From assembly GCF_014635845.1 (NCBI RefSeq), contig NZ_BMDP01000001.1, positions 806,001 to 870,000 of the forward strand: a stretch of DNA of 64,000 nucleotides, in the 5' to 3' direction. Under the pieces are notes generated by a model, which was not told where the DNA came from, did no database searches, and saw only the letters and a program-made list of their open reading frames with translations. This document shows positions 1-64,000 of the stretch, piece after piece. Source of the stretch: Oxalicibacterium solurbis. Lineage in GTDB: Bacteria; Pseudomonadota; Gammaproteobacteria; Burkholderiales; Burkholderiaceae_D. Within the stretch, counting starts at the first letter, position 1. Each line of letters begins with the position of its first letter. Both the position numbers and the translations under genes were made by a program.

Positions 1-2153
1 TTTCGTGTCGGCGGCAAATCAGTACAAACCCCTTCAAACACTTCCGCCGCCATCCCGATCGATTCACCCAGCGTCGGATGCGGATGAATCGTCTTGCCGA
101 TATCGACAGCATCGGCTCCCATCTCGATCGCCAGTGCGATCTCGCCGATCATGTCGCCAGCATGCGTACCGACGATGCCGCCGCCGACGATGCGATGCGT
201 CTCGGCATCGAACAGCAGCTTGGTGAAACCTTCGTCGCGGCCGTTCGCCACTGCACGGCCGGAAGCCGCCCACGGGAACAGGCCTTTCTCCAGTTTGATG
301 CCCTTGGCCTTGGCGTCGTCCTCTGTGATACCGACCCATGCGACTTCCGGATCGGTATAGGCGACCGACGGAATCACGCGCGCATCGAAGTAGGATTTCT
401 CGCCGGCAGCCACTTCGGCAGCGACGTGTGCTTCATGCACGGCCTTGTGCGCCAGCATCGGCTGACCGACCAGATCGCCGATGGCAAAGATGTGATGGAT
501 GTTGGTGCGCATCTGCGCGTCGACTTCGATGAAACCGCGATCGGTGACGGCCACACCGGCCTTCTCTGCACCGATCTTCTTGCCGTTCGGGCTGCGGCCG
601 ACCGCTACCAGCACCATGTCGTACAACTGCGGTTCCGGTGCGGTGACGGAAGCATCCGCTGCTTCGAACGTAACCTTGATGCCTTCCTTCAGCGCTTCGA
701 CAGCAACGGTTTTGGTCTTCAGCATGACCTTGTCGAAACGCTTTTCGTTGAACTTCTGCCAGACCTTGACCATGTCGCGGTCCGCGCCCTGCATCAGGCC
801 ATCCATCATTTCGACGACGTCGATGCGCGCGCCGAGCGTGGAATAGACGGTCGCCATTTCCAGGCCGATGATGCCACCGCCGATGACGAGCATGCGCTTC
901 GGCACGGTGCGCAGTTCCAGTGCACCGGTCGAATCGACGATGCGCGGGTCCTGAGGAATAAATGGCAGGTTCACGACCGACGAGCCAGCAGCGATGATCG
1001 CCTGCTTGAACTGCACGGTCTTCTTGCTGCCGTCGGCCATCGCGACTTCGATGTGATTGGTGCCGACGAAGGTGCCGACGCCCTGCAGCACGTTGACCTT
1101 GCGCATCTTCGCCATGCCGGCCAGGCCGGTCGTCATCTTGCCGATGACTTTTTCCTTGTAGCCACGCAGCTTGTCGATATCGATCTGCGGCTTGCCAAAG
1201 GTGACACCATGCGCAGCCATCGATGCAGTTTCATCGATGACGGCCGCCACGTGCAGCAATGCTTTCGACGGGATGCAACCAACGTTGAGGCAGACGCCGC
1301 CGAGCGTCGCATAGCGCTCGATCAGCACGGTGGACATGCCGAGATCGGCCGAACGGAACGCGGCCGAATAACCTCCAGGGCCGGCACCGAGGACCATCAT
1401 GTCGCATTCGATATCGGCCTTGCCGTTGAAACTGGCTGCAACGGGTGCGGCTTCCACCGCCTTTGGTTGCGCGGGTGCCGGTGCTGCAGGCGTCGCTGCA
1501 ACGGCAGGTGCAGGAGCCGCGGGTTGCGCGGCCGGCGCACTGGCGGCGACTTCCAGCGTCAGCAGCGGCGAACCTTCAGACACCTTGTCGCCAAGCTTGA
1601 TCTTCAATGCCTTGATGATGCCGGCGTGACTGGACGGAATCTCCATGCTGGCCTTGTCGGATTCGACCGTGACCAGCGACTGGTCTGCCTTGATCGTGTC
1701 GCCGACGTTGACCAGCAGTTCGATCACTTCGACTTCCTTGAAGTCGCCGATGTCCGGCACCGTCACTTCGACAGTGCCGCCGGCCTGGGCTGGTGCAGGA
1801 GCAGATGCAACAGGCACCGATGCAGGCGCTGCAGGTTGTGGCGCTGCGGGTTGCGCAGGTTGCGACACGGCAGCGACCGGAGCAGGCGCGGAAGGTGTCG
1901 GAGCCGCTGCAGCTTCTTCACCCTCCAGAACCAACAGCAGCGAACCTTCCGAAATCTTGTCGCCGAGCTTGATCTTCAGTTCCTTGACGACACCGGCATG
2001 GCTGGATGGAATTTCCAGGCTAGCCTTGTCGGATTCGACGGTAATCAGCGACTGATCGACCTTGACCGTATCGCCGACGTTGACCAGTACCTCGATCACT
2101 TCCACATCCTTGAAATCGCCGATATCCGGGACTTTCACTTCAATCGTGCTCAT
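1..2153 (-). CDS. lpdA: Dihydrolipoamide dehydrogenase (E3 of pyruvate dehydrogenase) with two N-terminal lipoyl domains, 3' end cut by window edge
   Basis: E3 of the pyruvate dehydrogenase complex; it reoxidises dihydrolipoyl groups with FAD and NAD+. The reading frame is open to the left edge, and the last visible residues (FEGVCTDLPP) already resemble a normal E3 C terminus, so only a few residues should be missing after about 717. Domains: lipoyl domain 1 (about 1-77, lipoyl Lys43 in ESDKAS), Ala/Pro linker, lipoyl domain 2 (about 122-198, Lys167), another Ala/Pro linker, then the FAD/NAD oxidoreductase core from about 240 with redox Cys288 and Cys293 (GGVCLNVGCIPSK) and the catalytic His/Glu motif HPHPTLGE. 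E. coli Lpd has no lipoyl domain and related beta-proteobacterial E3s usually have one, so two is odd. The start ATG is at 2153; it lies 105 bp after the proteasome-homologue gene in the same operon. Confidence 0.95.
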   Translation of the reverse strand, partial: MSTIEVKVPDIGDFKDVEVIEVLVNVGDTVKVDQSLITVESDKASLEIPSSHAGVVKELKIKLGDKISEGSLLLVLEGEEAAAAPTPSAPAPVAAVSQPAQPAAPQPAAPASVPVASAPAPAQAGGTVEVTVPDIGDFKEVEVIELLVNVGDTIKADQSLVTVESDKASMEIPSSHAGIIKALKIKLGDKVSEGSPLLTLEVAASAPAAQPAAPAPAVAATPAAPAPAQPKAVEAAPVAASFNGKADIECDMMVLGAGPGGYSAAFRSADLGMSTVLIERYATLGGVCLNVGCIPSKALLHVAAVIDETASMAAHGVTFGKPQIDIDKLRGYKEKVIGKMTTGLAGMAKMRKVNVLQGVGTFVGTNHIEVAMADGSKKTVQFKQAIIAAGSSVVNLPFIPQDPRIVDSTGALELRTVPKRMLVIGGGIIGLEMATVYSTLGARIDVVEMMDGLMQGADRDMVKVWQKFNEKRFDKVMLKTKTVAVEALKEGIKVTFEAADASVTAPEPQLYDMVLVAVGRSPNGKKIGAEKAGVAVTDRGFIEVDAQMRTNIHHIFAIGDLVGQPMLAHKAVHEAHVAAEVAAGEKSYFDARVIPSVAYTDPEVAWVGITEDDAKAKGIKLEKGLFPWAASGRAVANGRDEGFTKLLFDAETHRIVGGGIVGTHAGDMIGEIALAIEMGADAVDIGKTIHPHPTLGESIGMAAEVFEGVCTDLPPTR

Positions 2154-2258
2154 CGCTTTCGCTCCGTTACGCTTTGTTGTCGCTTTGTTGTTTATCCTGT
2201 CGTTTCGCTCACGAACCGACGGCCTGATGTTGTTTGATTCTTTATTCCCGCGCGACGA

Positions 2259-2828
2259 TCACGCCTTCACCGGGAAGCTGACGATCTGGAACGGCCCCGC
2301 AGAACTCTTGTCGAACTCCGCGCCGGCATGCACGCCGATCTCGGCGATCTCACGTGCAGTGGCCTTGCCTTCATACACGGCGTACATCGCGCCTAATGCG
2401 AAATTGCGGCCGCTGCCGATACCCCAGAAACGATCGAAGCTGAAGACTTCCCGATACGAATAAACACCGTAGATGCCGTGCGGATTGGCCACCAGCGCGG
2501 CGATCTGCGACGACTCGTATGGATCGTCCTCCTCTTCTTTCGTGTTCAGGAAATATTGCTCCTTCAGGATCTGGTGCACTTTGCTGAACGTATCGAAAAC
2601 TTCATCGCGCGTATCAAGCTTGCAATCCTCGCCCATGCCGGTCAGCAGTTTGCGCATGACCGGGAAGTGCGCGGCGGTACCTGCCAGCGTGACGTACGAG
2701 TCGCCGATCTGGAACATCTTGTTGTTCTCTTCGTACGCGTACGACAAGCGCGTATCGCCGAAGGTCACCAGCGAATCGCAGGCGATCGCAATCTCGTTGT
2801 TCTTCTTGACGACGACGCAGGTAGTCAT
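2259..2828 (-). CDS. Beta-proteobacterial proteasome homologue (BPH), Ntn-hydrolase fold
   Basis: A 189-residue protein of the proteasome beta-subunit/HslV superfamily. It matches the family described as BPH (beta-proteobacteria proteasome homologue), which is known to form double-ring tetradecamers. I chose the ATG at 2828 rather than the upstream TTG at 2834 because a strong Shine-Dalgarno sequence (GGGAGG) sits six bases before the ATG, and because this start gives MTTC: removal of Met exposes Thr1, the expected N-terminal nucleophile. Further family features are the CDSLVTFGD segment after the first strand, a conserved Lys in the N-terminal part, and GIGSGRNFALGAM, the usual GSG turn of proteasome subunits. 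No ATPase partner (HslU or similar) is adjacent. The gene lies 12 bp after aceF and 105 bp before lpdA, so it should be co-transcribed with pyruvate dehydrogenase. The substrate is unknown. Confidence 0.85.
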   Translation of the reverse strand: MTTCVVVKKNNEIAIACDSLVTFGDTRLSYAYEENNKMFQIGDSYVTLAGTAAHFPVMRKLLTGMGEDCKLDTRDEVFDTFSKVHQILKEQYFLNTKEEEDDPYESSQIAALVANPHGIYGVYSYREVFSFDRFWGIGSGRNFALGAMYAVYEGKATAREIAEIGVHAGAEFDKSSAGPFQIVSFPVKA

Positions 2829-2840
2829 GCGCAACCTCCC

Positions 2841-4202
2841 TTACAGCAGCGACTTGCGCAGATCGCCCAGCATTTCGCTCAGATAGGTCACGAAGCGCGC
2901 GCCTTGCGCGCCGTCGATCACGCGATGATCGTACGACAACGACAGTGGCAGGATCAGACGCGGCACGAACTGCTTGCCGTCCCAGACCGGTTTCATCTGT
3001 GTTTTCGACAGGCCGATGATCGCCACTTCCGGTGCGTTGATCAGCGGCGTGAAGTAGGTGCCGCCGATGCCGCCCAGCGACGAGATCGTGAACGTCGCGC
3101 CCTGCATGTCGGCCGGTTTCAGCTTGCCGTCACGTGCCTGCGCAGACAGTTCGCCCATCTCGCGCGCGATCTCGGTCACGGATTTCTTGTCCGCATCCTT
3201 GACCACCGGCACGACCAGACCGTGCGGCGTATCGGCTGCAAAACCGATGTGGTAGTACTGCTTGAGGATCAGGTTCTCGCCCTTTTCATCGAGCGATGAG
3301 TTGAATTCCGGCTGTTTCTTCAGCGCGGCGACGCAAGCCTTGATGACGAAAGCCAGCAGCGTCAGCTTGACGCCGGACTTGGCCAGCTTCTCGTTGCTTT
3401 CCTTGCGCAGTGCTTCCAGTTCGGTGACGTCCGCTTCGTCGTACTGCGTCACGTGCGGGATCATCACCCAGTTGCGATGCAGGTTCGGGCCGCTGATCTT
3501 CTTGATGCGCGACAGCGGTTCGATAGTGGTCGGGCCGAATTTCGAGAAATCCAGCGATGGCCACGGCAGCAGGCCCAGCCCGCCGCCTTCGACTTTTGCA
3601 GCCGATGTAGCCGTAGGTGCTGCTGCGGTCGAACCTGCAGCCAGCGCGCCCTTCACATAGCTCTGCACATCCTGTTGCGTGATACGGCCTTTCGGACCGG
3701 AACCGGCTACCTTGCCGAGATCGACACCGAGTTCGCGTGCGAACTTGCGTACAGATGGCGATGCATGCGCCTTGCTTGCGCCTGCACTTGGTGCTGCCGC
3801 TGCAGGCGCTGCCTGCGGTGCTGGTGCAGATACGGGAACCGGCGCTGGCGTCGGTGCAGGCGCTGCCGCAGCTTGCGGTGCCGGTTCTGCTTTCGGTGCG
3901 GCCGGCTCAGGTGCAGGCGCTTGCTGCGGAGCAGGTGCCGCTGCCGGGGCAGCCGCCTTGTCTTCCGCCGCTTCCAGCAACAGGAGCAGCGAGCCTTCGC
4001 TGACCTTGTCGCCCAGCTTGACCTTCAGTTCCTTGACGACGCCGGCGTGGCTCGACGGAATCTCCATGCTGGCCTTGTCCGATTCGACGGTGATCAGCGA
4101 CTGATCGGCCTTGACCGTATCGCCAGGCTTGACCAGCAGTTCGATGATTTCGACTTCCTTGAAGTCGCCGATGTCCGGGACCTTGACTTCCACCATGCTC
4201 AT
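2841..4202 (-). CDS. aceF: Dihydrolipoyllysine acetyltransferase (E2 of pyruvate dehydrogenase), single lipoyl domain
   Basis: E2 core of the pyruvate dehydrogenase complex, transferring the acetyl group from lipoyl-Lys to CoA. The 453 residues hold one lipoyl domain (about 1-77, lipoyl Lys43 in ESDKAS), a long Ala/Pro/Glu linker, a peripheral subunit-binding domain (about 145-185, [15 protein letters not shown] then [11 protein letters not shown]) and the catalytic domain with the active-site HRVIDG (His426, Asp430). Many proteobacterial E2s carry two or three lipoyl domains, so this one is short; the missing domains may be supplied by the two on E3 in the same operon. The start at 4202 has GGAG seven bases upstream; an in-frame Met two codons on is an alternative. 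It follows aceE by 113 bp and precedes the BPH gene by 12 bp. Confidence 0.96.
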
Positions 4203-4315
4203 TATTTTTCTCCGCTTGTTTGCGTATCACCATCATGACTGCGGGGAAGCAGGCGCAAGACATGTAACGCGCACTGCATTCCCCGTTCAGCCAGAGGAAG
4301 AATCTCTAACTGGAA

Positions 4316-7012
4316 TTACTGCGTGACCGGATTGGCTTTGTCCGGATTGATGCTGTACTTCGTGATCGCCTGCGCGACGACATCGGCCGAGATCGCACCT
4401 TCTTCAGCCAGCGACTTCAGGGCTGCAATGGTGACGAAGTAGCGATTGACCTCGAAGAATTCACGCAGTTTCGCACGACTGTCCGAACGGCCGAAACCGT
4501 CGGTGCCCAGCACCTTGTACGTACGGCCTTTCGGAATGTGCGCGCGCACCTGTTCGGCGAACGTGCGCATGTAGTCGGTAGCAACCACGATCGGGCCGCT
4601 CGTGCCTTGCAGCGACTTGGTGATATGCGCCTGGCGCGGTTCCGCGGTCGGATGCAGCATGTTCCAGCGTTCGACGTCCTGGCCGTCGCGCGCCAGCAGC
4701 GTGAACGACGGTGCAGACCAGATGTCGGCAGTGACACCCCAGTCGTTCTTCAGCAGCTCAGCCGCAGCGATCACTTCGCGCAGAATGGTGCCGGAGCCCA
4801 TCAATTGCACGCGCTGCTTGGATTTTTTCCCGCCGTCCTGCAACAGGTACAGGCCTTTCAGGATGTCCGCTTCCTGGCCGGCTTTCAGGCCTGGCTGAGG
4901 ATAGTTCTCGTTCATCACGGTGATGTAGTAAAACACGTCTTCCTGATTTTCGACCATGCGCTTCAAGCCGTCGTGCATGATGACGGCGACTTCGTGCGCG
5001 AAGGTCGGGTCGTACGGCAGGCAGTTCGGAATCGTCGATGCCAGCAGATGGCTGTGGCCGTCTTCGTGCTGCAGGCCTTCACCGTTCAGCGTCGTACGGC
5101 CGGCGGTGCCGCCGAGGAGGAAGCCGCGCGCGCGCATGTCGCCCGCTGCCCACGCCAGATCGCCGATGCGCTGCAGGCCGAACATCGAATAGAACGTGTA
5201 GAACGGCAGCATGACCCGGTTGTTCGTCGAATATGACGTTGCCGCCGCGATCCACGATGCCATCGCACCGGCTTCGTTAATGCCTTCCTGCAGAATCTGG
5301 CCTGCCTTGTCTTCACGGTAGTAGCTGACCTGATCCTTGTCGACCGGCTCGTACAACTGACCCTGGTGGTTATAGATGCCGATCTGACGGAACAGACCTT
5401 CCATGCCGAAGGTACGCGATTCGTCGACCAGAATCGGCACCACGCGCTTGCCGAGGTTGGCGTCGCGCAGCAGAACGGTCAGAAAACGCACGTAGGCTTG
5501 CGTGGTAGAGATTTCACGGCCCTCGGCGGTCGGATCGAGGATTGCCTTGAAGGTATCCAGCGCCGGCACCGGCAGTTTTTCGTCGGCCTGCATGCGGCGC
5601 TGCGGCAGATAGCCGCCGAGCGCTTGGCGGCGTTCATGCAGGTACTTGATTTCCGGCGTGTCTTCGTCCGGTTTGAAGAACGGCACTTCCGGCAGCTTGT
5701 CGTCGGCGATCGGCAGCGAGAAGCGATCACGCATTTCGCGCACGGCTTCGTCATCCAGTTTTTTGGTCTGGTGCGCGGTGTTGCGGGCTTCGCCCGACTT
5801 GCCCATGCCGTAACCCTTGACGGTCTTCACCAGCAGCACGGTCGGCTGGCCCTTGTGTTCCTGCGCCGCCTTGAAGCCGGCGTAGATCTTGTGCGGATCG
5901 TGGCCGCCGCGCAGCAGATGCCAGATGTCGTCGTCCGACATGCGCGACACCATTTCCAACAACTTCGGATGCTTGCCGAAGAAGTGCTTGCGTACGTATG
6001 CGCCATCCTTCGACTTGTAGTTCTGATATTCACCGTCCAGCGTTTCCATCATCACGCGCTGCAGAATGCCTTCCTTGTCCTTGGCCAACAGCGGATCCCA
6101 GTTGGAACCCCAGATGATCTTGATGACGTTCCAGCCGGCACCGCGGAATTCGCCTTCCAGTTCCTGGATGATCTTGCCATTGCCGCGCACCGGGCCGTCC
6201 AGACGCTGCAGGTTGCAGTTGACGACCATCACCAGGTTGTCCAGCTCTTCACGGCCGGCCACGCCGATCGCGCCCATCGATTCGACTTCATCCATCTCGC
6301 CGTCACCACAGAAGACCCAGACCTTGCGGTTGTCGGTCTTGGCAACGTCACGTGCGTGCAGGTATTTGAGGAAGCGTGCCTGATAGATCGCCATCAACGG
6401 GCCCAGACCCATCGAGACAGTCGGGAACTGCCAGAATTCCGGCATCAGCTTCGGATGCGGATACGAGGACAAACCGTTGCCGTCGACTTCGCGACGGAAG
6501 TTGACCAGTTGTTCTTCGGACAGACGGCCTTCGAGGAAAGCACGCGCGTAGACGCCCGGCGACGAGTGGCCTTGAATATAGAGCAGATCGCCGCCGTGGT
6601 CTTCGGTCGGCGCATGCCAGAAGTGGTTGAAGCCGATGCCCAGCATGTTCGCCAGCGAGGCAAAGCTCGAGATGTGACCGCCCAGGTCGCCGTCGGCGCG
6701 GTTGGCTTTCACCACCATCGCCATCGCATTCCAGCGCATCCACGAACGCAGGCGCTCTTCGTATTCCAGGTTGCCCGGGCATGGCTCGCTCATGTCAGCC
6801 GGAATCGTGTTGACGTAGGCCGTGGTCGGCGAGAACGGAACCTGTGCGCCGCGGCGGCGCGCCAGATCGATCATGCGCTCGACGAGATAATGGGCACGGT
6901 CCGGGCCCTCCGTTTCGATCACCGCTTCGAGGGCATCCAGCCACTCCTGCGTTTCCATTACATCGGGATCGTTGGCGGCTTGCGCCAATACCTGGTCGAG
7001 CTGGGCTGACAT
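4316..7012 (-). CDS. aceE: Pyruvate dehydrogenase E1 component, homodimeric type
   Basis: Thiamine diphosphate-dependent E1 that decarboxylates pyruvate and acetylates the lipoyl group of E2. The protein is 898 residues, normal for the homodimeric AceE family. The ThDP/Mg motif GDGEMDE begins near residue 235 and ends with the NCN of VVNCNLQRLDG; HAPTEDHGGDLLY and ERWNMLHP are further family segments. I start at the ATG at 7012 (MSAQLDQVLAQ) because CAGGAG lies seven bases upstream; the frame is open further upstream but the added residues are not E1-like. First gene of the aceE-aceF-BPH-lpdA operon, transcribed away from folD. The 296-bp gap upstream should hold its promoter. Confidence 0.97.
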   Translation of the reverse strand: MSAQLDQVLAQAANDPDVMETQEWLDALEAVIETEGPDRAHYLVERMIDLARRRGAQVPFSPTTAYVNTIPADMSEPCPGNLEYEERLRSWMRWNAMAMVVKANRADGDLGGHISSFASLANMLGIGFNHFWHAPTEDHGGDLLYIQGHSSPGVYARAFLEGRLSEEQLVNFRREVDGNGLSSYPHPKLMPEFWQFPTVSMGLGPLMAIYQARFLKYLHARDVAKTDNRKVWVFCGDGEMDEVESMGAIGVAGREELDNLVMVVNCNLQRLDGPVRGNGKIIQELEGEFRGAGWNVIKIIWGSNWDPLLAKDKEGILQRVMMETLDGEYQNYKSKDGAYVRKHFFGKHPKLLEMVSRMSDDDIWHLLRGGHDPHKIYAGFKAAQEHKGQPTVLLVKTVKGYGMGKSGEARNTAHQTKKLDDEAVREMRDRFSLPIADDKLPEVPFFKPDEDTPEIKYLHERRQALGGYLPQRRMQADEKLPVPALDTFKAILDPTAEGREISTTQAYVRFLTVLLRDANLGKRVVPILVDESRTFGMEGLFRQIGIYNHQGQLYEPVDKDQVSYYREDKAGQILQEGINEAGAMASWIAAATSYSTNNRVMLPFYTFYSMFGLQRIGDLAWAAGDMRARGFLLGGTAGRTTLNGEGLQHEDGHSHLLASTIPNCLPYDPTFAHEVAVIMHDGLKRMVENQEDVFYYITVMNENYPQPGLKAGQEADILKGLYLLQDGGKKSKQRVQLMGSGTILREVIAAAELLKNDWGVTADIWSAPSFTLLARDGQDVERWNMLHPTAEPRQAHITKSLQGTSGPIVVATDYMRTFAEQVRAHIPKGRTYKVLGTDGFGRSDSRAKLREFFEVNRYFVTIAALKSLAEEGAISADVVAQAITKYSINPDKANPVTQ

Positions 7013-7137
7013 AATAAGTCTCCTGATTTTTCCTGAAGCCGCCTTTTGTAAAGGCGGACGATATTTGAATCCGATTTGCACATTGTCATGTGAACGGCAC
7101 GGAGTTTAACAGCAGTTTTTAGCATTTCCAAATTACG

Positions 7138-7156
7138 GCATTACTTTTCATAATGC
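7138..7156. promoter_or_regulatory. Inverted repeat upstream of aceE, possible operator
   Basis: A perfect 6-bp inverted repeat with a 7-bp spacer, GCATTA-CTTTTCA-TAATGC, lies about 125 bp upstream of the aceE start. It does not match the E. coli PdhR consensus that I know. Its function as a regulator site is inference. Confidence 0.25.
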
Positions 7157-7237
7157 GAAATCTATTGCAATCTGCTGCCTGATTCCGCACTTTGACTTTC
7201 CTCGACCGCTCTTTCCGGGTCGCTGCAGGCTCTTCTA

Positions 7238-7243
7238 TATAAT
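7238..7243 (+). promoter_or_regulatory. folD: Candidate -10 element of the folD promoter
   Basis: TATAAT on the plus strand about 65 bp before the folD ATG. The -35 region is weak (CTTTCC-like), so the call rests on the -10 match and position. Confidence 0.4.
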
Positions 7244-7308
7244 CAGTCCTTTTCGCTTTTCATTTCGTTCGTCGTCTTCCTTTATCCGTTTTTCACTGAA
7301 CGCTTCCC

Positions 7309-8157
7309 ATGACCGCACAACTCATCGATGGCAACCTGCTCTCCCAACAATTGCGCGCCGACGTCGCCAGACGTGCCGCCGCACTGACCGCCAAAGGCAA
7401 ACAGCCCGGCTTGGCCGTGATCCTGGTCGGCGCCGATCCGGCTTCGCAGGTGTATGTACGTAATAAGGTCAAAGCCTGCGAAGACAATGGTCTTTATTCC
7501 TTGCTCGAAAAATACGAAGAAACGCTGACCGAAGCCGAATTGCTGGCGCGCATCGATGCACTGAACAACGATCCGAAGATCAACGGCATCCTGGTCCAGA
7601 TGCCATTACCCAAGCACATCGATCCGCACAAGGTGATCGAGGCGATCTCGCCGCGCAAGGACGTGGACGGCTATTCGGTACTGAGCGCCGGCGAACTGCT
7701 GACCGGCCTCCCCGGCTTCCGCCCTTGCACGCCGTACGGCTGCATGAAGCTGATCGAAAGCACCGGCACCAGCCTGAAAGGCAAGCATGCCGTCGTCATC
7801 GGCCGCAGCAACACGGTCGGCAAGCCGATGGCGCTGCTGCTCTTGCAAGCCAACGCCACCGTCACCATCTGCCATAGCGGTACCACGGATATCGGTCATC
7901 ACACGCGGCAGGCCGATGTCGTCGTCGTCGCCACAGGCCGCCGCAATACGCTGACGGCCGACATGATCAAGCCGGGCGCCATCGTCATCGACGTCGGCAT
8001 CAACCGCGACGACAACGGCAAGCTGTGCGGCGATGTCGATTTTGCCAACGCGAAGGAAGTGGCCGGCCACATCACGCCCGTACCGGGCGGCGTCGGCCCC
8101 ATGACCATCACCATGCTGCTCGTCAACACCGTCGAGGCAGCGGAAAGAGAACTCTGA
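7309..8157 (+). CDS. folD: Bifunctional methylenetetrahydrofolate dehydrogenase/methenyltetrahydrofolate cyclohydrolase
   Basis: FolD interconverts 5,10-methylene-, 5,10-methenyl- and 10-formyl-tetrahydrofolate with NADP+, in cytosolic one-carbon metabolism. At 282 residues it has the normal family length. Visible family motifs are [10 protein letters not shown] with the catalytic Lys, [12 protein letters not shown], the [15 protein letters not shown] Rossmann motif for NADP, and the C-terminal [15 protein letters not shown] signature. The ATG at 7309 starts the typical [10 protein letters not shown] terminus, although no strong Shine-Dalgarno sequence is visible. Its TGA overlaps the prlC ATG by one base, so the two genes are translationally coupled. 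Confidence 0.97.
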
Positions 8158-10238
8158 TGAATATCGCCCTGAACCCGTTGCTGGACTTTTCCGATCTCCC
8201 GCGCTTCGATGCCATCAAACCCGAGCACGTCGGTCCGGCGATCGACAGCCTGCTCGAACAATGCCGCGACGTCGTCAAGGATCTCGAATCCCGCACGGAT
8301 CAGGTGACGTGGGAAAACTTCGTCGAACCGCTGGAAGACGTGACCGAAAAACTCGGCCGCGCCTGGGGTGCCGTCGGCCACATGAACGCCGTCGTCGATA
8401 CGCCAGAACTGCGCGCCGCCTACAACGAGAACCAGCCGAAGATTACCGAGTTCTGGACCGCGCTGTCGCAGAACCTCGTGCTGTTCACCAAATACAAGGC
8501 GCTGCAGCTCGGCCCCGACTACAACGGCTATTCGCCGGCGCGCAAGAAGATCATCGAAAACGCCGTGCGCGATTTCCGCCTCGGCGGTGCCGAACTGCGC
8601 GAAGAGCAGAAGCCGCGCTTTGCCGAGATTCAGGAAAAGCAGGCGGCGCTGCAGACGAAGTTTTCTGAAAACATTCTCGACGCGACCAACGATTACGCGT
8701 TGTTCGTCGATGACGAAGCCGAACTCGCCGGCTTGCCGGATGACGCGAAGCAGGCCGCGCGCGCCGCCGCCGAAGCGGACGGTAAACCCGGCTGGAAATT
8801 CACGCTGCACTTCCCGTCCTATTTCCCGATCCTGCAATATGCCGACAACCGCAAGCTGCGCGAGACGATTTATCGTGCCAACGCGACCAAGGCATCCGAC
8901 CAGGCGACCGATCATCCGGAATGGGACAACACGCAGAACATCGTCGAGATCCTGAAGCTGCGCGACGAAGAAGCGAAGCTGCTCGGCTACAAGAACTTTG
9001 CCGAAGTCTCGCTAGTACCGAAGATGGCGCAAACGCCGGAACAGGTCATCGGCTTCCTCGAAGACCTGGCCAAGCGTGCACGCCCATTCGCGGAAAAAGA
9101 TTTGGCCGAACTACGTGCCTTCGCAGATAAAGAACTCGGCATCACGAAACTCGAAGCCTGGGACGCGACCTACGCATCGGAAAAACTGCGCGAACAGCGC
9201 TATGCGTTTTCCGAACAGGAAGTGAAACAATATTTCCCTGAGCCGAAAGTCGTCGCCGGCCTGTTCCGCACCGTTGAGACGTTGTTCTCGGTCTCCATCA
9301 AGCCAGACAATGCGCCGGTCTGGCATCCGGATGTCAAATTCTTCCGCATCGAAAAGAACGGCGCACTGGTCGGCCAGTTCTATCTTGATCTGTACGCACG
9401 CAACGGCAAACGCGGCGGCGCGTGGATGGACGATGCCCGCGGCCGCCGTGTCATCACCGGTAACGATGGCGAACGCGTGCAGACGCCGATTGCCTATCTG
9501 ACCTGCAACTTCAGCTCGCCGATCACCGTCGACGGCAAGACGAAACCGGCGCTGTTCACGCACGACGAAGTCATCACGCTGTTCCACGAATTCGGCCATG
9601 GCCTGCACCACATGCTGACGCAGGTCGGCGAACTGGGCGTATCCGGCATCAACGGCGTCGAATGGGATGCGGTCGAACTGCCGTCACAGTTCATGGAAAA
9701 CTTCTGCTGGGAATGGGACGTGCTGCAGCACATGACCGCGCATGCCGACACCGGCAAGCCGCTGCCGCGCGCGCTGTACGACAAGATGATCGCCGCGAAG
9801 AATTTCCAGTCCGGCCTGCAGACGCTGCGCCAGGTCGAGTTCTCGCTGTTCGACATGCTATTGCACAACGGCTATGACGCCGCTGGTCCGCAATCGGTGC
9901 AGGACGTACTGAACGAAGTGCGTACACAGGTTTCGGTGATGCTGCCGCCGGCATTCAATCGCTTCCAGCACTCGTTCTCGCACATCTTTGCCGGCGGCTA
10001 TGCGGCCGGTTACTATAGCTACAAGTGGGCGGAAGTGCTGTCGGCCGACGCCTATGGCGCATTCGAGGAAGCCGGCAAGGTGGACGGCAACGTGCTGTCG
10101 GCAGCAACCGGCGCGCGCTTCCTGCGCGAAATTCTCGCAATGGGCGGCTCGCGTCCGGCAATCGAATCGTTCAAGGCCTTCCGCGGCCGCGAACCGGAAA
10201 TCGATGCGTTGCTGCGTCACAGCGGCATGGCAGCCTGA
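8157..10238 (+). CDS. prlC: Oligopeptidase A, M3 family zinc metallopeptidase
   Basis: Cytosolic M3 metallopeptidase that degrades peptides, including cleaved signal peptides in E. coli. The 693-residue protein carries the zinc site HEFGH at residues 477-481 within LFHEFGHGLHHML; the third zinc-ligand Glu should be in the segment about 25-30 residues downstream (NGVEWDAVELPSQFMENF). The start is the ATG at 8157 ([11 protein letters not shown]), which shares its A with the folD stop. The frame extends upstream inside folD but that part is not peptidase-like. The C-terminal FAGGYAAGYYSYKWAEV segment is a typical M3 signature. Confidence 0.95.
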   Translation: MNIALNPLLDFSDLPRFDAIKPEHVGPAIDSLLEQCRDVVKDLESRTDQVTWENFVEPLEDVTEKLGRAWGAVGHMNAVVDTPELRAAYNENQPKITEFWTALSQNLVLFTKYKALQLGPDYNGYSPARKKIIENAVRDFRLGGAELREEQKPRFAEIQEKQAALQTKFSENILDATNDYALFVDDEAELAGLPDDAKQAARAAAEADGKPGWKFTLHFPSYFPILQYADNRKLRETIYRANATKASDQATDHPEWDNTQNIVEILKLRDEEAKLLGYKNFAEVSLVPKMAQTPEQVIGFLEDLAKRARPFAEKDLAELRAFADKELGITKLEAWDATYASEKLREQRYAFSEQEVKQYFPEPKVVAGLFRTVETLFSVSIKPDNAPVWHPDVKFFRIEKNGALVGQFYLDLYARNGKRGGAWMDDARGRRVITGNDGERVQTPIAYLTCNFSSPITVDGKTKPALFTHDEVITLFHEFGHGLHHMLTQVGELGVSGINGVEWDAVELPSQFMENFCWEWDVLQHMTAHADTGKPLPRALYDKMIAAKNFQSGLQTLRQVEFSLFDMLLHNGYDAAGPQSVQDVLNEVRTQVSVMLPPAFNRFQHSFSHIFAGGYAAGYYSYKWAEVLSADAYGAFEEAGKVDGNVLSAATGARFLREILAMGGSRPAIESFKAFRGREPEIDALLRHSGMAA

Positions 10239-10303
10239 CGTGCCGTTTCCGCACTTTCCGCATTCGGTAGATTCGGCAGCATGAACAACGAAGGAGCGTT
10301 GCA

Positions 10304-10912
10304 ATGAAGAACCGCTGGTCGTGGCTGCTGCTGTCGCTGCTGGTTTCGGCCAGCGCACAGGCACAGCTCTACAAATGGGTCGGACCGGACGGCAAGGTCA
10401 CCTACAGCGACATGCCGCCGCCCGCCTCGGCAGCCAAGGTCGAGGAAAAATCCATCGGCACCGGCAGCAGCGTCACCAGCGGCCTGCCGTTCGAAGTGGT
10501 CCAAGCCGTACGCAGCAATCCGGTCACGCTCTATACCACGTCAAACTGCGAAGGCTGTGCCAGCGGACGCGAATTGCTGAAAGCTCGCGGCATTCCCTTC
10601 ACTGAAAAAACCGTCAGCAGCGATGAAGATATCGCTCGTCTGAAACAGGCCGGCGGCACCCAGCAGTTGCCCTTCGTGACGATCGGCAGAAGCAAGCTGA
10701 CTGGCGCCGATCCCGACGAATGGAATACCGCGCTGACCGCCGCCGGCTATCCGGCCACCAGCAAATTGCCACCTAATTACCGCAATCCGGCACCGCAACC
10801 TGCGGCGCCCAAAAAACCCGAAACGAAACCGGCAGCCGAAGAACCGGCACCACAGGCACCAGCCGAACGCCCGCCAGCCGCAGGCAATGCGCCGCCCGGT
10901 TTCCGCTTCTGA
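10304..10912 (+). CDS. Exported DUF4124/glutaredoxin-domain protein
   Basis: A 202-residue secreted protein. It has a signal peptide (about residues 1-22, cleavage after SASAQA), a DUF4124 segment (LYKWVGPDGKVTYSDMPPP), then a glutaredoxin-like domain from about 70 with a CEGC redox pair (TLYTTSNCEGCASGRELL) and the cis-Pro QLPFVTIG. A Pro/Ala/Lys-rich tail follows from about 160. Known glutaredoxins are mostly cytosolic, so an exported form probably acts on periplasmic thiols; this is inference. The start has AAGGAG upstream. A mini reading frame of eight codons (10281-10307) ends with a TGA overlapping this ATG. Next gene is holC, 12 bp on. Confidence 0.85.
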   Translation: MKNRWSWLLLSLLVSASAQAQLYKWVGPDGKVTYSDMPPPASAAKVEEKSIGTGSSVTSGLPFEVVQAVRSNPVTLYTTSNCEGCASGRELLKARGIPFTEKTVSSDEDIARLKQAGGTQQLPFVTIGRSKLTGADPDEWNTALTAAGYPATSKLPPNYRNPAPQPAAPKKPETKPAAEEPAPQAPAERPPAAGNAPPGFRF

Positions 10913-10924
10913 TCTGCCGATCCA

Positions 10925-11350
10925 ATGACACGCATCGACTTCCACAGCAACGTTCCCGACAAGCTGGCTTACGCCTGCAGGCTGACACGCAAGGCCCGCA
11001 ATGCCGATTTCCGCATCGTGATCCTGGCACAGGACCGTTCGCAACTGGCGCGGCTCGATGCGCTGCTGTGGACTTTTTCCGAGCAGGATTTCCTGCCGCA
11101 CGTGATGGCCAACGACGCCCTCGCCGCGCAGACACCGATCCTGCTGACCGCCGATCCCGGGATGGAATCGCCGCATCACCAGATTCTGATCAACCTGTCC
11201 GATACGCCGCCTGCACACTTCGCCCGCTTCGAGCGGGTGTTCGAAATCGTCTCCTCCGACGAAACGGACAAGTCCGCCGGACGCGAGCGCTACAGCTATT
11301 ACAAGCAGCGTGGCTATCCGCTGACCCATTTCGTGGCCGACAACGCATGA
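10925..11350 (+). CDS. holC: DNA polymerase III chi subunit
   Basis: Chi subunit of the clamp-loader complex, which links DNA polymerase III to SSB. The 141-residue protein shows the family pattern: MTRIDFHSNVPDKLAYACRL at the start, KARNADFRIVILAQD, LDALLWTFSEQDFLPHV and a C terminus rich in aromatic residues. The length is normal. Its TGA overlaps the ATG of the next gene (ATGA), so that small protein is translated in step with chi. In many proteobacteria holC follows pepA and precedes valS; neither is present here. Confidence 0.9.
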   Translation: MTRIDFHSNVPDKLAYACRLTRKARNADFRIVILAQDRSQLARLDALLWTFSEQDFLPHVMANDALAAQTPILLTADPGMESPHHQILINLSDTPPAHFARFERVFEIVSSDETDKSAGRERYSYYKQRGYPLTHFVADNA

Positions 11351-11760
11351 ACAAATCCGCACAAGACGCCGGCATTCCGATGCTGACGGAAGTCATCCAG
11401 CCGCCTCCTGCTCCCGCAGAACCGGAACCGCCAGTTGTCGTTGCCGCCGCCGTGCCGCTCGACGAACACGAACCGCCTGTATCGACGCAACCGATCGATC
11501 CGGAGCCGATCGACGGCTGGCTCGACGAAGAATGGACGCGTCTCGAACAGAAAGTGGCGGCGCGCACGCTGGCGCAGTTGCAGGAACGCATCGATCCGGT
11601 AATGGAACAGCAGATCGCCGACAGCGTGGCCGTCGCCGTGGAAACGGCGCTGGCCGACATGCAGCGCCATCTGCGCCGCCAATTGCAACAGACGCTGGAG
11701 CAATTGGTACGCGAAGCCGTCGCCGAGGAAATCGAAAACATGCGATTTTCGAAAAATTAA
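11347..11760 (+). CDS. Small conserved hypothetical protein coupled to holC
   Basis: A 137-residue acidic protein that I do not recognise. The N-terminal half is Pro/Glu/Val-rich and probably disordered; the C-terminal half (about 60-130) is an amphipathic helix with heptad-like Leu and Gln spacing (ALADMQRHLRRQLQQTLEQL), suggesting a coiled coil. No signal peptide or membrane segment. The start is the ATG at 11347 that overlaps the holC stop; the frame extends further upstream inside holC but that is a shadow. Coupling to holC suggests, but does not prove, a role near the replisome. Confidence 0.75.
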   Translation: MNKSAQDAGIPMLTEVIQPPPAPAEPEPPVVVAAAVPLDEHEPPVSTQPIDPEPIDGWLDEEWTRLEQKVAARTLAQLQERIDPVMEQQIADSVAVAVETALADMQRHLRRQLQQTLEQLVREAVAEEIENMRFSKN

Positions 11761-11901
11761 GTTTTCTGGCGATATTTTTCATTCCTGTATGCAAACTGCG
11801 ATTTTTCTCAACGAATCGCAAATATTCCCCGCCAGATTGAACGCTCAGCAAAGCAGGAAGTCCGTAAAATTCAAGGTATCGAATAAAGCTGGGGATTTGC
11901 A

Positions 11902-13215
11902 ATGAAAGTCATCGTTCTGGGTTCGGGCATCGTCGGCACCGCGTCCGCGTGGTTCCTGAACAAGGCCGGTCATGACGTAACCGTCATCGAGCGCCAGCCC
12001 GGCGCCGCGCAGGAAACCAGTTTCGCCAACGGCTGCCAGATTTCCGTCTCGCATGCCGAACCGTGGGCCAATCCGGCCGCGCCGAAAAAGATCCTGAAAT
12101 GGCTGGGCAAGGAAGATGCGCCGCTGCTGTTTCGCCTGCGTCCCGAATTGCTGCAGTGGAAATGGGGGCTGAGCTTCCTGCGCGAATGCACTGAAGCACG
12201 CACCAACGACAACATTCGCCAGATCGTCGCCATTGCCGAATACAGTCGGCAGACGCTGCAGGCGCTGCGCGCCGAAACCGGCATCGAATACGATCACCTG
12301 ACGCGCGGCATCCTGCACTTCTACACCGATGCGAAAGAGTTCGAGGATTCGCTGCCGGCCGCAAAGCTGATGCGCGAACTCGGCTGTCCGCGCGAATCGA
12401 TCGGCGCCGATGAAGTCGTGCGCATCGAACCGGCGCTGGCGCATATGCGCGACCGCATCGTCGGCGGTGATTTCACGCAGAGCGACGAATCGGGCGACGT
12501 CTACAAATTCACCACGGGTCTCGCGGCACGCGCGGCGACGGCTGGCGTCGATTTCCGTTTCAGCACGACGGTGACGCGCCTGCTCACATCCGGCAGCGGC
12601 GCGCATGCAAAGATCACCGGCGTGGAAGTCATCGATGGACAGGGCCGCCACCAGACCTTGCATGCGGATGCCTTCGTCATGGCAATGGGCAGCTTCTCCG
12701 TGCAATTGCTGAAGCCGCTCGGCATCGACCTGATGGTCTATCCGGGCAAGGGCTATTCGGCCACCTACAAGGTGACGAATCCGGACACCGCACCGATCGT
12801 CTCGCTGACCGACGACGGCTACAAGCTGGTGCTGTCGCGCCTGGGCGATCGCCTGCGCGTGGCCGGCACCTGCGAGCTGAACGGCTACACACGCGAATTG
12901 AATCCGACGCGCTGCGAAGCGATCACGCGCCGCACGCGTGAACTGTTCCCGGATGCCTGCGATTACGACAATCCGACCTACTGGGCCGGCCTGCGTCCGC
13001 TGACGCCGTCGAACGTGCCCTACATCGGCAGGACGCGCTACGCCAACCTGTTCCTCAACACCGGCCACGGCACGCTGGGCTGGACCATGGGCTGCGGCTC
13101 GGGCCGTGCGATCGCCGATATCGTATCGGGCAGCCGGCCGGAAGTGGATTTCCGTTTCACCGGACCGGAATTCAACTCCGGCCAGTCGGGCGCGCCGCGT
13201 TCCATCACGGCCTGA
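11902..13215 (+). CDS. dadA: D-amino acid dehydrogenase small subunit
   Basis: FAD-dependent membrane-associated dehydrogenase that oxidises D-amino acids (D-alanine best known) to 2-oxo acids. The 437 residues begin with the dinucleotide-binding motif VLGSGIVGTASAWFL and have the DAO-family segment FANGCQISVSHAEPWANP and the C-terminal NLFLNTGHGTLGWTMGCGSG. Length and start are normal, with GGGG upstream of the ATG. A strong terminator follows at 13240. An Lrp-type regulator lies convergently 3', which fits amino acid control of dad genes in other proteobacteria. Confidence 0.95.
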   Translation: MKVIVLGSGIVGTASAWFLNKAGHDVTVIERQPGAAQETSFANGCQISVSHAEPWANPAAPKKILKWLGKEDAPLLFRLRPELLQWKWGLSFLRECTEARTNDNIRQIVAIAEYSRQTLQALRAETGIEYDHLTRGILHFYTDAKEFEDSLPAAKLMRELGCPRESIGADEVVRIEPALAHMRDRIVGGDFTQSDESGDVYKFTTGLAARAATAGVDFRFSTTVTRLLTSGSGAHAKITGVEVIDGQGRHQTLHADAFVMAMGSFSVQLLKPLGIDLMVYPGKGYSATYKVTNPDTAPIVSLTDDGYKLVLSRLGDRLRVAGTCELNGYTRELNPTRCEAITRRTRELFPDACDYDNPTYWAGLRPLTPSNVPYIGRTRYANLFLNTGHGTLGWTMGCGSGRAIADIVSGSRPEVDFRFTGPEFNSGQSGAPRSITA

Positions 13216-13239
13216 ACGTTTCCGGCATCGACAAATAAA

Positions 13240-13273
13240 AAACGGCGCAGCGAATTTTCTCGCTGCGCCGTTT
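13240..13273 (+). terminator. Rho-independent terminator after dadA, probably bidirectional
   Basis: A perfect 14-bp inverted repeat (AAACGGCGCAGCGA / TCGCTGCGCCGTTT) with a six-base loop, preceded by an A run and followed by T residues. It lies between convergent dadA and the lrp-like gene and may serve both. Confidence 0.85.
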
Positions 13274-13413
13274 CCACATCCGGTCGCATCAATTGACCGA
13301 CGGACGACATCGAATGGCGACATTGCATAGCTGCATCGAATGAATGCCTGGAATTGATGCGACAAAATTACTGCAGCAAATCCAGATATCGATCAAGACG
13401 CCGGATCAACGCA

Positions 13414-13923
13414 TCATTTTCCCGTCTTGACCTGCACCTCCGCCGCCTTCTCGTCGAACGCAATACGCGTATCGAACTTGGCGCGCTTCATCGGAAACCT
13501 CGACTGGAAATGCCGCACGTTGCCGGAACCGGAAATCGCACGGCGCACGAACTGGTAGTAGGCATCCATGTCGACCACATGCACGACAAGAAAGTAATCG
13601 TAATCGCCGGAAACGAAGTAGCACTGCATCACTTCCGGCTCCTTGTTCATGCGTGCCTCGAATTCCTGCATGCGCTCGTCGGCCTGATTCTCCAGCGACA
13701 CTTCGAGGAAGGCCAGCATGCCGTAGCCCAGTGCAAACGGATCGATCATCGCCACATCGGCGCTGATGATGCCGGCCTCGCGCATATCCCGGATGCGGCG
13801 CAAACAGGTCGGCTGCGAAATGTGTACCTTATCCGCCAGCATGCTGGTCGATATCCGGTTGTCCTTCTGCAGCAGATTCAGCAGCTTGCGGTCGACTTTG
13901 TCTAAGGTATGTGCTTTCGGCAT
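13414..13923 (-). CDS. Lrp/AsnC family transcriptional regulator
   Basis: A 169-residue feast/famine regulator. The N-terminal winged helix-turn-helix is clear (LDKVDRKLLNLLQKDNRIS, then VHISQPTCLRRIRDMREAGI), followed by the RAM ligand-binding domain (about 70-150, with VSGDYDYFLVVHVVDMDAYY). The ATG at 13923 (MPKAHTLDKVD) is preferred; the frame opens at a TTG at 13953 but that adds non-family residues. It is divergent from livK across 138 bp and convergent with dadA, so control of either amino acid gene is plausible. A BkdR-, DadR- or Lrp-type identity cannot be separated by eye. Confidence 0.9.
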   Translation of the reverse strand: MPKAHTLDKVDRKLLNLLQKDNRISTSMLADKVHISQPTCLRRIRDMREAGIISADVAMIDPFALGYGMLAFLEVSLENQADERMQEFEARMNKEPEVMQCYFVSGDYDYFLVVHVVDMDAYYQFVRRAISGSGNVRHFQSRFPMKRAKFDTRIAFDEKAAEVQVKTGK

Positions 13924-14061
13924 GGAATCGTCTCTGGCGTAAAAACCGAACAAAACGCTTGGCTTACCGTTTTCCGATGTTGTATGGTCCGGTTATTCGG
14001 GATCTTCACGGTCCAAGTGTTGCAGCTAAGTCCAGGTTTTACAATCCTCAGGAGACAAATA

Positions 14062-15201
14062 ATGCAGTTGAAGATGATTTCACTGGCAGGCGTGATGGCG
14101 CTTGCGCTGGCGGGTACAGCCTCGGCACAGGAACAGGTCGTGCTCATCGGCAGTGTCGCGCCGACCACCGGTTCCGATTCGCACATGGGCAAGGACAATG
14201 AAAACGGCACACGCCTGGCTGTCGAGGAAATCAACGCCAAGGGCCTGGCCATCGGCGGCAAGAAGATCAAGCTGGAATTGATGGCCGAGGACGATGCTGC
14301 CGATCCGCGCCAGGCCACCAATGCCGCCACCAAGCTGGTCGATGCACACGTCTCCGCCGTCATCGGCCACCTGAATTCCGGCACCACGATTCCCGCCTCG
14401 CGCATTTATGCAAACGCCGGCATTCCGCAGCTGTCGCCGTCGGCCACCAATCCCAAATACACGCAGCAGAAATTCAAGACCACCTTCCGCCTCGTCGCCA
14501 ATGATGCGCAGCTTGGCGGCACGCTGGGCAACTATGCCGTCAAGACCATGGGCGGCAAGACCTTCGCCATCATCGACGACCGCACCGCCTACGGCCAGGG
14601 TGTGGCTGACCAGTTCGCCAAAGCCGTCAAGGCAGCCGGCGGCAAGATTGTCGCGAACCAGTACACCAACAACAAGGCGACCGACTTCAATGCCATCCTG
14701 ACTTCAATCAAGTCGAAGAAACCAGACATCATCTTCTTCGGCGGCATGGATGCCGTCGGCGGCCCGATGCTGCGCCAGATGCATCAGCTCGGCATCAATG
14801 CCAAGTTCATGGGTGGCGACGGCATCTGCACCGGCTCGTTGCCCGGCCTGGCCGGTTCAGGACTCGGCAATGATCAAGTCGTCTGCGCCGAAGCCGGCGG
14901 CGTTCCGGAAGATCGTCGCAAGGCAGTCGACGAATTCCGCGCCAAGTACAAGAAGAGATTCGGCATCGATGTGGTGTACACCGCTGCCTACGCCTACGAT
15001 GCAGTCTATACCGCGGTCGATGCGATGAAGCGCGCCAACTCCACCGAACCGGCCAAATATCTGCCGGAACTGGTGAAGAGCAATTACCCGGGTGTGACGG
15101 GCAACATCGCCTTCGATGCCAACGGCGACATCAAGGACGGCATGCTGACGCTCTATACCTACCGCAACGGCAAACGCGAACTGCTGGCCGTCACCAAATA
15201 A
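14062..15201 (+). CDS. livK: Branched-chain amino acid ABC transporter, periplasmic substrate-binding protein
   Basis: Type I periplasmic binding protein of the Liv/Leu family. The 379 residues start with a signal peptide (about 1-22, cleavage after GTASA) and then QEQVVLIGSVAPTTGSDSHMG; FFGGMDAVGGPMLRQMHQLG and DVVYTAAYAYDAVYTAVDAM are family segments. The ATG at 14062 has CAGGAG eight bases upstream; the frame continues upstream but without a signal peptide. No livHMGF permease or ATPase genes are nearby, so the transporter partners must be elsewhere. It is divergent from the Lrp-type regulator, a likely controller. Confidence 0.92.
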   Translation: MQLKMISLAGVMALALAGTASAQEQVVLIGSVAPTTGSDSHMGKDNENGTRLAVEEINAKGLAIGGKKIKLELMAEDDAADPRQATNAATKLVDAHVSAVIGHLNSGTTIPASRIYANAGIPQLSPSATNPKYTQQKFKTTFRLVANDAQLGGTLGNYAVKTMGGKTFAIIDDRTAYGQGVADQFAKAVKAAGGKIVANQYTNNKATDFNAILTSIKSKKPDIIFFGGMDAVGGPMLRQMHQLGINAKFMGGDGICTGSLPGLAGSGLGNDQVVCAEAGGVPEDRRKAVDEFRAKYKKRFGIDVVYTAAYAYDAVYTAVDAMKRANSTEPAKYLPELVKSNYPGVTGNIAFDANGDIKDGMLTLYTYRNGKRELLAVTK

Positions 15202-15219
15202 TTCCGGCAGACGGGCACA

Positions 15220-15249
15220 AAAAAAGCGCTTCGATCGAAGCGCTTTTTT
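15220..15249. terminator. Rho-independent terminator between livK and the cytochrome c gene
   Basis: A perfect 30-bp palindrome with halves of 15 bp (AAAAAAGCGCTTCGA and its complement), flanked by A and T runs. It sits between convergent genes and should act in both directions. Confidence 0.9.
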
Positions 15250-15264
15250 ATTGCGAGCGACGCA

Positions 15265-15570
15265 TTATTTCAAAGTCATGATCCACTTGACCAGTGTGCG
15301 CGCCTCGGCCTCGCTGACCTGCGTATTCGCAGGCATCGGCACCGCGCCCCAGACGCCGCCGCCGCCCTTCATCACCTTCTGCACCAACTTGTCTTCCGCG
15401 CCCTTCTGGCCGGCATACTTTGCCGCTACATCCTTGAAAGAAGGGCCGACGATCTTGTTGTTGACCGAATGGCAGGCCATGCAATTCTTCGCCTTCGCCA
15501 GATCGGCATTCGCCATCGCGGCGCCCGATACGCCCATCGTCAACAGACACGCCAACATCAAACGCTTCAT
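15265..15570 (-). CDS. Class I c-type cytochrome (c551/c552-like)
   Basis: A small periplasmic electron carrier of 101 residues. It has a signal peptide (about 1-21, MKRLMLACLLTMGVSGAAMA), the haem-binding motif CMACH near residue 29 and the distal Met ligand in PMPANT about 50 residues later. The ATG at 15570 is chosen since GGAG lies seven bases upstream and it directly starts a signal peptide; upstream in-frame starts add a non-signal N terminus. Partner oxidases or reductases are not adjacent. Confidence 0.92.
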   Translation of the reverse strand: MKRLMLACLLTMGVSGAAMANADLAKAKNCMACHSVNNKIVGPSFKDVAAKYAGQKGAEDKLVQKVMKGGGGVWGAVPMPANTQVSEAEARTLVKWIMTLK

Positions 15571-15717
15571 ACTCGTTCTCCGGAAAAGGATCGCGGCCAT
15601 TCTATCCTGTTTCCCCATTTCGTTTCGCCGCGCCGTCACGTCTTGCACACGCGACAACACAATTGACCGTTGCCCCGTTTCCTCCTATGCTGCACCGGAA
15701 AAAACAGGGAGAAATCC

Positions 15718-15933
15718 ATGCCGCTGATTATCGTGATCGTCCTGCTGGCCGTGCTGAAATACTTCGAAGTCGGTCCGCTGGAGAAACTGTCCTGGTGGTG
15801 GATCGCCGGACTGTTCTGCGTCGCCTTCATCTGGTTCGAATTCGTCGAACGCATGTTCGGACTGGACAAGCGCAAGGCGCACGAACAGCTGGAGAAAGCG
15901 CGCAAGGAACGCGTCAACAAGACCTTCAAATAA
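15718..15933 (+). CDS. Small Trp-rich membrane protein
   Basis: A 71-residue protein matching the small Trp-rich protein family known in beta-proteobacteria (function unknown). Two hydrophobic stretches (about 1-14 and 23-42) carry the Trp cluster KLSWWWIAGLFCVAFIWFEF; the C terminus is a charged helix (LDKRKAHEQLEKARKERVNK). The ATG at 15718 has GGGAG six bases upstream, which rejects the earlier in-frame start at 15670. It is likely an inner-membrane protein with a basic cytosolic tail. Confidence 0.85.
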   Translation: MPLIIVIVLLAVLKYFEVGPLEKLSWWWIAGLFCVAFIWFEFVERMFGLDKRKAHEQLEKARKERVNKTFK

Positions 15934-16015
15934 TCTCGAAATCTCGAGGCAACAGGCATAGTCAAAACATGAATACGTCATGCCACCGTCACATGGCCGT
16001 GGATAATGACGGGGT

Positions 16016-17047
16016 ATGCAGGTCAATCATGAATTTCCCGATGCGCTCCCGGATGTTCTGCCCGATACATTTTCCGGCCCAATTCCCCGGAACGAACTGA
16101 AGAACCGGCTCAACCGCATCTTCTTCCCCTACGCCGACCGGCAACTGCAGCGCATCAGCAAGAAATCCCGCTTCGCTTATTACACCAACGCCGAGACCGC
16201 GCGCCGCATCCTCGCCAACGAGGAAATCTGGATGCGCGACACCTACGACATGAACGACGCGATGGAAATCGAATACGGCTTCGATTGCCTGCACACAGCG
16301 TTCGATGACGACGCACTGAAGAGTCGCTTCATGGCCGTGCTCGACGATTGCGCGGAAGGCCTGGCCGAAGAAATCCTGCAACGCTTCGACAGCTGGTCGC
16401 CGCACCTGAAGACGCATACCTTCATCGCCTGCGTTTCCAAGCACCGTTCGCGCGAGAACCATCACGGCCGCCTGTCGATGTGGCGCGCCTACGGCGGCAG
16501 TTCCGGCGTCGCGCTGATCCTGAATGCCGAAGCGATGCTGAAGATTTCCTCGCGTGCGCTGGGCGCATATTCCAGCCCGGTCGGCTACATGACGGCAGCC
16601 CAGGTACGCAAGGAACTGCGCGCCGTCGTACGCAACATGGAAGAGGCACGCGAACTGCTCTGCAGCCTGGGCCGCGAACGGGTGCGCGACAACGTGCTGT
16701 CGATGCTGCATTACGCGGTTCTGTGCATCAAGCATCCCGGCTTTCACGAAGAGCGCGAATGGCGCATCATCACCAATGCGCAATGGCCGGAAGTCGCGGT
16801 GCGCACATCGGCCATCGAAACCATACGCGACATTCCGCAGAAGGTGCAGAAGATCAAGTTCCGTGACGATCCGCAGAACGGTCTGTACGGACTAGGCCTG
16901 CCGCAACTGCTGAACCGCGTCATCATCGGCCCGACAGCATCGCCGCAATCGCTGAAGGAAGAATTCGTCGCACTACTGGAACGCGCTGGCGTCCGCCATC
17001 CGGGCAAGAAGATCGTGGTGTCCAATATTCCGCTGCGCTGCAGCTGA
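16016..17047 (+). CDS. DUF2971 domain protein
   Basis: A 343-residue soluble protein with the DUF2971 pattern: FAYYTNAETARRILANEEIW then MRDTYDMNDAMEIEYG near the N terminus, LSMWRAYGGSSGVALIL in the middle and GFHEEREWRII before the C-terminal part. The function of DUF2971 is not known to me; members often occur in variable genome regions, sometimes near defence genes. The start at 16016 has GGGG close upstream; a start inside the first 25 residues is possible. It stands alone, with 160 bp to the next gene, another unrecognised protein. Confidence 0.75.
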   Translation: MQVNHEFPDALPDVLPDTFSGPIPRNELKNRLNRIFFPYADRQLQRISKKSRFAYYTNAETARRILANEEIWMRDTYDMNDAMEIEYGFDCLHTAFDDDALKSRFMAVLDDCAEGLAEEILQRFDSWSPHLKTHTFIACVSKHRSRENHHGRLSMWRAYGGSSGVALILNAEAMLKISSRALGAYSSPVGYMTAAQVRKELRAVVRNMEEARELLCSLGRERVRDNVLSMLHYAVLCIKHPGFHEEREWRIITNAQWPEVAVRTSAIETIRDIPQKVQKIKFRDDPQNGLYGLGLPQLLNRVIIGPTASPQSLKEEFVALLERAGVRHPGKKIVVSNIPLRCS

Positions 17048-17207
17048 ATCCTGTAGCCGGATATTGCGATCAGATGTTACGGTCGGACATCGCCGTCAAT
17101 GGATATCAAAGCGAAAACAAAAGCCGCGACGCAAGCGAAGCAAAAACGAAGCAACTGCAGGCATGCGGCATAATGCCGGCTTCCTCTTTTTCAATCTTCG
17201 CCTTCCC

Positions 17208-17957
17208 ATGAGCGTCATCGACAAGGCCCGCGGCGACCGTCGCATTGCCGCGCTACTGCAGAGCGTGCAGCAACGTACACGACTCAAGTTCGAAAAATCC
17301 GATAGCGAACACTGGCTCTCCAGCGTGGACGGCGAACGCGCCGTCATCGAATACGCTGGTTGCCGCCATCCGAGTGCGGCGCTGGCACAGGAGCTGCTGA
17401 CGATCGAGCTCCTGCTGTCCGGTTTCCGCCCGATCCGGCTCGGCATTTCCTCCGTGTTCGAACAGGAAGCAACGCCGACCTTCATCAACGTACTGAATCA
17501 CGAACTGCAACGGCACAAGATCTACGCGCGTTTCCTTGCGCTCGGCTTCACCCCCGAACAGTTTCAGCACGACAGCGACAAGGACACCTTCCCGTATCTG
17601 CAGCAAGTGCTGATGACGGAGCCGGACAACATCGCCCGCATCATCCCGCCCTTCCTGATGCTGCTGTCGCCAGGCGGCACGCTGACGCTCGATGCGTTTC
17701 AGGATCTGTACGACCGCTTCCTGCGCATCAACACCGCCTGGACCAAACAACTCTTAACAATCGAGCAACTCCTGAAGGACTGGGAGCAAAGCGAGTCGCT
17801 GGATCAGACGCTGACCGTGCGCAAAATCCTGCTGACCATCGAGCCGAAGGGCAATTTCAGCTGGTTCGGCTTCAGCGACGAAAAGGGCTTCCCGGATGAC
17901 GGTTTCTACATCGATGAGGCATTTTCGGTACGCGTCGTCCCTGATCAGGCCACCTGA
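17208..17957 (+). CDS. Hypothetical protein
   Basis: A 249-residue soluble protein that I do not recognise. It appears mostly helical, with the first half containing SEHWLSSVDGERAVIEYAGC and TIELLLSGFRPIRLGIS, and the second half TPEQFQHDSDKDTFPYLQQV and PPFLMLLSPGGTLTLDAFQD. No signal peptide, transmembrane segment or catalytic motif is visible. I start at the ATG at 17208 (MSVIDKARGDRR); the frame opens 48 codons earlier with a very basic, unlikely N terminus. Codon use looks like that of its neighbours. Confidence 0.7.
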   Translation: MSVIDKARGDRRIAALLQSVQQRTRLKFEKSDSEHWLSSVDGERAVIEYAGCRHPSAALAQELLTIELLLSGFRPIRLGISSVFEQEATPTFINVLNHELQRHKIYARFLALGFTPEQFQHDSDKDTFPYLQQVLMTEPDNIARIIPPFLMLLSPGGTLTLDAFQDLYDRFLRINTAWTKQLLTIEQLLKDWEQSESLDQTLTVRKILLTIEPKGNFSWFGFSDEKGFPDDGFYIDEAFSVRVVPDQAT

Positions 17958-18028
17958 ACCGCCGGCAGGCAAGCCAAGAAACCGCACAAGCGGTAAAATC
18001 ACGGTTTCGCAGATTTGCACTTTTTTGG

Positions 18029-18056
18029 GGCCTGGCCGCGCATGCGCAGCCGGGCC
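18029..18056 (+). other. GC-rich hairpin in the 5' leader of the aminotransferase gene
   Basis: GGCCTGGC (18029-18036) pairs with GCCGGGCC (18049-18056) with one G-U pair, and an inner GCGCATGCGC palindrome extends it. A run of six T residues precedes it. It ends 31 bases before the GTG start and upstream of the GGAG, so it could shape translation or mRNA stability. It is not a standard terminator. Confidence 0.4.
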
Positions 18057-18086
18057 GGTTTACTTTTCACACTTGCTGGAGCCACT

Positions 18087-19214
18087 GTGCCTGGTCTACT
18101 TCCCAACGTCGATCCCGACGGTCTTCTCGAATATTCCGTCGTCTACACGGATCGCGCGGTCAATCACATGTCGAAACGCTTTCAGGGCGTCATGTGCGAT
18201 ATCTCCCGGACGCTGAAGCAGGTCTATCACGCGCATTCGGCCATCGTCATGCCGGGCTCCGGCACCTTCGGCATGGAAGCCGTCGCCCGCCAGTTCGCCA
18301 CCGGCAAACCCTGCCTCGTGTTGCGCAACGGCTGGTTCAGCTTCCGCTGGACGCAGATCCTTGAAACCGGCAGCATCCCGTCCAGCACCACCATTCTGAT
18401 GGCGCGTCCGGAGGACGATTCCGTGCAGGCCGCCTACGCGCCGGCGCCGATCGACGAAGTCGTCGCCACCATCAAGGAAACCAAACCCGCCATCGTCTTC
18501 GCACCGCACGTCGAAACCGCTTCCGGCATCCTGCTGCCGGACGATTACATGCGCCAGGTATCCGACGCCGTGCATTCGGTCGGCGGCCTGTTCGTACTGG
18601 ATTGCATCGCCTCCGGCACGATCTGGGTCGACATGGAAAAGACCGGCACCGACATCCTGATCAGCGCACCGCAAAAAGGCTGGAGCGGTTCCGCCGGCTG
18701 CGCCTTCATCATGCTGAGCAAGCTCGCGCGCGAACGCATCGATTCCACGCAAAGCACCAGCTTCGCCTGCGACCTGCGCAAATGGCTGCAGATCATGGAA
18801 GCCTACGAGCAAGGCAACGTCGCCTACCACACGACGATGCCGACCGACGCGCTGACCATCCTGCGCGACACGATGAAGGAAACCGAAGACTACGGCTTCG
18901 ACAAGGTATGCGCCGAACAGCAGGAGTTGGGCGACCGCGTGCGCAAGCTGCTGGCAGAGCGCGGTTTCAAGAGCGTGGCGGCAAAAGGCTACCAGGCACC
19001 GGGCGTGGTCGTCAGCTACACGACAGACGACGGCATCCAGTCGTCGAAGAAATTCGCTGCAGTCGGCCTGCAGACGGCAGCCGGCGTACCGCTGCAATGC
19101 GATGAACGTCCGGATTTCAAGACCTTCCGTGTCGGACTGTTCGGCCTGGACAAACTGCACAACATCGAGCGTACCGTCGCGAATCTGGAGAAGGCGCTGG
19201 ACGCGATGGCGTAA
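18087..19214 (+). CDS. Class V PLP-dependent aminotransferase
   Basis: A 375-residue fold-type I PLP enzyme of the class V aminotransferase group, resembling alanine-glyoxylate and serine-glyoxylate aminotransferases. The N-terminal part has VMPGSGTFGMEAVARQFATG (cofactor phosphate region); HVETASGILLP and LFVLDCIASG hold the PLP-ring Asp, and SAPQKGWSGSAGC contains the Schiff-base Lys. I start at the GTG at 18087 (reading MPGLLPNVDPDG) because GGAG sits five bases upstream and the extension is not family-like. The substrate cannot be named. A 25-codon membrane peptide gene follows 63 bp downstream. Confidence 0.85.
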   Translation: MPGLLPNVDPDGLLEYSVVYTDRAVNHMSKRFQGVMCDISRTLKQVYHAHSAIVMPGSGTFGMEAVARQFATGKPCLVLRNGWFSFRWTQILETGSIPSSTTILMARPEDDSVQAAYAPAPIDEVVATIKETKPAIVFAPHVETASGILLPDDYMRQVSDAVHSVGGLFVLDCIASGTIWVDMEKTGTDILISAPQKGWSGSAGCAFIMLSKLARERIDSTQSTSFACDLRKWLQIMEAYEQGNVAYHTTMPTDALTILRDTMKETEDYGFDKVCAEQQELGDRVRKLLAERGFKSVAAKGYQAPGVVVSYTTDDGIQSSKKFAAVGLQTAAGVPLQCDERPDFKTFRVGLFGLDKLHNIERTVANLEKALDAMA

Positions 19215-19277
19215 TACGCATCACTGCCGGCAGTCGCAAGGCCGGCAACCCATCGCACATTGTTTATTGGAGCAGAC

Positions 19278-19355
19278 ATGAATACGAAGTGGAAAATCAT
19301 CGTGACGATCTTCGTCGTCGCCATCTCGGCAATCTCCCTGTACGTCAATCCGTAA
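19278..19355 (+). CDS. 25-residue single-span membrane peptide
   Basis: A very small open frame, ATG to TAA in 26 codons, with a good Shine-Dalgarno sequence (GGAG, five bases before the ATG). The peptide starts MNTKWK, then a hydrophobic segment of about 16 residues (IIVTIFVVAISAISLY) and ends VNP, as expected for a small inner-membrane peptide with a positive cytosolic N terminus. A rho-independent terminator follows 69 bp after the stop. It may be the last gene of the aminotransferase transcript. No function is known. Confidence 0.6.
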   Translation: MNTKWKIIVTIFVVAISAISLYVNP

Positions 19356-19423
19356 CGGAAGCTGCATCGGGAACCACATCGGCCGGGCGCGATTGCAATC
19401 TCGCAAGCCTGTCGACCAAGTTC

Positions 19424-19449
19424 AAAAGCCGGACAAACGTCCGGCTTTT
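19424..19449 (+). terminator. Rho-independent terminator
   Basis: An 11-bp stem (AAAAGCCGGAC / GTCCGGCTTTT) with a four-base AAAC loop and a T run. It should end the aminotransferase-small peptide transcript. The stem sequence is the same as in the terminator at 23360. Confidence 0.85.
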
Positions 19450-19610
19450 TTATTGGGAGAATTGCAAACACCATACGCGCGATGATCTTCTTCGGAAAAC
19501 CGGTGTCACGACAACCGGCATCGAATATTCCGCACAAGATGTAACCGATTCACCAGCATCGACGAATTACACAGGTCTTCTCTTCATTTTTAATCGACCT
19601 GCTATCGCCC

Positions 19611-20414
19611 ATGTCCAGCCTATCCTTCGGCATCTTCTCGATCAAAACCTCGCAGCTGCTTCTCGTCATCTGCCTTCTCGCTGCACTGGCAATCGCACTG
19701 ATCGTTTCCCGGCGTAAAAATATCAAGATTATTGATACATCGTTGCAGATCATTCTGCTCTCGATGGTCGTCGCACGTATCGTGTTTGTCGCCACATGGT
19801 TCGAACATTACTGGAAAGCACCGTTGTCGATACTGGACATTCGTGACGGCGGTTTCAACGTTGCGGCCGGTATCGCTGCAGGTTGTGCGCTGGTTGCGTG
19901 GCGCAGCTGGAAACAGCCGATACTGCGCACACCGCTGGCCGTCGGCACACTGACCTTCCTGCTGGCATGGGGCATCGCCGTGCCGTCTGCCGATTCGATT
20001 GCAGGAGAAGTCGCGTTGCCAGCCGTGACGCTCACGACCTTCGATGGCAAGCTCACGACGTTCGAGAAACTCGCCCACGGCAAACCGCTGGTGGTCAATC
20101 TGTGGGCCAGTTGGTGCCCGCCCTGCCGCCGCGAAATGCCGCTGCTGGTGGAAGCGCAGAAGAAGAACAAGGGCATTGCCTTTGTCTTCGTCAATGAAGA
20201 TAGCGATCGGGACGAGGGATTACTCTTCGCCAACCAGATGAATCTGCCGACCGGCAGCATCGTCGCCGATTACGATTTTGGATTGATGCGCATGTTCGGC
20301 GCGCGCGTGCTGCCGACTACCTTGTACTACTCAAAGAATGGAGAGCTGGTGGCAACGCATGTAGGCGGCTTGTCGGAAGCAACGCTGGCCAGTGGATTAT
20401 CAAAAATAAAGTGA
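19611..20414 (+). CDS. Membrane-anchored TlpA-like thioredoxin with Lgt-like membrane domain
   Basis: A 267-residue protein. The N-terminal part (about 1-130) has four hydrophobic segments and a stretch (VVARIVFVATWFEHYW then LSILDIRDGGFNVAAG) that looks like a short remnant of the prolipoprotein diacylglyceryl transferase fold. The C-terminal domain (about 135-267) is a TlpA/ResA thioredoxin fold with NLWASWCPPCRREMP and the cis-Pro VLPTTLYY, facing the periplasm. It should reduce or exchange disulfides, perhaps in cytochrome c assembly; this is inference. The start lacks a strong Shine-Dalgarno sequence. It stands alone, convergent with the OsmC-YcaO gene. Confidence 0.8.
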   Translation: MSSLSFGIFSIKTSQLLLVICLLAALAIALIVSRRKNIKIIDTSLQIILLSMVVARIVFVATWFEHYWKAPLSILDIRDGGFNVAAGIAAGCALVAWRSWKQPILRTPLAVGTLTFLLAWGIAVPSADSIAGEVALPAVTLTTFDGKLTTFEKLAHGKPLVVNLWASWCPPCRREMPLLVEAQKKNKGIAFVFVNEDSDRDEGLLFANQMNLPTGSIVADYDFGLMRMFGARVLPTTLYYSKNGELVATHVGGLSEATLASGLSKIK

Positions 20415-20515
20415 TTGAATAGCGGCTGATATCATTCAGGCCGGCATGCCCGCACTGACACTCGCGCCGCTATCGAACATGCTTTTTTCTGGAAGACGGG
20501 CCCCCATCGCCCCCG

Positions 20516-22735
20516 TCACAAGGCGCCGGCCTGACTGGCGATAGTTGCCAAGCCGGCCCGCGCTGCATGCAGTTTCCTGTAGCTGTCGAGCAGACGCTGG
20601 TGCCTTTCGAGACCTTCCAGTTGCATGCTTGTCGGTGTCAGGCCGAAAAAGCGCACGCTGCCGTCCGTTGAACCCAGCACCGCGTCCATCCGGGCGTTGC
20701 CGAACATGCGGCGGAAATTGACCACATAGTCGTCCAGTTCCAGTTCGTCATCCAGCAGCACCTCCAGCACCACATTCAGGGCCTGATAAAACAATCCGCG
20801 CTCGACCGTGTTGTCGTTGTACTGCAGGAAGGCACCTACCAGTTCATGCGCCTCCTCGAATTGCTGCAAGGCGAGACGGATCAGCAATTTCAGTTCGAGC
20901 ACGGTCAACTGCCCCCAATCCGTGTTTTCGTCGAATTCGATACCGATCAAGGTGGCGATATCGCCGTATTCATCCAGCTCGTTGTTTTCCAGACGATCGA
21001 GCAATGCTTCCAGCGCAGTATCGTCCAGTTGATGCAGGTTCAGGATATCGGCGCGGAACAGCAGTGCCTTGTTGGTGTTGTCCCAGATCAAATCCTCTAC
21101 CGGATACACCTCGGAATAGCCGGGCACCAGAATGCGGCACGCCGTCGCACCCAACTGGTCGACCACCGCCACGTACACTTCCTTGCCCATTTCTTTGAGG
21201 ATCCCGAACAAGGTCGCGGCTTCTTCCACATTGGAATTTTCGCCATGGCCGGAAAAATCCCATTCGACAAAATCGAAATCCGGTTTGGCGCTGAAGAAAC
21301 GCCACGACACCACGCCGCTGGAATCGATGAAATGCTCGACAAAGTTGTACGGCTCGGTCACGGCTTCGCTGGCAAAAGTCGGTCGCGGCAAATCGTTCAA
21401 GCCTTCAAAGCTGCGCCCCTGCAGTAATTCTGTCAGGCTGCGTTCCAGCGCTACTTCCAGGCTTGGATGCGCGCCGAATGATGCAAACACGCCGCCGGTG
21501 CGCGGGTTCATCAGCGTGACGCACATCACCGGATAGACGCCGCCCAGCGACGCATCTTTCACCAGCACCGGAAAGCCTTGTTCTTCCAATCCCTTGATGC
21601 CGGCAACAATGCCGGGATATTTCGCCAGCACTTCCTGCGGCACATCGGGCAAGGCGATTTCGCCTTCGAGAATTTCGCGCTTCACTGCACGCTCGAAAAT
21701 TTCGGACAGACATTGCACCTGTGCTTCGGCCAGTGTGTTACCGGCGCTCATGCCGTTGCTGGCATAAAGATTCTCGATCAGATTGGACGGGAAATACACG
21801 ACTTCGCCGTCCGACTGCCGCACATACGGCAGCGAGCAGATGCCGCGCTGCACATTGCCCGAGTTGGTATCGATCAGATGCGAGCCGCGCAGTTCGCCAT
21901 CCGGGTTGTAAATCGCCAGGGAGTACTCATCGAGAATTTCCTTCGGCAGTGCATCCTTGCGGCCGGGTTTGAACCAGCGCTCGTTCGGATAGTGCACAAA
22001 CTCGGCGTTGGCGATGTCTTCACCCCAGAACACACCGGCGTAGAAATGGTTGTTGCTGACGCGCTCGATGTATTCGCCCAGCGCCGACGCCAGCGCGCTT
22101 TCCTTGGTCGAGCCCTTGCCGTTGGTGAAACACATCGGCGAATGCGCATCGCGAATATGCAGCGACCATACGTTGGGCACGATGTTGCGCCACGACGCGA
22201 TCTCGATCTTGATGCCGATGCTCGCCAGCAGGCCCGACATGTTGGCGATCGTTTGTTCCAGCGGCAGATCCTTACCCGCGATGCAGGTGCGTGCATCGGG
22301 TGCCGGCGTCAACGTCAGCAACGACTGCGCATCGGCATCCAGATTTTCTACTTCTTCGATGACGAATTCTGGGCCTTCCTGCACCACTTTTTTCACCGTG
22401 CAGCGCTCTATCGAACGCAGGATGCCTCGGCGATCGGCTTCCGAAATATCCGCCGGCAGCTCGACCTGAATCTTGAAAATCTGTGCGTAGCGATTTTCCG
22501 GATCGACAATATTGTTCTGCGACAGACGAATATTTTCGGTCGGAATGTTGCGTGTGTTGCAATACAACTTCACGAAGTACGCCGCACACAAGGCGGACGA
22601 AGCCAGAAAATAATCGAACGGACCTGGTGCCGAACCATCGCCCTTGTAGCGAATCGGCTGGTCCGCAATAACCGTAAAGTCATCGAACTTGGCCTCAAGA
22701 CGCAGCTTGTCGAGAAAATTGACCTTGATTTCCAT
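20516..22735 (-). CDS. OsmC-YcaO fusion protein
   Basis: A 739-residue two-part protein. The first about 140 residues form an OsmC-like domain that keeps both family cysteines (SSALCAAYFVKLYCN and ERCTVKK), which in OsmC/Ohr act in thiol-dependent peroxide reduction. From about 170 to 560 is a YcaO domain: ALASALGEYIERVSNN and the LAEAQVQCLSEIFERAVKRE region carry the acidic ATP/Mg ligands of that family. A helical C-terminal part of about 180 residues follows. YcaO enzymes use ATP to activate amide carbonyls; E. coli YcaO is linked to RimO-dependent S12 methylthiolation. The start at 22735 (MEIKVNFLDKL) is preferred over an upstream in-frame ATG. Monocistronic. Confidence 0.9.
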   Translation of the reverse strand: MEIKVNFLDKLRLEAKFDDFTVIADQPIRYKGDGSAPGPFDYFLASSALCAAYFVKLYCNTRNIPTENIRLSQNNIVDPENRYAQIFKIQVELPADISEADRRGILRSIERCTVKKVVQEGPEFVIEEVENLDADAQSLLTLTPAPDARTCIAGKDLPLEQTIANMSGLLASIGIKIEIASWRNIVPNVWSLHIRDAHSPMCFTNGKGSTKESALASALGEYIERVSNNHFYAGVFWGEDIANAEFVHYPNERWFKPGRKDALPKEILDEYSLAIYNPDGELRGSHLIDTNSGNVQRGICSLPYVRQSDGEVVYFPSNLIENLYASNGMSAGNTLAEAQVQCLSEIFERAVKREILEGEIALPDVPQEVLAKYPGIVAGIKGLEEQGFPVLVKDASLGGVYPVMCVTLMNPRTGGVFASFGAHPSLEVALERSLTELLQGRSFEGLNDLPRPTFASEAVTEPYNFVEHFIDSSGVVSWRFFSAKPDFDFVEWDFSGHGENSNVEEAATLFGILKEMGKEVYVAVVDQLGATACRILVPGYSEVYPVEDLIWDNTNKALLFRADILNLHQLDDTALEALLDRLENNELDEYGDIATLIGIEFDENTDWGQLTVLELKLLIRLALQQFEEAHELVGAFLQYNDNTVERGLFYQALNVVLEVLLDDELELDDYVVNFRRMFGNARMDAVLGSTDGSVRFFGLTPTSMQLEGLERHQRLLDSYRKLHAARAGLATIASQAGAL

Positions 22736-22957
22736 GGGGCGAATTCCAAAAATGGTGCTTGATGAAGTAGCCGCTATTATCCGTCGCCACGCCGGTGTCG
22801 TGTCATGCAACGATGTTTTTCACAAACGTTGCTGCATACGGATAATTTGACCGGCAAACGCCATTACGCGGGAAGTGGCCGAAACTGGCGTCACATGCAG
22901 TCAATCGCTGTTTGGGTCGATAGCGGCTATCGGCCGATGCACGAGGCAAGGCAAAAT

Positions 22958-22986
22958 TTGTTTTGCCTGATCTTATCGTTGATAAT
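22958..22986 (+). promoter_or_regulatory. Candidate sigma70 promoter of the DUF3297 gene, possibly leaderless
   Basis: TTGTTT (22958-22963), a 17-bp spacer and GATAAT (22981-22986). Transcription would start at about 22993, one base before the ATG at 22994, and no Shine-Dalgarno sequence is visible, so the mRNA may be leaderless. Confidence 0.45.
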
Positions 22987-22993
22987 TGTCGAC

Positions 22994-23242
22994 ATGAACG
23001 ATACTACACAGCGCCCCGCTCTTCCCGACCGACTCTCCATCGATCCTCGCAGCCCTTATTACGATGCCGCCATATTTGAACATCAAGTGGGCATCAGGCT
23101 GAACGACAAGGAACGCTCCGATGTTGAGGAATATTGCATCAGCGAGGGATGGGTGAAAGTCCCGGCCGGAAAGGCGCTGGACCGCAAAGGCAATCCTTTA
23201 CTGACAAAGTTGAAAGGCAAGGTCGAAGCTTTTTACCGGTGA
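22994..23242 (+). CDS. DUF3297 family small protein
   Basis: An 82-residue soluble protein of the DUF3297 family, with the typical PALPDRLSIDPRSPYYDAA start, VGIRLNDKERSDVEEYCISE and KALDRKGNPLLTKLKGKVEA. Function unknown. The ATG at 22994 gives the family N terminus; the frame is open far upstream but that part is not conserved in character. A terminator shared with convergent ilvD follows at 23360. See the promoter entry for the possible lack of a 5' leader. Confidence 0.85.
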   Translation: MNDTTQRPALPDRLSIDPRSPYYDAAIFEHQVGIRLNDKERSDVEEYCISEGWVKVPAGKALDRKGNPLLTKLKGKVEAFYR

Positions 23243-23359
23243 CGATCGCCTTTCACCGACATTCCTTCATGCCTGTCATGGCTGCAGCGGACAGGCGTTA
23301 ACGCTTCTTGCGGCAACACTGCCAAGCCGCTTTCAGCCGATTGCCTTCAGCGCCATTAA

Positions 23360-23385
23360 AAAAGCCGGACTACTGTCCGGCTTTT
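23360..23385. terminator. Rho-independent terminator between DUF3297 gene and ilvD
   Basis: An 11-bp stem (AAAAGCCGGAC / GTCCGGCTTTT) with a four-base TACT loop, A-rich on the left and T-rich on the right. It lies between convergent genes and can serve both. Confidence 0.85.
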
Positions 23386-23405
23386 CAGTTACAGCACGCT
23401 TCCGA

Positions 23406-25079
23406 TCAACCGGTGACCGCGCCCTTGCTCGCGGTCGAAGCCAGTGCCGCAAACTTCGACAACACGCCACGCGTATAACGTGGCGCTGGCTGCTTCCAGT
23501 TGGCACGACGGCGTGCGATTTCTTCTTCCGACACGTTCAGTTGAATCAGCAGTTTGTGCGCATCGATCGTGACCGAGTCGCCCTCTTCCACCAGACCGAT
23601 CAGGCCGCCGACAAATGCTTCCGGCGACACGTGACCGACCACCATGCCCCAGGTACCGCCGGAGAAACGACCGTCGGTGATCAGGCCGACGGATTCGCCC
23701 AGACCTTGACCGACCAGCGCGGAAGTCGGTGCCAGCATCTCCGGCATGCCCGGACCGCCTTTTGGTCCGAGGTAACGCAGGATGACGACGTCGCCCGCCT
23801 TGATCTGTTTGGCCATGATCGCGTCCATTGCCGAGTATTCGTCGTCGAACACGCGCGCCGGGCCGGTGATGACCGGGTTTTTCAGGCCGGTGATTTTTGC
23901 CACGCAGCCTTCAGGCGACAGATTGCCTTTGAGGATCGCGAGGTGGCCTTGTTCGTACAACGCGTCCTTGATCGGGTGAATCACGTCCTGATCGGCACGC
24001 GGCACCGATGGCACGTCGGCCAGCATTTCGGCCACGGTCTTGCCGGTGATCGTCATGCAATCACCGTGCAGCAGACCTGCGTCGAGCAACACCTTCATCA
24101 CTTGCGGAATGCCGCCGGCCTTGTGCAGGTCGGTCGCGACGTATTTGCCCGAAGGTTTCAGATCGCAGATGACCGGAACCTTCTTGCGCATGCGCTCGAA
24201 GTCGTCGATGGTCCATTCCACTTCCGCAGCGTGTGCAATCGCGAGGAAGTGCAGCACGGCATTGGTCGAGCCGCCGGTTGCCATGATGACGGCGACGGCG
24301 TTTTCGATTGCCTTGCGCGTCACGATGTCGCGCGGCTTCAGGTCGTTCTTGATCGCTTCGATCAGCACGCGGGCGGATTCCGCTGCGGAGCCGACTTTTT
24401 CATCGTCAGGATTGGCCATCGTGGACGAGTACGGCAAGGCCAGACCGAGCGCTTCGAACGACGACGACATCGTGTTTGCCGTGTACATGCCACCGCACGA
24501 ACCCGACGACGGGCAGGCGTTGCGCTCGATGCCGTCGAAATCTTCCTGCGACATGCGGCCAGCGGTGAATTCACCCACGGCTTCGAATGCGGACACGATG
24601 GTCAGGTCCTTGCCCTTCCAGTTGCCCGGCTTGATGGTGCCGCCGTACACGTAGATGCTCGGCACGTTGGTGCGCAGCATGGCGATCATGCCGCCCGGCA
24701 TGTTCTTGTCGCAACCGCCGATGACGACGCAGCCGTCCATCCACTGGCCGTTGACGGCAGTTTCGATACAGTCGGCGATGACTTCGCGCGAGATCAGCGA
24801 GTACTTCATGCCTTCGGTACCCATCGACATGCCGTCGGAAATCGTCGGCGTGCCGAACACTTGCGGATTGCCGCCGGATTCCTTGATGGTCTTGATCGCG
24901 ATGTCGGCGAGTTTCTGCAGGCCGGAGTTGCACGGCGTAATCGTCGAGTGACCGTTGGCGATGCCTACCATCGGCTTGTCGAAGTCTTCCTTCTCGTAAC
25001 CCATGGCGTAATACATGGAACGGTTCGGGCTGCGCGACACGCCCTGCGTGATGTTCTTGGAACGGCGGTTGAATGACAT
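23406..25079 (-). CDS. ilvD: Dihydroxy-acid dehydratase
   Basis: Iron-sulfur enzyme that dehydrates 2,3-dihydroxy-isovalerate and -methylvalerate, the step before transamination in valine and isoleucine synthesis. 557 residues, normal length. The N terminus [20 protein letters not shown] is family-like; GCDKNMPGG and [16 protein letters not shown] hold the cluster cysteines, and [19 protein letters not shown] is the C-terminal signature. The ATG at 25079 has GGAG five bases upstream; the longer in-frame extension is rejected. It is divergent from a LysR regulator across 204 bp, which may control it. Confidence 0.97.
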
Positions 25080-25219
25080 GGTGACTCCAGAAGTCGGTAA
25101 TGCGCCGCAATTTGAAAACGGAACAGAGGCTGCGGCGGTTGCCTGCCCGGTAACAGGGCAATTCCTTGAAAAACCGAAAAGAGCGGCTAGATTGCCTTGC
25201 GTGGCGCTGCGTGTCAAAT

Positions 25220-25258
25220 ATATGATTCAATGCATATCAATACGTATTTCATATCAAT
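25220..25258. promoter_or_regulatory. AT-rich repeats in the ilvD/LysR divergent region
   Basis: ATAT-N10-ATAT (25220-25237) followed by a second copy of CATATCAAT (25233-25241 and 25250-25258, 17 bp apart). LysR-type regulators commonly bind such T-rich dyads next to their own gene. Use as an operator is inference. Confidence 0.35.
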
Positions 25259-25283
25259 CAAGCACAACCAGACAGGCGAACGG

Positions 25284-26180
25284 ATGAACATCGAACTGCG
25301 GCAATTGCGCTATTTCGTCACCGTGGCGGACGAGATGCATTTCGGCCGCGCGGCGCAGCGGCTGCACATGACGCAACCGCCGCTGTCGCAGGCGATCCAG
25401 CAACTGGAAGCGGCACTCGGCGGCGTGCAATTGTTTACGCGTACCAGCCGCAGCGTGGCATTGACTCCGGCCGGCACGGCGCTATTGCCTGAAGCGCAAC
25501 GTATCCTGCAGCAGACTTCCGCCCTGCCCGATCTGGCGCGGCGTGCCGCCTCTGGCGCATCGGGCCGGCTATCACTGGCGTTCGTCTCGACGGCAGACTA
25601 CAGCGTGTTGCCGCCGGTGCTACGCGAATTCCGCGAGGCGTACCCCGATGTGGAAATCGACCTGCGCGAAGCCACCACCGACGTGCAGATCGAGGAACTG
25701 CTGCAGGGCCGCGTCGATGTCGGCCTGCTGATCCCGCCATTACCGGATCGCGCTCGGGCGCAGCTCGATTATCTGCCGGTGCTGACGGAACCTTTGATCC
25801 TCGCCGTACCCAAAGGACTGTCCATGCTGCGCGGCAAGACCAAGATCGCATTGCAGGCGCTGGCCGAACAGCCGCTGGTGATCTTCCCGCGTCGCATTGC
25901 ACCGGCGCTGCACGATGCGATCGTCGCCTGCTATCACGACGCGGGGCTGACGCCGCGCATCGGACAGGAAGCGATCCAGATGCAGACCATCATCGGCCTC
26001 GTTTCCGCCGGCATGGGCATCGCGCTTGTGCCACAATCCGTGTCGAACCTGAAGCGGCCCGGCGTTGAATACCGGCCGCTGGCGGACAGGACGCCGCTGG
26101 TCGAGACCGGATTGGCCTGGCGGCGCGACAATGCCTCACCGGTGTTGCGCGCCTTCCTTGAACTGTTACGAAAGAAATAG
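25284..26180 (+). CDS. LysR family transcriptional regulator
   Basis: A 298-residue LysR-type regulator. The N-terminal helix-turn-helix is plain ([20 protein letters not shown] then [20 protein letters not shown]), followed by the periplasmic-binding-like effector domain (about 90-298). It resembles the group controlling aromatic or amino acid catabolism, but the effector is not deducible. The ATG at 25284 is the family start; the frame extends upstream into the intergenic region. It is divergent from ilvD and only 4 bp upstream of lgt, so lgt may be read from the same transcript. Confidence 0.93.
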
Positions 26181-26184
26181 AGTT

Positions 26185-27024
26185 ATGTGGGTTCACCCGA
26201 TGCCAGATCCGGTCGCGCTGTCGATCGGCCCGCTGCACATCCGCTGGTACGGCCTGATGTATCTGGCCGCCTTCATCCAGTTCGTCGCGCTGGCGCGCGT
26301 GCGCATCAAACAGCCACAGATCGCGCGCTGCGGCTGGACGAAAGAAGATATCGACGACATGCTGTTCTATGGCGTGCTCGGCGTGGTACTCGGCGGACGG
26401 CTCGGCGAAGTGCTGTTCTATCACCCGGAATTCTATTTCGCCAATCCGCTGGAAATCGTCAAAGTCTGGAACGGCGGCATGTCCTTCCACGGCGGCTTCC
26501 TCGGCGTGCTGCTGGCGATGAGCATCTGGGCCTACAAGCGCAGGCGCAATGCGTGGGACGTGCTGGACTTCATCGCGCCGATGGTGCCGCTCGGCTACGC
26601 CTTCGGCCGCCTCGGTAATTTCATCAATGCCGAACTGCCGGGCCGCATCGCCGATGCGACGCTGCCGTGGGCGATGATCTGGCCAAACGTCGACAATCTG
26701 CCGCGCCATCCGTCGCCGCTGTATCAGACGCTGGAAGGCGTCGTGGAGTTTGCTCTGCTGTGGTACTTCGCGCGCAAGGAACGCCCGCGCATGGCAGTCG
26801 GCGGCATGTTCTGCCTGCTGTCCGGCATGGGACGCTTCATCACCGAATACTTCCGCGTGCCGGACTATGAAGTCCATTTCGCCGGCATCACGATCTCGGC
26901 CGGACAGATGCTGTCACTGCCGCTGATCGCGCTCGGCATCGTGATGCTGATCGTCGCGTATCGCCGCGGTGCGCATGCTCCCGATCGCGTGCCGTCCCAA
27001 GAAGCGCAGACGCGGGCAGGATGA
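26185..27024 (+). CDS. lgt: Prolipoprotein diacylglyceryl transferase
   Basis: Inner-membrane enzyme that moves the diacylglyceryl group of phosphatidylglycerol to the lipobox Cys of prolipoproteins, the first step of lipoprotein maturation. The 279 residues contain multiple membrane helices and the signatures [27 protein letters not shown] (with the essential His) and [14 protein letters not shown]. The ATG at 26185 starts [16 protein letters not shown], typical of the family. It follows the LysR gene by 4 bp and overlaps the PAP2 gene by four bases (ATGA). Confidence 0.96.
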
Positions 27025-27638
27025 TGGAATACTGGGAACACTTCACCCGCCTCGCCGATACCAATCTCACGATTCCCGCCGCAGCCGTCCTCACGGTCTG
27101 GCTGCTGTGCGCCCGCACATGGCGCACCTGCCTGCTGTGGTGCGTGCTGTTCGGCGGCGGACTGTTCCTCGTCGCCGCAACCAAGATCGCCTATGCTGGC
27201 TGGGGCATCGGCATCGCCGCCATCGATTTCAGGGGATTCAGCGGCCATGCGATGCGCGCGGCGGCGCTGGCGCCGGTGCTGATGCATGTGCTGTTGCAGC
27301 GCCGTTCGCGCACGGTATTGACTACCGGCGTCTTGTTCGGCGTGCTGTTTGCATTGGGTATCGGCATTTCGCGGCTGGTACTGCAGGTGCATTCGGTATC
27401 GGAGGTTGTTACCGGCTGGATGCTCGGCTTTGCCGTTGCCTGGCTGTTCATCCGCTTCTGCGCGCACCATCCGACGATTGCTTTCGATCGCCGTTCACTG
27501 GCGCTCGCGACATTGTTCCTGCTGCCGCTATTGATACTGAAGCCGGCACCAACCGAAAGCTGGATCGTGCGGATTGCGATTGCATTGGCCGGCGCAGAAC
27601 ATGCAGACCAAATCCGGCAGCGTACGACAGGTCTTTGA
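27021..27638 (+). CDS. PAP2-family membrane phosphatase-like protein
   Basis: A 205-residue multi-span membrane protein with the PAP2 acid phosphatase pattern. The SGH motif is in [11 protein letters not shown], and [17 protein letters not shown] matches the last motif (SRxxxxxHxxxD) with Glu in place of the final Asp. The first motif (KxxxxxxRP) is only partly kept: a Lys in [10 protein letters not shown] without the RP. It may dephosphorylate a lipid phosphate. It overlaps lgt by four bases, so a role in envelope lipid metabolism (for example handling products of lipoprotein or isoprenoid lipid reactions) is plausible but unproven. Confidence 0.8.
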
Positions 27639-27712
27639 TGACATTGACCGAACTTGATCGAAGAAAGCGAGATCGAAAGCAGCGATAACAATCGCTTCCG
27701 ATTTTCCTCATG

Positions 27713-27742
27713 AAAAATGCCGGTCAACTGACCGGCATTTTT
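27713..27742. terminator. Bidirectional rho-independent terminator
   Basis: A 14-bp inverted repeat (AAAAATGCCGGTCA / TGACCGGCATTTTT) with A and T runs on its two sides, placed between the convergent PAP2 gene and the small Cys-rich gene. Confidence 0.88.
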
Positions 27743-27764
27743 TTGTGCAGCCTTGCATCCGCAT

Positions 27765-27944
27765 TCATTCGCTGTGCGGACCGCAACAGGCGCACGGCCC
27801 GTGACCATGACGGACATAGCGGTAATCGACCGGCTTTTCCCCTGTCACCGTGAAAGCATCAGTGACTGCTTCCACTGTCACCTCCCTGTACGCTTCGGTT
27901 TCCGGCAAGCCCGACGACTGCATCTTGTCTTCCGCGTTATTCAT
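27765..27944 (-). CDS. Small protein with Cys/His-rich C terminus
   Basis: A 59-residue protein that I do not recognise. The N-terminal two thirds are acidic and soluble; the end reads RYVRHGHGPCACCGPHSE, with three His-like ligands and three Cys, as in small metal-binding tails. The ATG at 27944 is chosen because GAGGTG lies just upstream; an in-frame GTG two codons earlier is less likely. It starts 15 bp after the waaA stop on the same strand and ends at the terminator, so it is probably the last gene of the waaA transcript. Confidence 0.6.
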   Translation of the reverse strand: MNNAEDKMQSSGLPETEAYREVTVEAVTDAFTVTGEKPVDYRYVRHGHGPCACCGPHSE

Positions 27945-27959
27945 CTTCACCTCGTCAGA

Positions 27960-29231
27960 TCATTTATTCACAAAAGGCGCAAGCAAAGCCATCGTACGCG
28001 CCGTGGCACCGCGATGCTGCTGCGAAAAATGCCGCGCATGCTGCCCCATCTCATTACGTGTATGTACGTCGGACAACAGCCTGTCTGCCTGCCGCATCAG
28101 TTCCAACGCATCGGCCACGCGCAATGCCGCGCCCGCCTCGATTGCATTCTGCGCTGCATCGGCAAAATTGAAGGTGTGCGGACCGACCAGCACCGGCGTG
28201 CCGACTGCACAAGCTTCGATCAGGTTTTGCCCGCCCAGCGGCAGCAGGCTGCCGCCGACGAACGCAACATCTGCCGCCGCGTAATAAGCGAACATCTCGC
28301 CCATCGTGTCGCCAAGAAAAACGCGTACGTCCGGTGCCAGCACTTCTTCGCCTCTCGACGAGCGACGCGCCAGTTTCAGGCCGTGTTCCACAACCAGTCG
28401 CGCAACTTCGTCGAAGCGTTGCGGATGTCGTGGCACGATCAACAGCAGCACATTAGGGATATCGAGCTGCGCCAGCTCGGACAGGATCAGCGCTTCCTCG
28501 CCGTCGCGCGTATTGGCGCATGCCAGAACCGGGCGCGCACCGAAACGCGCACGCAGCACTGCACCGCGCGCCAGCATTTCTTCCGGCGGCACCACATCGA
28601 ACTTGATGCTGCCGGTCACCTGTACATTCGGCGCACCGAGCTGGCGGATACGCAGCGCATCGCTATCGGTCTGCGCCGCCACGCACGACATCGCAGCGGC
28701 GGCTTCGGTGAACAGCCCCGGAAACCGCATCGCACGCGCCAGCGAACGTTCGGACAAGCGGGCGTTGACCAGTGCCACCGGTACACCGCGCCACCGGCAT
28801 TGCGTCATCGCGTTCGGCCACACCTCGGTTTCCATCAGCACGCACAACTGCGGACGAAAACGGCGCAGAAAACGTCCGACCATCCAGCCGGTATCGTAGG
28901 GAAAGTAGCACTGCGTCACGCGCGGCTCGTTGCCGAACAAGGCCCTGCCGGTCGCACGGCCGGTCGGCGTCATGTGCGTCAGCAGGATGCGATGTGACGG
29001 ATATTCCTGCAGTAGCGCCTCGATCAGCGGTTGCGCAGCGCGCGTCTCGCCGACGGATACCGCATGCACCCATAACAGGGGGCCTTGGCTGGCTTCCTGC
29101 ACGCCGCCGTAGAAACCCAATCGCTCCGCGACATGCTGGCGGTATCCGGGCTCCTGCCGTCCGCGCAGCCACAGGCGCAGCAGCACCAGCGGCAAGGCCA
29201 ACCACCAGGCAACGGAATAGATCACGCGCAT
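27960..29231 (-). CDS. waaA: 3-deoxy-D-manno-octulosonic acid (Kdo) transferase
   Basis: Inner-membrane-associated glycosyltransferase that adds Kdo to lipid IVA, joining lipid A to the LPS core. The 423 residues start with a hydrophobic anchor (MRVIYSVAWWLALPLVLLRL) and then family motifs: LLWVHAVSVGETRAAQPLI with the catalytic Glu, MTPTGRATGRALFG, the WPN of ETEVWPNAM and GGSLLPLGGQNLIEACAVGT in the donor-binding domain. The length is normal. A small Cys/His-rich gene follows 15 bp downstream. Confidence 0.95.
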   Translation of the reverse strand: MRVIYSVAWWLALPLVLLRLWLRGRQEPGYRQHVAERLGFYGGVQEASQGPLLWVHAVSVGETRAAQPLIEALLQEYPSHRILLTHMTPTGRATGRALFGNEPRVTQCYFPYDTGWMVGRFLRRFRPQLCVLMETEVWPNAMTQCRWRGVPVALVNARLSERSLARAMRFPGLFTEAAAAMSCVAAQTDSDALRIRQLGAPNVQVTGSIKFDVVPPEEMLARGAVLRARFGARPVLACANTRDGEEALILSELAQLDIPNVLLLIVPRHPQRFDEVARLVVEHGLKLARRSSRGEEVLAPDVRVFLGDTMGEMFAYYAAADVAFVGGSLLPLGGQNLIEACAVGTPVLVGPHTFNFADAAQNAIEAGAALRVADALELMRQADRLLSDVHTRNEMGQHARHFSQQHRGATARTMALLAPFVNK

Positions 29232-29370
29232 GGCAGCAGTCCACGCGCGGCGCGGATATCAGGGGGACGGGAGGAAAATCGCATGCCGCGTATTATGCCG
29301 TGTTGCCCGGCATGGGTCACTGTCCGCGCGGCATCGCACAAAGGTAAGCGAAGGCAAGCGAAACCAAAAC

Positions 29371-29389
29371 GGCCGGCATGCAGCCGGCC
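29371..29389 (-). terminator. Rho-independent terminator of the phosphomannomutase gene
   Basis: GGCCGGC / GCCGGCC with a five-base loop. On the minus strand it is followed by GTTTTGGTTTC, a broken U tract. It lies 25 bp after the gene at 29415. Confidence 0.7.
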
Positions 29390-29414
29390 GCAGGATTCGG
29401 CAATCCGTGCTTCT

Positions 29415-30791
29415 TCAATACGGCATCACGGCATCCGGCTTGGCTGCCGTGATCACGCGCTTGAACTCGGCCTGGATACGCTGCAGTGCCTGCTGCGATT
29501 CCGCCTCGAAGCGCATGACGATGACCGGCGTCGTATTCGACGAACGCGCCAGGCCAAAACCGTCCGGATATTCGACGCGCAGGCCGTCGATCGTAATCGT
29601 GCGATCGGAGCCGGGGAATTTTGCTTCGCTCTGCAGCTTGGCGATCAACGGGAAGCTTTCGCCTTCCGACAGCTTCAATTGCAGTTCCGGCGTGGATGTC
29701 GATTGCGGCAGCGCATTCAGCACGGCCGACGGATCCTTCTCGCGGCTCAGCAGTTCCAGCATGCGCGCACCGGCGTACAAACCGTCGTCGAAACCGTACC
29801 AGCGATCCTTGAAGAAAATATGGCCGCTCATCTCGCCGCCGATCGGTGCGCCGGTTTCGCGCATCTTGGCCTTGACCAGCGAATGCCCGGTCTTCCACAT
29901 CAGCGGCTTGCCGCCGTACTGCTCGATCCACGGCGACAGATGGCGCGTGCATTTGACGTCGTACAGGATCTGTTCGCCCGGATGGCGCGTCAGCACATCC
30001 TTCACGAACAGCATCAGCTGGCGATCCGGATAGATGATCTGGCCGTCCTTGGTAACGACACCGAGGCGATCGCCATCGCCGTCGAACGCAAGGCCGATTT
30101 CGGCATCGGTCTCTTGCAGGCACTTGATCAGGTCCTGCAGATTTTCCGGATGCGCGGGATCGGGATGATGATTGGGGAAATTGCCGTCGACGTCGCAGAA
30201 CAGTTCGATCACTTCGCAACCCAGCGCGCGGTACAGATCGCCGGCAAACGCACCTGCCACACCGTTGCCGCAATCGACGGCAACCTTCATCGGCCGCGCC
30301 AGTTTGACGTCGCCGGTGATGCGTTTCAGATAGGCATCACGAATGTCGTGCGTACGATAGCTGCCCTTGCCTTCGGTCAGTGTGCCGTCGACGATCGCCT
30401 GATGCAGCGCCTGGATCGCGTCGCCATAGATCGCCTCGCCGGCCAATACCATCTTGAAGCCGTTGTAGTCAGGCGGATTGTGGCTGCCGGTAACCATGAT
30501 GCCGGAACGCGCATCGAGTTCATGCGTGCCGAAATACAGCACCGGTGTGGCAACCACGCCCAGATCGATCACGTCGACGCCGGCAGCCTGCAGGCCTTCC
30601 GCCAGCGCAGCCGTCAGTTCGGGGCCGGACAGGCGGCCGTCACGGCCGATCACGACCGTGGTTTCGCCCTTGGCGCGCACGGCGCTGCCGAAAGCGCGTC
30701 CGATGTCGCGTGCAATGCCGGCATCCAGCGTCTTGCCGACGATGCCGCGAATGTCATAAGCCTTGAAGATGCCTTGCGTGAGAGCCGCCAT
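29415..30791 (-). CDS. Phosphomannomutase/phosphoglucomutase
   Basis: Alpha-D-phosphohexomutase of the AlgC/ManB type, interconverting 6- and 1-phosphates of mannose and glucose for LPS and exopolysaccharide precursors. The 458 residues have KAYDIRGIVG at the N terminus, the active phosphoserine loop VTGSHNPPDYNGFK, the metal loop LAFDGDGDRLGV and the sugar-binding GGEMSGHIFF. The start is the ATG at 30791 (MAALTQGIF); an upstream in-frame TTG is rejected. Monocistronic, divergent from apaH, and next to waaA, which fits a role in envelope sugar supply. Confidence 0.93.
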   Translation of the reverse strand: MAALTQGIFKAYDIRGIVGKTLDAGIARDIGRAFGSAVRAKGETTVVIGRDGRLSGPELTAALAEGLQAAGVDVIDLGVVATPVLYFGTHELDARSGIMVTGSHNPPDYNGFKMVLAGEAIYGDAIQALHQAIVDGTLTEGKGSYRTHDIRDAYLKRITGDVKLARPMKVAVDCGNGVAGAFAGDLYRALGCEVIELFCDVDGNFPNHHPDPAHPENLQDLIKCLQETDAEIGLAFDGDGDRLGVVTKDGQIIYPDRQLMLFVKDVLTRHPGEQILYDVKCTRHLSPWIEQYGGKPLMWKTGHSLVKAKMRETGAPIGGEMSGHIFFKDRWYGFDDGLYAGARMLELLSREKDPSAVLNALPQSTSTPELQLKLSEGESFPLIAKLQSEAKFPGSDRTITIDGLRVEYPDGFGLARSSNTTPVIVMRFEAESQQALQRIQAEFKRVITAAKPDAVMPY

Positions 30792-31123
30792 ATGCAACCT
30801 TGAACCTTTCAGAAAAATTCACCAAACCGCAATCCATGCAGCGACCCGATTCGTGATCCGATGGAATGCGGAAAAATGCAGGAAGGAAATACTTTAACAG
30901 CCCTTGCGCGCTTTACCCACTGTTGCCGAACAAGACCATCGTCTTCATCCGCAGGCCAGGTGCGCCGCATGGGCAATCGTGCGCCGCAGGTATGACCGGC
31001 CGATGTCGACGGAAGTTTCAGACACGGCAAGCTTTACATGCAATGCCGGCAGGCTTTGCCGAAAGGCGCTTTCCTTATAATGTGCACTATGCCGCATCCG
31101 GCGCATCCAACCGAAACCTCTTC
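30792..31123. other. Divergent intergenic region, phosphomannomutase/apaH
   Basis: A 332-bp gap without a convincing gene. It must hold the promoters of both flanking genes; the only clear element is a TATAAT for apaH near 31076. The plus-strand frame that continues the apaH frame upstream has no start signal. Confidence 0.6.
31076..31081 (+). promoter_or_regulatory. apaH: Candidate -10 element of the apaH promoter
   Basis: A perfect TATAAT, 42 bp before the apaH ATG. The -35 is poor (CTTTGCC-like at about 31054-31060), with a spacer shorter than 17 bp. Confidence 0.5.
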
Positions 31124-31948
31124 ATGACCACCTATGCCATCGGCGACCTGCAAGGTTGCCACACCCAGTTCATCGCGCTGTTGAAAAAAATCGAAGCCGC
31201 CTCGCCGGATGCGCAATTCGTCTTCGTCGGTGATCTCGTCAATCGCGGCCCGCAGTCGCTGGCAACGCTGCGGCATGTGCGTGCCATGGGAAATCGCGCG
31301 CGCGTCGTACTCGGCAATCACGATCTGAACCTGCTGGCGGTTTTCTGCGGACTGCGCCAGCCGCATGCGTCGGATACGCTGGACGACATCCTCGCCGCCG
31401 ACGATCGCGACGAATTGATCGACTGGCTGCGGCACCAGCCGCTGGCGCTGGAAGCCGATGGCTGCCTGTGCGTGCATGCCGGCGTGCTGCCGCAATGGAG
31501 CATGCAGCAGACGCTGTCGCTGGCGCACGAAGTGGAAACCGCGCTGCGCAGTGCGAACTGGAAAGATTTCCTGCAAACGATGTACGGCAATACGCCGGAC
31601 CGCTGGGACGATGCATTGCAAGGCGCGGACCGGCTGCGCTGCATCGTCAATGCATTGACGCGCATACGCTACTGCCGCGCCGATGCCAGCATGGAATTGA
31701 AAGTCTCGGAAAGCCTGGCCGATGCGCCACCGGGATTGCAGCCGTGGTTCGACATGCCGGATCGGCAGACCGAAAACGCTACCGTCGTATTCGGCCACTG
31801 GTCGACATTGGGATTGACGCTGCGCCCGAACCTGGTCGGGCTGGATACCGGCTGCGTGTGGGGCGGCAAACTGACGGCCGTCAATCTGCAGGATCGCTCC
31901 GTCGTGCAGGTCGATTGCCCGCAACACCGGCAGCCGGGCAAACACTGA
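31124..31948 (+). CDS. apaH: Symmetrical bis(5'-nucleosyl)-tetraphosphatase
   Basis: ApaH splits diadenosine tetraphosphate into two ADP, and can remove Np4 caps from RNA in E. coli. The 274 residues show the metallophosphatase motifs in order: [13 protein letters not shown] (metal Asp and His), [26 protein letters not shown] and, near the end, [13 protein letters not shown] and [10 protein letters not shown]. The length is normal and the ATG at 31124 starts the usual MTTYAIGD. It is convergent with plsC, with just 8 bp between the two stops. Confidence 0.96.
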
Positions 31949-31956
31949 CGCAGGGA

Positions 31957-32709
31957 TCAGGCTGCGCGTTCGGACTCTTCCGCGTAACCGAGCCGGATGG
32001 CGATTGCACGATGCGCCGCCAGCGACAATTCACGCCGGTGCGTGCCAGTCGAATCTATCTCCGCCAGCGGCATCAATTGCACACGCATAGGCGATGAACG
32101 CATGATCGTCAGCAGGCTGGCGACGAAGGTCATGTCGCCGACAAAATCGGCCGCGGGGTGGAGTTTTTCCTCCGCATCGACGTAACGCAAGGCGACCGGC
32201 TGCACCGGCACCTTCGCCTCGATGGCGGCTTCAAACAGGTTCGGATGGAAAGACAGCAGCGTGCCCTGCGCCGCCGTCGTCCCCTCGGGAAAAAATGCGA
32301 TTCGCTCGCCCTTGCGCAGACTGATCACCAGTCCTTCGTAGACACGCCGGATTTCGCGCTGCTTGCCGCGTGCGATGAAGATGGTGCCGGCCTTCTCGCA
32401 CAACCAGCCCAATGCCGGCCAGTTGCGGATATCCGCCTTGGCAACGAATCGGCACGGCTGCTGCGAATTGATGACGAAGATATCGAGCCACGAGACGTGA
32501 TTGGCGACGATCAGTTCGCGCCCTTGCAGTTGCGCGCCGTTCTCCGCACACAGATCGACACTGATGTGCAAGATCGCCAGCAGGCCGCCTGACCAGCGGC
32601 GAATGCGGCGCTCGCGGCCGGCATCGTTGACGAATGGAAAAACGAAAGCCGACGTCGCCAGTCCAGCCAGCAGATGCAGCAGCACGCGCAAAAAGGTCCA
32701 TGCGATCAT
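31957..32709 (-). CDS. plsC: 1-acyl-sn-glycerol-3-phosphate acyltransferase
   Basis: Membrane acyltransferase making phosphatidic acid from lysophosphatidic acid. 250 residues. A hydrophobic N-terminal segment (MIAWTFLRVLLHLLAGLATS) is followed by the catalytic NHVSWLDIFV (HxxxxD) and the substrate-binding FFPEGTT. Neither the C-terminal half nor the context separates PlsC from a related lyso-lipid acyltransferase, for example one acting on ornithine lipid. It is the last gene of the yqgE-ruvX-pyrR-pyrB-pyrC' run, 57 bp after pyrC'. Confidence 0.87.
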   Translation of the reverse strand: MIAWTFLRVLLHLLAGLATSAFVFPFVNDAGRERRIRRWSGGLLAILHISVDLCAENGAQLQGRELIVANHVSWLDIFVINSQQPCRFVAKADIRNWPALGWLCEKAGTIFIARGKQREIRRVYEGLVISLRKGERIAFFPEGTTAAQGTLLSFHPNLFEAAIEAKVPVQPVALRYVDAEEKLHPAADFVGDMTFVASLLTIMRSSPMRVQLMPLAEIDSTGTHRRELSLAAHRAIAIRLGYAEESERAA

Positions 32710-32766
32710 GCTGCCGCCCTGCCGAAAACCGTCTCGGGAAGAAGCGTCGGCTTCATCGATGAACGA

Positions 32767-34050
32767 TCAGCGCTGAAAAGCTATATGACCTGCCACCACC
32801 GTCGCCTTCACCTGCCCAGCCAATTCGTAGCCGAGGAAAGGCGTGTGCTTGCCTTGGCTTGCCAGCACGGGCGCCGCCACCGTCCAGCGTGCCGCCGGAT
32901 CGAATACGCAGATATCGGCAATTGCACCAACTGCCAATTGGCCGGCCGGTGCGCCGATGATGCGCGCGGCATCGGCCGTGACCATGGCGATCGCACGCGA
33001 CACTGCCTGCTTCGGCTCCGCGCATTCCTCGCCCCATTTCAATGCCAGCGACAGCAGCAGTTCGAGACCGGTCGCACCCGGAGAAGCCTCGCCGAACGGC
33101 AGCAGCTTCTCGTCGTCGTCGACCGGCGTATGGTCGGAACAGATCGCATCGATGGTGCCATCTAGCAGGGCTGCACGAATCGCATCGCGGTCGCGCTGAC
33201 CGCGCAATGGCGGCGTCAGGCGTGCATTGGCATCGAAGAAGCCGACATCGATCTCGGTCAGATGCACATGATGCGCACCGACGTCGCAGGTGACCGGCAA
33301 GCCTTCCTTCTTCGCCGCGCGCACCAGTTCCAGACCGGCAGCCGACGACATGCGGCACAGATGAACGCGCGCACCCGTCACGCGCATCAGTTCGAAGATC
33401 GTGTACAGCGGAATCGTTTCCGACATTACCGGCACGCCGGACAAACCCAGACGCGAAGCGACCGGGCCGCTATGCGCGACGCCGTTGCGGCCCAGATGCG
33501 GGTCCTGCGGGCGCAGCCACACCGTGTAGTCGAAAGTTTTCGCATACTGCAATGCGCGTAATAGCACCGTGGTATCCAGAATCGGCTGATCGGCCTGCGA
33601 GAAGCCGATGCAGCCGGCATCGGTCAGTTCCGCCATCTCGGTCAGCGCTTCGCCATGCAGCTTCATCGTCAGCGCGCCGAGCGGATAGACGTGCGCCTGG
33701 TTCAGCAGGCGTGCACGATGCTTGAGCATCTCGACCAGGCCCGGTTCGTCCAATACCGGATCGGTATCCGGCGGACAGACCAGGCTGGTGATGCCGCCCT
33801 GCACGGCTGCCTGCATTTCCGATTCCAGCGTGGCCTTGTGTTCGTAGCCCGGCTCGCGCAGACGCGCGCTCAGATCGACGAGGCCCGGTGCGACGACGAG
33901 GCCGCTCGCATCGAGCGTCTTGGTCGCCGTGAAATCGGCCGGCGCGTTGCCGACGCCGACGATCTTGCCGGCTGCAATGTACAGATCCTGTTTGGCATCG
34001 ACGCCGTTGGCCGGATCAACCAGATGGCCGTTCTTGATGTGGATTTTCAT
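32767..34050 (-). CDS. pyrC': Dihydroorotase homologue lacking metal ligands (PyrC'-like), probably non-catalytic
   Basis: A 427-residue protein with the fold of type I dihydroorotase, but the metal site is broken. The signature DxHxHxR reads DLSARLR (residues 59-65), so both His are replaced (Ser61, Arg63). The later His positions also look lost: the segment WLRPQDPHL replaces the usual His-Glu-Asp motif, and HLCRMSSAAG has Arg where the second His of the HVCHVST motif should be. The Asp of SDHTP is kept. In Pseudomonas an inactive pyrC' product forms the ATCase complex with PyrB; the same is likely here, since the gene sits 5 bp downstream of pyrB. An active dihydroorotase must then be encoded elsewhere. 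Confidence 0.92.
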   Translation of the reverse strand: MKIHIKNGHLVDPANGVDAKQDLYIAAGKIVGVGNAPADFTATKTLDASGLVVAPGLVDLSARLREPGYEHKATLESEMQAAVQGGITSLVCPPDTDPVLDEPGLVEMLKHRARLLNQAHVYPLGALTMKLHGEALTEMAELTDAGCIGFSQADQPILDTTVLLRALQYAKTFDYTVWLRPQDPHLGRNGVAHSGPVASRLGLSGVPVMSETIPLYTIFELMRVTGARVHLCRMSSAAGLELVRAAKKEGLPVTCDVGAHHVHLTEIDVGFFDANARLTPPLRGQRDRDAIRAALLDGTIDAICSDHTPVDDDEKLLPFGEASPGATGLELLLSLALKWGEECAEPKQAVSRAIAMVTADAARIIGAPAGQLAVGAIADICVFDPAARWTVAAPVLASQGKHTPFLGYELAGQVKATVVAGHIAFQR

Positions 34051-34055
34051 CTCTT

Positions 34056-35015
34056 TTAATTTCCCGCCAGAATACTCATCACCGCCATGCGCACCGCGAT
34101 GCCGAAGGTCACCTGCGGCAGAATCACGGCCTGCGTGCCGTCCGCCACTGCCGATTCGATCTCGACGCCGCGGTTCATCGGTCCCGGATGCATGACGATC
34201 GCATCCGGTTTCGCCAGCGCGAGACGCTCGGTCGTCAGGCCGTAGCTTTTGAAAAATTCCTGCGCCGACGGCAGCAGCGCGCCGCTCATCCGCTCGTTCT
34301 GCAGGCGCAGCATGATGATGACGTCGACGTCCTTCAAACCCTTGTTGATGTCGGTGAACACGCGCACGCCCATCTGTTCGAGTCCGCTAGGCAGCAATGT
34401 ACGCGGCCCGATCGCGCGCACTTCCGGCACGCCCAGCGTGGTCAGTGCGTGGATGTCCGAACGCGCGACGCGGCTGTGCAGGATGTCGCCGACGATCGCC
34501 ACCGTCAGGTTGCTGAAATCCTTCTTGTAGTGGCGGATCGTGTACATGTCGAGCAGGCCCTGCGTCGGATGCGCGTGGCGGCCGTCGCCGGCGTTCACCA
34601 CGTGCACGTGCGGCTGCATCGTGTCGTTCAGGTGCTTGGCGATCAGGTAGGGTGCGCCCGATTGCGCGTGACGCACGACGAACATGTCCGCGTGCATGGC
34701 CGACAGGTTGTCGATCGTGTCCAGCAGCGATTCGCCCTTGCTCGAACTCGATGCCGCGATGTTCAGGTTGATCACGTCGGCCGACAGGCGCTTGGACGCG
34801 ATCTCGAAGGTCGTGCGGGTGCGCGTCGAATTCTCGAAGAACAGGTTGAACACGCTCTTGCCGCGCATCAGCGGCACCTTCTTCACCTCGCGGTCGCCAA
34901 TGCTGACGAACGAGGAAGCGGTATCGAGGATATGCAGGATGTGCGCCTTCGGCAGGCCTTCGATGGTGAGCAGATGCTGCAGCTCGCCGTTCTTGTTCAA
35001 TTGCGGATTAAGCAT
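34056..35015 (-). CDS. pyrB: Aspartate carbamoyltransferase catalytic chain
   Basis: Catalyses the first committed step of pyrimidine synthesis, from carbamoyl phosphate and aspartate. The 319 residues hold the carbamoyl phosphate motif [11 protein letters not shown], the HPTQGLLDM loop and the aspartate-side [11 protein letters not shown]. No pyrI regulatory chain is present; the partner is likely the inactive dihydroorotase homologue downstream. Its start overlaps the end of pyrR by 8 bp. Confidence 0.96.
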
Positions 35016-35520
35016 GGTCCACCGTCAGGGATAAGCGGCCGTCTTCGGCCCGTTGCAGGACCAGCTGCTGCCGGTCCGGTATGGAAATCGTGGTCGCGAC
35101 GAAATCGGCAGCGATCGGCAGCTCGCGTTCGCCGCGATCGGCCAGCGCCGCCAGCAGGATGCGCGCCGGGCGGCCGTAGTCGAACAGTTCGTTGATCGCC
35201 GCGCGCGTGGTGCGGCCGGTGTACAGCACATCGTCCACCAGCAGGATCGTCGCGCCGTCGACGTCGAATGGGATCTGTGTCGGTTTGACGTCGGTGCGCA
35301 GGCCTTTTTCCGCGAAATCGTCGCGATAGAAGGAAACGTCGATGAAACCGAGGCGTTCGCCCAGCTGCATTTCCATCGCCAGCCGCTCGGCCAGCCAGGC
35401 GCCGCCGGAATGGATGCCGACGATGCCGACGTTCTCGGCCTTGGCCAATGCGGTTTTCACCTGCGCTGCCAGTGACTGGTACAGCGCTTCGGCGTCGAGT
35501 TCAGGATTCGGTAGGGTCAT
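35008..35520 (-). CDS. pyrR: PyrR-type regulator/uracil phosphoribosyltransferase
   Basis: A 170-residue phosphoribosyltransferase-fold protein with the PRPP loop [18 protein letters not shown], typical of PyrR. In Gram-positive bacteria PyrR binds pyr mRNA and also has uracil phosphoribosyltransferase activity. I see no antiterminator-terminator structure inside this run of overlapping genes, so its regulatory mode here is unclear. It overlaps ruvX by four bases (ATGA) and pyrB by eight, so expression is tightly coupled. Confidence 0.9.
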
Positions 35521-35903
35521 TGCGAAATACCATCGAAATATTGCTGCAGGATGATCGCGGCGGCCTGATCGTCGATCGTGTCGCCGCGTTGGTGGGAAAT
35601 CACCGCGGATGAGTAACGCTCATCCACCAGCACCGTTGCCACATCGAAACGGCCATGCAACTGGTTCGCAAAACGCCGGCAGCGCGCCGTCATCTCGTGC
35701 TCCGCGCCATCGGGATGCAAGGGCAGGCCGACCACGCACAAGGCGGGCTTCCATTGCTGCATCAGCTCGGCAATCGTTGCGAATTTCTCGTCGTTGGTAG
35801 CGGCACGGATGACAGCCAGCGGCTGCGCCTGCTTCAACAGGGTATTGCCTACTGCCACGCCGATGCGCTTCAAGCCGAAATCGAAACCCAGTACGGTTTC
35901 CAC
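35517..35903 (-). CDS. ruvX: Holliday junction resolvase-like protein, YqgF/RuvX family
   Basis: An RNase H-fold nuclease of 128 residues, with TVLGFDFGLKRIGVAVGN (first Asp), ALCVVGLPLHPDGAEH and the C-terminal VLVDERYSSAVI and IDDQAAAIILQQYF. Members act in pre-16S rRNA 5' end maturation in E. coli. The length is normal. It lies 15 bp after yqgE, as in many proteobacteria, and overlaps pyrR by four bases. Confidence 0.93.
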   Translation of the reverse strand: METVLGFDFGLKRIGVAVGNTLLKQAQPLAVIRAATNDEKFATIAELMQQWKPALCVVGLPLHPDGAEHEMTARCRRFANQLHGRFDVATVLVDERYSSAVISHQRGDTIDDQAAAIILQQYFDGISQ

Positions 35904-35918
35904 TAGCGCCGCGCTCCG

Positions 35919-36578
35919 TCAGGCATGCCCTGCCTCTCCGCTCAGCATCATCGGATCGATGCCCAGCAGTTTCAGCGCGGCGACGAAACGCTGTTCCAGC
36001 GGCAGATCGAACAGGATGCCGGGATCGGCACGCACCGTCAGCCAGCCGTTGCGCGTGATTTCTTCTTCCAGTTGGCCTGCACCCCAGCCGGCGCAACCCA
36101 GGCTGACCAGCATGCGTTCCGGGCCGCGCCCGGTCGCCACCGCTTCCAGCACGTCCTTGGACGTCGTCAGCGCAATCTGGTCGGTCACCGGCAGCGTCGA
36201 CGAAAAATCGCCGATCGGCGCATGCAGCACGAAACCGCGGTCCGACTGCACCGGGCCGCCGAACATCACCGGCTTGCTTTCCACTTGCGCCAGCGCGATT
36301 TCGAGTTTCAGATCGATGCGGTTGAGCAGCGTTTCGACAGTCATGTCGGTCGGCTTGTTGATGATGACGCCCAGCGCACCGTTGGTGTTGTGCTCGCACA
36401 GATAGACGACGGTGCCGCCGAATACGGGGTCGAGCATGGACGGCATCGCGATCAGGAAATGATCGGCGAGGCTCAGCTCGTCGCGTTGGGGAGTATCAGA
36501 AGCGGAGGAAAAATCGAGTGAATCCCAGGGAGAGCCGGGATCGCTGGCAGGGTTGCTGGTCTTACGTTGCTTCGACAT
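35919..36578 (-). CDS. yqgE: YqgE/AlgH family protein
   Basis: A 219-residue protein of the UPF0301/AlgH family, with LADHFLIAMPSMLDPVFGGT, VYLCEHNTNGALGVIINKP, FGGPVQSDRGFVLH and the C-terminal GCAGWGAGQLEEEITRNGWL. The function is not established (first linked to alginate regulation in Pseudomonas). The start at 36578 (MSKQRKTSNPASD) gives a polar 30-residue leader before the conserved region; the frame continues upstream inside the photolyase shadow. First gene of the yqgE-ruvX-pyrRB-pyrC'-plsC run. Confidence 0.92.
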   Translation of the reverse strand: MSKQRKTSNPASDPGSPWDSLDFSSASDTPQRDELSLADHFLIAMPSMLDPVFGGTVVYLCEHNTNGALGVIINKPTDMTVETLLNRIDLKLEIALAQVESKPVMFGGPVQSDRGFVLHAPIGDFSSTLPVTDQIALTTSKDVLEAVATGRGPERMLVSLGCAGWGAGQLEEEITRNGWLTVRADPGILFDLPLEQRFVAALKLLGIDPMMLSGEAGHA

Positions 36579-36680
36579 GGCCGCTATTTTAACAGTTTTG
36601 ACCCGCTGTTTTCGCCGGATTTTTTCACCGCCGGGCGCATGCCGGCGCGGTTTTGCGGCATAGTGGCGGCAATCCCGCTG

Positions 36681-38180
36681 ATGGACAACATGGCAATACC
36701 GATGCCCCGTTTTTCCCATTCCGATACCGCCCTGGTCTGGTTCCGGCGCGACCTGCGCAGCTTCGACCATGCCGCCCTGCACCATGCGCTGGCAACAAGT
36801 CGCCGGGTCTTCTGCGTCTTCGTTTTCGACCAGGCCATCATCGACAAACTGCCACGCGCCGACCGCCGTATCGAATTCATCCGCGACAGCGTCGCCGAAC
36901 TCGACGCCAGCCTGCGCCAGCTCGGCGGCGGGCTGCTGGTCTTGCACGGCGATGCACGCACCGCCATTCCCGCACTGGCCGAAGAATTGCAAGCCGATGC
37001 CGTCTTCGTCAACCGCGACTACGAACCCGCCGCGATCGCCCGCGACGACGACGTGGCACAAAAACTGGCCGAAGACGGACGCATTCTGCATCGCCTCAAG
37101 GATCAGGTCGTTTTCGAGAAAGACGAAGTACTGACGCAATCCGGCACACCGTTTTCGGTCTTCACGCCGTACCGGAATGCGTGGATGAAAAAGCTGCAAA
37201 CCGACATCAACGGCCTGCAGCCGTACGACATCGATTCCTTCGCCGCGCATTTTGCCGACCCCGCGCAAAATCGGCATGCACACATGCCGACTCTGGCCGG
37301 CCTCGGTTTCAGCGCAACCAATCTGAAGGAACTGCAACTGTCGACCGGCATGTCCGGCGCGCAACGGCTGTTCGAGGATTTTGCGGAACGTCTGCCGCAA
37401 TACGACCGGACGCGCGATTTCCCGGCGGTGAAAGGCCCGTCCTACCTGTCCGTCCATCTACGATTCGGCACGGTATCGATCCGCGGTCTGGTCCGCTATG
37501 CAATCGAGGCCATGCGCACCGGCCAGGGCGGCAGCGGCGCAGCGACATGGCTGAACGAACTGATCTGGCGGGATTTCTATTTCATGATCCTTGCCCGTCA
37601 TCCGCATGTGGTCGACCGCAGCTTCAAGCCGGAATACGATGCCGTCGTCTGGGAAGAAGGCGCGCATGCGGATCGCCTGTTCGATGCCTGGTGTAACGGC
37701 CGCACCGGCTATCCGCTGGTCGATGCGGCAATGGCGCAGATCAATCAGACCGGTTACATGCACAACCGCCTGCGCATGGTAACGGCATCCTTTCTCGTCA
37801 AGGATCTCGGCATCGACTGGCGGCGCGGCGAACGCTATTTCGCCGAAAAACTGAACGACTACGACCTGTCCGCGAACAATGGCGGCTGGCAATGGGCGGC
37901 TTCGACCGGTTGCGATGCGCAACCCTACTTCCGCATCTTCAACCCGGTCACGCAATCGGAGAAATTCGATCCCGACGGCAAGTTCATCCGTCGCTATCTG
38001 TCGCAGTTGGCCAGGTTGTCAAACAAGCATATCCATGCGCCATGGAAGCTTGCGGCAACCGAATTGGAGGACGCCGGCATCGTGCTGGGCCGCGATTATC
38101 CGCAACCGATCGTGTCGCACGAGGAAGCACGCGTACGTACGCTGCAGCGCTACGGCGTCGTCAAGAAAACTTATTCCTGA
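36681..38180 (+). CDS. phrB: Deoxyribodipyrimidine photolyase
   Basis: Light-driven FAD enzyme that repairs cyclobutane pyrimidine dimers. About 499 residues. The N-terminal antenna-binding domain opens with LVWFRRDLRSFDHAAL; the C-terminal FAD domain has GSGAATWLNELIWRDFYFMI, WCNGRTGYPLVDAAM, LRMVTASFLVKDLGIDWRRG and NNGGWQWAASTGCDAQPYFR. The start is uncertain: ATGs at 36681, 36690 and 36702 are all in frame before the conserved start and no clear Shine-Dalgarno sequence separates them. It is divergent from yqgE. Confidence 0.95.
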   Translation: MDNMAIPMPRFSHSDTALVWFRRDLRSFDHAALHHALATSRRVFCVFVFDQAIIDKLPRADRRIEFIRDSVAELDASLRQLGGGLLVLHGDARTAIPALAEELQADAVFVNRDYEPAAIARDDDVAQKLAEDGRILHRLKDQVVFEKDEVLTQSGTPFSVFTPYRNAWMKKLQTDINGLQPYDIDSFAAHFADPAQNRHAHMPTLAGLGFSATNLKELQLSTGMSGAQRLFEDFAERLPQYDRTRDFPAVKGPSYLSVHLRFGTVSIRGLVRYAIEAMRTGQGGSGAATWLNELIWRDFYFMILARHPHVVDRSFKPEYDAVVWEEGAHADRLFDAWCNGRTGYPLVDAAMAQINQTGYMHNRLRMVTASFLVKDLGIDWRRGERYFAEKLNDYDLSANNGGWQWAASTGCDAQPYFRIFNPVTQSEKFDPDGKFIRRYLSQLARLSNKHIHAPWKLAATELEDAGIVLGRDYPQPIVSHEEARVRTLQRYGVVKKTYS

Positions 38181-38217
38181 TCGTGATGCGTTGGCACATC
38201 GACACCTGCATAAAAAA

Positions 38218-38242
38218 TCCCGCAACATGTGCGGGACTTTTT
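38218..38242 (+). terminator. Rho-independent terminator after phrB
   Basis: TCCCGCA / TGCGGGA with a five-base ACATG loop, an A run before it and CTTTTT after it. It lies between convergent phrB and chpA. Confidence 0.8.
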
Positions 38243-38261
38243 GGGGAATGGCCGGCGCGGC

Positions 38262-41200
38262 CTAGCGCTCGACCGCCGCCTTGCCGGCAAAATTTGCTAC
38301 CAGCGCCAGCAATGCATCTTCCTGATACGGCTTGCCCAGGTATTCGTTGACGCCCAGTTCCATCGCGTAATTGCGATGCTTGGCGGCCGTGCGCGACGTG
38401 ATCATGATAATCGGAATGTCGCGGGTGCGTTCGTCGTCGCGCACGTTGCGCGTCAGGTCGAAGCCGTCCATGCGCGGCATCTCGATGTCCACCAGCATCA
38501 CGTCCGGCGTGATCGATTGCAGATGTTCGAGCGCATCGACGCCATCCTTCGCCAGCACGACCTGATAGCCTTCGCGGGTCAGCAGACGCTGCGTGACGCG
38601 GCGCACGGTCAGCGAATCGTCGACCACCATGACGATGGATTGCGTGCGCAAGCCCTGCACTGGAGCGGCATGCCGCTCCGCACGCCCGGGCGATGCCATT
38701 TCCGCCACCGCTCCCATGTTGTCCGGCACATCGGACGGCGTCAGGCGCGGCGCACGGATGTTTTCCTGCGCGACACGCTGCGCCAGCGGCACCGGATTCA
38801 GGATCAGCACGATCTCGCCCGAGCCGAGCACGGTCGCACCGGCGATGCCGATCATCCGCGACAGTTGCGGGCCGATGTTCTTGACGACGACCTCGCGGTT
38901 GCCGATCACCTCGTCGACGTGCAGTGCCACGCGATCGTTGCCGCTCTTCAGGATCAGCAACGGCGAATAATGCTGCGTAACCGGCGTCGCGTCCTGATCG
39001 CCCAGCAGCGTCGACAGGTAATGCATGGGCACGCGTTGCGATTGCCACATCACGGCACTTTCGTTGTAGGCCGCCGCCAGCGCACCGGTCTTCAACTGCT
39101 GCACCTGCTCGACCAGTACCGACGGCACCGCGTAGGTTTTGCCGCCGGTAGACAACAGCACGACCTGCGTGACCGCCAACGTCAACGGCAGATGGATGGT
39201 GAATTGCGCGCCCTTGCCCGGTTCGGAAACCGTGGACACGCGGCCGCCCAGCGATGCCGCTTCGGAACGCACGACATCCATGCCGACGCCGCGGCCAGCC
39301 AGTTCGGTCACTTCCTCCGCCGTCGAAAAACCGGGATGGAAGATCAGGTCCGTCACTTCGGCATCGGAAACTTCCGCGTCGTTCGTCAGCAGGCCATTCG
39401 TGATTGCCTTGCGGCGGATGCCTTCCAGGTTCAAGCCCTGGCCGTCGTCGGAGAAGTGAATAACGACTTCGTTGCCTTCCTGCCGGATTTCCACCAGCAG
39501 TTCACCCGTTTCGCTCTTGCCCGCAGCTTGGCGCCGCTCGCGCGACTCAATGCCGTGCACGATCGCATTGCGCAGCAGATGTTCGAACGGGCCGGCCATC
39601 TTTTCCAGAACGCTGCGATCGATCTCCACCGCGCTGCCGCGGATATCGAGGTTGACGCGCTTGTCCATTTCCTTGGCAGCCTGCCGCGTGACGCGGAACA
39701 GCCGTTCGGAGATGCTGGCGAACTGCACCATGCGCACGCGCATCAGATCCTGCTGCAGATCGCGCGTGAGTCGCGCCTGCACCGTCAGATCGGTGACGGC
39801 GCTGTCGAGCGTGCGGTTCAGGTTCTGCTGGACAGTGCCGACGTCGCTGACGCTCTCGGCCATCATGCGCGTCAGTTCCTGCAGGCGCGTGAAGCGGTCG
39901 AATTCCAGCGGATCGAATTCGCGATCGACCGATACGCCCATGTTCGAACTGATCTGCGACTCGGCCTGCATCTCGATTTCGCGCAGCTGATCGCGCAGAC
40001 GGACAACATTTTCCGACAACTCGCCCAGCGATTGTTTCAATGTGCCGACTTCGGTTTCCAGCTTGGAACGCGAGATCGACACTTCACCGGCCTGATTGAC
40101 CAGACGATCGAGAATGTCTGCACGCACACGCACCAGTGGCGTCGAGGACGGTGCCGCCAGCGAACGCGTATTGGCATCCGCCGGCACGGCAGGCGCAGAA
40201 GGTACGAGAGATGCAGCGGCAGATTGCTCTGCCGCTGGCATTACGCCGGATATGACCGGCGGTTCGGAACCTGAGACATGCTCGACTGCTGTCGGCATCG
40301 GTGCCGATTCGCTCTCGTCGACAGACGGTTGCGAGGATGGCAGCACGGTCGACTGCGAACGCGACTGTTCGACCGCATCCGGCGCCAGCAGTTTTTCGAA
40401 CAGAGAGAGGCCGTGATCGTAGCGTGCCAGCAGATCGTCGAGCACCAGCGCAGAAGGCTGGCCCGCATGCGTGATGTTTTCGATGCGCGTTTCCATCTCG
40501 TGCAAATGCTGGCCCAACATCATCGCACCGGCCATGCGCGCGCTGCCCTTGACGGTATGCAGCGTACGCAAAACGCCTTGCGGCAAGGAAGCATCCAACG
40601 GATTCTGTTGCCACGCACGCAGCATCTGCCCCATTTGCGGCAGCATGTCCTGCCCCTCTTCGATGAAGACGGCCAGCAGGTCGGCGTCCAGCTCATCCTT
40701 GATCGCCAGCGCCGGATCGGCCAGTTCCTCGCCATCGCGCGGATAGACCGGCTCCTCGAAAGGAACGTGCTCCGGCATCGATTGACCTGATTCCGCAGCC
40801 TCGACTACCGCATTCGCAGCAGCAGGATCGAAAGCCACCGGCACTTCGATGGATGCAGCCGGCATCACATTTCGCGTTACGGCACGCACCTCCAGATCTT
40901 CCGGCATGCTTTCCAGCATCTTTACCTGATCCGGTTCCTCGGCCGGCATTTCTCCCAGTGCGAACATCTGCAGCATGTAGCGAATGCGCTCGACTGATTG
41001 TTCCAGCGTGTCGTATTCGCTCAGCAGCAGCTTGACCGGTTTGCGCGCCAGATACTGCAACACCATTTCAAGTGCATAGGCAATTTGGTGCAACGGCTTG
41101 AAGCCGACGGTAGCCGAGCTGCCGGCCAGTGAATGTGCCGCATGTACGGCCTGCACGCTGACGTGCCGATCCGATTCATGACGCCACTCGGCGAAGTCCT

Positions 41201-44156
41201 GCGACAGCAGACGCACCAGTTCGTCCGTTTCTGCCAGATAGATATTGTGCAGCGGAAGACTGATTTCCAGATCGCCGACGCGCTTGATGTTGTCGTCAGC
41301 CCGCGCTACCGGTGCCGGCTTGCCCGGGAAGTCTATGACATCGGCAACCGGGGCTGCAGTCGCTTCCGCCGCTGTTTCTGCTGCTGTTGTTTCTGCTGCT
41401 GCCTTCGGCTCGACAGCCGCTGCTTCCTCCGTTACCGACGGTTCGGTATCGCCACGATGGAATTGCGCCAGTTCCTCGTCGCTCAGTTCCACTTCTTCCG
41501 CTTCCGCTACGGCAGCCGGCGCTTCTTCCTCCGGATTGTCGTCCGCTGCAAAACCGGATTGCATCCCGGCAGGCACATCGGTTTGCGGTGCGTCGAATTC
41601 CACACTCGATTCCATAGCCGCAGTCGCCTGCTCATTTTCTGCATAGCGGAACGGCTCGCCATTCTTCACGCGGTCCGCCGCGGCAATCAGCGCCAGACCG
41701 GTGCGTTCCGAATTGCCCTTCGTCTGCAAATCATCAACCCAGGCTTCCAGTACATCGGTCGCCTTTTCCAGCAATGTATAAAGTTCGGCATCGCCGCCAC
41801 GCGTTTCGGACAGGCGCAGATTCAGCACCTGCTCGACGCTCCATGCCGCTTCGCCCAGCGCAATCAGGCCGACCATGCGGCCGCTGCCTTTCAACGTATG
41901 GAAAGAGCGACGCAGCGTCGTCAGATATTCCTGGTTGTGTGGTGCATTGCGCGACAGCGGCAGCGTCTGGCGCACGCACTCGAGAACCTCGATCGCTTCA
42001 CCGAGAAAGATTTCCAGCAGTTCGGCATCGATCGCCTCTTCCGAAGCAGGCGCTGCGGATGCGGTCACTTCCGACATTTCCGAATCGACAGTCTTGACCT
42101 GCGCACCTGTCGCCAGTGCAATGTCTTCCATTGCCTGCGGCGACGGCACGAAGTCGGGCGCTTCCAGCATATCGATCACTGCGCGTGCGCGATCGTTCGC
42201 TTCCGGATTGTCGACCAGCGTTGCATCCAGCCGTACCTGTTCCAGCGACTCCTTCAGTTGTTCCTGCAACTCCGGATTGGTCGGCTCATCCATCAACGAC
42301 ATCGCCAGTTCTTCCGAGTGCTTCTGGTGATAGGCCAGTTCCGCTTCGACAGTCGGCAGCGCCGGCTCATCGGCCTCGACTTGCGGTATCTGCGGAATAT
42401 CGACCGTCAATCCGTCTTCCGGGATTTCTTTGCGTTCGGCAAGACTGGCACGAAAGATGCCGCTCCCTTCGTCGAACGCGAAACGGCTTTGCGCCACATC
42501 CGGATGCAATTGCAAGGTCTCGATGAAGAAACTCAGCGCACCGACGTTCTGCGCCACCTGCTCGAATTCCTTCACGTCTGGCTGATCGGCTGCATCGATG
42601 AAGCGGCGCACGGCTTGCTGCGTATGCTGTACCGCACGCACCGCATCCTGCTGATCGAGCACCGACAGCGCACCGCTGATCTGATAGAGGATGCTGTCGA
42701 TATCGGCCAATCCATCGCGCCGTTGCGGATCGCGGAAATATTCATCGAGCAGCTTCTCGACCTGCCGCAAGCTGGATTGCAGTTCGCCCGACAGCGCAGT
42801 CATCGTCTGGCGCTGCTGCGCCTCGCGCGACATGTCGTCCAGCCATTGCGCCGACTGTACAACCGGTTCGCCGGCGACGGCGGACAGCAACCGCGTCGTC
42901 AACGCATCAGCCCGTTCGGCAAAATCGTCGGACAAATGACCGATCTGCTGCAGCGCATTCTCGACGAACAGCAGGCTGGTCGCGATTTCCAGACTCAGGC
43001 TGTCGCCCGGGCGGGAATGCGCAGCATGACGCGCGATGCCGCTCAGCTCACGCAACAGTTTCGCCAGCGACGGTGCATTGAGTCTGCTGCCGGCATCGGC
43101 CAATCCGGCCATTTCCTTTTCGAAAGCCTGCGCGACACTCGCATCGCCGCCTGCGATACGGTTCCACAGGTTCTTTGCCTGCGACAATTTTTCCTTGGCG
43201 GTCGCCAGCGATTCTGCATCGATCTGGCCGTAGCGTTTCTTCTCGTAGTCAGACGGTACCGCGCCGTCCAGTTGATAGGCAGCGCGAATCTGTTGCGCCA
43301 GTGCGGACGGCTGTTCGACGCGTGCAATGAAGAACAAGGCGTCACGCAGCAAACGTTCCGTGATACTGGACGAGCCTTCGCTCAAGCGACGGATCTGCAG
43401 GTTGATGCGAGCAAACAGCTGTTTGACATACAGTTCACTTGGCACCTGCCCCGCCGCCACCGCATCGGCAAAACCGTGCATGACCCACCAGAAACTGCGC
43501 GCCTGTGGCGTGGCTTGCGCGTATTCGACACGCTGCACGATGTCGCGCATCGTGGCGGCGCTGGCCTGACTGCCGTCGCCGCCTTTCAGGAACAACAACA
43601 ATGCACGTTCGAAGCGCTTGCGCAATGCGACGTAATCGTCGCGCGCCAGCGTCTTTGTCGCCGGAGGCAGCTGCGGACGAATCGCCAGGTTGGGGAAGAA
43701 CAAGTCAGCTGGATGGATGCGTTCGGCGCCGCGCACCTGTAGCAGCGCGCGATAGTAGGGAAACAGCCGCACCGGCTGCTGCGGCAGACCCGCCAGCAAT
43801 TCTTCCAGATATTCGACCAGCGCCTGATAGGCGTGGCCGATCGCCTGCACGCTGTCGTCGGAAAGTTCGAGCTGCCCCGATTCGAAACGATCGAACAGGT
43901 CTTCCACCGTTTCGGTGATGATGACGACACCATCGACGTCGACGATCTGCAAGGCGCCATGCGCCTGATGCAGATAGGTCTTGGCATGCCGCAGCGTGGT
44001 CGAACGGTTCTCCGCATCCGGCTGCACCAGGGCTTCGCCCAGCGCCACCCTGGAACGCGTCAGCGCTTCGCGGATTTCACCGATGACCCAGGACAGCGGA
44101 CCGGTATCGAAGTTGTCCCGGCCGCCTTGCGACACGGGGGAGGAAGGGGTATGCAT
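38262..44156 (-). CDS. chpA: ChpA/PilL-type chemosensory histidine kinase with multiple Hpt domains and a receiver
   Basis: A 1964-residue CheA-like kinase controlling type IV pilus motility. Domains: an N-terminal Hpt-like domain (His66 in HQAHGALQIVD), a long helical region, three clear Hpt domains with His753 (FHTLKGSGRMVG), His1008 (AHSLAGSSATVG) and His1200 (LHTVKGSARMAG), a dimerisation region near 1390-1500, the HATPase (N box HLLRNAIVHG near 1528, DDGQGL, GRGVGMDVVR), a CheW-like domain and a C-terminal receiver with phospho-Asp in MLVDIEMPRMDG near 1889. The ATG at 44156 has GAGG six bases upstream. It is the last gene of the pilGHIJ-chpA operon, after a hairpin. No CheB- or CheR-like genes follow before the window's phrB. 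Confidence 0.94.
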   Translation of the reverse strand: MHTPSSPVSQGGRDNFDTGPLSWVIGEIREALTRSRVALGEALVQPDAENRSTTLRHAKTYLHQAHGALQIVDVDGVVIITETVEDLFDRFESGQLELSDDSVQAIGHAYQALVEYLEELLAGLPQQPVRLFPYYRALLQVRGAERIHPADLFFPNLAIRPQLPPATKTLARDDYVALRKRFERALLLFLKGGDGSQASAATMRDIVQRVEYAQATPQARSFWWVMHGFADAVAAGQVPSELYVKQLFARINLQIRRLSEGSSSITERLLRDALFFIARVEQPSALAQQIRAAYQLDGAVPSDYEKKRYGQIDAESLATAKEKLSQAKNLWNRIAGGDASVAQAFEKEMAGLADAGSRLNAPSLAKLLRELSGIARHAAHSRPGDSLSLEIATSLLFVENALQQIGHLSDDFAERADALTTRLLSAVAGEPVVQSAQWLDDMSREAQQRQTMTALSGELQSSLRQVEKLLDEYFRDPQRRDGLADIDSILYQISGALSVLDQQDAVRAVQHTQQAVRRFIDAADQPDVKEFEQVAQNVGALSFFIETLQLHPDVAQSRFAFDEGSGIFRASLAERKEIPEDGLTVDIPQIPQVEADEPALPTVEAELAYHQKHSEELAMSLMDEPTNPELQEQLKESLEQVRLDATLVDNPEANDRARAVIDMLEAPDFVPSPQAMEDIALATGAQVKTVDSEMSEVTASAAPASEEAIDAELLEIFLGEAIEVLECVRQTLPLSRNAPHNQEYLTTLRRSFHTLKGSGRMVGLIALGEAAWSVEQVLNLRLSETRGGDAELYTLLEKATDVLEAWVDDLQTKGNSERTGLALIAAADRVKNGEPFRYAENEQATAAMESSVEFDAPQTDVPAGMQSGFAADDNPEEEAPAAVAEAEEVELSDEELAQFHRGDTEPSVTEEAAAVEPKAAAETTAAETAAEATAAPVADVIDFPGKPAPVARADDNIKRVGDLEISLPLHNIYLAETDELVRLLSQDFAEWRHESDRHVSVQAVHAAHSLAGSSATVGFKPLHQIAYALEMVLQYLARKPVKLLLSEYDTLEQSVERIRYMLQMFALGEMPAEEPDQVKMLESMPEDLEVRAVTRNVMPAASIEVPVAFDPAAANAVVEAAESGQSMPEHVPFEEPVYPRDGEELADPALAIKDELDADLLAVFIEEGQDMLPQMGQMLRAWQQNPLDASLPQGVLRTLHTVKGSARMAGAMMLGQHLHEMETRIENITHAGQPSALVLDDLLARYDHGLSLFEKLLAPDAVEQSRSQSTVLPSSQPSVDESESAPMPTAVEHVSGSEPPVISGVMPAAEQSAAASLVPSAPAVPADANTRSLAAPSSTPLVRVRADILDRLVNQAGEVSISRSKLETEVGTLKQSLGELSENVVRLRDQLREIEMQAESQISSNMGVSVDREFDPLEFDRFTRLQELTRMMAESVSDVGTVQQNLNRTLDSAVTDLTVQARLTRDLQQDLMRVRMVQFASISERLFRVTRQAAKEMDKRVNLDIRGSAVEIDRSVLEKMAGPFEHLLRNAIVHGIESRERRQAAGKSETGELLVEIRQEGNEVVIHFSDDGQGLNLEGIRRKAITNGLLTNDAEVSDAEVTDLIFHPGFSTAEEVTELAGRGVGMDVVRSEAASLGGRVSTVSEPGKGAQFTIHLPLTLAVTQVVLLSTGGKTYAVPSVLVEQVQQLKTGALAAAYNESAVMWQSQRVPMHYLSTLLGDQDATPVTQHYSPLLILKSGNDRVALHVDEVIGNREVVVKNIGPQLSRMIGIAGATVLGSGEIVLILNPVPLAQRVAQENIRAPRLTPSDVPDNMGAVAEMASPGRAERHAAPVQGLRTQSIVMVVDDSLTVRRVTQRLLTREGYQVVLAKDGVDALEHLQSITPDVMLVDIEMPRMDGFDLTRNVRDDERTRDIPIIMITSRTAAKHRNYAMELGVNEYLGKPYQEDALLALVANFAGKAAVER

Positions 44157-44173
44157 GACTGCCTCGCGGTGCG

Positions 44174-44202
44174 GAGACAGCCGATCGCCGATCGGCTGTC
44201 TC
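44174..44202 (-). other. Perfect hairpin between pilJ and chpA
   Basis: GAGACAGCCGATC and its exact complement, 13 bp, with a three-base loop. In the mRNA it lies after the pilJ stop and about 8 bases before the chpA Shine-Dalgarno sequence. There is no U run, so it is not a standard terminator; it could protect or cut the transcript, or tune translation of chpA. Confidence 0.6.
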
Positions 44203-44265
44203 GATTGCTGTTAGACCTGCCGTCGGCAGGACTGCAAACAAACTTCTGAATGGCGCCTGACCGTG

Positions 44266-46536
44266 TTAGGCCGTGACGCGGAAACGCGACACCGAGTTCT
44301 TCAGCTCTTCGGCCAGTTTCGACAGTTCGCGAATCGAGAGTGCGGTCTGCTGCGTACCCTGTTGCGTCTGCTCGGTAATGTTCAGAATGCCCTGGATGTT
44401 CTGCGCCACGCCGTTGGCCGACGTCGCCTGCTGTTCGGTCGCCGACGAAATGCTTTGAATCAGTTCCGCCAGACGATTCGACACGCGGCGGATATCGGCC
44501 AGTGCGGCGCCGGCCGCATCGGACAGTTTCGCGCCTTCGACCACACCCTGCGTCGACTTTTCCATCGCGGCGACAGCATCGTGCGTATCGGTCTGAATGG
44601 TGCGCACCAGCGCGCCGATCTGCTTGGTTGCCTCACCGGAGCGTTCCGCCAGTCGCTGCACCTCTTCCGCAACCACCGAGAAGCCGCGGCCTGCTTCGCC
44701 TGCCGACGCCGCCTGAATTGCCGCGTTCAGCGCCAGCACGTTGGTCTGTTCGGTAATATCGGAAATCAGTTCGGTGATCTCGCCAATCTCCTGCGACGAT
44801 TCGCCGAGACGCTTGATTCGTTTCGAGGTTTCCTGAATCTGTTCTCGAATCTCGTTCATGCCCTTGATCGCGTTTTCCACCGCGCGCGCGCCCTGTTCCG
44901 CCGCCGTCACCGACTGCCGCGCCACCGCTGCGGATTCGTTGGCCGATTTGGACACATCGGTAATCTGCGTTGCCATGCTCAGCACCGCCTGACCGGTTTC
45001 CTGAATGTTGCGCGATTGCTTTTGCGATGCTTCCAGCAGTTCGGTCGAAATGTTCTGCGCCTGATTGGATGCCGAAGTCACCTGCTCGGCAGTGCGCGTC
45101 ACGCGTCCGACCAGGCCACGCAGTTCTTCCACCGTGTAGTTGACCGAGTCGGCAATCGCGCCGGTGACGTCTTCCGACACCGTCGCTTGCACGGTCAAGT
45201 CGCCGTCCGCCACTTCCTGCAGTTCGTTCATCAAGCGCAGAATTGCCGCCTGGTTCTGATCGTTCGCCTTCTTGGCTTCTTCTTCCTGGCGTTGCGCTTC
45301 CAGACGCTGGCCTTCTGCTTCCATCCGTCGGGCGTCCGCTTCCTTCGTTCTATTACGGCTGTCTTGCAGCAGAACCAGCGCAATGCCCGCAGCGGACAAC
45401 AGCGCAGCCAGCACGCTGGCCAGCATCAGCCAGAACGGCAACGTCAGCGAATCCTGTTCGGTGCGATAGGCTTGCTGCACGTCGGACAGTCGCTGCTTCA
45501 GCGCCTCGTTTTCCTTGAAGATCAGTTCCTCGGCCTGTTTTGCCGCAATGAAGTTCTGCAGGTTGCCGAGAATCTGTGCAATCGACTTCTGGTATTCGCC
45601 GAAGGCCGTTTGCAATTCCAGCAGCTTGTCGCGCGTATCCGGCTCGGTGGTCTTGGTCAGGCGCAGCGATTCGCTGCCGTTCAGGAAGCCGTCGGTGAGT
45701 TCGCGGAAGGTATTGGTGTCCTTGCCCAGCAGGAAGGCGGTTTCCGGATCCACGCCTTCGGAACTCAGGAATTCGTTCGCGCTACGCGCCAGACGCTGCG
45801 TCAGCATCACCAGCGTGCCGGCCGCCGCGATCTCGCGTGGCGACGCGCCACTTTGCGCCTTCAGGTTGGCGATCTGTTCGGATAGTTCCAGCAGGTTCGG
45901 CGAAATGCCGTTCAGCACTTCCAGCGTGGAACCGAAACCGGTCAGTTCCTTTTCCAGCTTCAGGATCGATGCTGCTGCCTTGTCGGAGCCGGTCCACAGC
46001 TTCTGCGTTTCCTTCAGCATCGCATCCATCCTGGCGTCCGGTGGACTGATGTTGCGGCCACGATAGATGCCGCCCTTGGACAGCACGGCCAGATCGTTGT
46101 TGAATTCCTTGCGGCTGTCGGCCAGCTGCTTGAATGCTTCCTTGTTACCCTGAATCGCGTTCGGCGTTGCCTTACCGACACGCTGCGAGTGCATCAGCGC
46201 GTCACCGGCAATCTGGGTTTGCGTAGAAGTCAGTTCGGAATAATCAGCATTGAGCCAGACGAACACGGCACTCAGTATCAGCGAACCACCGAGCGCGGCG
46301 AGCAGGATGCGAACCTGCTGTTGCAGCGGCAGATTGCCGATCAGCGGCAGGCGGATGTCGCCGCTTTTTTCCAGAACGTCGCCGATATAGGTCGCATTCG
46401 GATTGATCGTGCGTACGGCAGCTTCCACACGCGTCTGCGTATCGGGCGCAACGGCTTGTGCGTCGTTGCTGGCGTTGCCTCCCTGATCCGCTTCATCCTT
46501 TCCGTTACGCGAAAAGAGCGGTAATTTAAACGCCAT
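44266..46536 (-). CDS. pilJ: PilJ-type methyl-accepting chemotaxis protein
   Basis: The transducer of the twitching chemosensory system. The 756 residues have a cytosolic N terminus, a first membrane helix (about 95-115, [20 protein letters not shown]), a periplasmic sensing region to about 365, a second membrane helix ([20 protein letters not shown]), then a HAMP-like linker and the signalling domain with the hairpin tip [20 protein letters not shown]. The ATG at 46536 has CAGGAG upstream. The order pilG-pilH-pilI-pilJ matches the Pseudomonas Pil-Chp cluster. Confidence 0.94.
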
Positions 46537-46593
46537 ACTGATTCTCCTGACTCTGTTTTTATAATGCGTCCGGGTTCATCGATGGTCGCTGTA

Positions 46594-47166
46594 TTACAGA
46601 CCGACCTGCAGAAACCTGGGGTGTTGAATGACCGAGGAAAGATCGAGTTCCGTCCATATCTGGGAATCCCGATCCAGATAACGCCGACCGGCCCATGCCG
46701 GCTTTTCCCCACCGTCGTTGTCACTGCCGTCGTAGTGCTGCATGTCGTCGACATTGCGCAAGCCGAGCACGCGCGACACCAGCAAGCCGCTGTTGAACGA
46801 CAACGCGGAACCGAAGGCGACGATACGGCTGTCCTTGTCCACCGCGGTGGAACGGCCGCCTTCGAAGCAGGGGAAATCGATGACGCTTATCAGATTGCCG
46901 CGGATATTGGTTAATCCGAGAAACCACGGCTGGGTCAGCGGAACCTGTGTAATCGTGCCGATCGGCACGATTTCGCCGGCCGACTGCAGATCGAGCAGCC
47001 AGCGGCTGTCGCCCATCATCACGCCGAGCAGATTGGCATGCACGCCTTCACTGCGCGCGGTGTGCATGCGCTCGACCAATTGCGCCTGAAATTCACGCAG
47101 GCGGGTGCGCCGTGCGGTGAGTTCCGGCTTCTGGATCGCTTGAGAATCCGACGAGGGCTGGCTCAT
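46594..47166 (-). CDS. pilI: CheW-like adaptor PilI
   Basis: A 190-residue CheW-domain protein that should couple PilJ to the ChpA kinase. The CheW domain covers about 45-180 (LGVMMGDSRWLLDLQSAGEI, FLGLTNIRGNLISVIDFPCF and VSRVLGLRNVDDM). The N-terminal 40 residues are polar. It lies 14 bp after pilH and 57 bp before pilJ. Confidence 0.9.
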   Translation of the reverse strand: MSQPSSDSQAIQKPELTARRTRLREFQAQLVERMHTARSEGVHANLLGVMMGDSRWLLDLQSAGEIVPIGTITQVPLTQPWFLGLTNIRGNLISVIDFPCFEGGRSTAVDKDSRIVAFGSALSFNSGLLVSRVLGLRNVDDMQHYDGSDNDGGEKPAWAGRRYLDRDSQIWTELDLSSVIQHPRFLQVGL

Positions 47167-47180
47167 GGTCAGCTGGCGTG

Positions 47181-47546
47181 TTATCCGAGCGCCGCGATCT
47201 TGGAGAGCAACTCGGTCGGATCGACCGGTTTGACGATGTAATCGCGCGCGCCCTGACGCAGACCCCAGATGCGATCGGTTTCCTGGCCCTTGCTGGTGCA
47301 GATGATGATAGGCACATCCTGCGTTTCCGGATCACGGGTGATGGCGCGTGTGACCTGAAAGCCGTTCTGGCCCGGCATCACGATATCCATCAGGATCAGT
47401 TGCGGCTTGTCCGCCTTGATTTTCTGCAGCGCTTCTTCACCGTTTTCTGCAGTGGAAACGGAATAGCCTTTCTTGACGAGGATATCGGTAAGGAAATAGC
47501 GTTCGGTAGGGGAATCGTCAACGATGAGGATTTTCTGAATGGCCAT
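47181..47546 (-). CDS. pilH: PilH response regulator
   Basis: A 121-residue single receiver domain. KILIVDDSPTERYFL carries the acidic pair, LILMDIVMPGQNGFQ the phospho-Asp, and IICTSKGQETDRIWGLRQGA and DYIVKPV the Thr/Ser and Lys switch residues. In Pseudomonas PilH antagonises pilus retraction or acts as a phosphate sink. It follows pilG by 20 bp. Confidence 0.93.
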   Translation of the reverse strand: MAIQKILIVDDSPTERYFLTDILVKKGYSVSTAENGEEALQKIKADKPQLILMDIVMPGQNGFQVTRAITRDPETQDVPIIICTSKGQETDRIWGLRQGARDYIVKPVDPTELLSKIAALG

Positions 47547-47566
47547 CTAAAACCTTTGAATCGAAA

Positions 47567-47974
47567 TTATTTTGCAAGGGCTTCCGCCGCCGTGTATTCG
47601 CGCACGGTCTTTAGCAGGCTGTCCTTGGTAAACGGCTTGGTCAGGTAGGCATCGGAACCCACCATGGCACCACGCGCCCGGTCGAACAAGCCGTCCTTGG
47701 ACGACAACATGACCACTGGCGTGGAATGGAATTTGGCGCTTTTCTTGATCAGCGCACAGGTCTGGTAACCATCGAGGCGCGGCATCAGAATGTCGCAAAA
47801 GATCAGCGCCGGCTTGTGGTCGTTCATCTTGGCGAGGGCATCGAAACCGTCGTCCGCCAGGACAACCCTGTAGCCCGCCTGGCCCAGAAAAATCTCTGCC
47901 GACCGACGAATCGTGCTGCTGTCGTCGATCACCATGATTTTCATATCAGCATTATCTGGTGCCATTGTCGTCAT
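47567..47974 (-). CDS. pilG: PilG response regulator
   Basis: A 135-residue single receiver domain, the first gene of the pil-chp operon. KIMVIDDSSTIRRSAEIFL, LIFCDILMPRLDGYQTCALI and VVMLSSKDGLFDRARGAMVG closely follow the PilG pattern; PilG promotes pilus extension and cAMP signalling in Pseudomonas. The ATG at 47974 has AGGA a few bases upstream; a second in-frame Met ten codons on gives a shorter form. A candidate promoter is just upstream. Confidence 0.94.
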   Translation of the reverse strand: MTTMAPDNADMKIMVIDDSSTIRRSAEIFLGQAGYRVVLADDGFDALAKMNDHKPALIFCDILMPRLDGYQTCALIKKSAKFHSTPVVMLSSKDGLFDRARGAMVGSDAYLTKPFTKDSLLKTVREYTAAEALAK

Positions 47975-47998
47975 GATTCCTGATTAAACTGTGTCCAC

Positions 47999-48028
47999 AA
48001 TATACGGCCCATCAGTAACAAAAAGCAA
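47999..48028 (-). promoter_or_regulatory. Candidate sigma70 promoter of the pilGHIJ-chpA operon
   Basis: On the minus strand, TTGCTT (48023-48028), an 18-bp spacer and TATATT (47999-48004). This would start transcription about 18 bases before the pilG ATG. Confidence 0.5.
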
Positions 48029-48141
48029 GATTCTTCAGACGAGCGCCGATGATGTGAATGTGCGCATCGTGGTTTTTCAACCAAAAATTGCCAAACTCAT
48101 AATGCAGATGATTTGAAGGCGCCAGCGCCATCAAACTGCAA

Positions 48142-48336
48142 TCAGACCACGACCATTTCGAAGTCTTCCTTGCGCGCGCCGCACTCCGGACAAGTCCAGT
48201 TCATCGGCACATCGGCCCAGCGTGTCCCCGGCGCAATGCCCTCTTCCGGCAGGCCGGCAGCTTCGTCGTAAATCCATCCGCAGATCAGGCACATCCACGT
48301 TTTGAACGGTTCAGTTGATGCTTCGTTATTACTCAC
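48142..48336 (-). CDS. Rubredoxin
   Basis: A 64-residue one-iron electron carrier with the four Cys ligands in CLICG and CPECG, and the typical aromatic core (WICG-like Trp/Tyr in LICGWIYDEAAG, ADVPMNWTCP). The start codon is GTG at 48336 with AAGGA further upstream. It is divergent from the thiD-like gene across 54 bp. The partner is unknown; nearby beta-proteobacterial genes often include rubredoxin next to thiD and hemL, which suggests an electron-transfer link to cofactor synthesis, by inference. Confidence 0.94.
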   Translation of the reverse strand: MSNNEASTEPFKTWMCLICGWIYDEAAGLPEEGIAPGTRWADVPMNWTCPECGARKEDFEMVVV

Positions 48337-48390
48337 GGCAGAGAGTCCTTCAAGTTAAAATGCACAGTCAGCTATCTTAATATACCCGTC

Positions 48391-49239
48391 GTGCAAAACC
48401 AAACTTCACCGCTGATTCTCACTTTCGGACCGACCGATCCGGTCGGCGCGGTCGGCATCCAGGCCGACCTGGCGGCCTTTGCGGCGATGGGCTGTCACGG
48501 CCTGTCGGTCGTGACGTCGCTGTTCATCGGCGATACCGCACGCATCGAAGATGCGCAGGTCGTCGATTCGGACTGGGTGATCGACCAGGCACGCGTCGTG
48601 CTGGAAGACATGCCCGTCGCGGCCTTCAAGATCAGCGCCGTCGGCAGCATCGAGAATGTGTCGGCGATCGCCGAAATCGTCTCTGATTATCCGGACATTC
48701 CGCTGGTCTTCGATCCTTTCCTGTCTTCTCTGCCCGATCAGGGCCCCGAAGGCGAAGACATGCTGATGGCCACGCGCGAACTGCTGATTCCGCAAACCAC
48801 GCTGCTGGTGCTGTCGGCAGTGGAACTGTCGCGCCTGGCCGAAACCTGGCGCGAACCTTCCGACGAAGACATGATGGCGGTCGATGCGATGCGACTGATC
48901 GAAATGGGTTGCGAATATGTGTTCGTCACCGGCACGCCGTCCAGCCTGACCGATGTCGCCAATACGCTGTTCGACGAGAATGGCGTCGTGCGCCACGATA
49001 ACTGGCAACGCATTTCTGGTTCGTACAGCGGTGCCGGCTCGACCCTGGCCGCAACCGTTGCTGCGCTGCTGGCCAATGGAATCGACGTGCCGGAAGCCGC
49101 ATTCGAGGCGCAGGAATTCACCATCGCCGCAATTGCCAACGCCCAGCGCCTCGGCATGGGCAAGCTCGTGCCCGATCGTTATTTCTGGGCACGCGAATCG
49201 GATGGTTCGGTCGGCGATGTCGATCCGCCCATCCAGTAA
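48391..49239 (+). CDS. thiD: Divergent hydroxymethylpyrimidine/phosphomethylpyrimidine kinase (ThiD-like)
   Basis: A 282-residue ribokinase-fold protein similar to ThiD, which phosphorylates HMP and HMP-P for thiamine synthesis. Several motifs are altered: the GGAGIQADL of ThiD reads [10 protein letters not shown], and the anion-hole/base motif GTGCT reads GAGST (residues 214-218), so the catalytic Cys is Ser217. The substrate may thus differ from HMP. Start is the GTG at 48391, with no clear Shine-Dalgarno sequence; a TAATAT at 48378-48383 may be the -10, which would leave almost no leader. It precedes hemL by 32 bp. Confidence 0.8.
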
Positions 49240-49271
49240 TTGCCCTTCACTTCTTCGCTTACGAATACCGC

Positions 49272-50561
49272 ATGACCTCTCATAACGACACCCTGTTCGC
49301 CCGTGCGCAACTGAGCACGCCGGGCGGCGTCAATTCGCCGGTGCGCGCCTTCCGTTCGGTCGGCGGCACGCCACGCTTCATCACGCGCGCCGAAGGCCCG
49401 TACTTCTGGGATGCCGACGGCAAACGCTACATCGATTACATCGGCTCATGGGGCCCAGCCATCGTCGGCCACGCGCACCCGGAAGTCGTGCAGGCCGTGC
49501 AGGATGCGGCCGCGCGCGGCCTGTCGTTCGGTGCGCCGACCGAAGGCGAAATCGAGATGGCAGAGCTGATCTGCAAGCTGGTGCCGTCGATCGAACAGGT
49601 ACGCCTCGTCTCCAGCGGCACCGAAGCGGCGATGAGCGCCTTGCGTCTGGCGCGCGGCGCAACGGGACGCGACATGATCGTCAAGTTCGAAGGCTGCTAT
49701 CACGGCCATGCCGATTCGCTGCTGGTGAAAGCCGGCAGCGGCCTGCTGACCTTCGGCAATCCGACGTCGGCTGGCGTGCCGGAAGATTTCGCCAAGCACA
49801 CGCTGGTGCTCGACTACAACGATGTGCAGAAACTGGAAAACGCGTTCCGTGAAATGGGTGACAGAATCGCCTGTGTGATCGTCGAACCAGTCGCCGGCAA
49901 CATGAACCTGCTGCGCGCCACACCGGAATTCCTGCAAGCGATGCGCCGCCTGTGCACACAGCACGGCGCCGTGCTGATTTTCGATGAAGTGATGTCTGGC
50001 TTTCGCGTCGCACTCGGCGGCGCGCAATCACTGTATGGCATCACGCCAGATCTGACGGTACTGGGCAAGGTCATCGGCGGCGGTCTACCGGTGGCGGCAT
50101 TCGGCGGCCGCGCCGATCTGATGCAGCATCTGGCGCCGCTCGGCGGTGTCTATCAGGCGGGAACACTGTCCGGCAATCCGGTCACGGTCGCCGCCGGCAT
50201 GGCGACACTGCAACTGATCCAGGCGCCCGGCTTCTACCAGCGATTGACCGCACAAACGGCCAAACTGGCAAAAGGCCTGACGGAAGCGGCGCGCGAAGCC
50301 GGCATCGCCTTCTGCGCCGATGCAATTGGCGGCATGTTCGGTCTGTATTTCGCGAAAGAATTGCCGGTGTCGTATGCGACGATGATGGAATGCGACAAGA
50401 CGCGCTTCAATGCCTTCTTCCACGCGATGCTGGACGACGGCATCTATCTGGCACCTTCCGCCTTCGAAGCCGGATTCGTATCGGCCGCACATGACGACAC
50501 CATCATCGATGCGACAATCCAGGCCGCTCGTCGCGCCTTTGCACAACTGAAGGCGAACTGA
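49272..50561 (+). CDS. hemL: Glutamate-1-semialdehyde 2,1-aminomutase
   Basis: PLP enzyme that turns glutamate-1-semialdehyde into 5-aminolevulinate in the C5 haem pathway. 429 residues, normal length. The N-terminal signature [34 protein letters not shown], the substrate site [18 protein letters not shown] and [20 protein letters not shown] with the PLP Lys are all visible. It lies 32 bp after the thiD-like gene in the same direction and is convergent with corA. Confidence 0.97.
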
Positions 50562-50571
50562 TTCTGGTAAC

Positions 50572-50593
50572 GCGCCGCCGATTCGGACGGCGC
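50572..50593. terminator. Hairpin between convergent hemL and corA, possible terminator
   Basis: GCGCCG pairs with CGGCGC and the inner CCGA with TCGG, with a one-base bulge, giving a strong stem of 10 bp. There is no clear U run on either side, so intrinsic termination is uncertain. Confidence 0.4.
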
Positions 50594-50607
50594 TAATCAC
50601 CATTGCC

Positions 50608-51582
50608 TTACCGCAGCCAGCCACGGCGGCGGAAATACCACATCGGCACCAGCGCGCTGGCGAGCATCAGCATCAGCGTGTACGGATACTCGAAATTGCC
50701 GAAGAACTTCAGCTCCGGGAAACCGACGTTCATATTCATGCCATAAACGCTGGCAATCAGCGTCGGCGGCAGCAATGCCACGCTGGCAACCGAGAAGATC
50801 TTGATGATCTTGTTCTGATTGATGTTGATGAAACCGACCGTCGCATCCATCAGGAAGTTGATCTTGTCGAACAGGAAGGCCGTGTGGCCGTCCAGCGATT
50901 CGATGTCGCGCATGATCTGGCGCGCTTCGTCGAACTGTTCCGGATTCAACAGGCGGCCGCGCATCAGGAAGCTGACCGCGCGCCGCGTATCCATCATGTT
51001 GCGGCGAATGCGGCCGTTCAAATCTTCCTCGTGCGCGATCGCGTTCAGGATCGAAGCCGCATCCTGATCGGTCACGTCTTTCTGCAGCACGCGATGGCTG
51101 ACTTCTTCCAGCGTCAGGTAAATGCCTTCCAGCGAATCCGCCGAATATTCGGCATCGGTCGCGTACAGATCCAGCAACACGTCCTTGTAGTCGTTGATGG
51201 AACCGGGGCGCGAGCGAGCGCGCATGCGCACCAGCCGGAAGATCGGCAGGTCGTCCGAATGCACGGAAAACAGCATGTCCGTCGTCAGGATGAAAGCGAC
51301 GGTGACGACGCTCGACGGGCCGTCGCCTTCTTCCAGCAGGAAATCGGTGCGCAAATGCAAGTCACCGTTTTCCGCCTCATAGTAGCGGGCCGACGCCTCG
51401 ATATCCTTGACCTCGTCCTCGCCGGGCAGCGTGACGCCGTAGATGCTGCGCACCCAGTTACGCTCGTCTTCGTTCGGATCGGTCAGGTCCACCCAGATCG
51501 GCCGGCTCTTTTCGAGATCGGCGCGGCTATCGATATTGACCTGGTTCAGGCGGCCATTCTGTAATACGAATACGTTGATCAT
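50608..51582 (-). CDS. corA: CorA-type magnesium/cobalt transporter
   Basis: Divalent cation channel of 324 residues. The large cytosolic domain is followed by two C-terminal membrane helices; the first ends with the selectivity motif YGMNMNVGFPELK, and the short loop leads to the second helix (YPYTLMLMLASALVPMWYF) and a basic end. The ATG at 51582 has GGGAGAG six bases upstream; the longer in-frame extension is not family-like. It is preceded by a 410-bp gap and convergent with hemL. Confidence 0.95.
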   Translation of the reverse strand: MINVFVLQNGRLNQVNIDSRADLEKSRPIWVDLTDPNEDERNWVRSIYGVTLPGEDEVKDIEASARYYEAENGDLHLRTDFLLEEGDGPSSVVTVAFILTTDMLFSVHSDDLPIFRLVRMRARSRPGSINDYKDVLLDLYATDAEYSADSLEGIYLTLEEVSHRVLQKDVTDQDAASILNAIAHEEDLNGRIRRNMMDTRRAVSFLMRGRLLNPEQFDEARQIMRDIESLDGHTAFLFDKINFLMDATVGFININQNKIIKIFSVASVALLPPTLIASVYGMNMNVGFPELKFFGNFEYPYTLMLMLASALVPMWYFRRRGWLR

Positions 51583-51992
51583 AAGCTCTCCCAGCCGCGT
51601 TAGAGACATCAACCTTCGCTGATGACACACACAACCCATCCTGCAGCCAAGCTGCGGGCAAATCAAATTTTTCAGGGGAACGCGGCCGACAAGCAGCCTG
51701 GACGCGACCTCCCACCCGGATCGGCGAGAGGCGCTTTGGAACGTGCGCGAAAGCGCTATCTCGCGGATCGACCGTCAAGCAACGGCTGACAACATGAAGT
51801 TGGACTACCCAAGTCGGGTCTCCGTTAATAAAAACAGCGCAAGTTTACTGATAAGTCCTTGTGCCCGCAAGCCGCATCTGACTCTTCAACGTCCGAAGAC
51901 ACGGATCGTTGACACGCAACCACACCACAATGCATGCGAAATGAAAAGTGACAGTTTGATGAAATGAACAGCCAAAAAGAAGCGGGGCAGAA
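51583..51992. other. Intergenic region upstream of corA
   Basis: A 410-bp gap between the corA start and the mtgA stop. I see no convincing gene; a 74-codon plus-strand frame starting at a GTG at 51743 has no Shine-Dalgarno sequence or family match. The minus strand holds a weak promoter-like pair (TTATCA, 18 bp, TATTAA at about 51830-51862) that could serve corA. No riboswitch fold of the known Mg type was recognised by eye. Confidence 0.5.
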
Positions 51993-52688
51993 TCAGGGCA
52001 AGGCCGCCGAACTCATGCGACGCAGGATCAAATCGGTACGGCGCGCCAGATAGGCCGAACCACGATGCGTATCGTAATAGCGCGGATTGGGCAGCATCAC
52101 AGCCAGTCTTGCTGCCTGCACCGCGTCCAGCTGTGCCGCCGATACACCGTAGTAATGGCGCGACGCCGCCTCGGCACCGTAGACGCCGACACCCCATTCG
52201 ACGACGTTCAGATAGATTTCGTAAATGCGTTCCTTGTCCATCCAGAATTCGAGCATGTAGGTGATGACGACTTCCTGCCCCTTGCGCAGATAACTGCGAT
52301 CGCCCGACAGGAACAGGTTCTTCGCCAGTTGCTGCGTGATCGTCGATCCGCCGGCGACCACCCTGCCCTTCTTCAGATTCTTTTCGTAGGCTTTTTCCAG
52401 CGCACTCCAGTCGATGCCTTCATGGTCTGAAAAGTTCGCGTCCTCCGATGCGATGATCGCGCGCTTCAGGTTCTTGGAAATCCGGTTGTACGGCACCCAT
52501 TTCTGCTTCAGCTTCGCATTCGGATTTTTCTCCTGCATGACGGACAACTGATGCCGCATGAAGCTGGTCGACTCCGGATCGTGATGGACCCACCAGCCGA
52601 TCTGCAGGAAAAAATACAGCTGCACCAGCACGATCAGGGCGACCGGCACCAGAATCAACCAGAGCAGCAACCTGTGCAGGGTTTTCAT
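51993..52688 (-). CDS. mtgA: Monofunctional biosynthetic peptidoglycan transglycosylase
   Basis: Family 51 glycosyltransferase that polymerises lipid II glycan strands. The 231 residues have one N-terminal membrane anchor (about 8-30, LLWLILVPVALIVLVQLYFF) and the motifs ASEDANFSDHEGIDW with the catalytic Glu, GGSTITQQLAKNLFLS and RKGQEVVITYMLEFWMDKER (second Glu region). The C terminus has AVMLPNPRYYD. The region just upstream contains two tandem 15-bp copies and lacks a clear Shine-Dalgarno sequence. It follows aroE by 66 bp. Confidence 0.94.
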   Translation of the reverse strand: MKTLHRLLLWLILVPVALIVLVQLYFFLQIGWWVHHDPESTSFMRHQLSVMQEKNPNAKLKQKWVPYNRISKNLKRAIIASEDANFSDHEGIDWSALEKAYEKNLKKGRVVAGGSTITQQLAKNLFLSGDRSYLRKGQEVVITYMLEFWMDKERIYEIYLNVVEWGVGVYGAEAASRHYYGVSAAQLDAVQAARLAVMLPNPRYYDTHRGSAYLARRTDLILRRMSSAALP

Positions 52689-52690
52689 AT

Positions 52691-52720
52691 GCTGTTACGA
52701 AAAACGCTGTTACGAAAAAC
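52691..52720. repeat. Two tandem 15-bp repeats upstream of mtgA
   Basis: GCTGTTACGAAAAAC is present twice in direct tandem (52691-52705 and 52706-52720), directly in front of the mtgA start, in its leader. Confidence 0.9.
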
Positions 52721-52754
52721 GATGAAGACGGATGGAAGCGAGGATGGCATGCGA

Positions 52755-53582
52755 TCAGGTCGCTTCCATGCGCGCCCGCAATTCGGCAAATACGGCAGCC
52801 GTTTCCGGCCGCACGCCGCGCCACAGATCGAACGATTCGGCCGCCTGCTCGACCAGCATGCCGAGTCCGTCGCGCGCCTGCGCGCCATGCTGTGTCGCGA
52901 AACGCATGAAAGCGGTCGGTTCACTGGCATACATCATGTCGTAAGCCAGCGTATGCGGACCGAAGACGCGCGGCGAAACCGGCGGCACTTCGGACGACAG
53001 GCTGGCTGCCGTCGCATTGATGACGACGTCGAACACGTCTTCCAGTTCGCCGAAATCGCCGGCGCGCAGAAAAGGATTGTTGTCGAAACGGTGTACCAGT
53101 TCGACCGCCTTCGCATGCGTGCGGTTGGCGACGACAAGACGCGCCGGCCGCTCGTCCAGCAAGGGTAGCAGTGCGCCGCGCGCCGCGCCGCCGGCGCCGA
53201 GCAGCAGCACGGACTTCCCGGCGATTGCGACACCGGCGTTACGCACGATGTCGTTCACCAGACCGATCCCATCCGTGTTGTCGCCCAGCATGCTGCCATT
53301 TTCGAATTTCAATGTATTGACAGCACCTGCCGCGCGCGCGCGCGGTGTCAGCGTCGTCGCCAGCGCAAAGGCTTCCAGCTTGAACGGCACCGTCACGTTC
53401 AACCCCTTGCCCCCGGCTTGAACAAACGCACGCACCGCTTCGACAAAACCGTCCAGTGGCGCCAGCAATTTGTCGTATGACATGCTCTGCTTCGTCTGAG
53501 CGGCGAAACGCGCATGAATGTCGGGCGACTTGCTGTGGGCGATCGGATTGCCGATCACTGCATACTGATCCCGTTTCGTCAC
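52755..53582 (-). CDS. aroE: Shikimate dehydrogenase
   Basis: NADPH-dependent reduction of 3-dehydroshikimate to shikimate. The 275 residues start with [20 protein letters not shown] (substrate-binding Ser-Lys-Ser type segment), then [13 protein letters not shown] with the catalytic Lys, [11 protein letters not shown], and the NADP motif [18 protein letters not shown]. Length is normal. It lies directly next to the TonB-like gene, whose stop immediately precedes this ATG. Confidence 0.95.
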
Positions 53583-54488
53583 TTACTGTCCCCTGGTTTC
53601 GGTCTCGAGCGCATTGTCGCGCGTGAAACTGAAGCGTGTGATGACTTCCCACACATCATCGCGGCCGGTCGAGCGCATATTGTCCGGGAAACGTCCGAAC
53701 GGCGCAGAGCGGCGCACGATCGACAACGCAGCCGCATCCAGATCGGGATTGCCGGATGTGCGCTCGACGCGCGGGCCGCCTTCCTTCATATATAGAGTGC
53801 CATCCTGATAGATCGGAATGTAGATGACCATCTGGCCGTACAGCTTCTTGCCGTCCTTCTGCGGAAAATTCAACGTGCCGAAACGTTCGATGCGATCCTG
53901 CAGCGCCTTGTAGTAGGCAGCGTAGCCGACTTCGCGCGTGCTCGGCGTCACCTGCGTTTTCTTCGGCCGCTTGTTGTAGTCCTCGATGCTGCGCGCAATT
54001 TCCGCTTCGCGGCGCAGCAGGGCCTTGGCGCTGTCGAGCATGTCGGTCGCACTTGGCTGCGGCGGCTCCTTCCGTTCGATGTCGTTCGTCTTCGCGGCAC
54101 GGAACTGGTTATCGGTCTTCATCTGCGCCATCAACTGGCGCTGCTGCTGCTCCAGTTCCTCGACCTTGCGGCGCGCAGCCTTGGCGCTGTCGCCATCCGC
54201 GCTTCTGCGCATATCGGGCAGCGGCGATTTCGCACGGCCGGCATCGGCATTGCCGCCGCCATCGAGATTGGCCTGCGCCAGCGCATCGGCTTTCAGCGGT
54301 TTCCTGTCGTGCTTGGCGTTGACGAGAATGACTTCGAGGCCGGGATCGGCGGGCTTGAACTTGAAGGCTTCCGGCGCGGTGAAACGAATCGCCAGCAGCA
54401 CTGCATGCGCCAGCACGGAAATCGTGATGGCGATGCTCAGTGTACGGTTCTGCAGGATGGACTTCACGCGCGGGATGACGGACGGCAA
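53583..54488 (-). CDS. TonB-family energy transducer
   Basis: A 301-residue inner-membrane protein with one N-terminal anchor (about 17-36, LSIAITISVLAHAVLLAIRF), a helical, charged periplasmic middle (VEELEQQQRQLMAQM) and a C-terminal TonB domain (about 205-295, with YAAYYKALQDRIERFGTLNF and SGNPDLDAAALSIVRRSAPF). The classical Pro-Lys/Pro-Glu repeat is absent. No exbB/exbD is adjacent, so it may use elements encoded elsewhere, or act with another partner. Between the RNase gene and aroE. Confidence 0.85.
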   Translation of the reverse strand: MPSVIPRVKSILQNRTLSIAITISVLAHAVLLAIRFTAPEAFKFKPADPGLEVILVNAKHDRKPLKADALAQANLDGGGNADAGRAKSPLPDMRRSADGDSAKAARRKVEELEQQQRQLMAQMKTDNQFRAAKTNDIERKEPPQPSATDMLDSAKALLRREAEIARSIEDYNKRPKKTQVTPSTREVGYAAYYKALQDRIERFGTLNFPQKDGKKLYGQMVIYIPIYQDGTLYMKEGGPRVERTSGNPDLDAAALSIVRRSAPFGRFPDNMRSTGRDDVWEVITRFSFTRDNALETETRGQ

Positions 54489-54542
54489 GTTTCGGATGGC
54501 TGCATTCTACGGCAAAGAACGTCCGAATTTAATCCGCACGCG

Positions 54543-56579
54543 TCATTCTGAAGCGGGATGATCGGCTGGCGCAGTTTCTGCCGCGGGTTCTGCAGGCACC
54601 GGCTCGGCATCGCCTTCCTGCAAATCCTCGGACATATCCTCTTCGTCCAGCGCCGGTTCGGCGCCGGCATTCTGCGTGACGTCGAGCAGACGCGCTTCGA
54701 CCGTCAGATCGACCTCATCCCAGCGCAGCAGATCGAGCCGCACCTGCGCGCCACGCGCAACCTGTGGCATGCCCGGCAACTTGATGACGAGCGGAATATC
54801 GGCCAGTCGCACGATCTCGTCCTTCAGCACGGTCGCCTCGACCCTCATCGCTTCCGCATCCCCTTTTTCCTGCGCCAGCCAGCGCAGGCACCAGTAGCGC
54901 TCCATATCGGACTGGAAGGAAGCGTAGGCGCCATAGGCGGCGTCGAAGGCGGAAACGATCGCGAACAGATCGGCATCGCGCGGCTTGAACGGCGCGGCCA
55001 GCGGCGCCGTCACGCCATGCTCGACGCAGGCCAGGATCTGCCATTGATTGACGAGATCGGTATAGCGACGCAGCGGTGACGTGCCCCATACATATTGATC
55101 GACGCCCAATCCCTGATGCGGCGCGGCGTGCGTCAGCATGCGTACCTGCATCTTCGCCGCCCAGCCGTTGCCGGATGCGCCCTGTGCGCGATAGATGCCC
55201 GGCACGCCGTGATCGTGCAGCAGCTTGCCCCAGCTGCTGTTGGCGAAGATCGCCAGTTCGGCGACGATCTTGTCGAGCGGTGCGCCACGCTTGCGGCGCA
55301 GGATGGTGACGACGTCGTCTTCCACATAGAAATTGAAATCGACGCGGTTGGTTTGCTCGGGTCGCAGGCCGAAGGCTTCGCGCTTGGCCATGCGGCCCTT
55401 TTCCAGCATCTGCACCCATTGCCACAGCAGGGCGATGTCTTCCTTGTGCGGATATTCTCCTGCGTTGGTGGCCAGGTTTTCTTCCGTCACCAGCATATCG
55501 AGATCGTTGTGCCGCAAGTTAGCCGCGATCGGCACGCGTTCGGCGCGCGTTTCGGTGGAGACGACCGACCAGTCACTCGTATCCAGCGTCGCGTACAGCG
55601 AAACCGCCGGCCGTGCGTCACCTTCGGCCAGCGTGAATACGTCAACTAATTCGTCCGGCAGCATCGTGATCTTGTCGCCCGGCATATAGACGGTAGACAT
55701 GCGCTGGCGCGCGATCGCATCCAGCGCATCGTCGCGCTTGATGCCCAGTGCCGGTGCCGCGATGTGGATGCCGATGCGTACCTTGCCGTCCGGCAGGCGC
55801 GTGACCGACATCGCATCGTCGATCTCGGTGGTCGTCACGTCATCGATCGAGAACGCCTGCACGTCGGCCACCGGCAGTTCCGGCAGTGCGGGCAATTGCA
55901 CGTTCGGAAAACCGATGCCTTTCGGGAAGGATTCGAACAGGAATTTCGAAAAGTGCAGTTCCTTGGCGGAAGAAATTCCACCGACGGCCAGCATCAGCCG
56001 TTGCGGCGCGATCTGCATCTCGCTGCAGGCTGCATCCAGCGCCTTGTATTCGATACTGTTTTTGTCCGGCTTGAACAGCAGCTGCTGCACCAGCGGACGC
56101 ATCGCATCGGGCAGGCGATGCGCCTTCAGTTCCTCGACGTACTGCGCCTGCACCAGCGCCTGCTGGCGCTTCTTCTCCATGCCGGCCAGCGCGGCCTTCA
56201 GCGATTCTTCCGGCGCAGCCTTGTAGCGGCCCTTGCCCTTGCGGTAGAAATACATCGGCGCCGAATGCAGCTTCAGCACCAGGCCGGCAGCCTCATGCGG
56301 CTTGGGTTCGTGGCCAAAGTATTCGTTGCCCAGATCGGCAAAACCGAATTCATCCTGCCCTGCCACTTCCCACAGGAAATTGGCATCGATGTCGTCGGCA
56401 ATCGCCTGCGCTTCCGCCATGAAGCCAACCGGCTCGGGTGCGCTGAACTGCAGCAGCACGTCGCGCGCACGCACCTTGGTCCGTTTGCCCGACGGCAGTT
56501 CGACTTGATACGCCTCGCCCTGCTGCGACATCGCCACACCGGCCTTGAATTCGCCGGATTCGTCAAAAAAGAGATTCAT
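54543..56579 (-). CDS. RNase II family exoribonuclease (RNB domain)
   Basis: A 678-residue 3'-to-5' exoribonuclease-like protein. The RNB domain (about 245-560) carries the acidic motif FSIDDVTTTEIDDAMSV: Asp, then Glu at the position of the second Asp of E. coli RNase II (Asp207), then the conserved Asp-Asp pair. TSPLRRYTDLVNQ is the other RNB hallmark. There is an N-terminal region without a clear cold-shock pair and a Glu/Ala/Pro-rich C-terminal tail after about 640. Whether it is RNase II- or RNase R-like cannot be fixed by eye. It follows ubiC by 108 bp. Confidence 0.9.
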   Translation of the reverse strand: MNLFFDESGEFKAGVAMSQQGEAYQVELPSGKRTKVRARDVLLQFSAPEPVGFMAEAQAIADDIDANFLWEVAGQDEFGFADLGNEYFGHEPKPHEAAGLVLKLHSAPMYFYRKGKGRYKAAPEESLKAALAGMEKKRQQALVQAQYVEELKAHRLPDAMRPLVQQLLFKPDKNSIEYKALDAACSEMQIAPQRLMLAVGGISSAKELHFSKFLFESFPKGIGFPNVQLPALPELPVADVQAFSIDDVTTTEIDDAMSVTRLPDGKVRIGIHIAAPALGIKRDDALDAIARQRMSTVYMPGDKITMLPDELVDVFTLAEGDARPAVSLYATLDTSDWSVVSTETRAERVPIAANLRHNDLDMLVTEENLATNAGEYPHKEDIALLWQWVQMLEKGRMAKREAFGLRPEQTNRVDFNFYVEDDVVTILRRKRGAPLDKIVAELAIFANSSWGKLLHDHGVPGIYRAQGASGNGWAAKMQVRMLTHAAPHQGLGVDQYVWGTSPLRRYTDLVNQWQILACVEHGVTAPLAAPFKPRDADLFAIVSAFDAAYGAYASFQSDMERYWCLRWLAQEKGDAEAMRVEATVLKDEIVRLADIPLVIKLPGMPQVARGAQVRLDLLRWDEVDLTVEARLLDVTQNAGAEPALDEEDMSEDLQEGDAEPVPAEPAAETAPADHPASE

Positions 56580-56687
56580 GCTGCCTTGTCTTGGTCGTCC
56601 GACGATGCCTTGTCCTGTATTGGCCTTGCATCGTGCGGTATGCGCTTGTGCGCGTTGTTCATCAATCGGTTTGTCAGCCGCTGCCGT

Positions 56688-57275
56688 TCAGATCGTCTCT
56701 ATCCCCGGCAGGAACACTTCCGTCACCAGAAGCAAACCCTTGTGTCGTCGATACAGGCACCGCCGTGCGAACAGCGGGCCGTTCAATTCTTTTTGCAATT
56801 CGCCCCACAACGCAGCCGCCGCGCGCAATATCAACGGATGTCGCGATCCGAGCCGCGCGTATTCCAGCCGGCCGCGCCACACGCGCGGATCGCCGAACAG
56901 CGTCGTACCTAGCGAACGCGAACCGAGGCTGCCGAAGAATGGCCAGTCGGTTGTCGTCGCCGTCAACGGCACGATCGTGTGGCCGAACACCATCGGTCGT
57001 TCATCACAGCGCAGGAATACGTCACGCTCCTGCGCCATCATGCGACGCGACAGACCGATCTCGCCGTACTCGTCGGCCAGCGGCATCGCCGGACGCTGCG
57101 CCAGCGGCTGCACGCAGAAATGATCGCAGCGCTCCTTCAATTTCAACGTCAGCGAACGCTGGTCGGTCAGCCAGTGGCGCATCGCCTGCGGCGCATCGAC
57201 ATGATTGACGTGCGGAAACCAGCGCGCCGCCGCCAATCCGCACATCGAGAATTCCTTGCTCTCTTTACCGCTCAT
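56688..57275 (-). CDS. ubiC: Chorismate-pyruvate lyase
   Basis: Converts chorismate to 4-hydroxybenzoate, the first step of ubiquinone synthesis. 195 residues. The family pattern includes HWLTDQRSLTLKLKERCDHF, EYGEIGLSRRMMAQERDVFL with the binding Arg, and the C-terminal segment with GPLFARRCLYRRHKGLLLVT and TEVFLP. It lies near aroE and aroQ in this window, which supply chorismate through the shikimate pathway. It is 11 bp after the YqiA gene. Confidence 0.88.
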   Translation of the reverse strand: MSGKESKEFSMCGLAAARWFPHVNHVDAPQAMRHWLTDQRSLTLKLKERCDHFCVQPLAQRPAMPLADEYGEIGLSRRMMAQERDVFLRCDERPMVFGHTIVPLTATTTDWPFFGSLGSRSLGTTLFGDPRVWRGRLEYARLGSRHPLILRAAAALWGELQKELNGPLFARRCLYRRHKGLLLVTEVFLPGIETI

Positions 57276-57286
57276 TCACTACTCGT

Positions 57287-57877
57287 TCATATCTCTACCG
57301 ACTTGCCGGCATCCACGCCGCAGAAAGCCAGCACTTCGTCTGCGTAATCCGCAAAATCCGACAAACCGTGATCGCTGCCGTCGATCACCTTTTGCTGTGC
57401 GCCAGCGAACTGGTCCACCATTTCGCGCCAGTCCAGCAATTCGTCTCCGGTCGCCGCGATCAGGAAATACCGCTCCGGCCGCGTGATGCGTTCGACCGCC
57501 AGCGCCTGCAATTCATCGATGTATTCGGCCTTGAACTCGAACGGCTCGTTCGAATGGTATTGCGTCTTCACGCCGACCTGGCTCGCCAGATCGCGCGCTG
57601 CGTGCACGGCGGGATTCAACATTACGGCACGGCAGCCGAGTTGTTCCGCCATCCACGTCGCGTAATAACCGCCGAGCGACGAACCGATCAGCGTCAGCGC
57701 CGACGGATCGATGCGGCGTGCGATGTCCGTCGCTAGTTCCACCGCCTCGCGCGGCGAAGCCGGCAGTTGCGGACAAACGTATTCGTCGCCGCGTCCCGAC
57801 TGTTGCATGCGCTCGGCCAGCAAACCGGTCTTGAACGACAGCGGTGACGAACGGAAACCGTGCAGATACAGAATCAT
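57287..57877 (-). CDS. YqiA-type esterase
   Basis: A 196-residue small alpha/beta-hydrolase of the YqiA/YcfP group. ILYLHGFRSSPLSFK is the oxyanion region, LTLIGSSLGGYYATWM holds the nucleophile Ser, the acid is in LIAATGDELLDWREM and the His in GSDHGLSDF. The substrate is unknown. It overlaps the end of mpl by four bases, so the two are coupled. Confidence 0.9.
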   Translation of the reverse strand: MILYLHGFRSSPLSFKTGLLAERMQQSGRGDEYVCPQLPASPREAVELATDIARRIDPSALTLIGSSLGGYYATWMAEQLGCRAVMLNPAVHAARDLASQVGVKTQYHSNEPFEFKAEYIDELQALAVERITRPERYFLIAATGDELLDWREMVDQFAGAQQKVIDGSDHGLSDFADYADEVLAFCGVDAGKSVEI

Positions 57878-59250
57878 TTCGCCAGCGCGTCCAGGATTTT
57901 CTGATGCACACCACCGAAACCGCCGTTGCTCATCACCAGAATGTGGTCGCCGGGACGTGCGGCAGCGGCGATCGCCGCCACTAACCTGCCCAGATCGTCA
58001 TAAGCACTTGCCTTGTCGCCCAGCGGCGCCAACGCTTCGCCCAAATTCCAGCCGAGCGCATCCTTGCCGTTCGGCGCGCCGTAGCCGAATACCAGATCGG
58101 CCTGCTGAAGGCTGTCCGGCAACGCTTCCTTCATCGTGCCCAGCTTCATCGTGTTCGAACGCGGCTCCAGCACTGCAAGAATGCGCGCGTCGCCGACCTT
58201 GTTGCGCAAACCTTCCACCGTGGTCGCAATCGCCGTCGGATGATGCGCGAAATCGTCGATCACCGCGATGTCGTTGACGACGCCGCGCAATTCCATGCGG
58301 CGCTTGACGTTGATGAAACGGCCCAGCGATTCGATCGCCTGCGCCGGCGGCACGCCGACGTGGCGCGCGGCGGCGATCGCAGCGAGCGCGTTCATGCGGT
58401 TGTGCTCGCCGCTCAGCGACCATTGCACCGATCCCTGCACGTCGCCATAGAACAGCACATCGAAACTGCCGTCGCTGCGCGTACGCAACGACCAGCCGCG
58501 CTCGTCATTGACGCCGAACCATTCCTGCTCGCTCCAGCAACCGCGCTGGATCACATGCTGCAACGACGCCTCGCGCGCATTGGCAACGACGCGCCCGACA
58601 CCTGGCACCGTGCGCACCAGATGATGGAACTGCGTCTCGATCGCCGCCAGATCCGGAAAGATGTCGGCGTGGTCGTATTCGAGATTGTTCAGGATCGCCG
58701 TTTTCGCGTGGTAATGCACGAACTTGCTGCGCTTGTCGAAGAAAGCCGTGTCGTATTCGTCGGCTTCGATGACGAAGAACGGCGATTCCTTGCCGTTGCC
58801 CGACAGTCGCGCCGAAATGCCGAAATTCATCGGTACGCCGCCGATCAGGAAGCCCGGGTTGTAGCCGGCGTCTTCCAGTATCCATGCCAGCATCGACGAG
58901 GTGGTCGTCTTGCCGTGCGTGCCGGCCACCGCCAGCACCCAGCGATTACGCAGGATATGTTCGCCCATCCATTGCGGGCCGGACGTATACGGCAGGCCGC
59001 GATTGAGGATTTCCTCCATCAGAGGATTGCCGCGCGAGACGACGTTGCCGATCACGTACAGGTCGGGATTCAAGGCAATCTGTTCGGGGCCAAAGCCTTC
59101 GATCAGTTGAATGCCTTGCGCTTCGAGCTGCGTGCTCATCGGCGGATAGACGTTGGCATCGCAACCGGTCACGGTGTGGCCGGCAGCTTTCGCCAGCACG
59201 GCCAGTCCGCCCATGAAGGTGCCGCAGACGCCGAGGATATGGATGTGCAT
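57874..59250 (-). CDS. mpl: UDP-N-acetylmuramate:L-alanyl-gamma-D-glutamyl-meso-diaminopimelate ligase
   Basis: Mur-ligase family enzyme that recycles the murein tripeptide by joining it to UDP-MurNAc. 458 residues. The N-terminal UDP-binding motif HILGVCGTFMGGLAVLAKAA, the ATP P-loop VAGTHGKTTTSSML, EADEYDTAFFDKRSKFVHY and the HHPTAIATTVEGLR segment are clear. Its start is at 59250, divergent from a gene at 59324. Shared transcription with yqiA, ubiC and perhaps the RNase gene is likely. Confidence 0.95.
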   Translation of the reverse strand: MHIHILGVCGTFMGGLAVLAKAAGHTVTGCDANVYPPMSTQLEAQGIQLIEGFGPEQIALNPDLYVIGNVVSRGNPLMEEILNRGLPYTSGPQWMGEHILRNRWVLAVAGTHGKTTTSSMLAWILEDAGYNPGFLIGGVPMNFGISARLSGNGKESPFFVIEADEYDTAFFDKRSKFVHYHAKTAILNNLEYDHADIFPDLAAIETQFHHLVRTVPGVGRVVANAREASLQHVIQRGCWSEQEWFGVNDERGWSLRTRSDGSFDVLFYGDVQGSVQWSLSGEHNRMNALAAIAAARHVGVPPAQAIESLGRFINVKRRMELRGVVNDIAVIDDFAHHPTAIATTVEGLRNKVGDARILAVLEPRSNTMKLGTMKEALPDSLQQADLVFGYGAPNGKDALGWNLGEALAPLGDKASAYDDLGRLVAAIAAAARPGDHILVMSNGGFGGVHQKILDALAK

Positions 59251-59323
59251 TGTAGAATTTCGGTTTGCAATGTCGGAATTTTACCCGACCGCGCCCGATT
59301 GACGGCGGAGTATCATTCGCGCC

Positions 59324-59932
59324 ATGCCTTCCTTCTTCTCTTCCGACACCGAACAACTGCGCGCCGAAATTGCCGCGGCCGCCGCGCGCATGATCGCCGA
59401 GGACGGCGTCGATTACGCCACCGCCAAACGCAAGGCGGCCAAACAGATTCTCGGCAACAATCGCGCACGCGGCGACATCATGCCGGACAACCAGCAGGTC
59501 GAGGACGAAGTCCGCATCTACAACGAACTGTTCTTCGGCGATACGCAACCGGCACGCCTGCTGCATCTGCGCCAGCTGGCGCTGCGCGCGATGGAAGAGC
59601 TGGAGCCGTTCCAGCCGTATCTGACCGGTGCCGTCCTGAACGGCACAGCCGGCGATCACTCCGACATCTATTTACAACTGTTTACCGAAAGCGCGAAGGA
59701 CGTCGAAATCTACCTGCTGAACAAAGGCATCGATTTCGAGGTATCGGAAAGCGCACATTTCGACGGCCGCAGCGATGCGGTCGAAACGTTGAGTTTTGTC
59801 TGGCAGAATGAAGGCATCCATCTGGCACTCTACGATCCGGCAGATTTGCGCAGCAACCGGAAAGGGCCGGACGGAAGACGGGAGCGCGCACCGCTGCCGG
59901 CCGTGCGTGCATTGCTGGAAACCGCCACCTAA
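59324..59932 (+). CDS. Conserved hypothetical protein with nucleotidyltransferase-like motif
   Basis: A 202-residue soluble protein, not confidently recognised. The first 60 residues are helical and charged (LRAEIAAAAARMIAEDGVDY, TAKRKAAKQIL). In the middle, LTGAVLNGTAGDHSDIYLQL resembles the GS-x-DxD pattern of the polymerase beta nucleotidyltransferases, but the second Asp is a Tyr, so catalysis is doubtful. It lies 12 bp before the TlpA-like gene in the same direction and is divergent from mpl. In other beta-proteobacteria this gene often neighbours mpl. Confidence 0.8.
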   Translation: MPSFFSSDTEQLRAEIAAAAARMIAEDGVDYATAKRKAAKQILGNNRARGDIMPDNQQVEDEVRIYNELFFGDTQPARLLHLRQLALRAMEELEPFQPYLTGAVLNGTAGDHSDIYLQLFTESAKDVEIYLLNKGIDFEVSESAHFDGRSDAVETLSFVWQNEGIHLALYDPADLRSNRKGPDGRRERAPLPAVRALLETAT

Positions 59933-59944
59933 CCTCCTTATTCA

Positions 59945-60487
59945 ATGAAACGACCGCTACTTTTTGGTTGCATCGCGCTGGTCTTCGCCGGCATCGGCAT
60001 CTGGTTCGGCGTTCGTCATCACACACCCGCCGCGCCCGAATCGCCGGCCGTTGCTGCGTTGTTTTCCCAACAATTTGAAGATGTCGACGGCAAGGTGCAA
60101 ACGCTGTCCGGTTTCCACGGCAAGACACTCGTCGTCAATTTCTGGGCAACGTGGTGCGCGCCCTGCGTCGAAGAAATGCCGGAATTGACAGCATTGCAAC
60201 AGGAAGTCGCTTCCCGCAACATCCAGATCGTCGGCATCGGCATCGATTCGCCGAGCAATATCCGGGAGTTCGCTGCCAAGTACAAGATCGCTTACCCGCT
60301 TTTCATGGCCGGCATGACGGGCACCGACCTCTCGCGCAACTTGGGGAATCAGACCGGCGGCCTGCCCTTTACCGTCATCATCGACCCCGAAGGCACGGTT
60401 CGAAAAACCTATCTGGGCAGATTGAAAATGGAACAATTGCGTACGGATCTCGATCTGCCTCCAGCCGCCGCCGGAAATGCCGGATAA
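59945..60487 (+). CDS. TlpA/ResA-like membrane-anchored thioredoxin
   Basis: A 180-residue thioredoxin-fold protein. An N-terminal signal anchor (about 5-24, [19 protein letters not shown]) places the domain in the periplasm. The redox site is [15 protein letters not shown], and the cis-Pro is in [10 protein letters not shown]. It likely reduces disulfides in cytochrome c maturation or related proteins; the partner is unknown. Shares direction with the gene at 59324, 12 bp upstream. Confidence 0.9.
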
Positions 60488-60582
60488 AAAATCAGCAATG
60501 GATCGGCAATGGATTTTTCTTGCCAATCCGCGCCATTCAGCGGCAAAATGCCGCGATCATCGGCAAACGGAGTTTTATCTCC

Positions 60583-61020
60583 ATGGCAAGAAACCTTCTT
60601 CTGTTGAACGGCCCGAACCTGAACCTGCTCGGCACGCGCGAGCCGGATGTGTACGGAACCACAACTCTTGCCGATATCGAACGCGCTGCCGTCGAGCAGG
60701 CCAGCCAAGCCGGCGCCCGCCTGGCCGCGTTCCAGAGCAATCATGAGGGTGCATTGATCGATCGCATCCAGGCAGCCAGGAAGGAAGGCGTCGATGCCAT
60801 CGTGATCAATCCGGGGGGCCTGACGCATACCAGCGTATCGTTGCGGGATGCACTAGCCTCCGTCGATATTCCGTTCATCGAGGTTCATATTTCGAATATT
60901 CACCAGCGCGAAACCTTCCGCCATCATTCGTACCTGTCCGCCATTGCTGTCGGCGTCGTTTGCGGGCTGGGAACCGAGGGATACGCAGCAGCCATTGCCT
61001 TCGCACTCAAAAAGCTTTAA
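60583..61020 (+). CDS. aroQ: Type II 3-dehydroquinate dehydratase
   Basis: Dehydrates 3-dehydroquinate to 3-dehydroshikimate in the shikimate pathway. 145 residues. The signature [20 protein letters not shown] (with the catalytic Tyr in VYG), [30 protein letters not shown] and the active-site HISNIHQRE are complete. The ATG at 60583 starts [12 protein letters not shown]; the frame extends upstream inside the TlpA gene as a shadow. The next genes, accB and accC, follow in the common bacterial aroQ-accBC order. Confidence 0.97.
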
Positions 61021-61046
61021 TTTCTTCCATTTTGCGGCAAAAATCG

Positions 61047-61052
61047 TATAAT
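61047..61052 (+). promoter_or_regulatory. accB: Candidate -10 element upstream of accB
   Basis: TATAAT about 50 bp before the accB ATG. The -35 hexamer at the right distance is weak. Transcription from here would serve accB and accC. Confidence 0.45.
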
Positions 61053-61099
61053 TGCCGCCAATTCTCAATCTTAAAAATAAGACCTTCCAAGGAATTCAC

Positions 61100-61561
61100 A
61101 TGGATTTACGCAAACTCAAGACGCTGATCGACCTCGTTGCCGAATCGGATATCGCTGAACTGGAAGTTACCGAAGGCGAAAGCAAGGTACGCATCGTCAA
61201 ATCCGGCGCAGCGCCGCAAAACCAGGTGGTGATGATGCCGCAGGGTGCGCCGCAATATGCTGCCGCTCCCGCAGCAGCCCCGGTAGCCGCGGCTGCAGCA
61301 CCTGCCGCAGCCGCTCCGGAAATCCAGGGCCATGTCGTCAAATCGCCGATGGTTGGCACCTTCTATCGTTCGTCCGCTCCGGGCGCACCGGCCTTCGTGG
61401 AAGTCGGCGCCAGCGTCAAGGAAGGCGATACGCTGTGCATCATCGAAGCGATGAAACTGCTTAACGAAATCGACGCAGACGCAGCCGGCGTCATCAAGGA
61501 AATCCTGGTCGAGAACGGTCAGCCTGTCGAATTCGGCCAGCCGCTGTTCATCATCGGCTGA
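61100..61561 (+). CDS. accB: Biotin carboxyl carrier protein of acetyl-CoA carboxylase
   Basis: Carrier subunit that moves biotin-bound CO2 between AccC and AccAD in fatty acid synthesis. 153 residues: an N-terminal helix region ([20 protein letters not shown]), an Ala/Pro-rich linker, and the biotinyl domain with EAMKLLNEI (biotin Lys) and the conserved thumb region. The ATG at 61100 has AAGGA upstream. The last codons IIG-TGA are the first unit of a 12-bp tandem repeat that continues past the stop. Confidence 0.97.
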
Positions 61562-61585
61562 TTCATCGGCTGAGCCATCGGCTGA
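61550..61585 (+). repeat. Three 12-bp tandem repeats with in-frame stops at the end of accB
   Basis: ATCATCGGCTGA, TTCATCGGCTGA and GCCATCGGCTGA lie head to tail. In the accB frame each unit reads xIG-stop, so the accB end is present three times and the gene is followed by two more in-frame TGA codons. A local slippage duplication is the simplest origin. Confidence 0.9.
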
Positions 61586-61666
61586 AAAGCGGGGTTGCGC
61601 CGGCCACATGCCGGCCCTCCTGCCACCAGGCCGGTTTCTTCCCTTACGACGAGCCCCGTTTTCACT

Positions 61667-61789
61667 ATGTTTGAAAAAATCCTCATTGCCAATCGCGGCG
61701 ACCAACCGCACAGCGGCGCGGCGGCGCAGCCACATTGCGTAGCTACCGCAGGCAGCAGCAATTTCGCCGCGGAGACCACTCATGTTTGA
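61667..61789 (+). pseudogene. Ghost copy of the accC start, 40-codon frame running into accC
   Basis: The first 12 codons ([12 protein letters not shown]) repeat the accC N terminus, 31 of 36 bases the same as at 61782, and four of the five changes are synonymous. After that the frame reads unrelated sequence (QPHSGAAAQ and on) and stops at 61787-61789, eight bases inside accC. It may be a decayed partial duplication, or a leader peptide that couples translation to accC. No strong Shine-Dalgarno sequence precedes its ATG. Confidence 0.6.
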
Positions 61790-63134
61790 AAAAATCCTGA
61801 TCGCCAACCGCGGTGAGATTGCGCTCCGTATCCAGCGCGCCTGCCGCGAAATGGGCATCAAAACCGTCGTCGTCCACTCCGAAGCGGACCGCGATGCCAA
61901 GTACGTCAAGCTGGCCGACGAATCGGTCTGTATCGGACCGGCGCCTTCGTCGCTGAGCTATCTGAACATGCCGGCCATCATCAGTGCGGCCGAAGTCACC
62001 GATGCGGAAGCAATCCACCCGGGCTACGGCTTCCTGTCCGAGAATGCCGATTTCGCCGAACGCGTCGAACAGTCCGGCTTCGTCTTCATCGGCCCGCGTC
62101 CGGAATCGATCCGCATGATGGGCGACAAGGTTTCGGCCAAGCAGGCGATGATCAAGGCCGGCGTACCTTGCGTGCCGGGTTCGGACGGTGCATTGCCGGA
62201 CGATCCCAAGGAAATCGTGCAGATTGCCCGCAAAATCGGCTATCCGGTCATCATCAAGGCCGCCGGCGGTGGCGGCGGACGCGGCATGCGCGTCGTGCAC
62301 ACCGAAGCGCCGTTGCTGAACGCAGTCACGATGACCAAGACCGAAGCAGGTTCGGCCTTCGGCAATCCGGAAGTCTATATGGAGAAGTATCTGGAAAATC
62401 CGCGCCACGTGGAAATCCAGATTCTCGCCGACGAACACGGCAATGCCGTCTGGCTGGGTGAACGCGACTGCTCGATGCAGCGCCGCCACCAAAAGGTGCT
62501 GGAAGAAGCGCCGGCACCAGGCATTCCGCGCAAGACGATCGAACGCATCGGCGACCGTTGCGCCGAAGCCTGCCGCAAGATGGGCTACCGTGGTGCCGGC
62601 ACGTTCGAATTCCTGTACGAGAACGGCGAGTTCTACTTCATCGAGATGAACACGCGCGTCCAGGTCGAGCATCCGGTCACCGAAATGATTACCGGCATCG
62701 ACATCGTGCAGGAACAGATCCGCATCGCCTTCGGTGAAAAACTGCGCCTGCGCCAACGCGACGTGATCCTGAGCGGCCACGCGATCGAATGCCGCATCAA
62801 CGCGGAAGATCCATTCAAGTTCACGCCGTCGCCGGGCAAGATCAATGCGTGGCATGCGCCGGGCGGCCCGGGCATCCGCGTCGATTCGCACGCCTATGCC
62901 GGCTACTTCGTGCCGCCGCATTACGATTCGATGGTCGGCAAGGTCATCTCGTACGGTGCCACTCGTGAACAGGCAATCCGCCGCATGCAGATCGCGCTGT
63001 CGGAAATGGTCGTCGAAGGTATTTCGACCAATATTCCGCTGCACCGCGAACTGATGGTCGATGCCCGCTTCATCGAAGGCGGCACCAATATCCATTACCT
63101 GGAACAGAAACTGGCGGAAAAACCGGGCAACTGA
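61782..63134 (+). CDS. accC: Biotin carboxylase subunit of acetyl-CoA carboxylase
   Basis: ATP-dependent carboxylation of the AccB biotin, the first half of acetyl-CoA carboxylation. 450 residues, normal length. The N-terminal domain [23 protein letters not shown]-grasp loop [19 protein letters not shown], the catalytic [20 protein letters not shown] and the C-terminal region are intact. The ATG at 61782 has GGAG nine bases upstream. It follows accB after 220 bp that hold the tandem repeats and the ghost accC start. Confidence 0.98.
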
Positions 63135-63266
63135 TTTTCTTCCGTTTCACCCATCCCGATGCCGTCACCGCAGCAAGCCTGCCGTGACGGCATTATCATC
63201 TCTTCCGTGCACCACACAAATCGGCGATACTTGCCGGGCTGCGCAGTCTAACCAACCGAGGAATGC

Positions 63267-64000
63267 ATGAGCTGGACCGAAATCGTCATCGAAGTTGCAC
63301 GTACGCATGCAGAGGCCTTGTCCGATGCACTGATCGATGCCGGCGCGCTGTCCGTCTCGGTCGAAGATGCCGATTTCGGTACCGATGCCGAGCAACCGCT
63401 GTTCGGCGAACCCGGCATGGAACCGGAGGAAGCCGCCTGGGAAAACAGCCGCGTCGTCGCGCTGACGGCAGAAGATGCCGATCAGGTCGCAATGATCGAT
63501 GAAGCCGCACAAACCGTCGGCCTGCAAGCTTCAATATTGAAGTACACGTTACGTGAAGTCGCCGAGCAAGACTGGGTACGGCTGACGCAATCGCAATTCG
63601 AACCGATGCACATCGGCAAGAACATCTGGGTGGTACCGAGCTGGCATGATGCGCCCGATCCTTCGGCATTGGTACTCGAACTCGATCCCGGCCTCGCCTT
63701 CGGCACCGGCAGCCATCCGACCACACGGCTATGCATGGAGTGGCTGGAAGCGCATCCGCCGATCGACAGGACAGTGCTCGATTACGGCTGCGGCTCGGGC
63801 ATCCTGGCGATGGTCGCAAAGAAAATCGGCGCCGCCAAGGTCATCGGAATCGACATCGATCCGCAGGCGGTCGAGGCTGCGCAGGCCAACACCATACGCA
63901 ACCGCTGCGAGGTGGACTATTACGTGCCCGACGATTTTGCCGCGACCGGACAATCGCAAGCATTCGACGTCGTCGTCGCCAACATTCTCGCCAATCCGCT
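63267..64000 (+). CDS. prmA: Ribosomal protein L11 methyltransferase, 3' end cut by window edge
   Basis: SAM-dependent methyltransferase that trimethylates ribosomal protein L11. About 245 residues are visible. The N-terminal substrate-binding domain ([20 protein letters not shown]) is followed by the linker [20 protein letters not shown] and the SAM-binding motif [20 protein letters not shown], then [15 protein letters not shown]; the last visible residues ([11 protein letters not shown]) are the catalytic N(D/N)PP(Y/L)-like motif of this family. The ATG at 63267 has GAGGA upstream. It follows accC by 132 bp. Confidence 0.96.

Follow-up and report, generated by a model that had tools for sequence, protein, structure and literature searches.

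The window, that is, the whole stretch of 64,000 nucleotides analysed here from Oxalicibacterium solurbis, carries on its minus strand the genes of the pyruvate dehydrogenase complex (PDC), and between those for E2 and E3 lies the gene of a proteasome relative. The features of this locus are as follows, in the 5′ to 3′ order of the minus strand.

4316–7081, minus strand: aceE, PDC E1, an ORF named from our reading of the sequence and from the published operon; GTG is the first possible start and the true start may be further downstream.
2841–4202, minus strand: aceF, PDC E2, with one lipoyl domain, an E3-binding domain and a catalytic domain (TIGR01348 above cut-off, Pfam).
2829–2840, minus strand: gap of 12 bp between aceF and BPH, with GGGAGG resembling a ribosome-binding site (sequence).
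2259–2828, minus strand: BPH (betaproteobacteria proteasome homologue), N-terminal nucleophile peptidase subunit, 189 aa (translation, PDB phmmer, Pfam).
2823–2825, minus strand: codon of Thr1, which is exposed if the initiator Met (2826–2828) is removed (translation, 204 loci).
2775–2777, minus strand: codon of Asp17 of the active site, invariant in 204/204 loci (role from PMC5777263, section 8).
2718–2720, minus strand: codon of Lys36, taken as Lys37 of T. denitrificans BPH and Lys33 of the proteasome, invariant in 204/204 loci (role from PMC5777263).
2679–2681, minus strand: codon of Gly49 of the oxyanion hole, taken as Gly50 of T. denitrificans BPH, invariant in 204/204 loci (role from PMC5777263).
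2523–2537, minus strand: acidic pore loop EEEDD, mature residues 97–101 (translation and alignment; a substrate-recognition role is proposed in PMC5777263).
2154–2258, minus strand: intergenic stretch of 105 bp between BPH and lpd (sequence comparison).
3–2153, minus strand: lpd, PDC E3, with two N-terminal lipoyl domains, running past the window edge (TIGR01350 above cut-off, Pfam).

The ORF at 2259–2828 translates into a stop-free protein of 189 aa which starts with M-T-T (N-terminal letters MTTCVVVKKNNEIAIACD). A phmmer search of PDB at E ≤0.001 matched it to two distinct sequences, both of them BPHs: 5ovu from Cupriavidus metallidurans, the best solved match (E 9.8e-85), and 5ovs from Thiobacillus denitrificans (E 1.1e-36). 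Along with its Pfam assignment to Proteasome (PF00227), this bears out the original prediction of a BPH-type proteasome subunit, and the PDB matches together with the dN/dS values given below rule out a spurious ORF. Its nearest relatives are about 90% identical. The C. metallidurans protein (Rmet_1198; 5ovu; PMC5777263) shares with it the family, the PDC operon, the N-terminal Thr and the acidic pore loop, but belongs to another organism; the named loci closest to the window protein are those of Herminiimonas and Oxalicibacterium (86–90% identity). T. denitrificans BPH (5ovs, 5ovt) has the same fold family and catalytic residues; it is more distant, however, and lies in an ArgG operon. HslV is a related N-terminal threonine protease, from which BPH is derived according to a passage of PMC5777263, yet the window protein matches the solved BPHs more closely than HslV, scores 25.3 bits with the HslV model TIGR03692 (cut-off 157.75) and has pdh genes, not hslU, as neighbours, which rules out HslV as its identity. 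The same genome carries a separate HslV with HslU adjacent, therefore BPH is not a replacement for HslV. Anbu and the 20S proteasome beta subunit belong to the same proteasome-like family (PF00227, as described in a passage of PMC8665760), whereas our PDB search returned BPHs alone. Thus, 2259–2828 is a genuine BPH gene inside the pdh operon.

BPH and the three PDC genes all lie on one strand, as in the published PDC-operon context, and the earlier placement of BPH between the E2 and E3 genes, 12 bp after aceF, is accurate. The 12-bp gap reads GGGAGGTTGCGC, with a Shine–Dalgarno-like GGGAGG just 5′ of the BPH ATG. The 105-bp stretch on the other side ends in a leader, [CT]GGAGC[GT]AAAGCG followed by the lpd ATG, which is common to 12 members of the genus, eight with BPH and four without. 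Scanning of positions 1900–7400, which as a whole did no better than chance, gave no promoter-like or terminator-like site on the minus strand from the aceF start to the lpd start. Since the spacing is tight and no internal promoter or terminator was called, BPH, which comes third in the operon aceE-aceF-BPH-lpd, is probably expressed from the pdh transcript. It may be noted that the window E2 has one lipoyl domain and E3 two, and that by motif counts the loci L218–L221 and the Pandoraea loci L062–L069 include E2 with two and E3 with one. The number of E3 lipoyl domains was considered as a correlate of BPH and rejected, as E3 with two motifs occurs both with BPH (e.g. L016, L006–L008) and without it (L212, L214, L217), and E3 with one motif likewise occurs with and without BPH by an approximate short-motif count.

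The residues by which BPHs are recognized, namely Asp17, the Lys33 equivalent, the oxyanion-hole Gly and a long acidic pore loop, are all present in the window protein. Across 204 BPH loci, some species being counted twice via two collections, residue 1 is Thr in 198 and Ser in 6, Ser138 is found in 195, and a start codon stands exactly before residue 1 in every one (ATG 193, GTG 9, TTG 2). For this reason an alternative TTG start at 2834 is less likely, and the claim that the best start exposes Thr1 after Met removal stood up well; we infer that Met removal bares Thr1 in the window BPH. Within the order of the window, six BPHs (L155–L158, L014, L189) have Ser1 in place of Thr1. A passage of PMC5777263 describes the T. 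denitrificans and C. metallidurans BPHs (Td- and Cm-BPH) as tetradecameric double rings with the active sites inside, and by analogy the window BPH is expected to assemble into a double-ring barrel whose inner loop is acidic. The gene is under strong purifying selection and has no sign of decay: BPH dN/dS was 0.018–0.150 in 23 pairs, rough ratios because many dS values are near or above 1, and the median dN was 0.102 for BPH, 0.157 for aceF and 0.091 for lpd in the 78 of 91 pairs that passed the length filter.

Of 399 genomes sampled from the order Burkholderiales 152 have BPH, as have 15 of 30 genomes of a sample weighted to the genus and family, the window genome being included in both; in the genus of the window 8 of 13 sampled genomes have it. 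In Alcaligenes eutrophus, pdhB and pdhL were reportedly described in 1994 as separated by an unnamed ORF. In Ralstonia eutropha H16, a passage of a 2013 paper (PMC3734047) numbers pdhB as A1375 and pdhL as A1377, with room for one gene between them. A BPH gene within the PDC operon is an already known arrangement, as Fuchs et al. (PMC5777263), referring to earlier work (their reference 14), gave argG, PDC genes (e.g. in C. metallidurans) and Hsp33 as the three prevailing BPH contexts. In 149 loci of the order, with contexts assigned by tblastn, we found Hsp33 downstream in 55, ArgG upstream in 49, PDC in 16, an S4-domain/Hsp15-like protein without Hsp33 in 14 and other neighbours in 15. These loci come from 146 of the 152 BPH-positive genomes (G249, G329, G367, G392, G402 and G409 were left out) and include a second copy each in G135, G173 and G358, hence 149; a second match in G235 is not among them. 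The gene caller picked no BPH ORF in L062, L075, L077 and L100 and read five BPH regions as part of a long frame belonging to the E2/E3 cluster. Two duplicates were dropped (L001, a duplicate of L016, and L025, of L011). The one S4 protein scanned resembles Hsp15, at 97 of the 148 bits of the NCBIfam cut-off.

The 16 PDC-context loci span seven families (f1, f3, f9, f19, f20, f31, f49), and a separate scan of genome_contigs, which used query-derived patterns and is biased to close relatives, gave 46 PDC contexts and one S4 context in 47 loci. The aceF-BPH-lpd arrangement is thus present in many relatives, which rules out a strain-specific insertion and contradicts the idea of a placement found only in this strain; in the order sample other contexts, Hsp33 and ArgG above all, are commoner.

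Beyond the order, 398 genomes sampled across the phylum gave 14 matches, ten of them in the order, two in the same class (G421 and G455) and two weak ones elsewhere in the phylum (E 1.5e-4 and 5.9e-4). G455 has a Ser1 BPH between ribD and ribE with ribBA downstream (L248, 358–3543). The ribD-BPH-ribE arrangement, again with ribBA downstream, recurs in all three BPH-positive genomes of this four-genome order (L248, L255 and L256, with ribBA some 590 bp further on in L256), and the fourth genome, 73% complete, gave no BPH match. These ribD-BPH-ribE operons are a new detail; the words riboflavin and YajQ do not occur in the main text of PMC5777263, figures and supplements aside. In G421, the only BPH match among 197 genomes of its order, a Thr1 BPH is clustered with RtcB, an RF-1-domain protein, a low-molecular-weight phosphatase-like protein and an RNA ligase (L249, 286–3531). 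According to Fuchs et al. (PMC5777263) all BPHs outside Betaproteobacteria carry Ser1, and the G421 protein may be an exception to this rule.

In the BPH tree of the order sample the PDC context against the rest needs one change, the PDC set being one clade. With the PDC, Arg and merged Hsp contexts and 'other' left aside two changes are needed, which is the minimum, and with all five context labels including 'other' eight. The PDC clade sits among Hsp33/Hsp15-context sequences in this tree, which has a single HslV as outgroup and no reliably placed root (two basal branches 49). Since the PDC context forms one clade, the order conserved across families corresponds to about one relocation and inheritance; the pdh placement thus probably arose by one relocation of the BPH gene and was inherited thereafter.

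The converse situation was examined in 25 BPH-negative genomes, hand-chosen with the same family first and searched with AceF. Of these 22 were usable; L230 (G004, E2 cut by a contig end), L229 (G014) and L231 (G024) had no usable E2, and the paralogue loci L232–L236 were left out. No BPH match was found at any of the 22 E2 loci, and lpd directly follows aceF in 20 of them, G028 and G032 being the other two. In the genus of the window four of the five BPH-less genomes are readable, and there aceF is joined to lpd with the lpd leader kept. On an E2 tree of 46 chosen sequences, 24 with BPH and 22 without, BPH presence changes at least seven times, an approximate number because internal branches are weak, and one by which parsimony does not tell loss from gain. 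BPH appears dispensable for PDC and, because there is a single BPH clade with a fixed position, loss is the likelier reading of the absences.

We also compared the 16 PDC-type BPHs with 69 of the Hsp33/Hsp15 type. At 85% no column was fixed for different residues in the two sets and 47 columns were fixed in both. Nine clades within the Hsp set, nested and thus not independent, gave 0–3 such columns against its remainder in a control run at this threshold only. Lowering the threshold to 75% brings out four columns with different residues in the two types (32 E/D, 76 V/I, 119 Y/F, 124 Y/M), none of them catalytic or in the loop. The Arg type is set apart from the PDC and Hsp types combined by 12 columns. 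Had the protease been retuned to PDC, one might expect its loop to have changed more. When PDC and Hsp types are compared, identity is 0.699 in the pore loop (mature 95–108) and 0.517 over the full length; loop identity inside the two types is 0.802 and 0.743, so that loops are less alike between types than within them. Between PDC and Arg types the values are 0.373 for the loop and 0.389 overall. The power of these tests is limited and subtle specialization lies below their reach, and within it the PDC-type BPH appears no more divergent from the Hsp type than ordinary clades are from each other.

These results bear on what BPH does. Its place in the pdh operon seems to hint at its function, and the original prediction had tied it to turnover or assembly of PDC or to lipoate-dependent proteins. 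BPH would then be a protease dedicated to PDC: it would clear E2/E3 that is damaged or has failed to assemble, or proteins with lipoyl domains, and this task would be why its gene stays between aceF and lpd. The order aceF-BPH-lpd in all 16 loci of the PDC clade, over seven families, agrees with such a role, as do the 46 of 47 PDC contexts in the scan biased to close relatives. However, the linkage has a single origin, aceF-lpd is intact without BPH in 20 of 22 genomes with at least seven changes in BPH presence on the E2 tree, similar enzymes adjoin Hsp33, ArgG and ribD-ribE elsewhere, and the PDC and Hsp types have no fixed difference at 85%. Moreover, tagged BPH recovered neither PDC subunits nor HslU from C. 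metallidurans extracts ('data not shown'), and carbonylation patterns were unchanged by BPH both in extracts and in living E. coli cells (PMC5777263). A role of BPH in PDC is therefore weakened, and we regard a dedicated PDC protease as unlikely. Our searches of openly licensed papers brought up no BPH knockout study nor, apart from the work of Fuchs et al., any apparent test of BPH against PDC.

The neighbours may instead have in common a tie to oxidative damage and repair, with BPH as a redox or damage-response protease for which co-expression outweighs a shared substrate. PDC thiols and flavin, Hsp33, riboflavin synthesis and the RtcB/RF-1/RNA-ligase cluster can all be read in this manner. 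Of the 149 loci, 55 have Hsp33 beside BPH and 14 an Hsp15-like protein by itself, ribD-BPH-ribE occurs in all three BPH-positive genomes of one order and the RtcB cluster in one genome, and Fuchs et al. (PMC5777263) considered an oxidative-stress role themselves. We nevertheless give this reading a small chance, as the same carbonylation tests were negative, the ArgG context (49 of 149) fits it loosely, and a theme chosen after the neighbours were known is weak. A bolder form of it, speculative and in our view improbable, is that the gene of a damage-control protease has repeatedly re-inserted itself into operons of thiol or flavin redox or of repair, its oxidised clients lying beyond the reach of the published assays. 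The operons concerned would be those for PDC (lipoyl thiols and FAD-E3), the redox chaperone Hsp33, riboflavin synthesis and the RtcB/RF-1 RNA-repair-like cluster. That BPH is a decayed passenger, a functionless relic left in the operon, is very improbable: Fuchs et al. (PMC5777263) detected no cleavage of peptides or casein by the BPHs they assayed in vitro, and the gene, present in 152 of 399 genomes of the order, is often absent, but it is under strong purifying selection, its catalytic residues are invariant in 204 loci, and Thr1 of its relatives reacts with epoxomicin (Td- and Cm-BPH) and with MG132 (Cm-BPH; PMC5777263).

We favour, with a probability of about 0.7, the reading that BPH is a conserved general peptidase which uses the housekeeping pdh operon after about one relocation, PDC not being its dedicated substrate. 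The gene would have moved once, in an ancestor of several Burkholderiales families, from kin beside Hsp33/Hsp15, as the tree with its uncertain root suggests, and the move would have left active site and pore loop visibly unchanged, on account of which the same general job is most likely. BPH would be transcribed as part of the aceE-aceF-BPH-lpd mRNA, Met removal would bare its Thr1, and a barrel with an acidic inner loop would form as in its relatives. It would then carry out the same general unfoldase-independent proteolysis as BPHs in the Hsp33, Arg and riboflavin operons, presumably on damaged proteins or on specific short or unfolded ones. The pdh operon would serve as a source of steady expression, the level being set by the host operon; a section heading in PMC5777263 calls BPH genes constitutively expressed. 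The in vitro inactivity on peptides and casein leaves the term 'general peptidase' unproven. Against this preferred reading, negative pull-downs can miss transient substrates, and a clade with PDC context in 16 of 16 loci is also what selection for a link to PDC would produce.

BPH is a structurally solved relative of the proteasome with no known substrate or activator. As its pdh location, by our comparison, goes back to about one inherited event with no detectable specialization, searches for BPH substrates should not be limited to PDC and could just as well begin from the Hsp33/Hsp15, ArgG-YajQ or riboflavin neighbourhoods. Species of the same genus with and without BPH offer a natural knockout comparison.

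Some further neighbours were noticed. In 46 of the 49 ArgG-type loci BPH has YajQ (DUF520) on its downstream side, and in this type (e.g. L159–L161, L163, L178, L193) a Ppnp, nucleoside phosphorylase-like, or a MORN-repeat protein is often found near argG. Two loci of the BPH-S4 type, L120 and L134, share the gene directly upstream of BPH, which in L120 encodes a predicted protein kinase.
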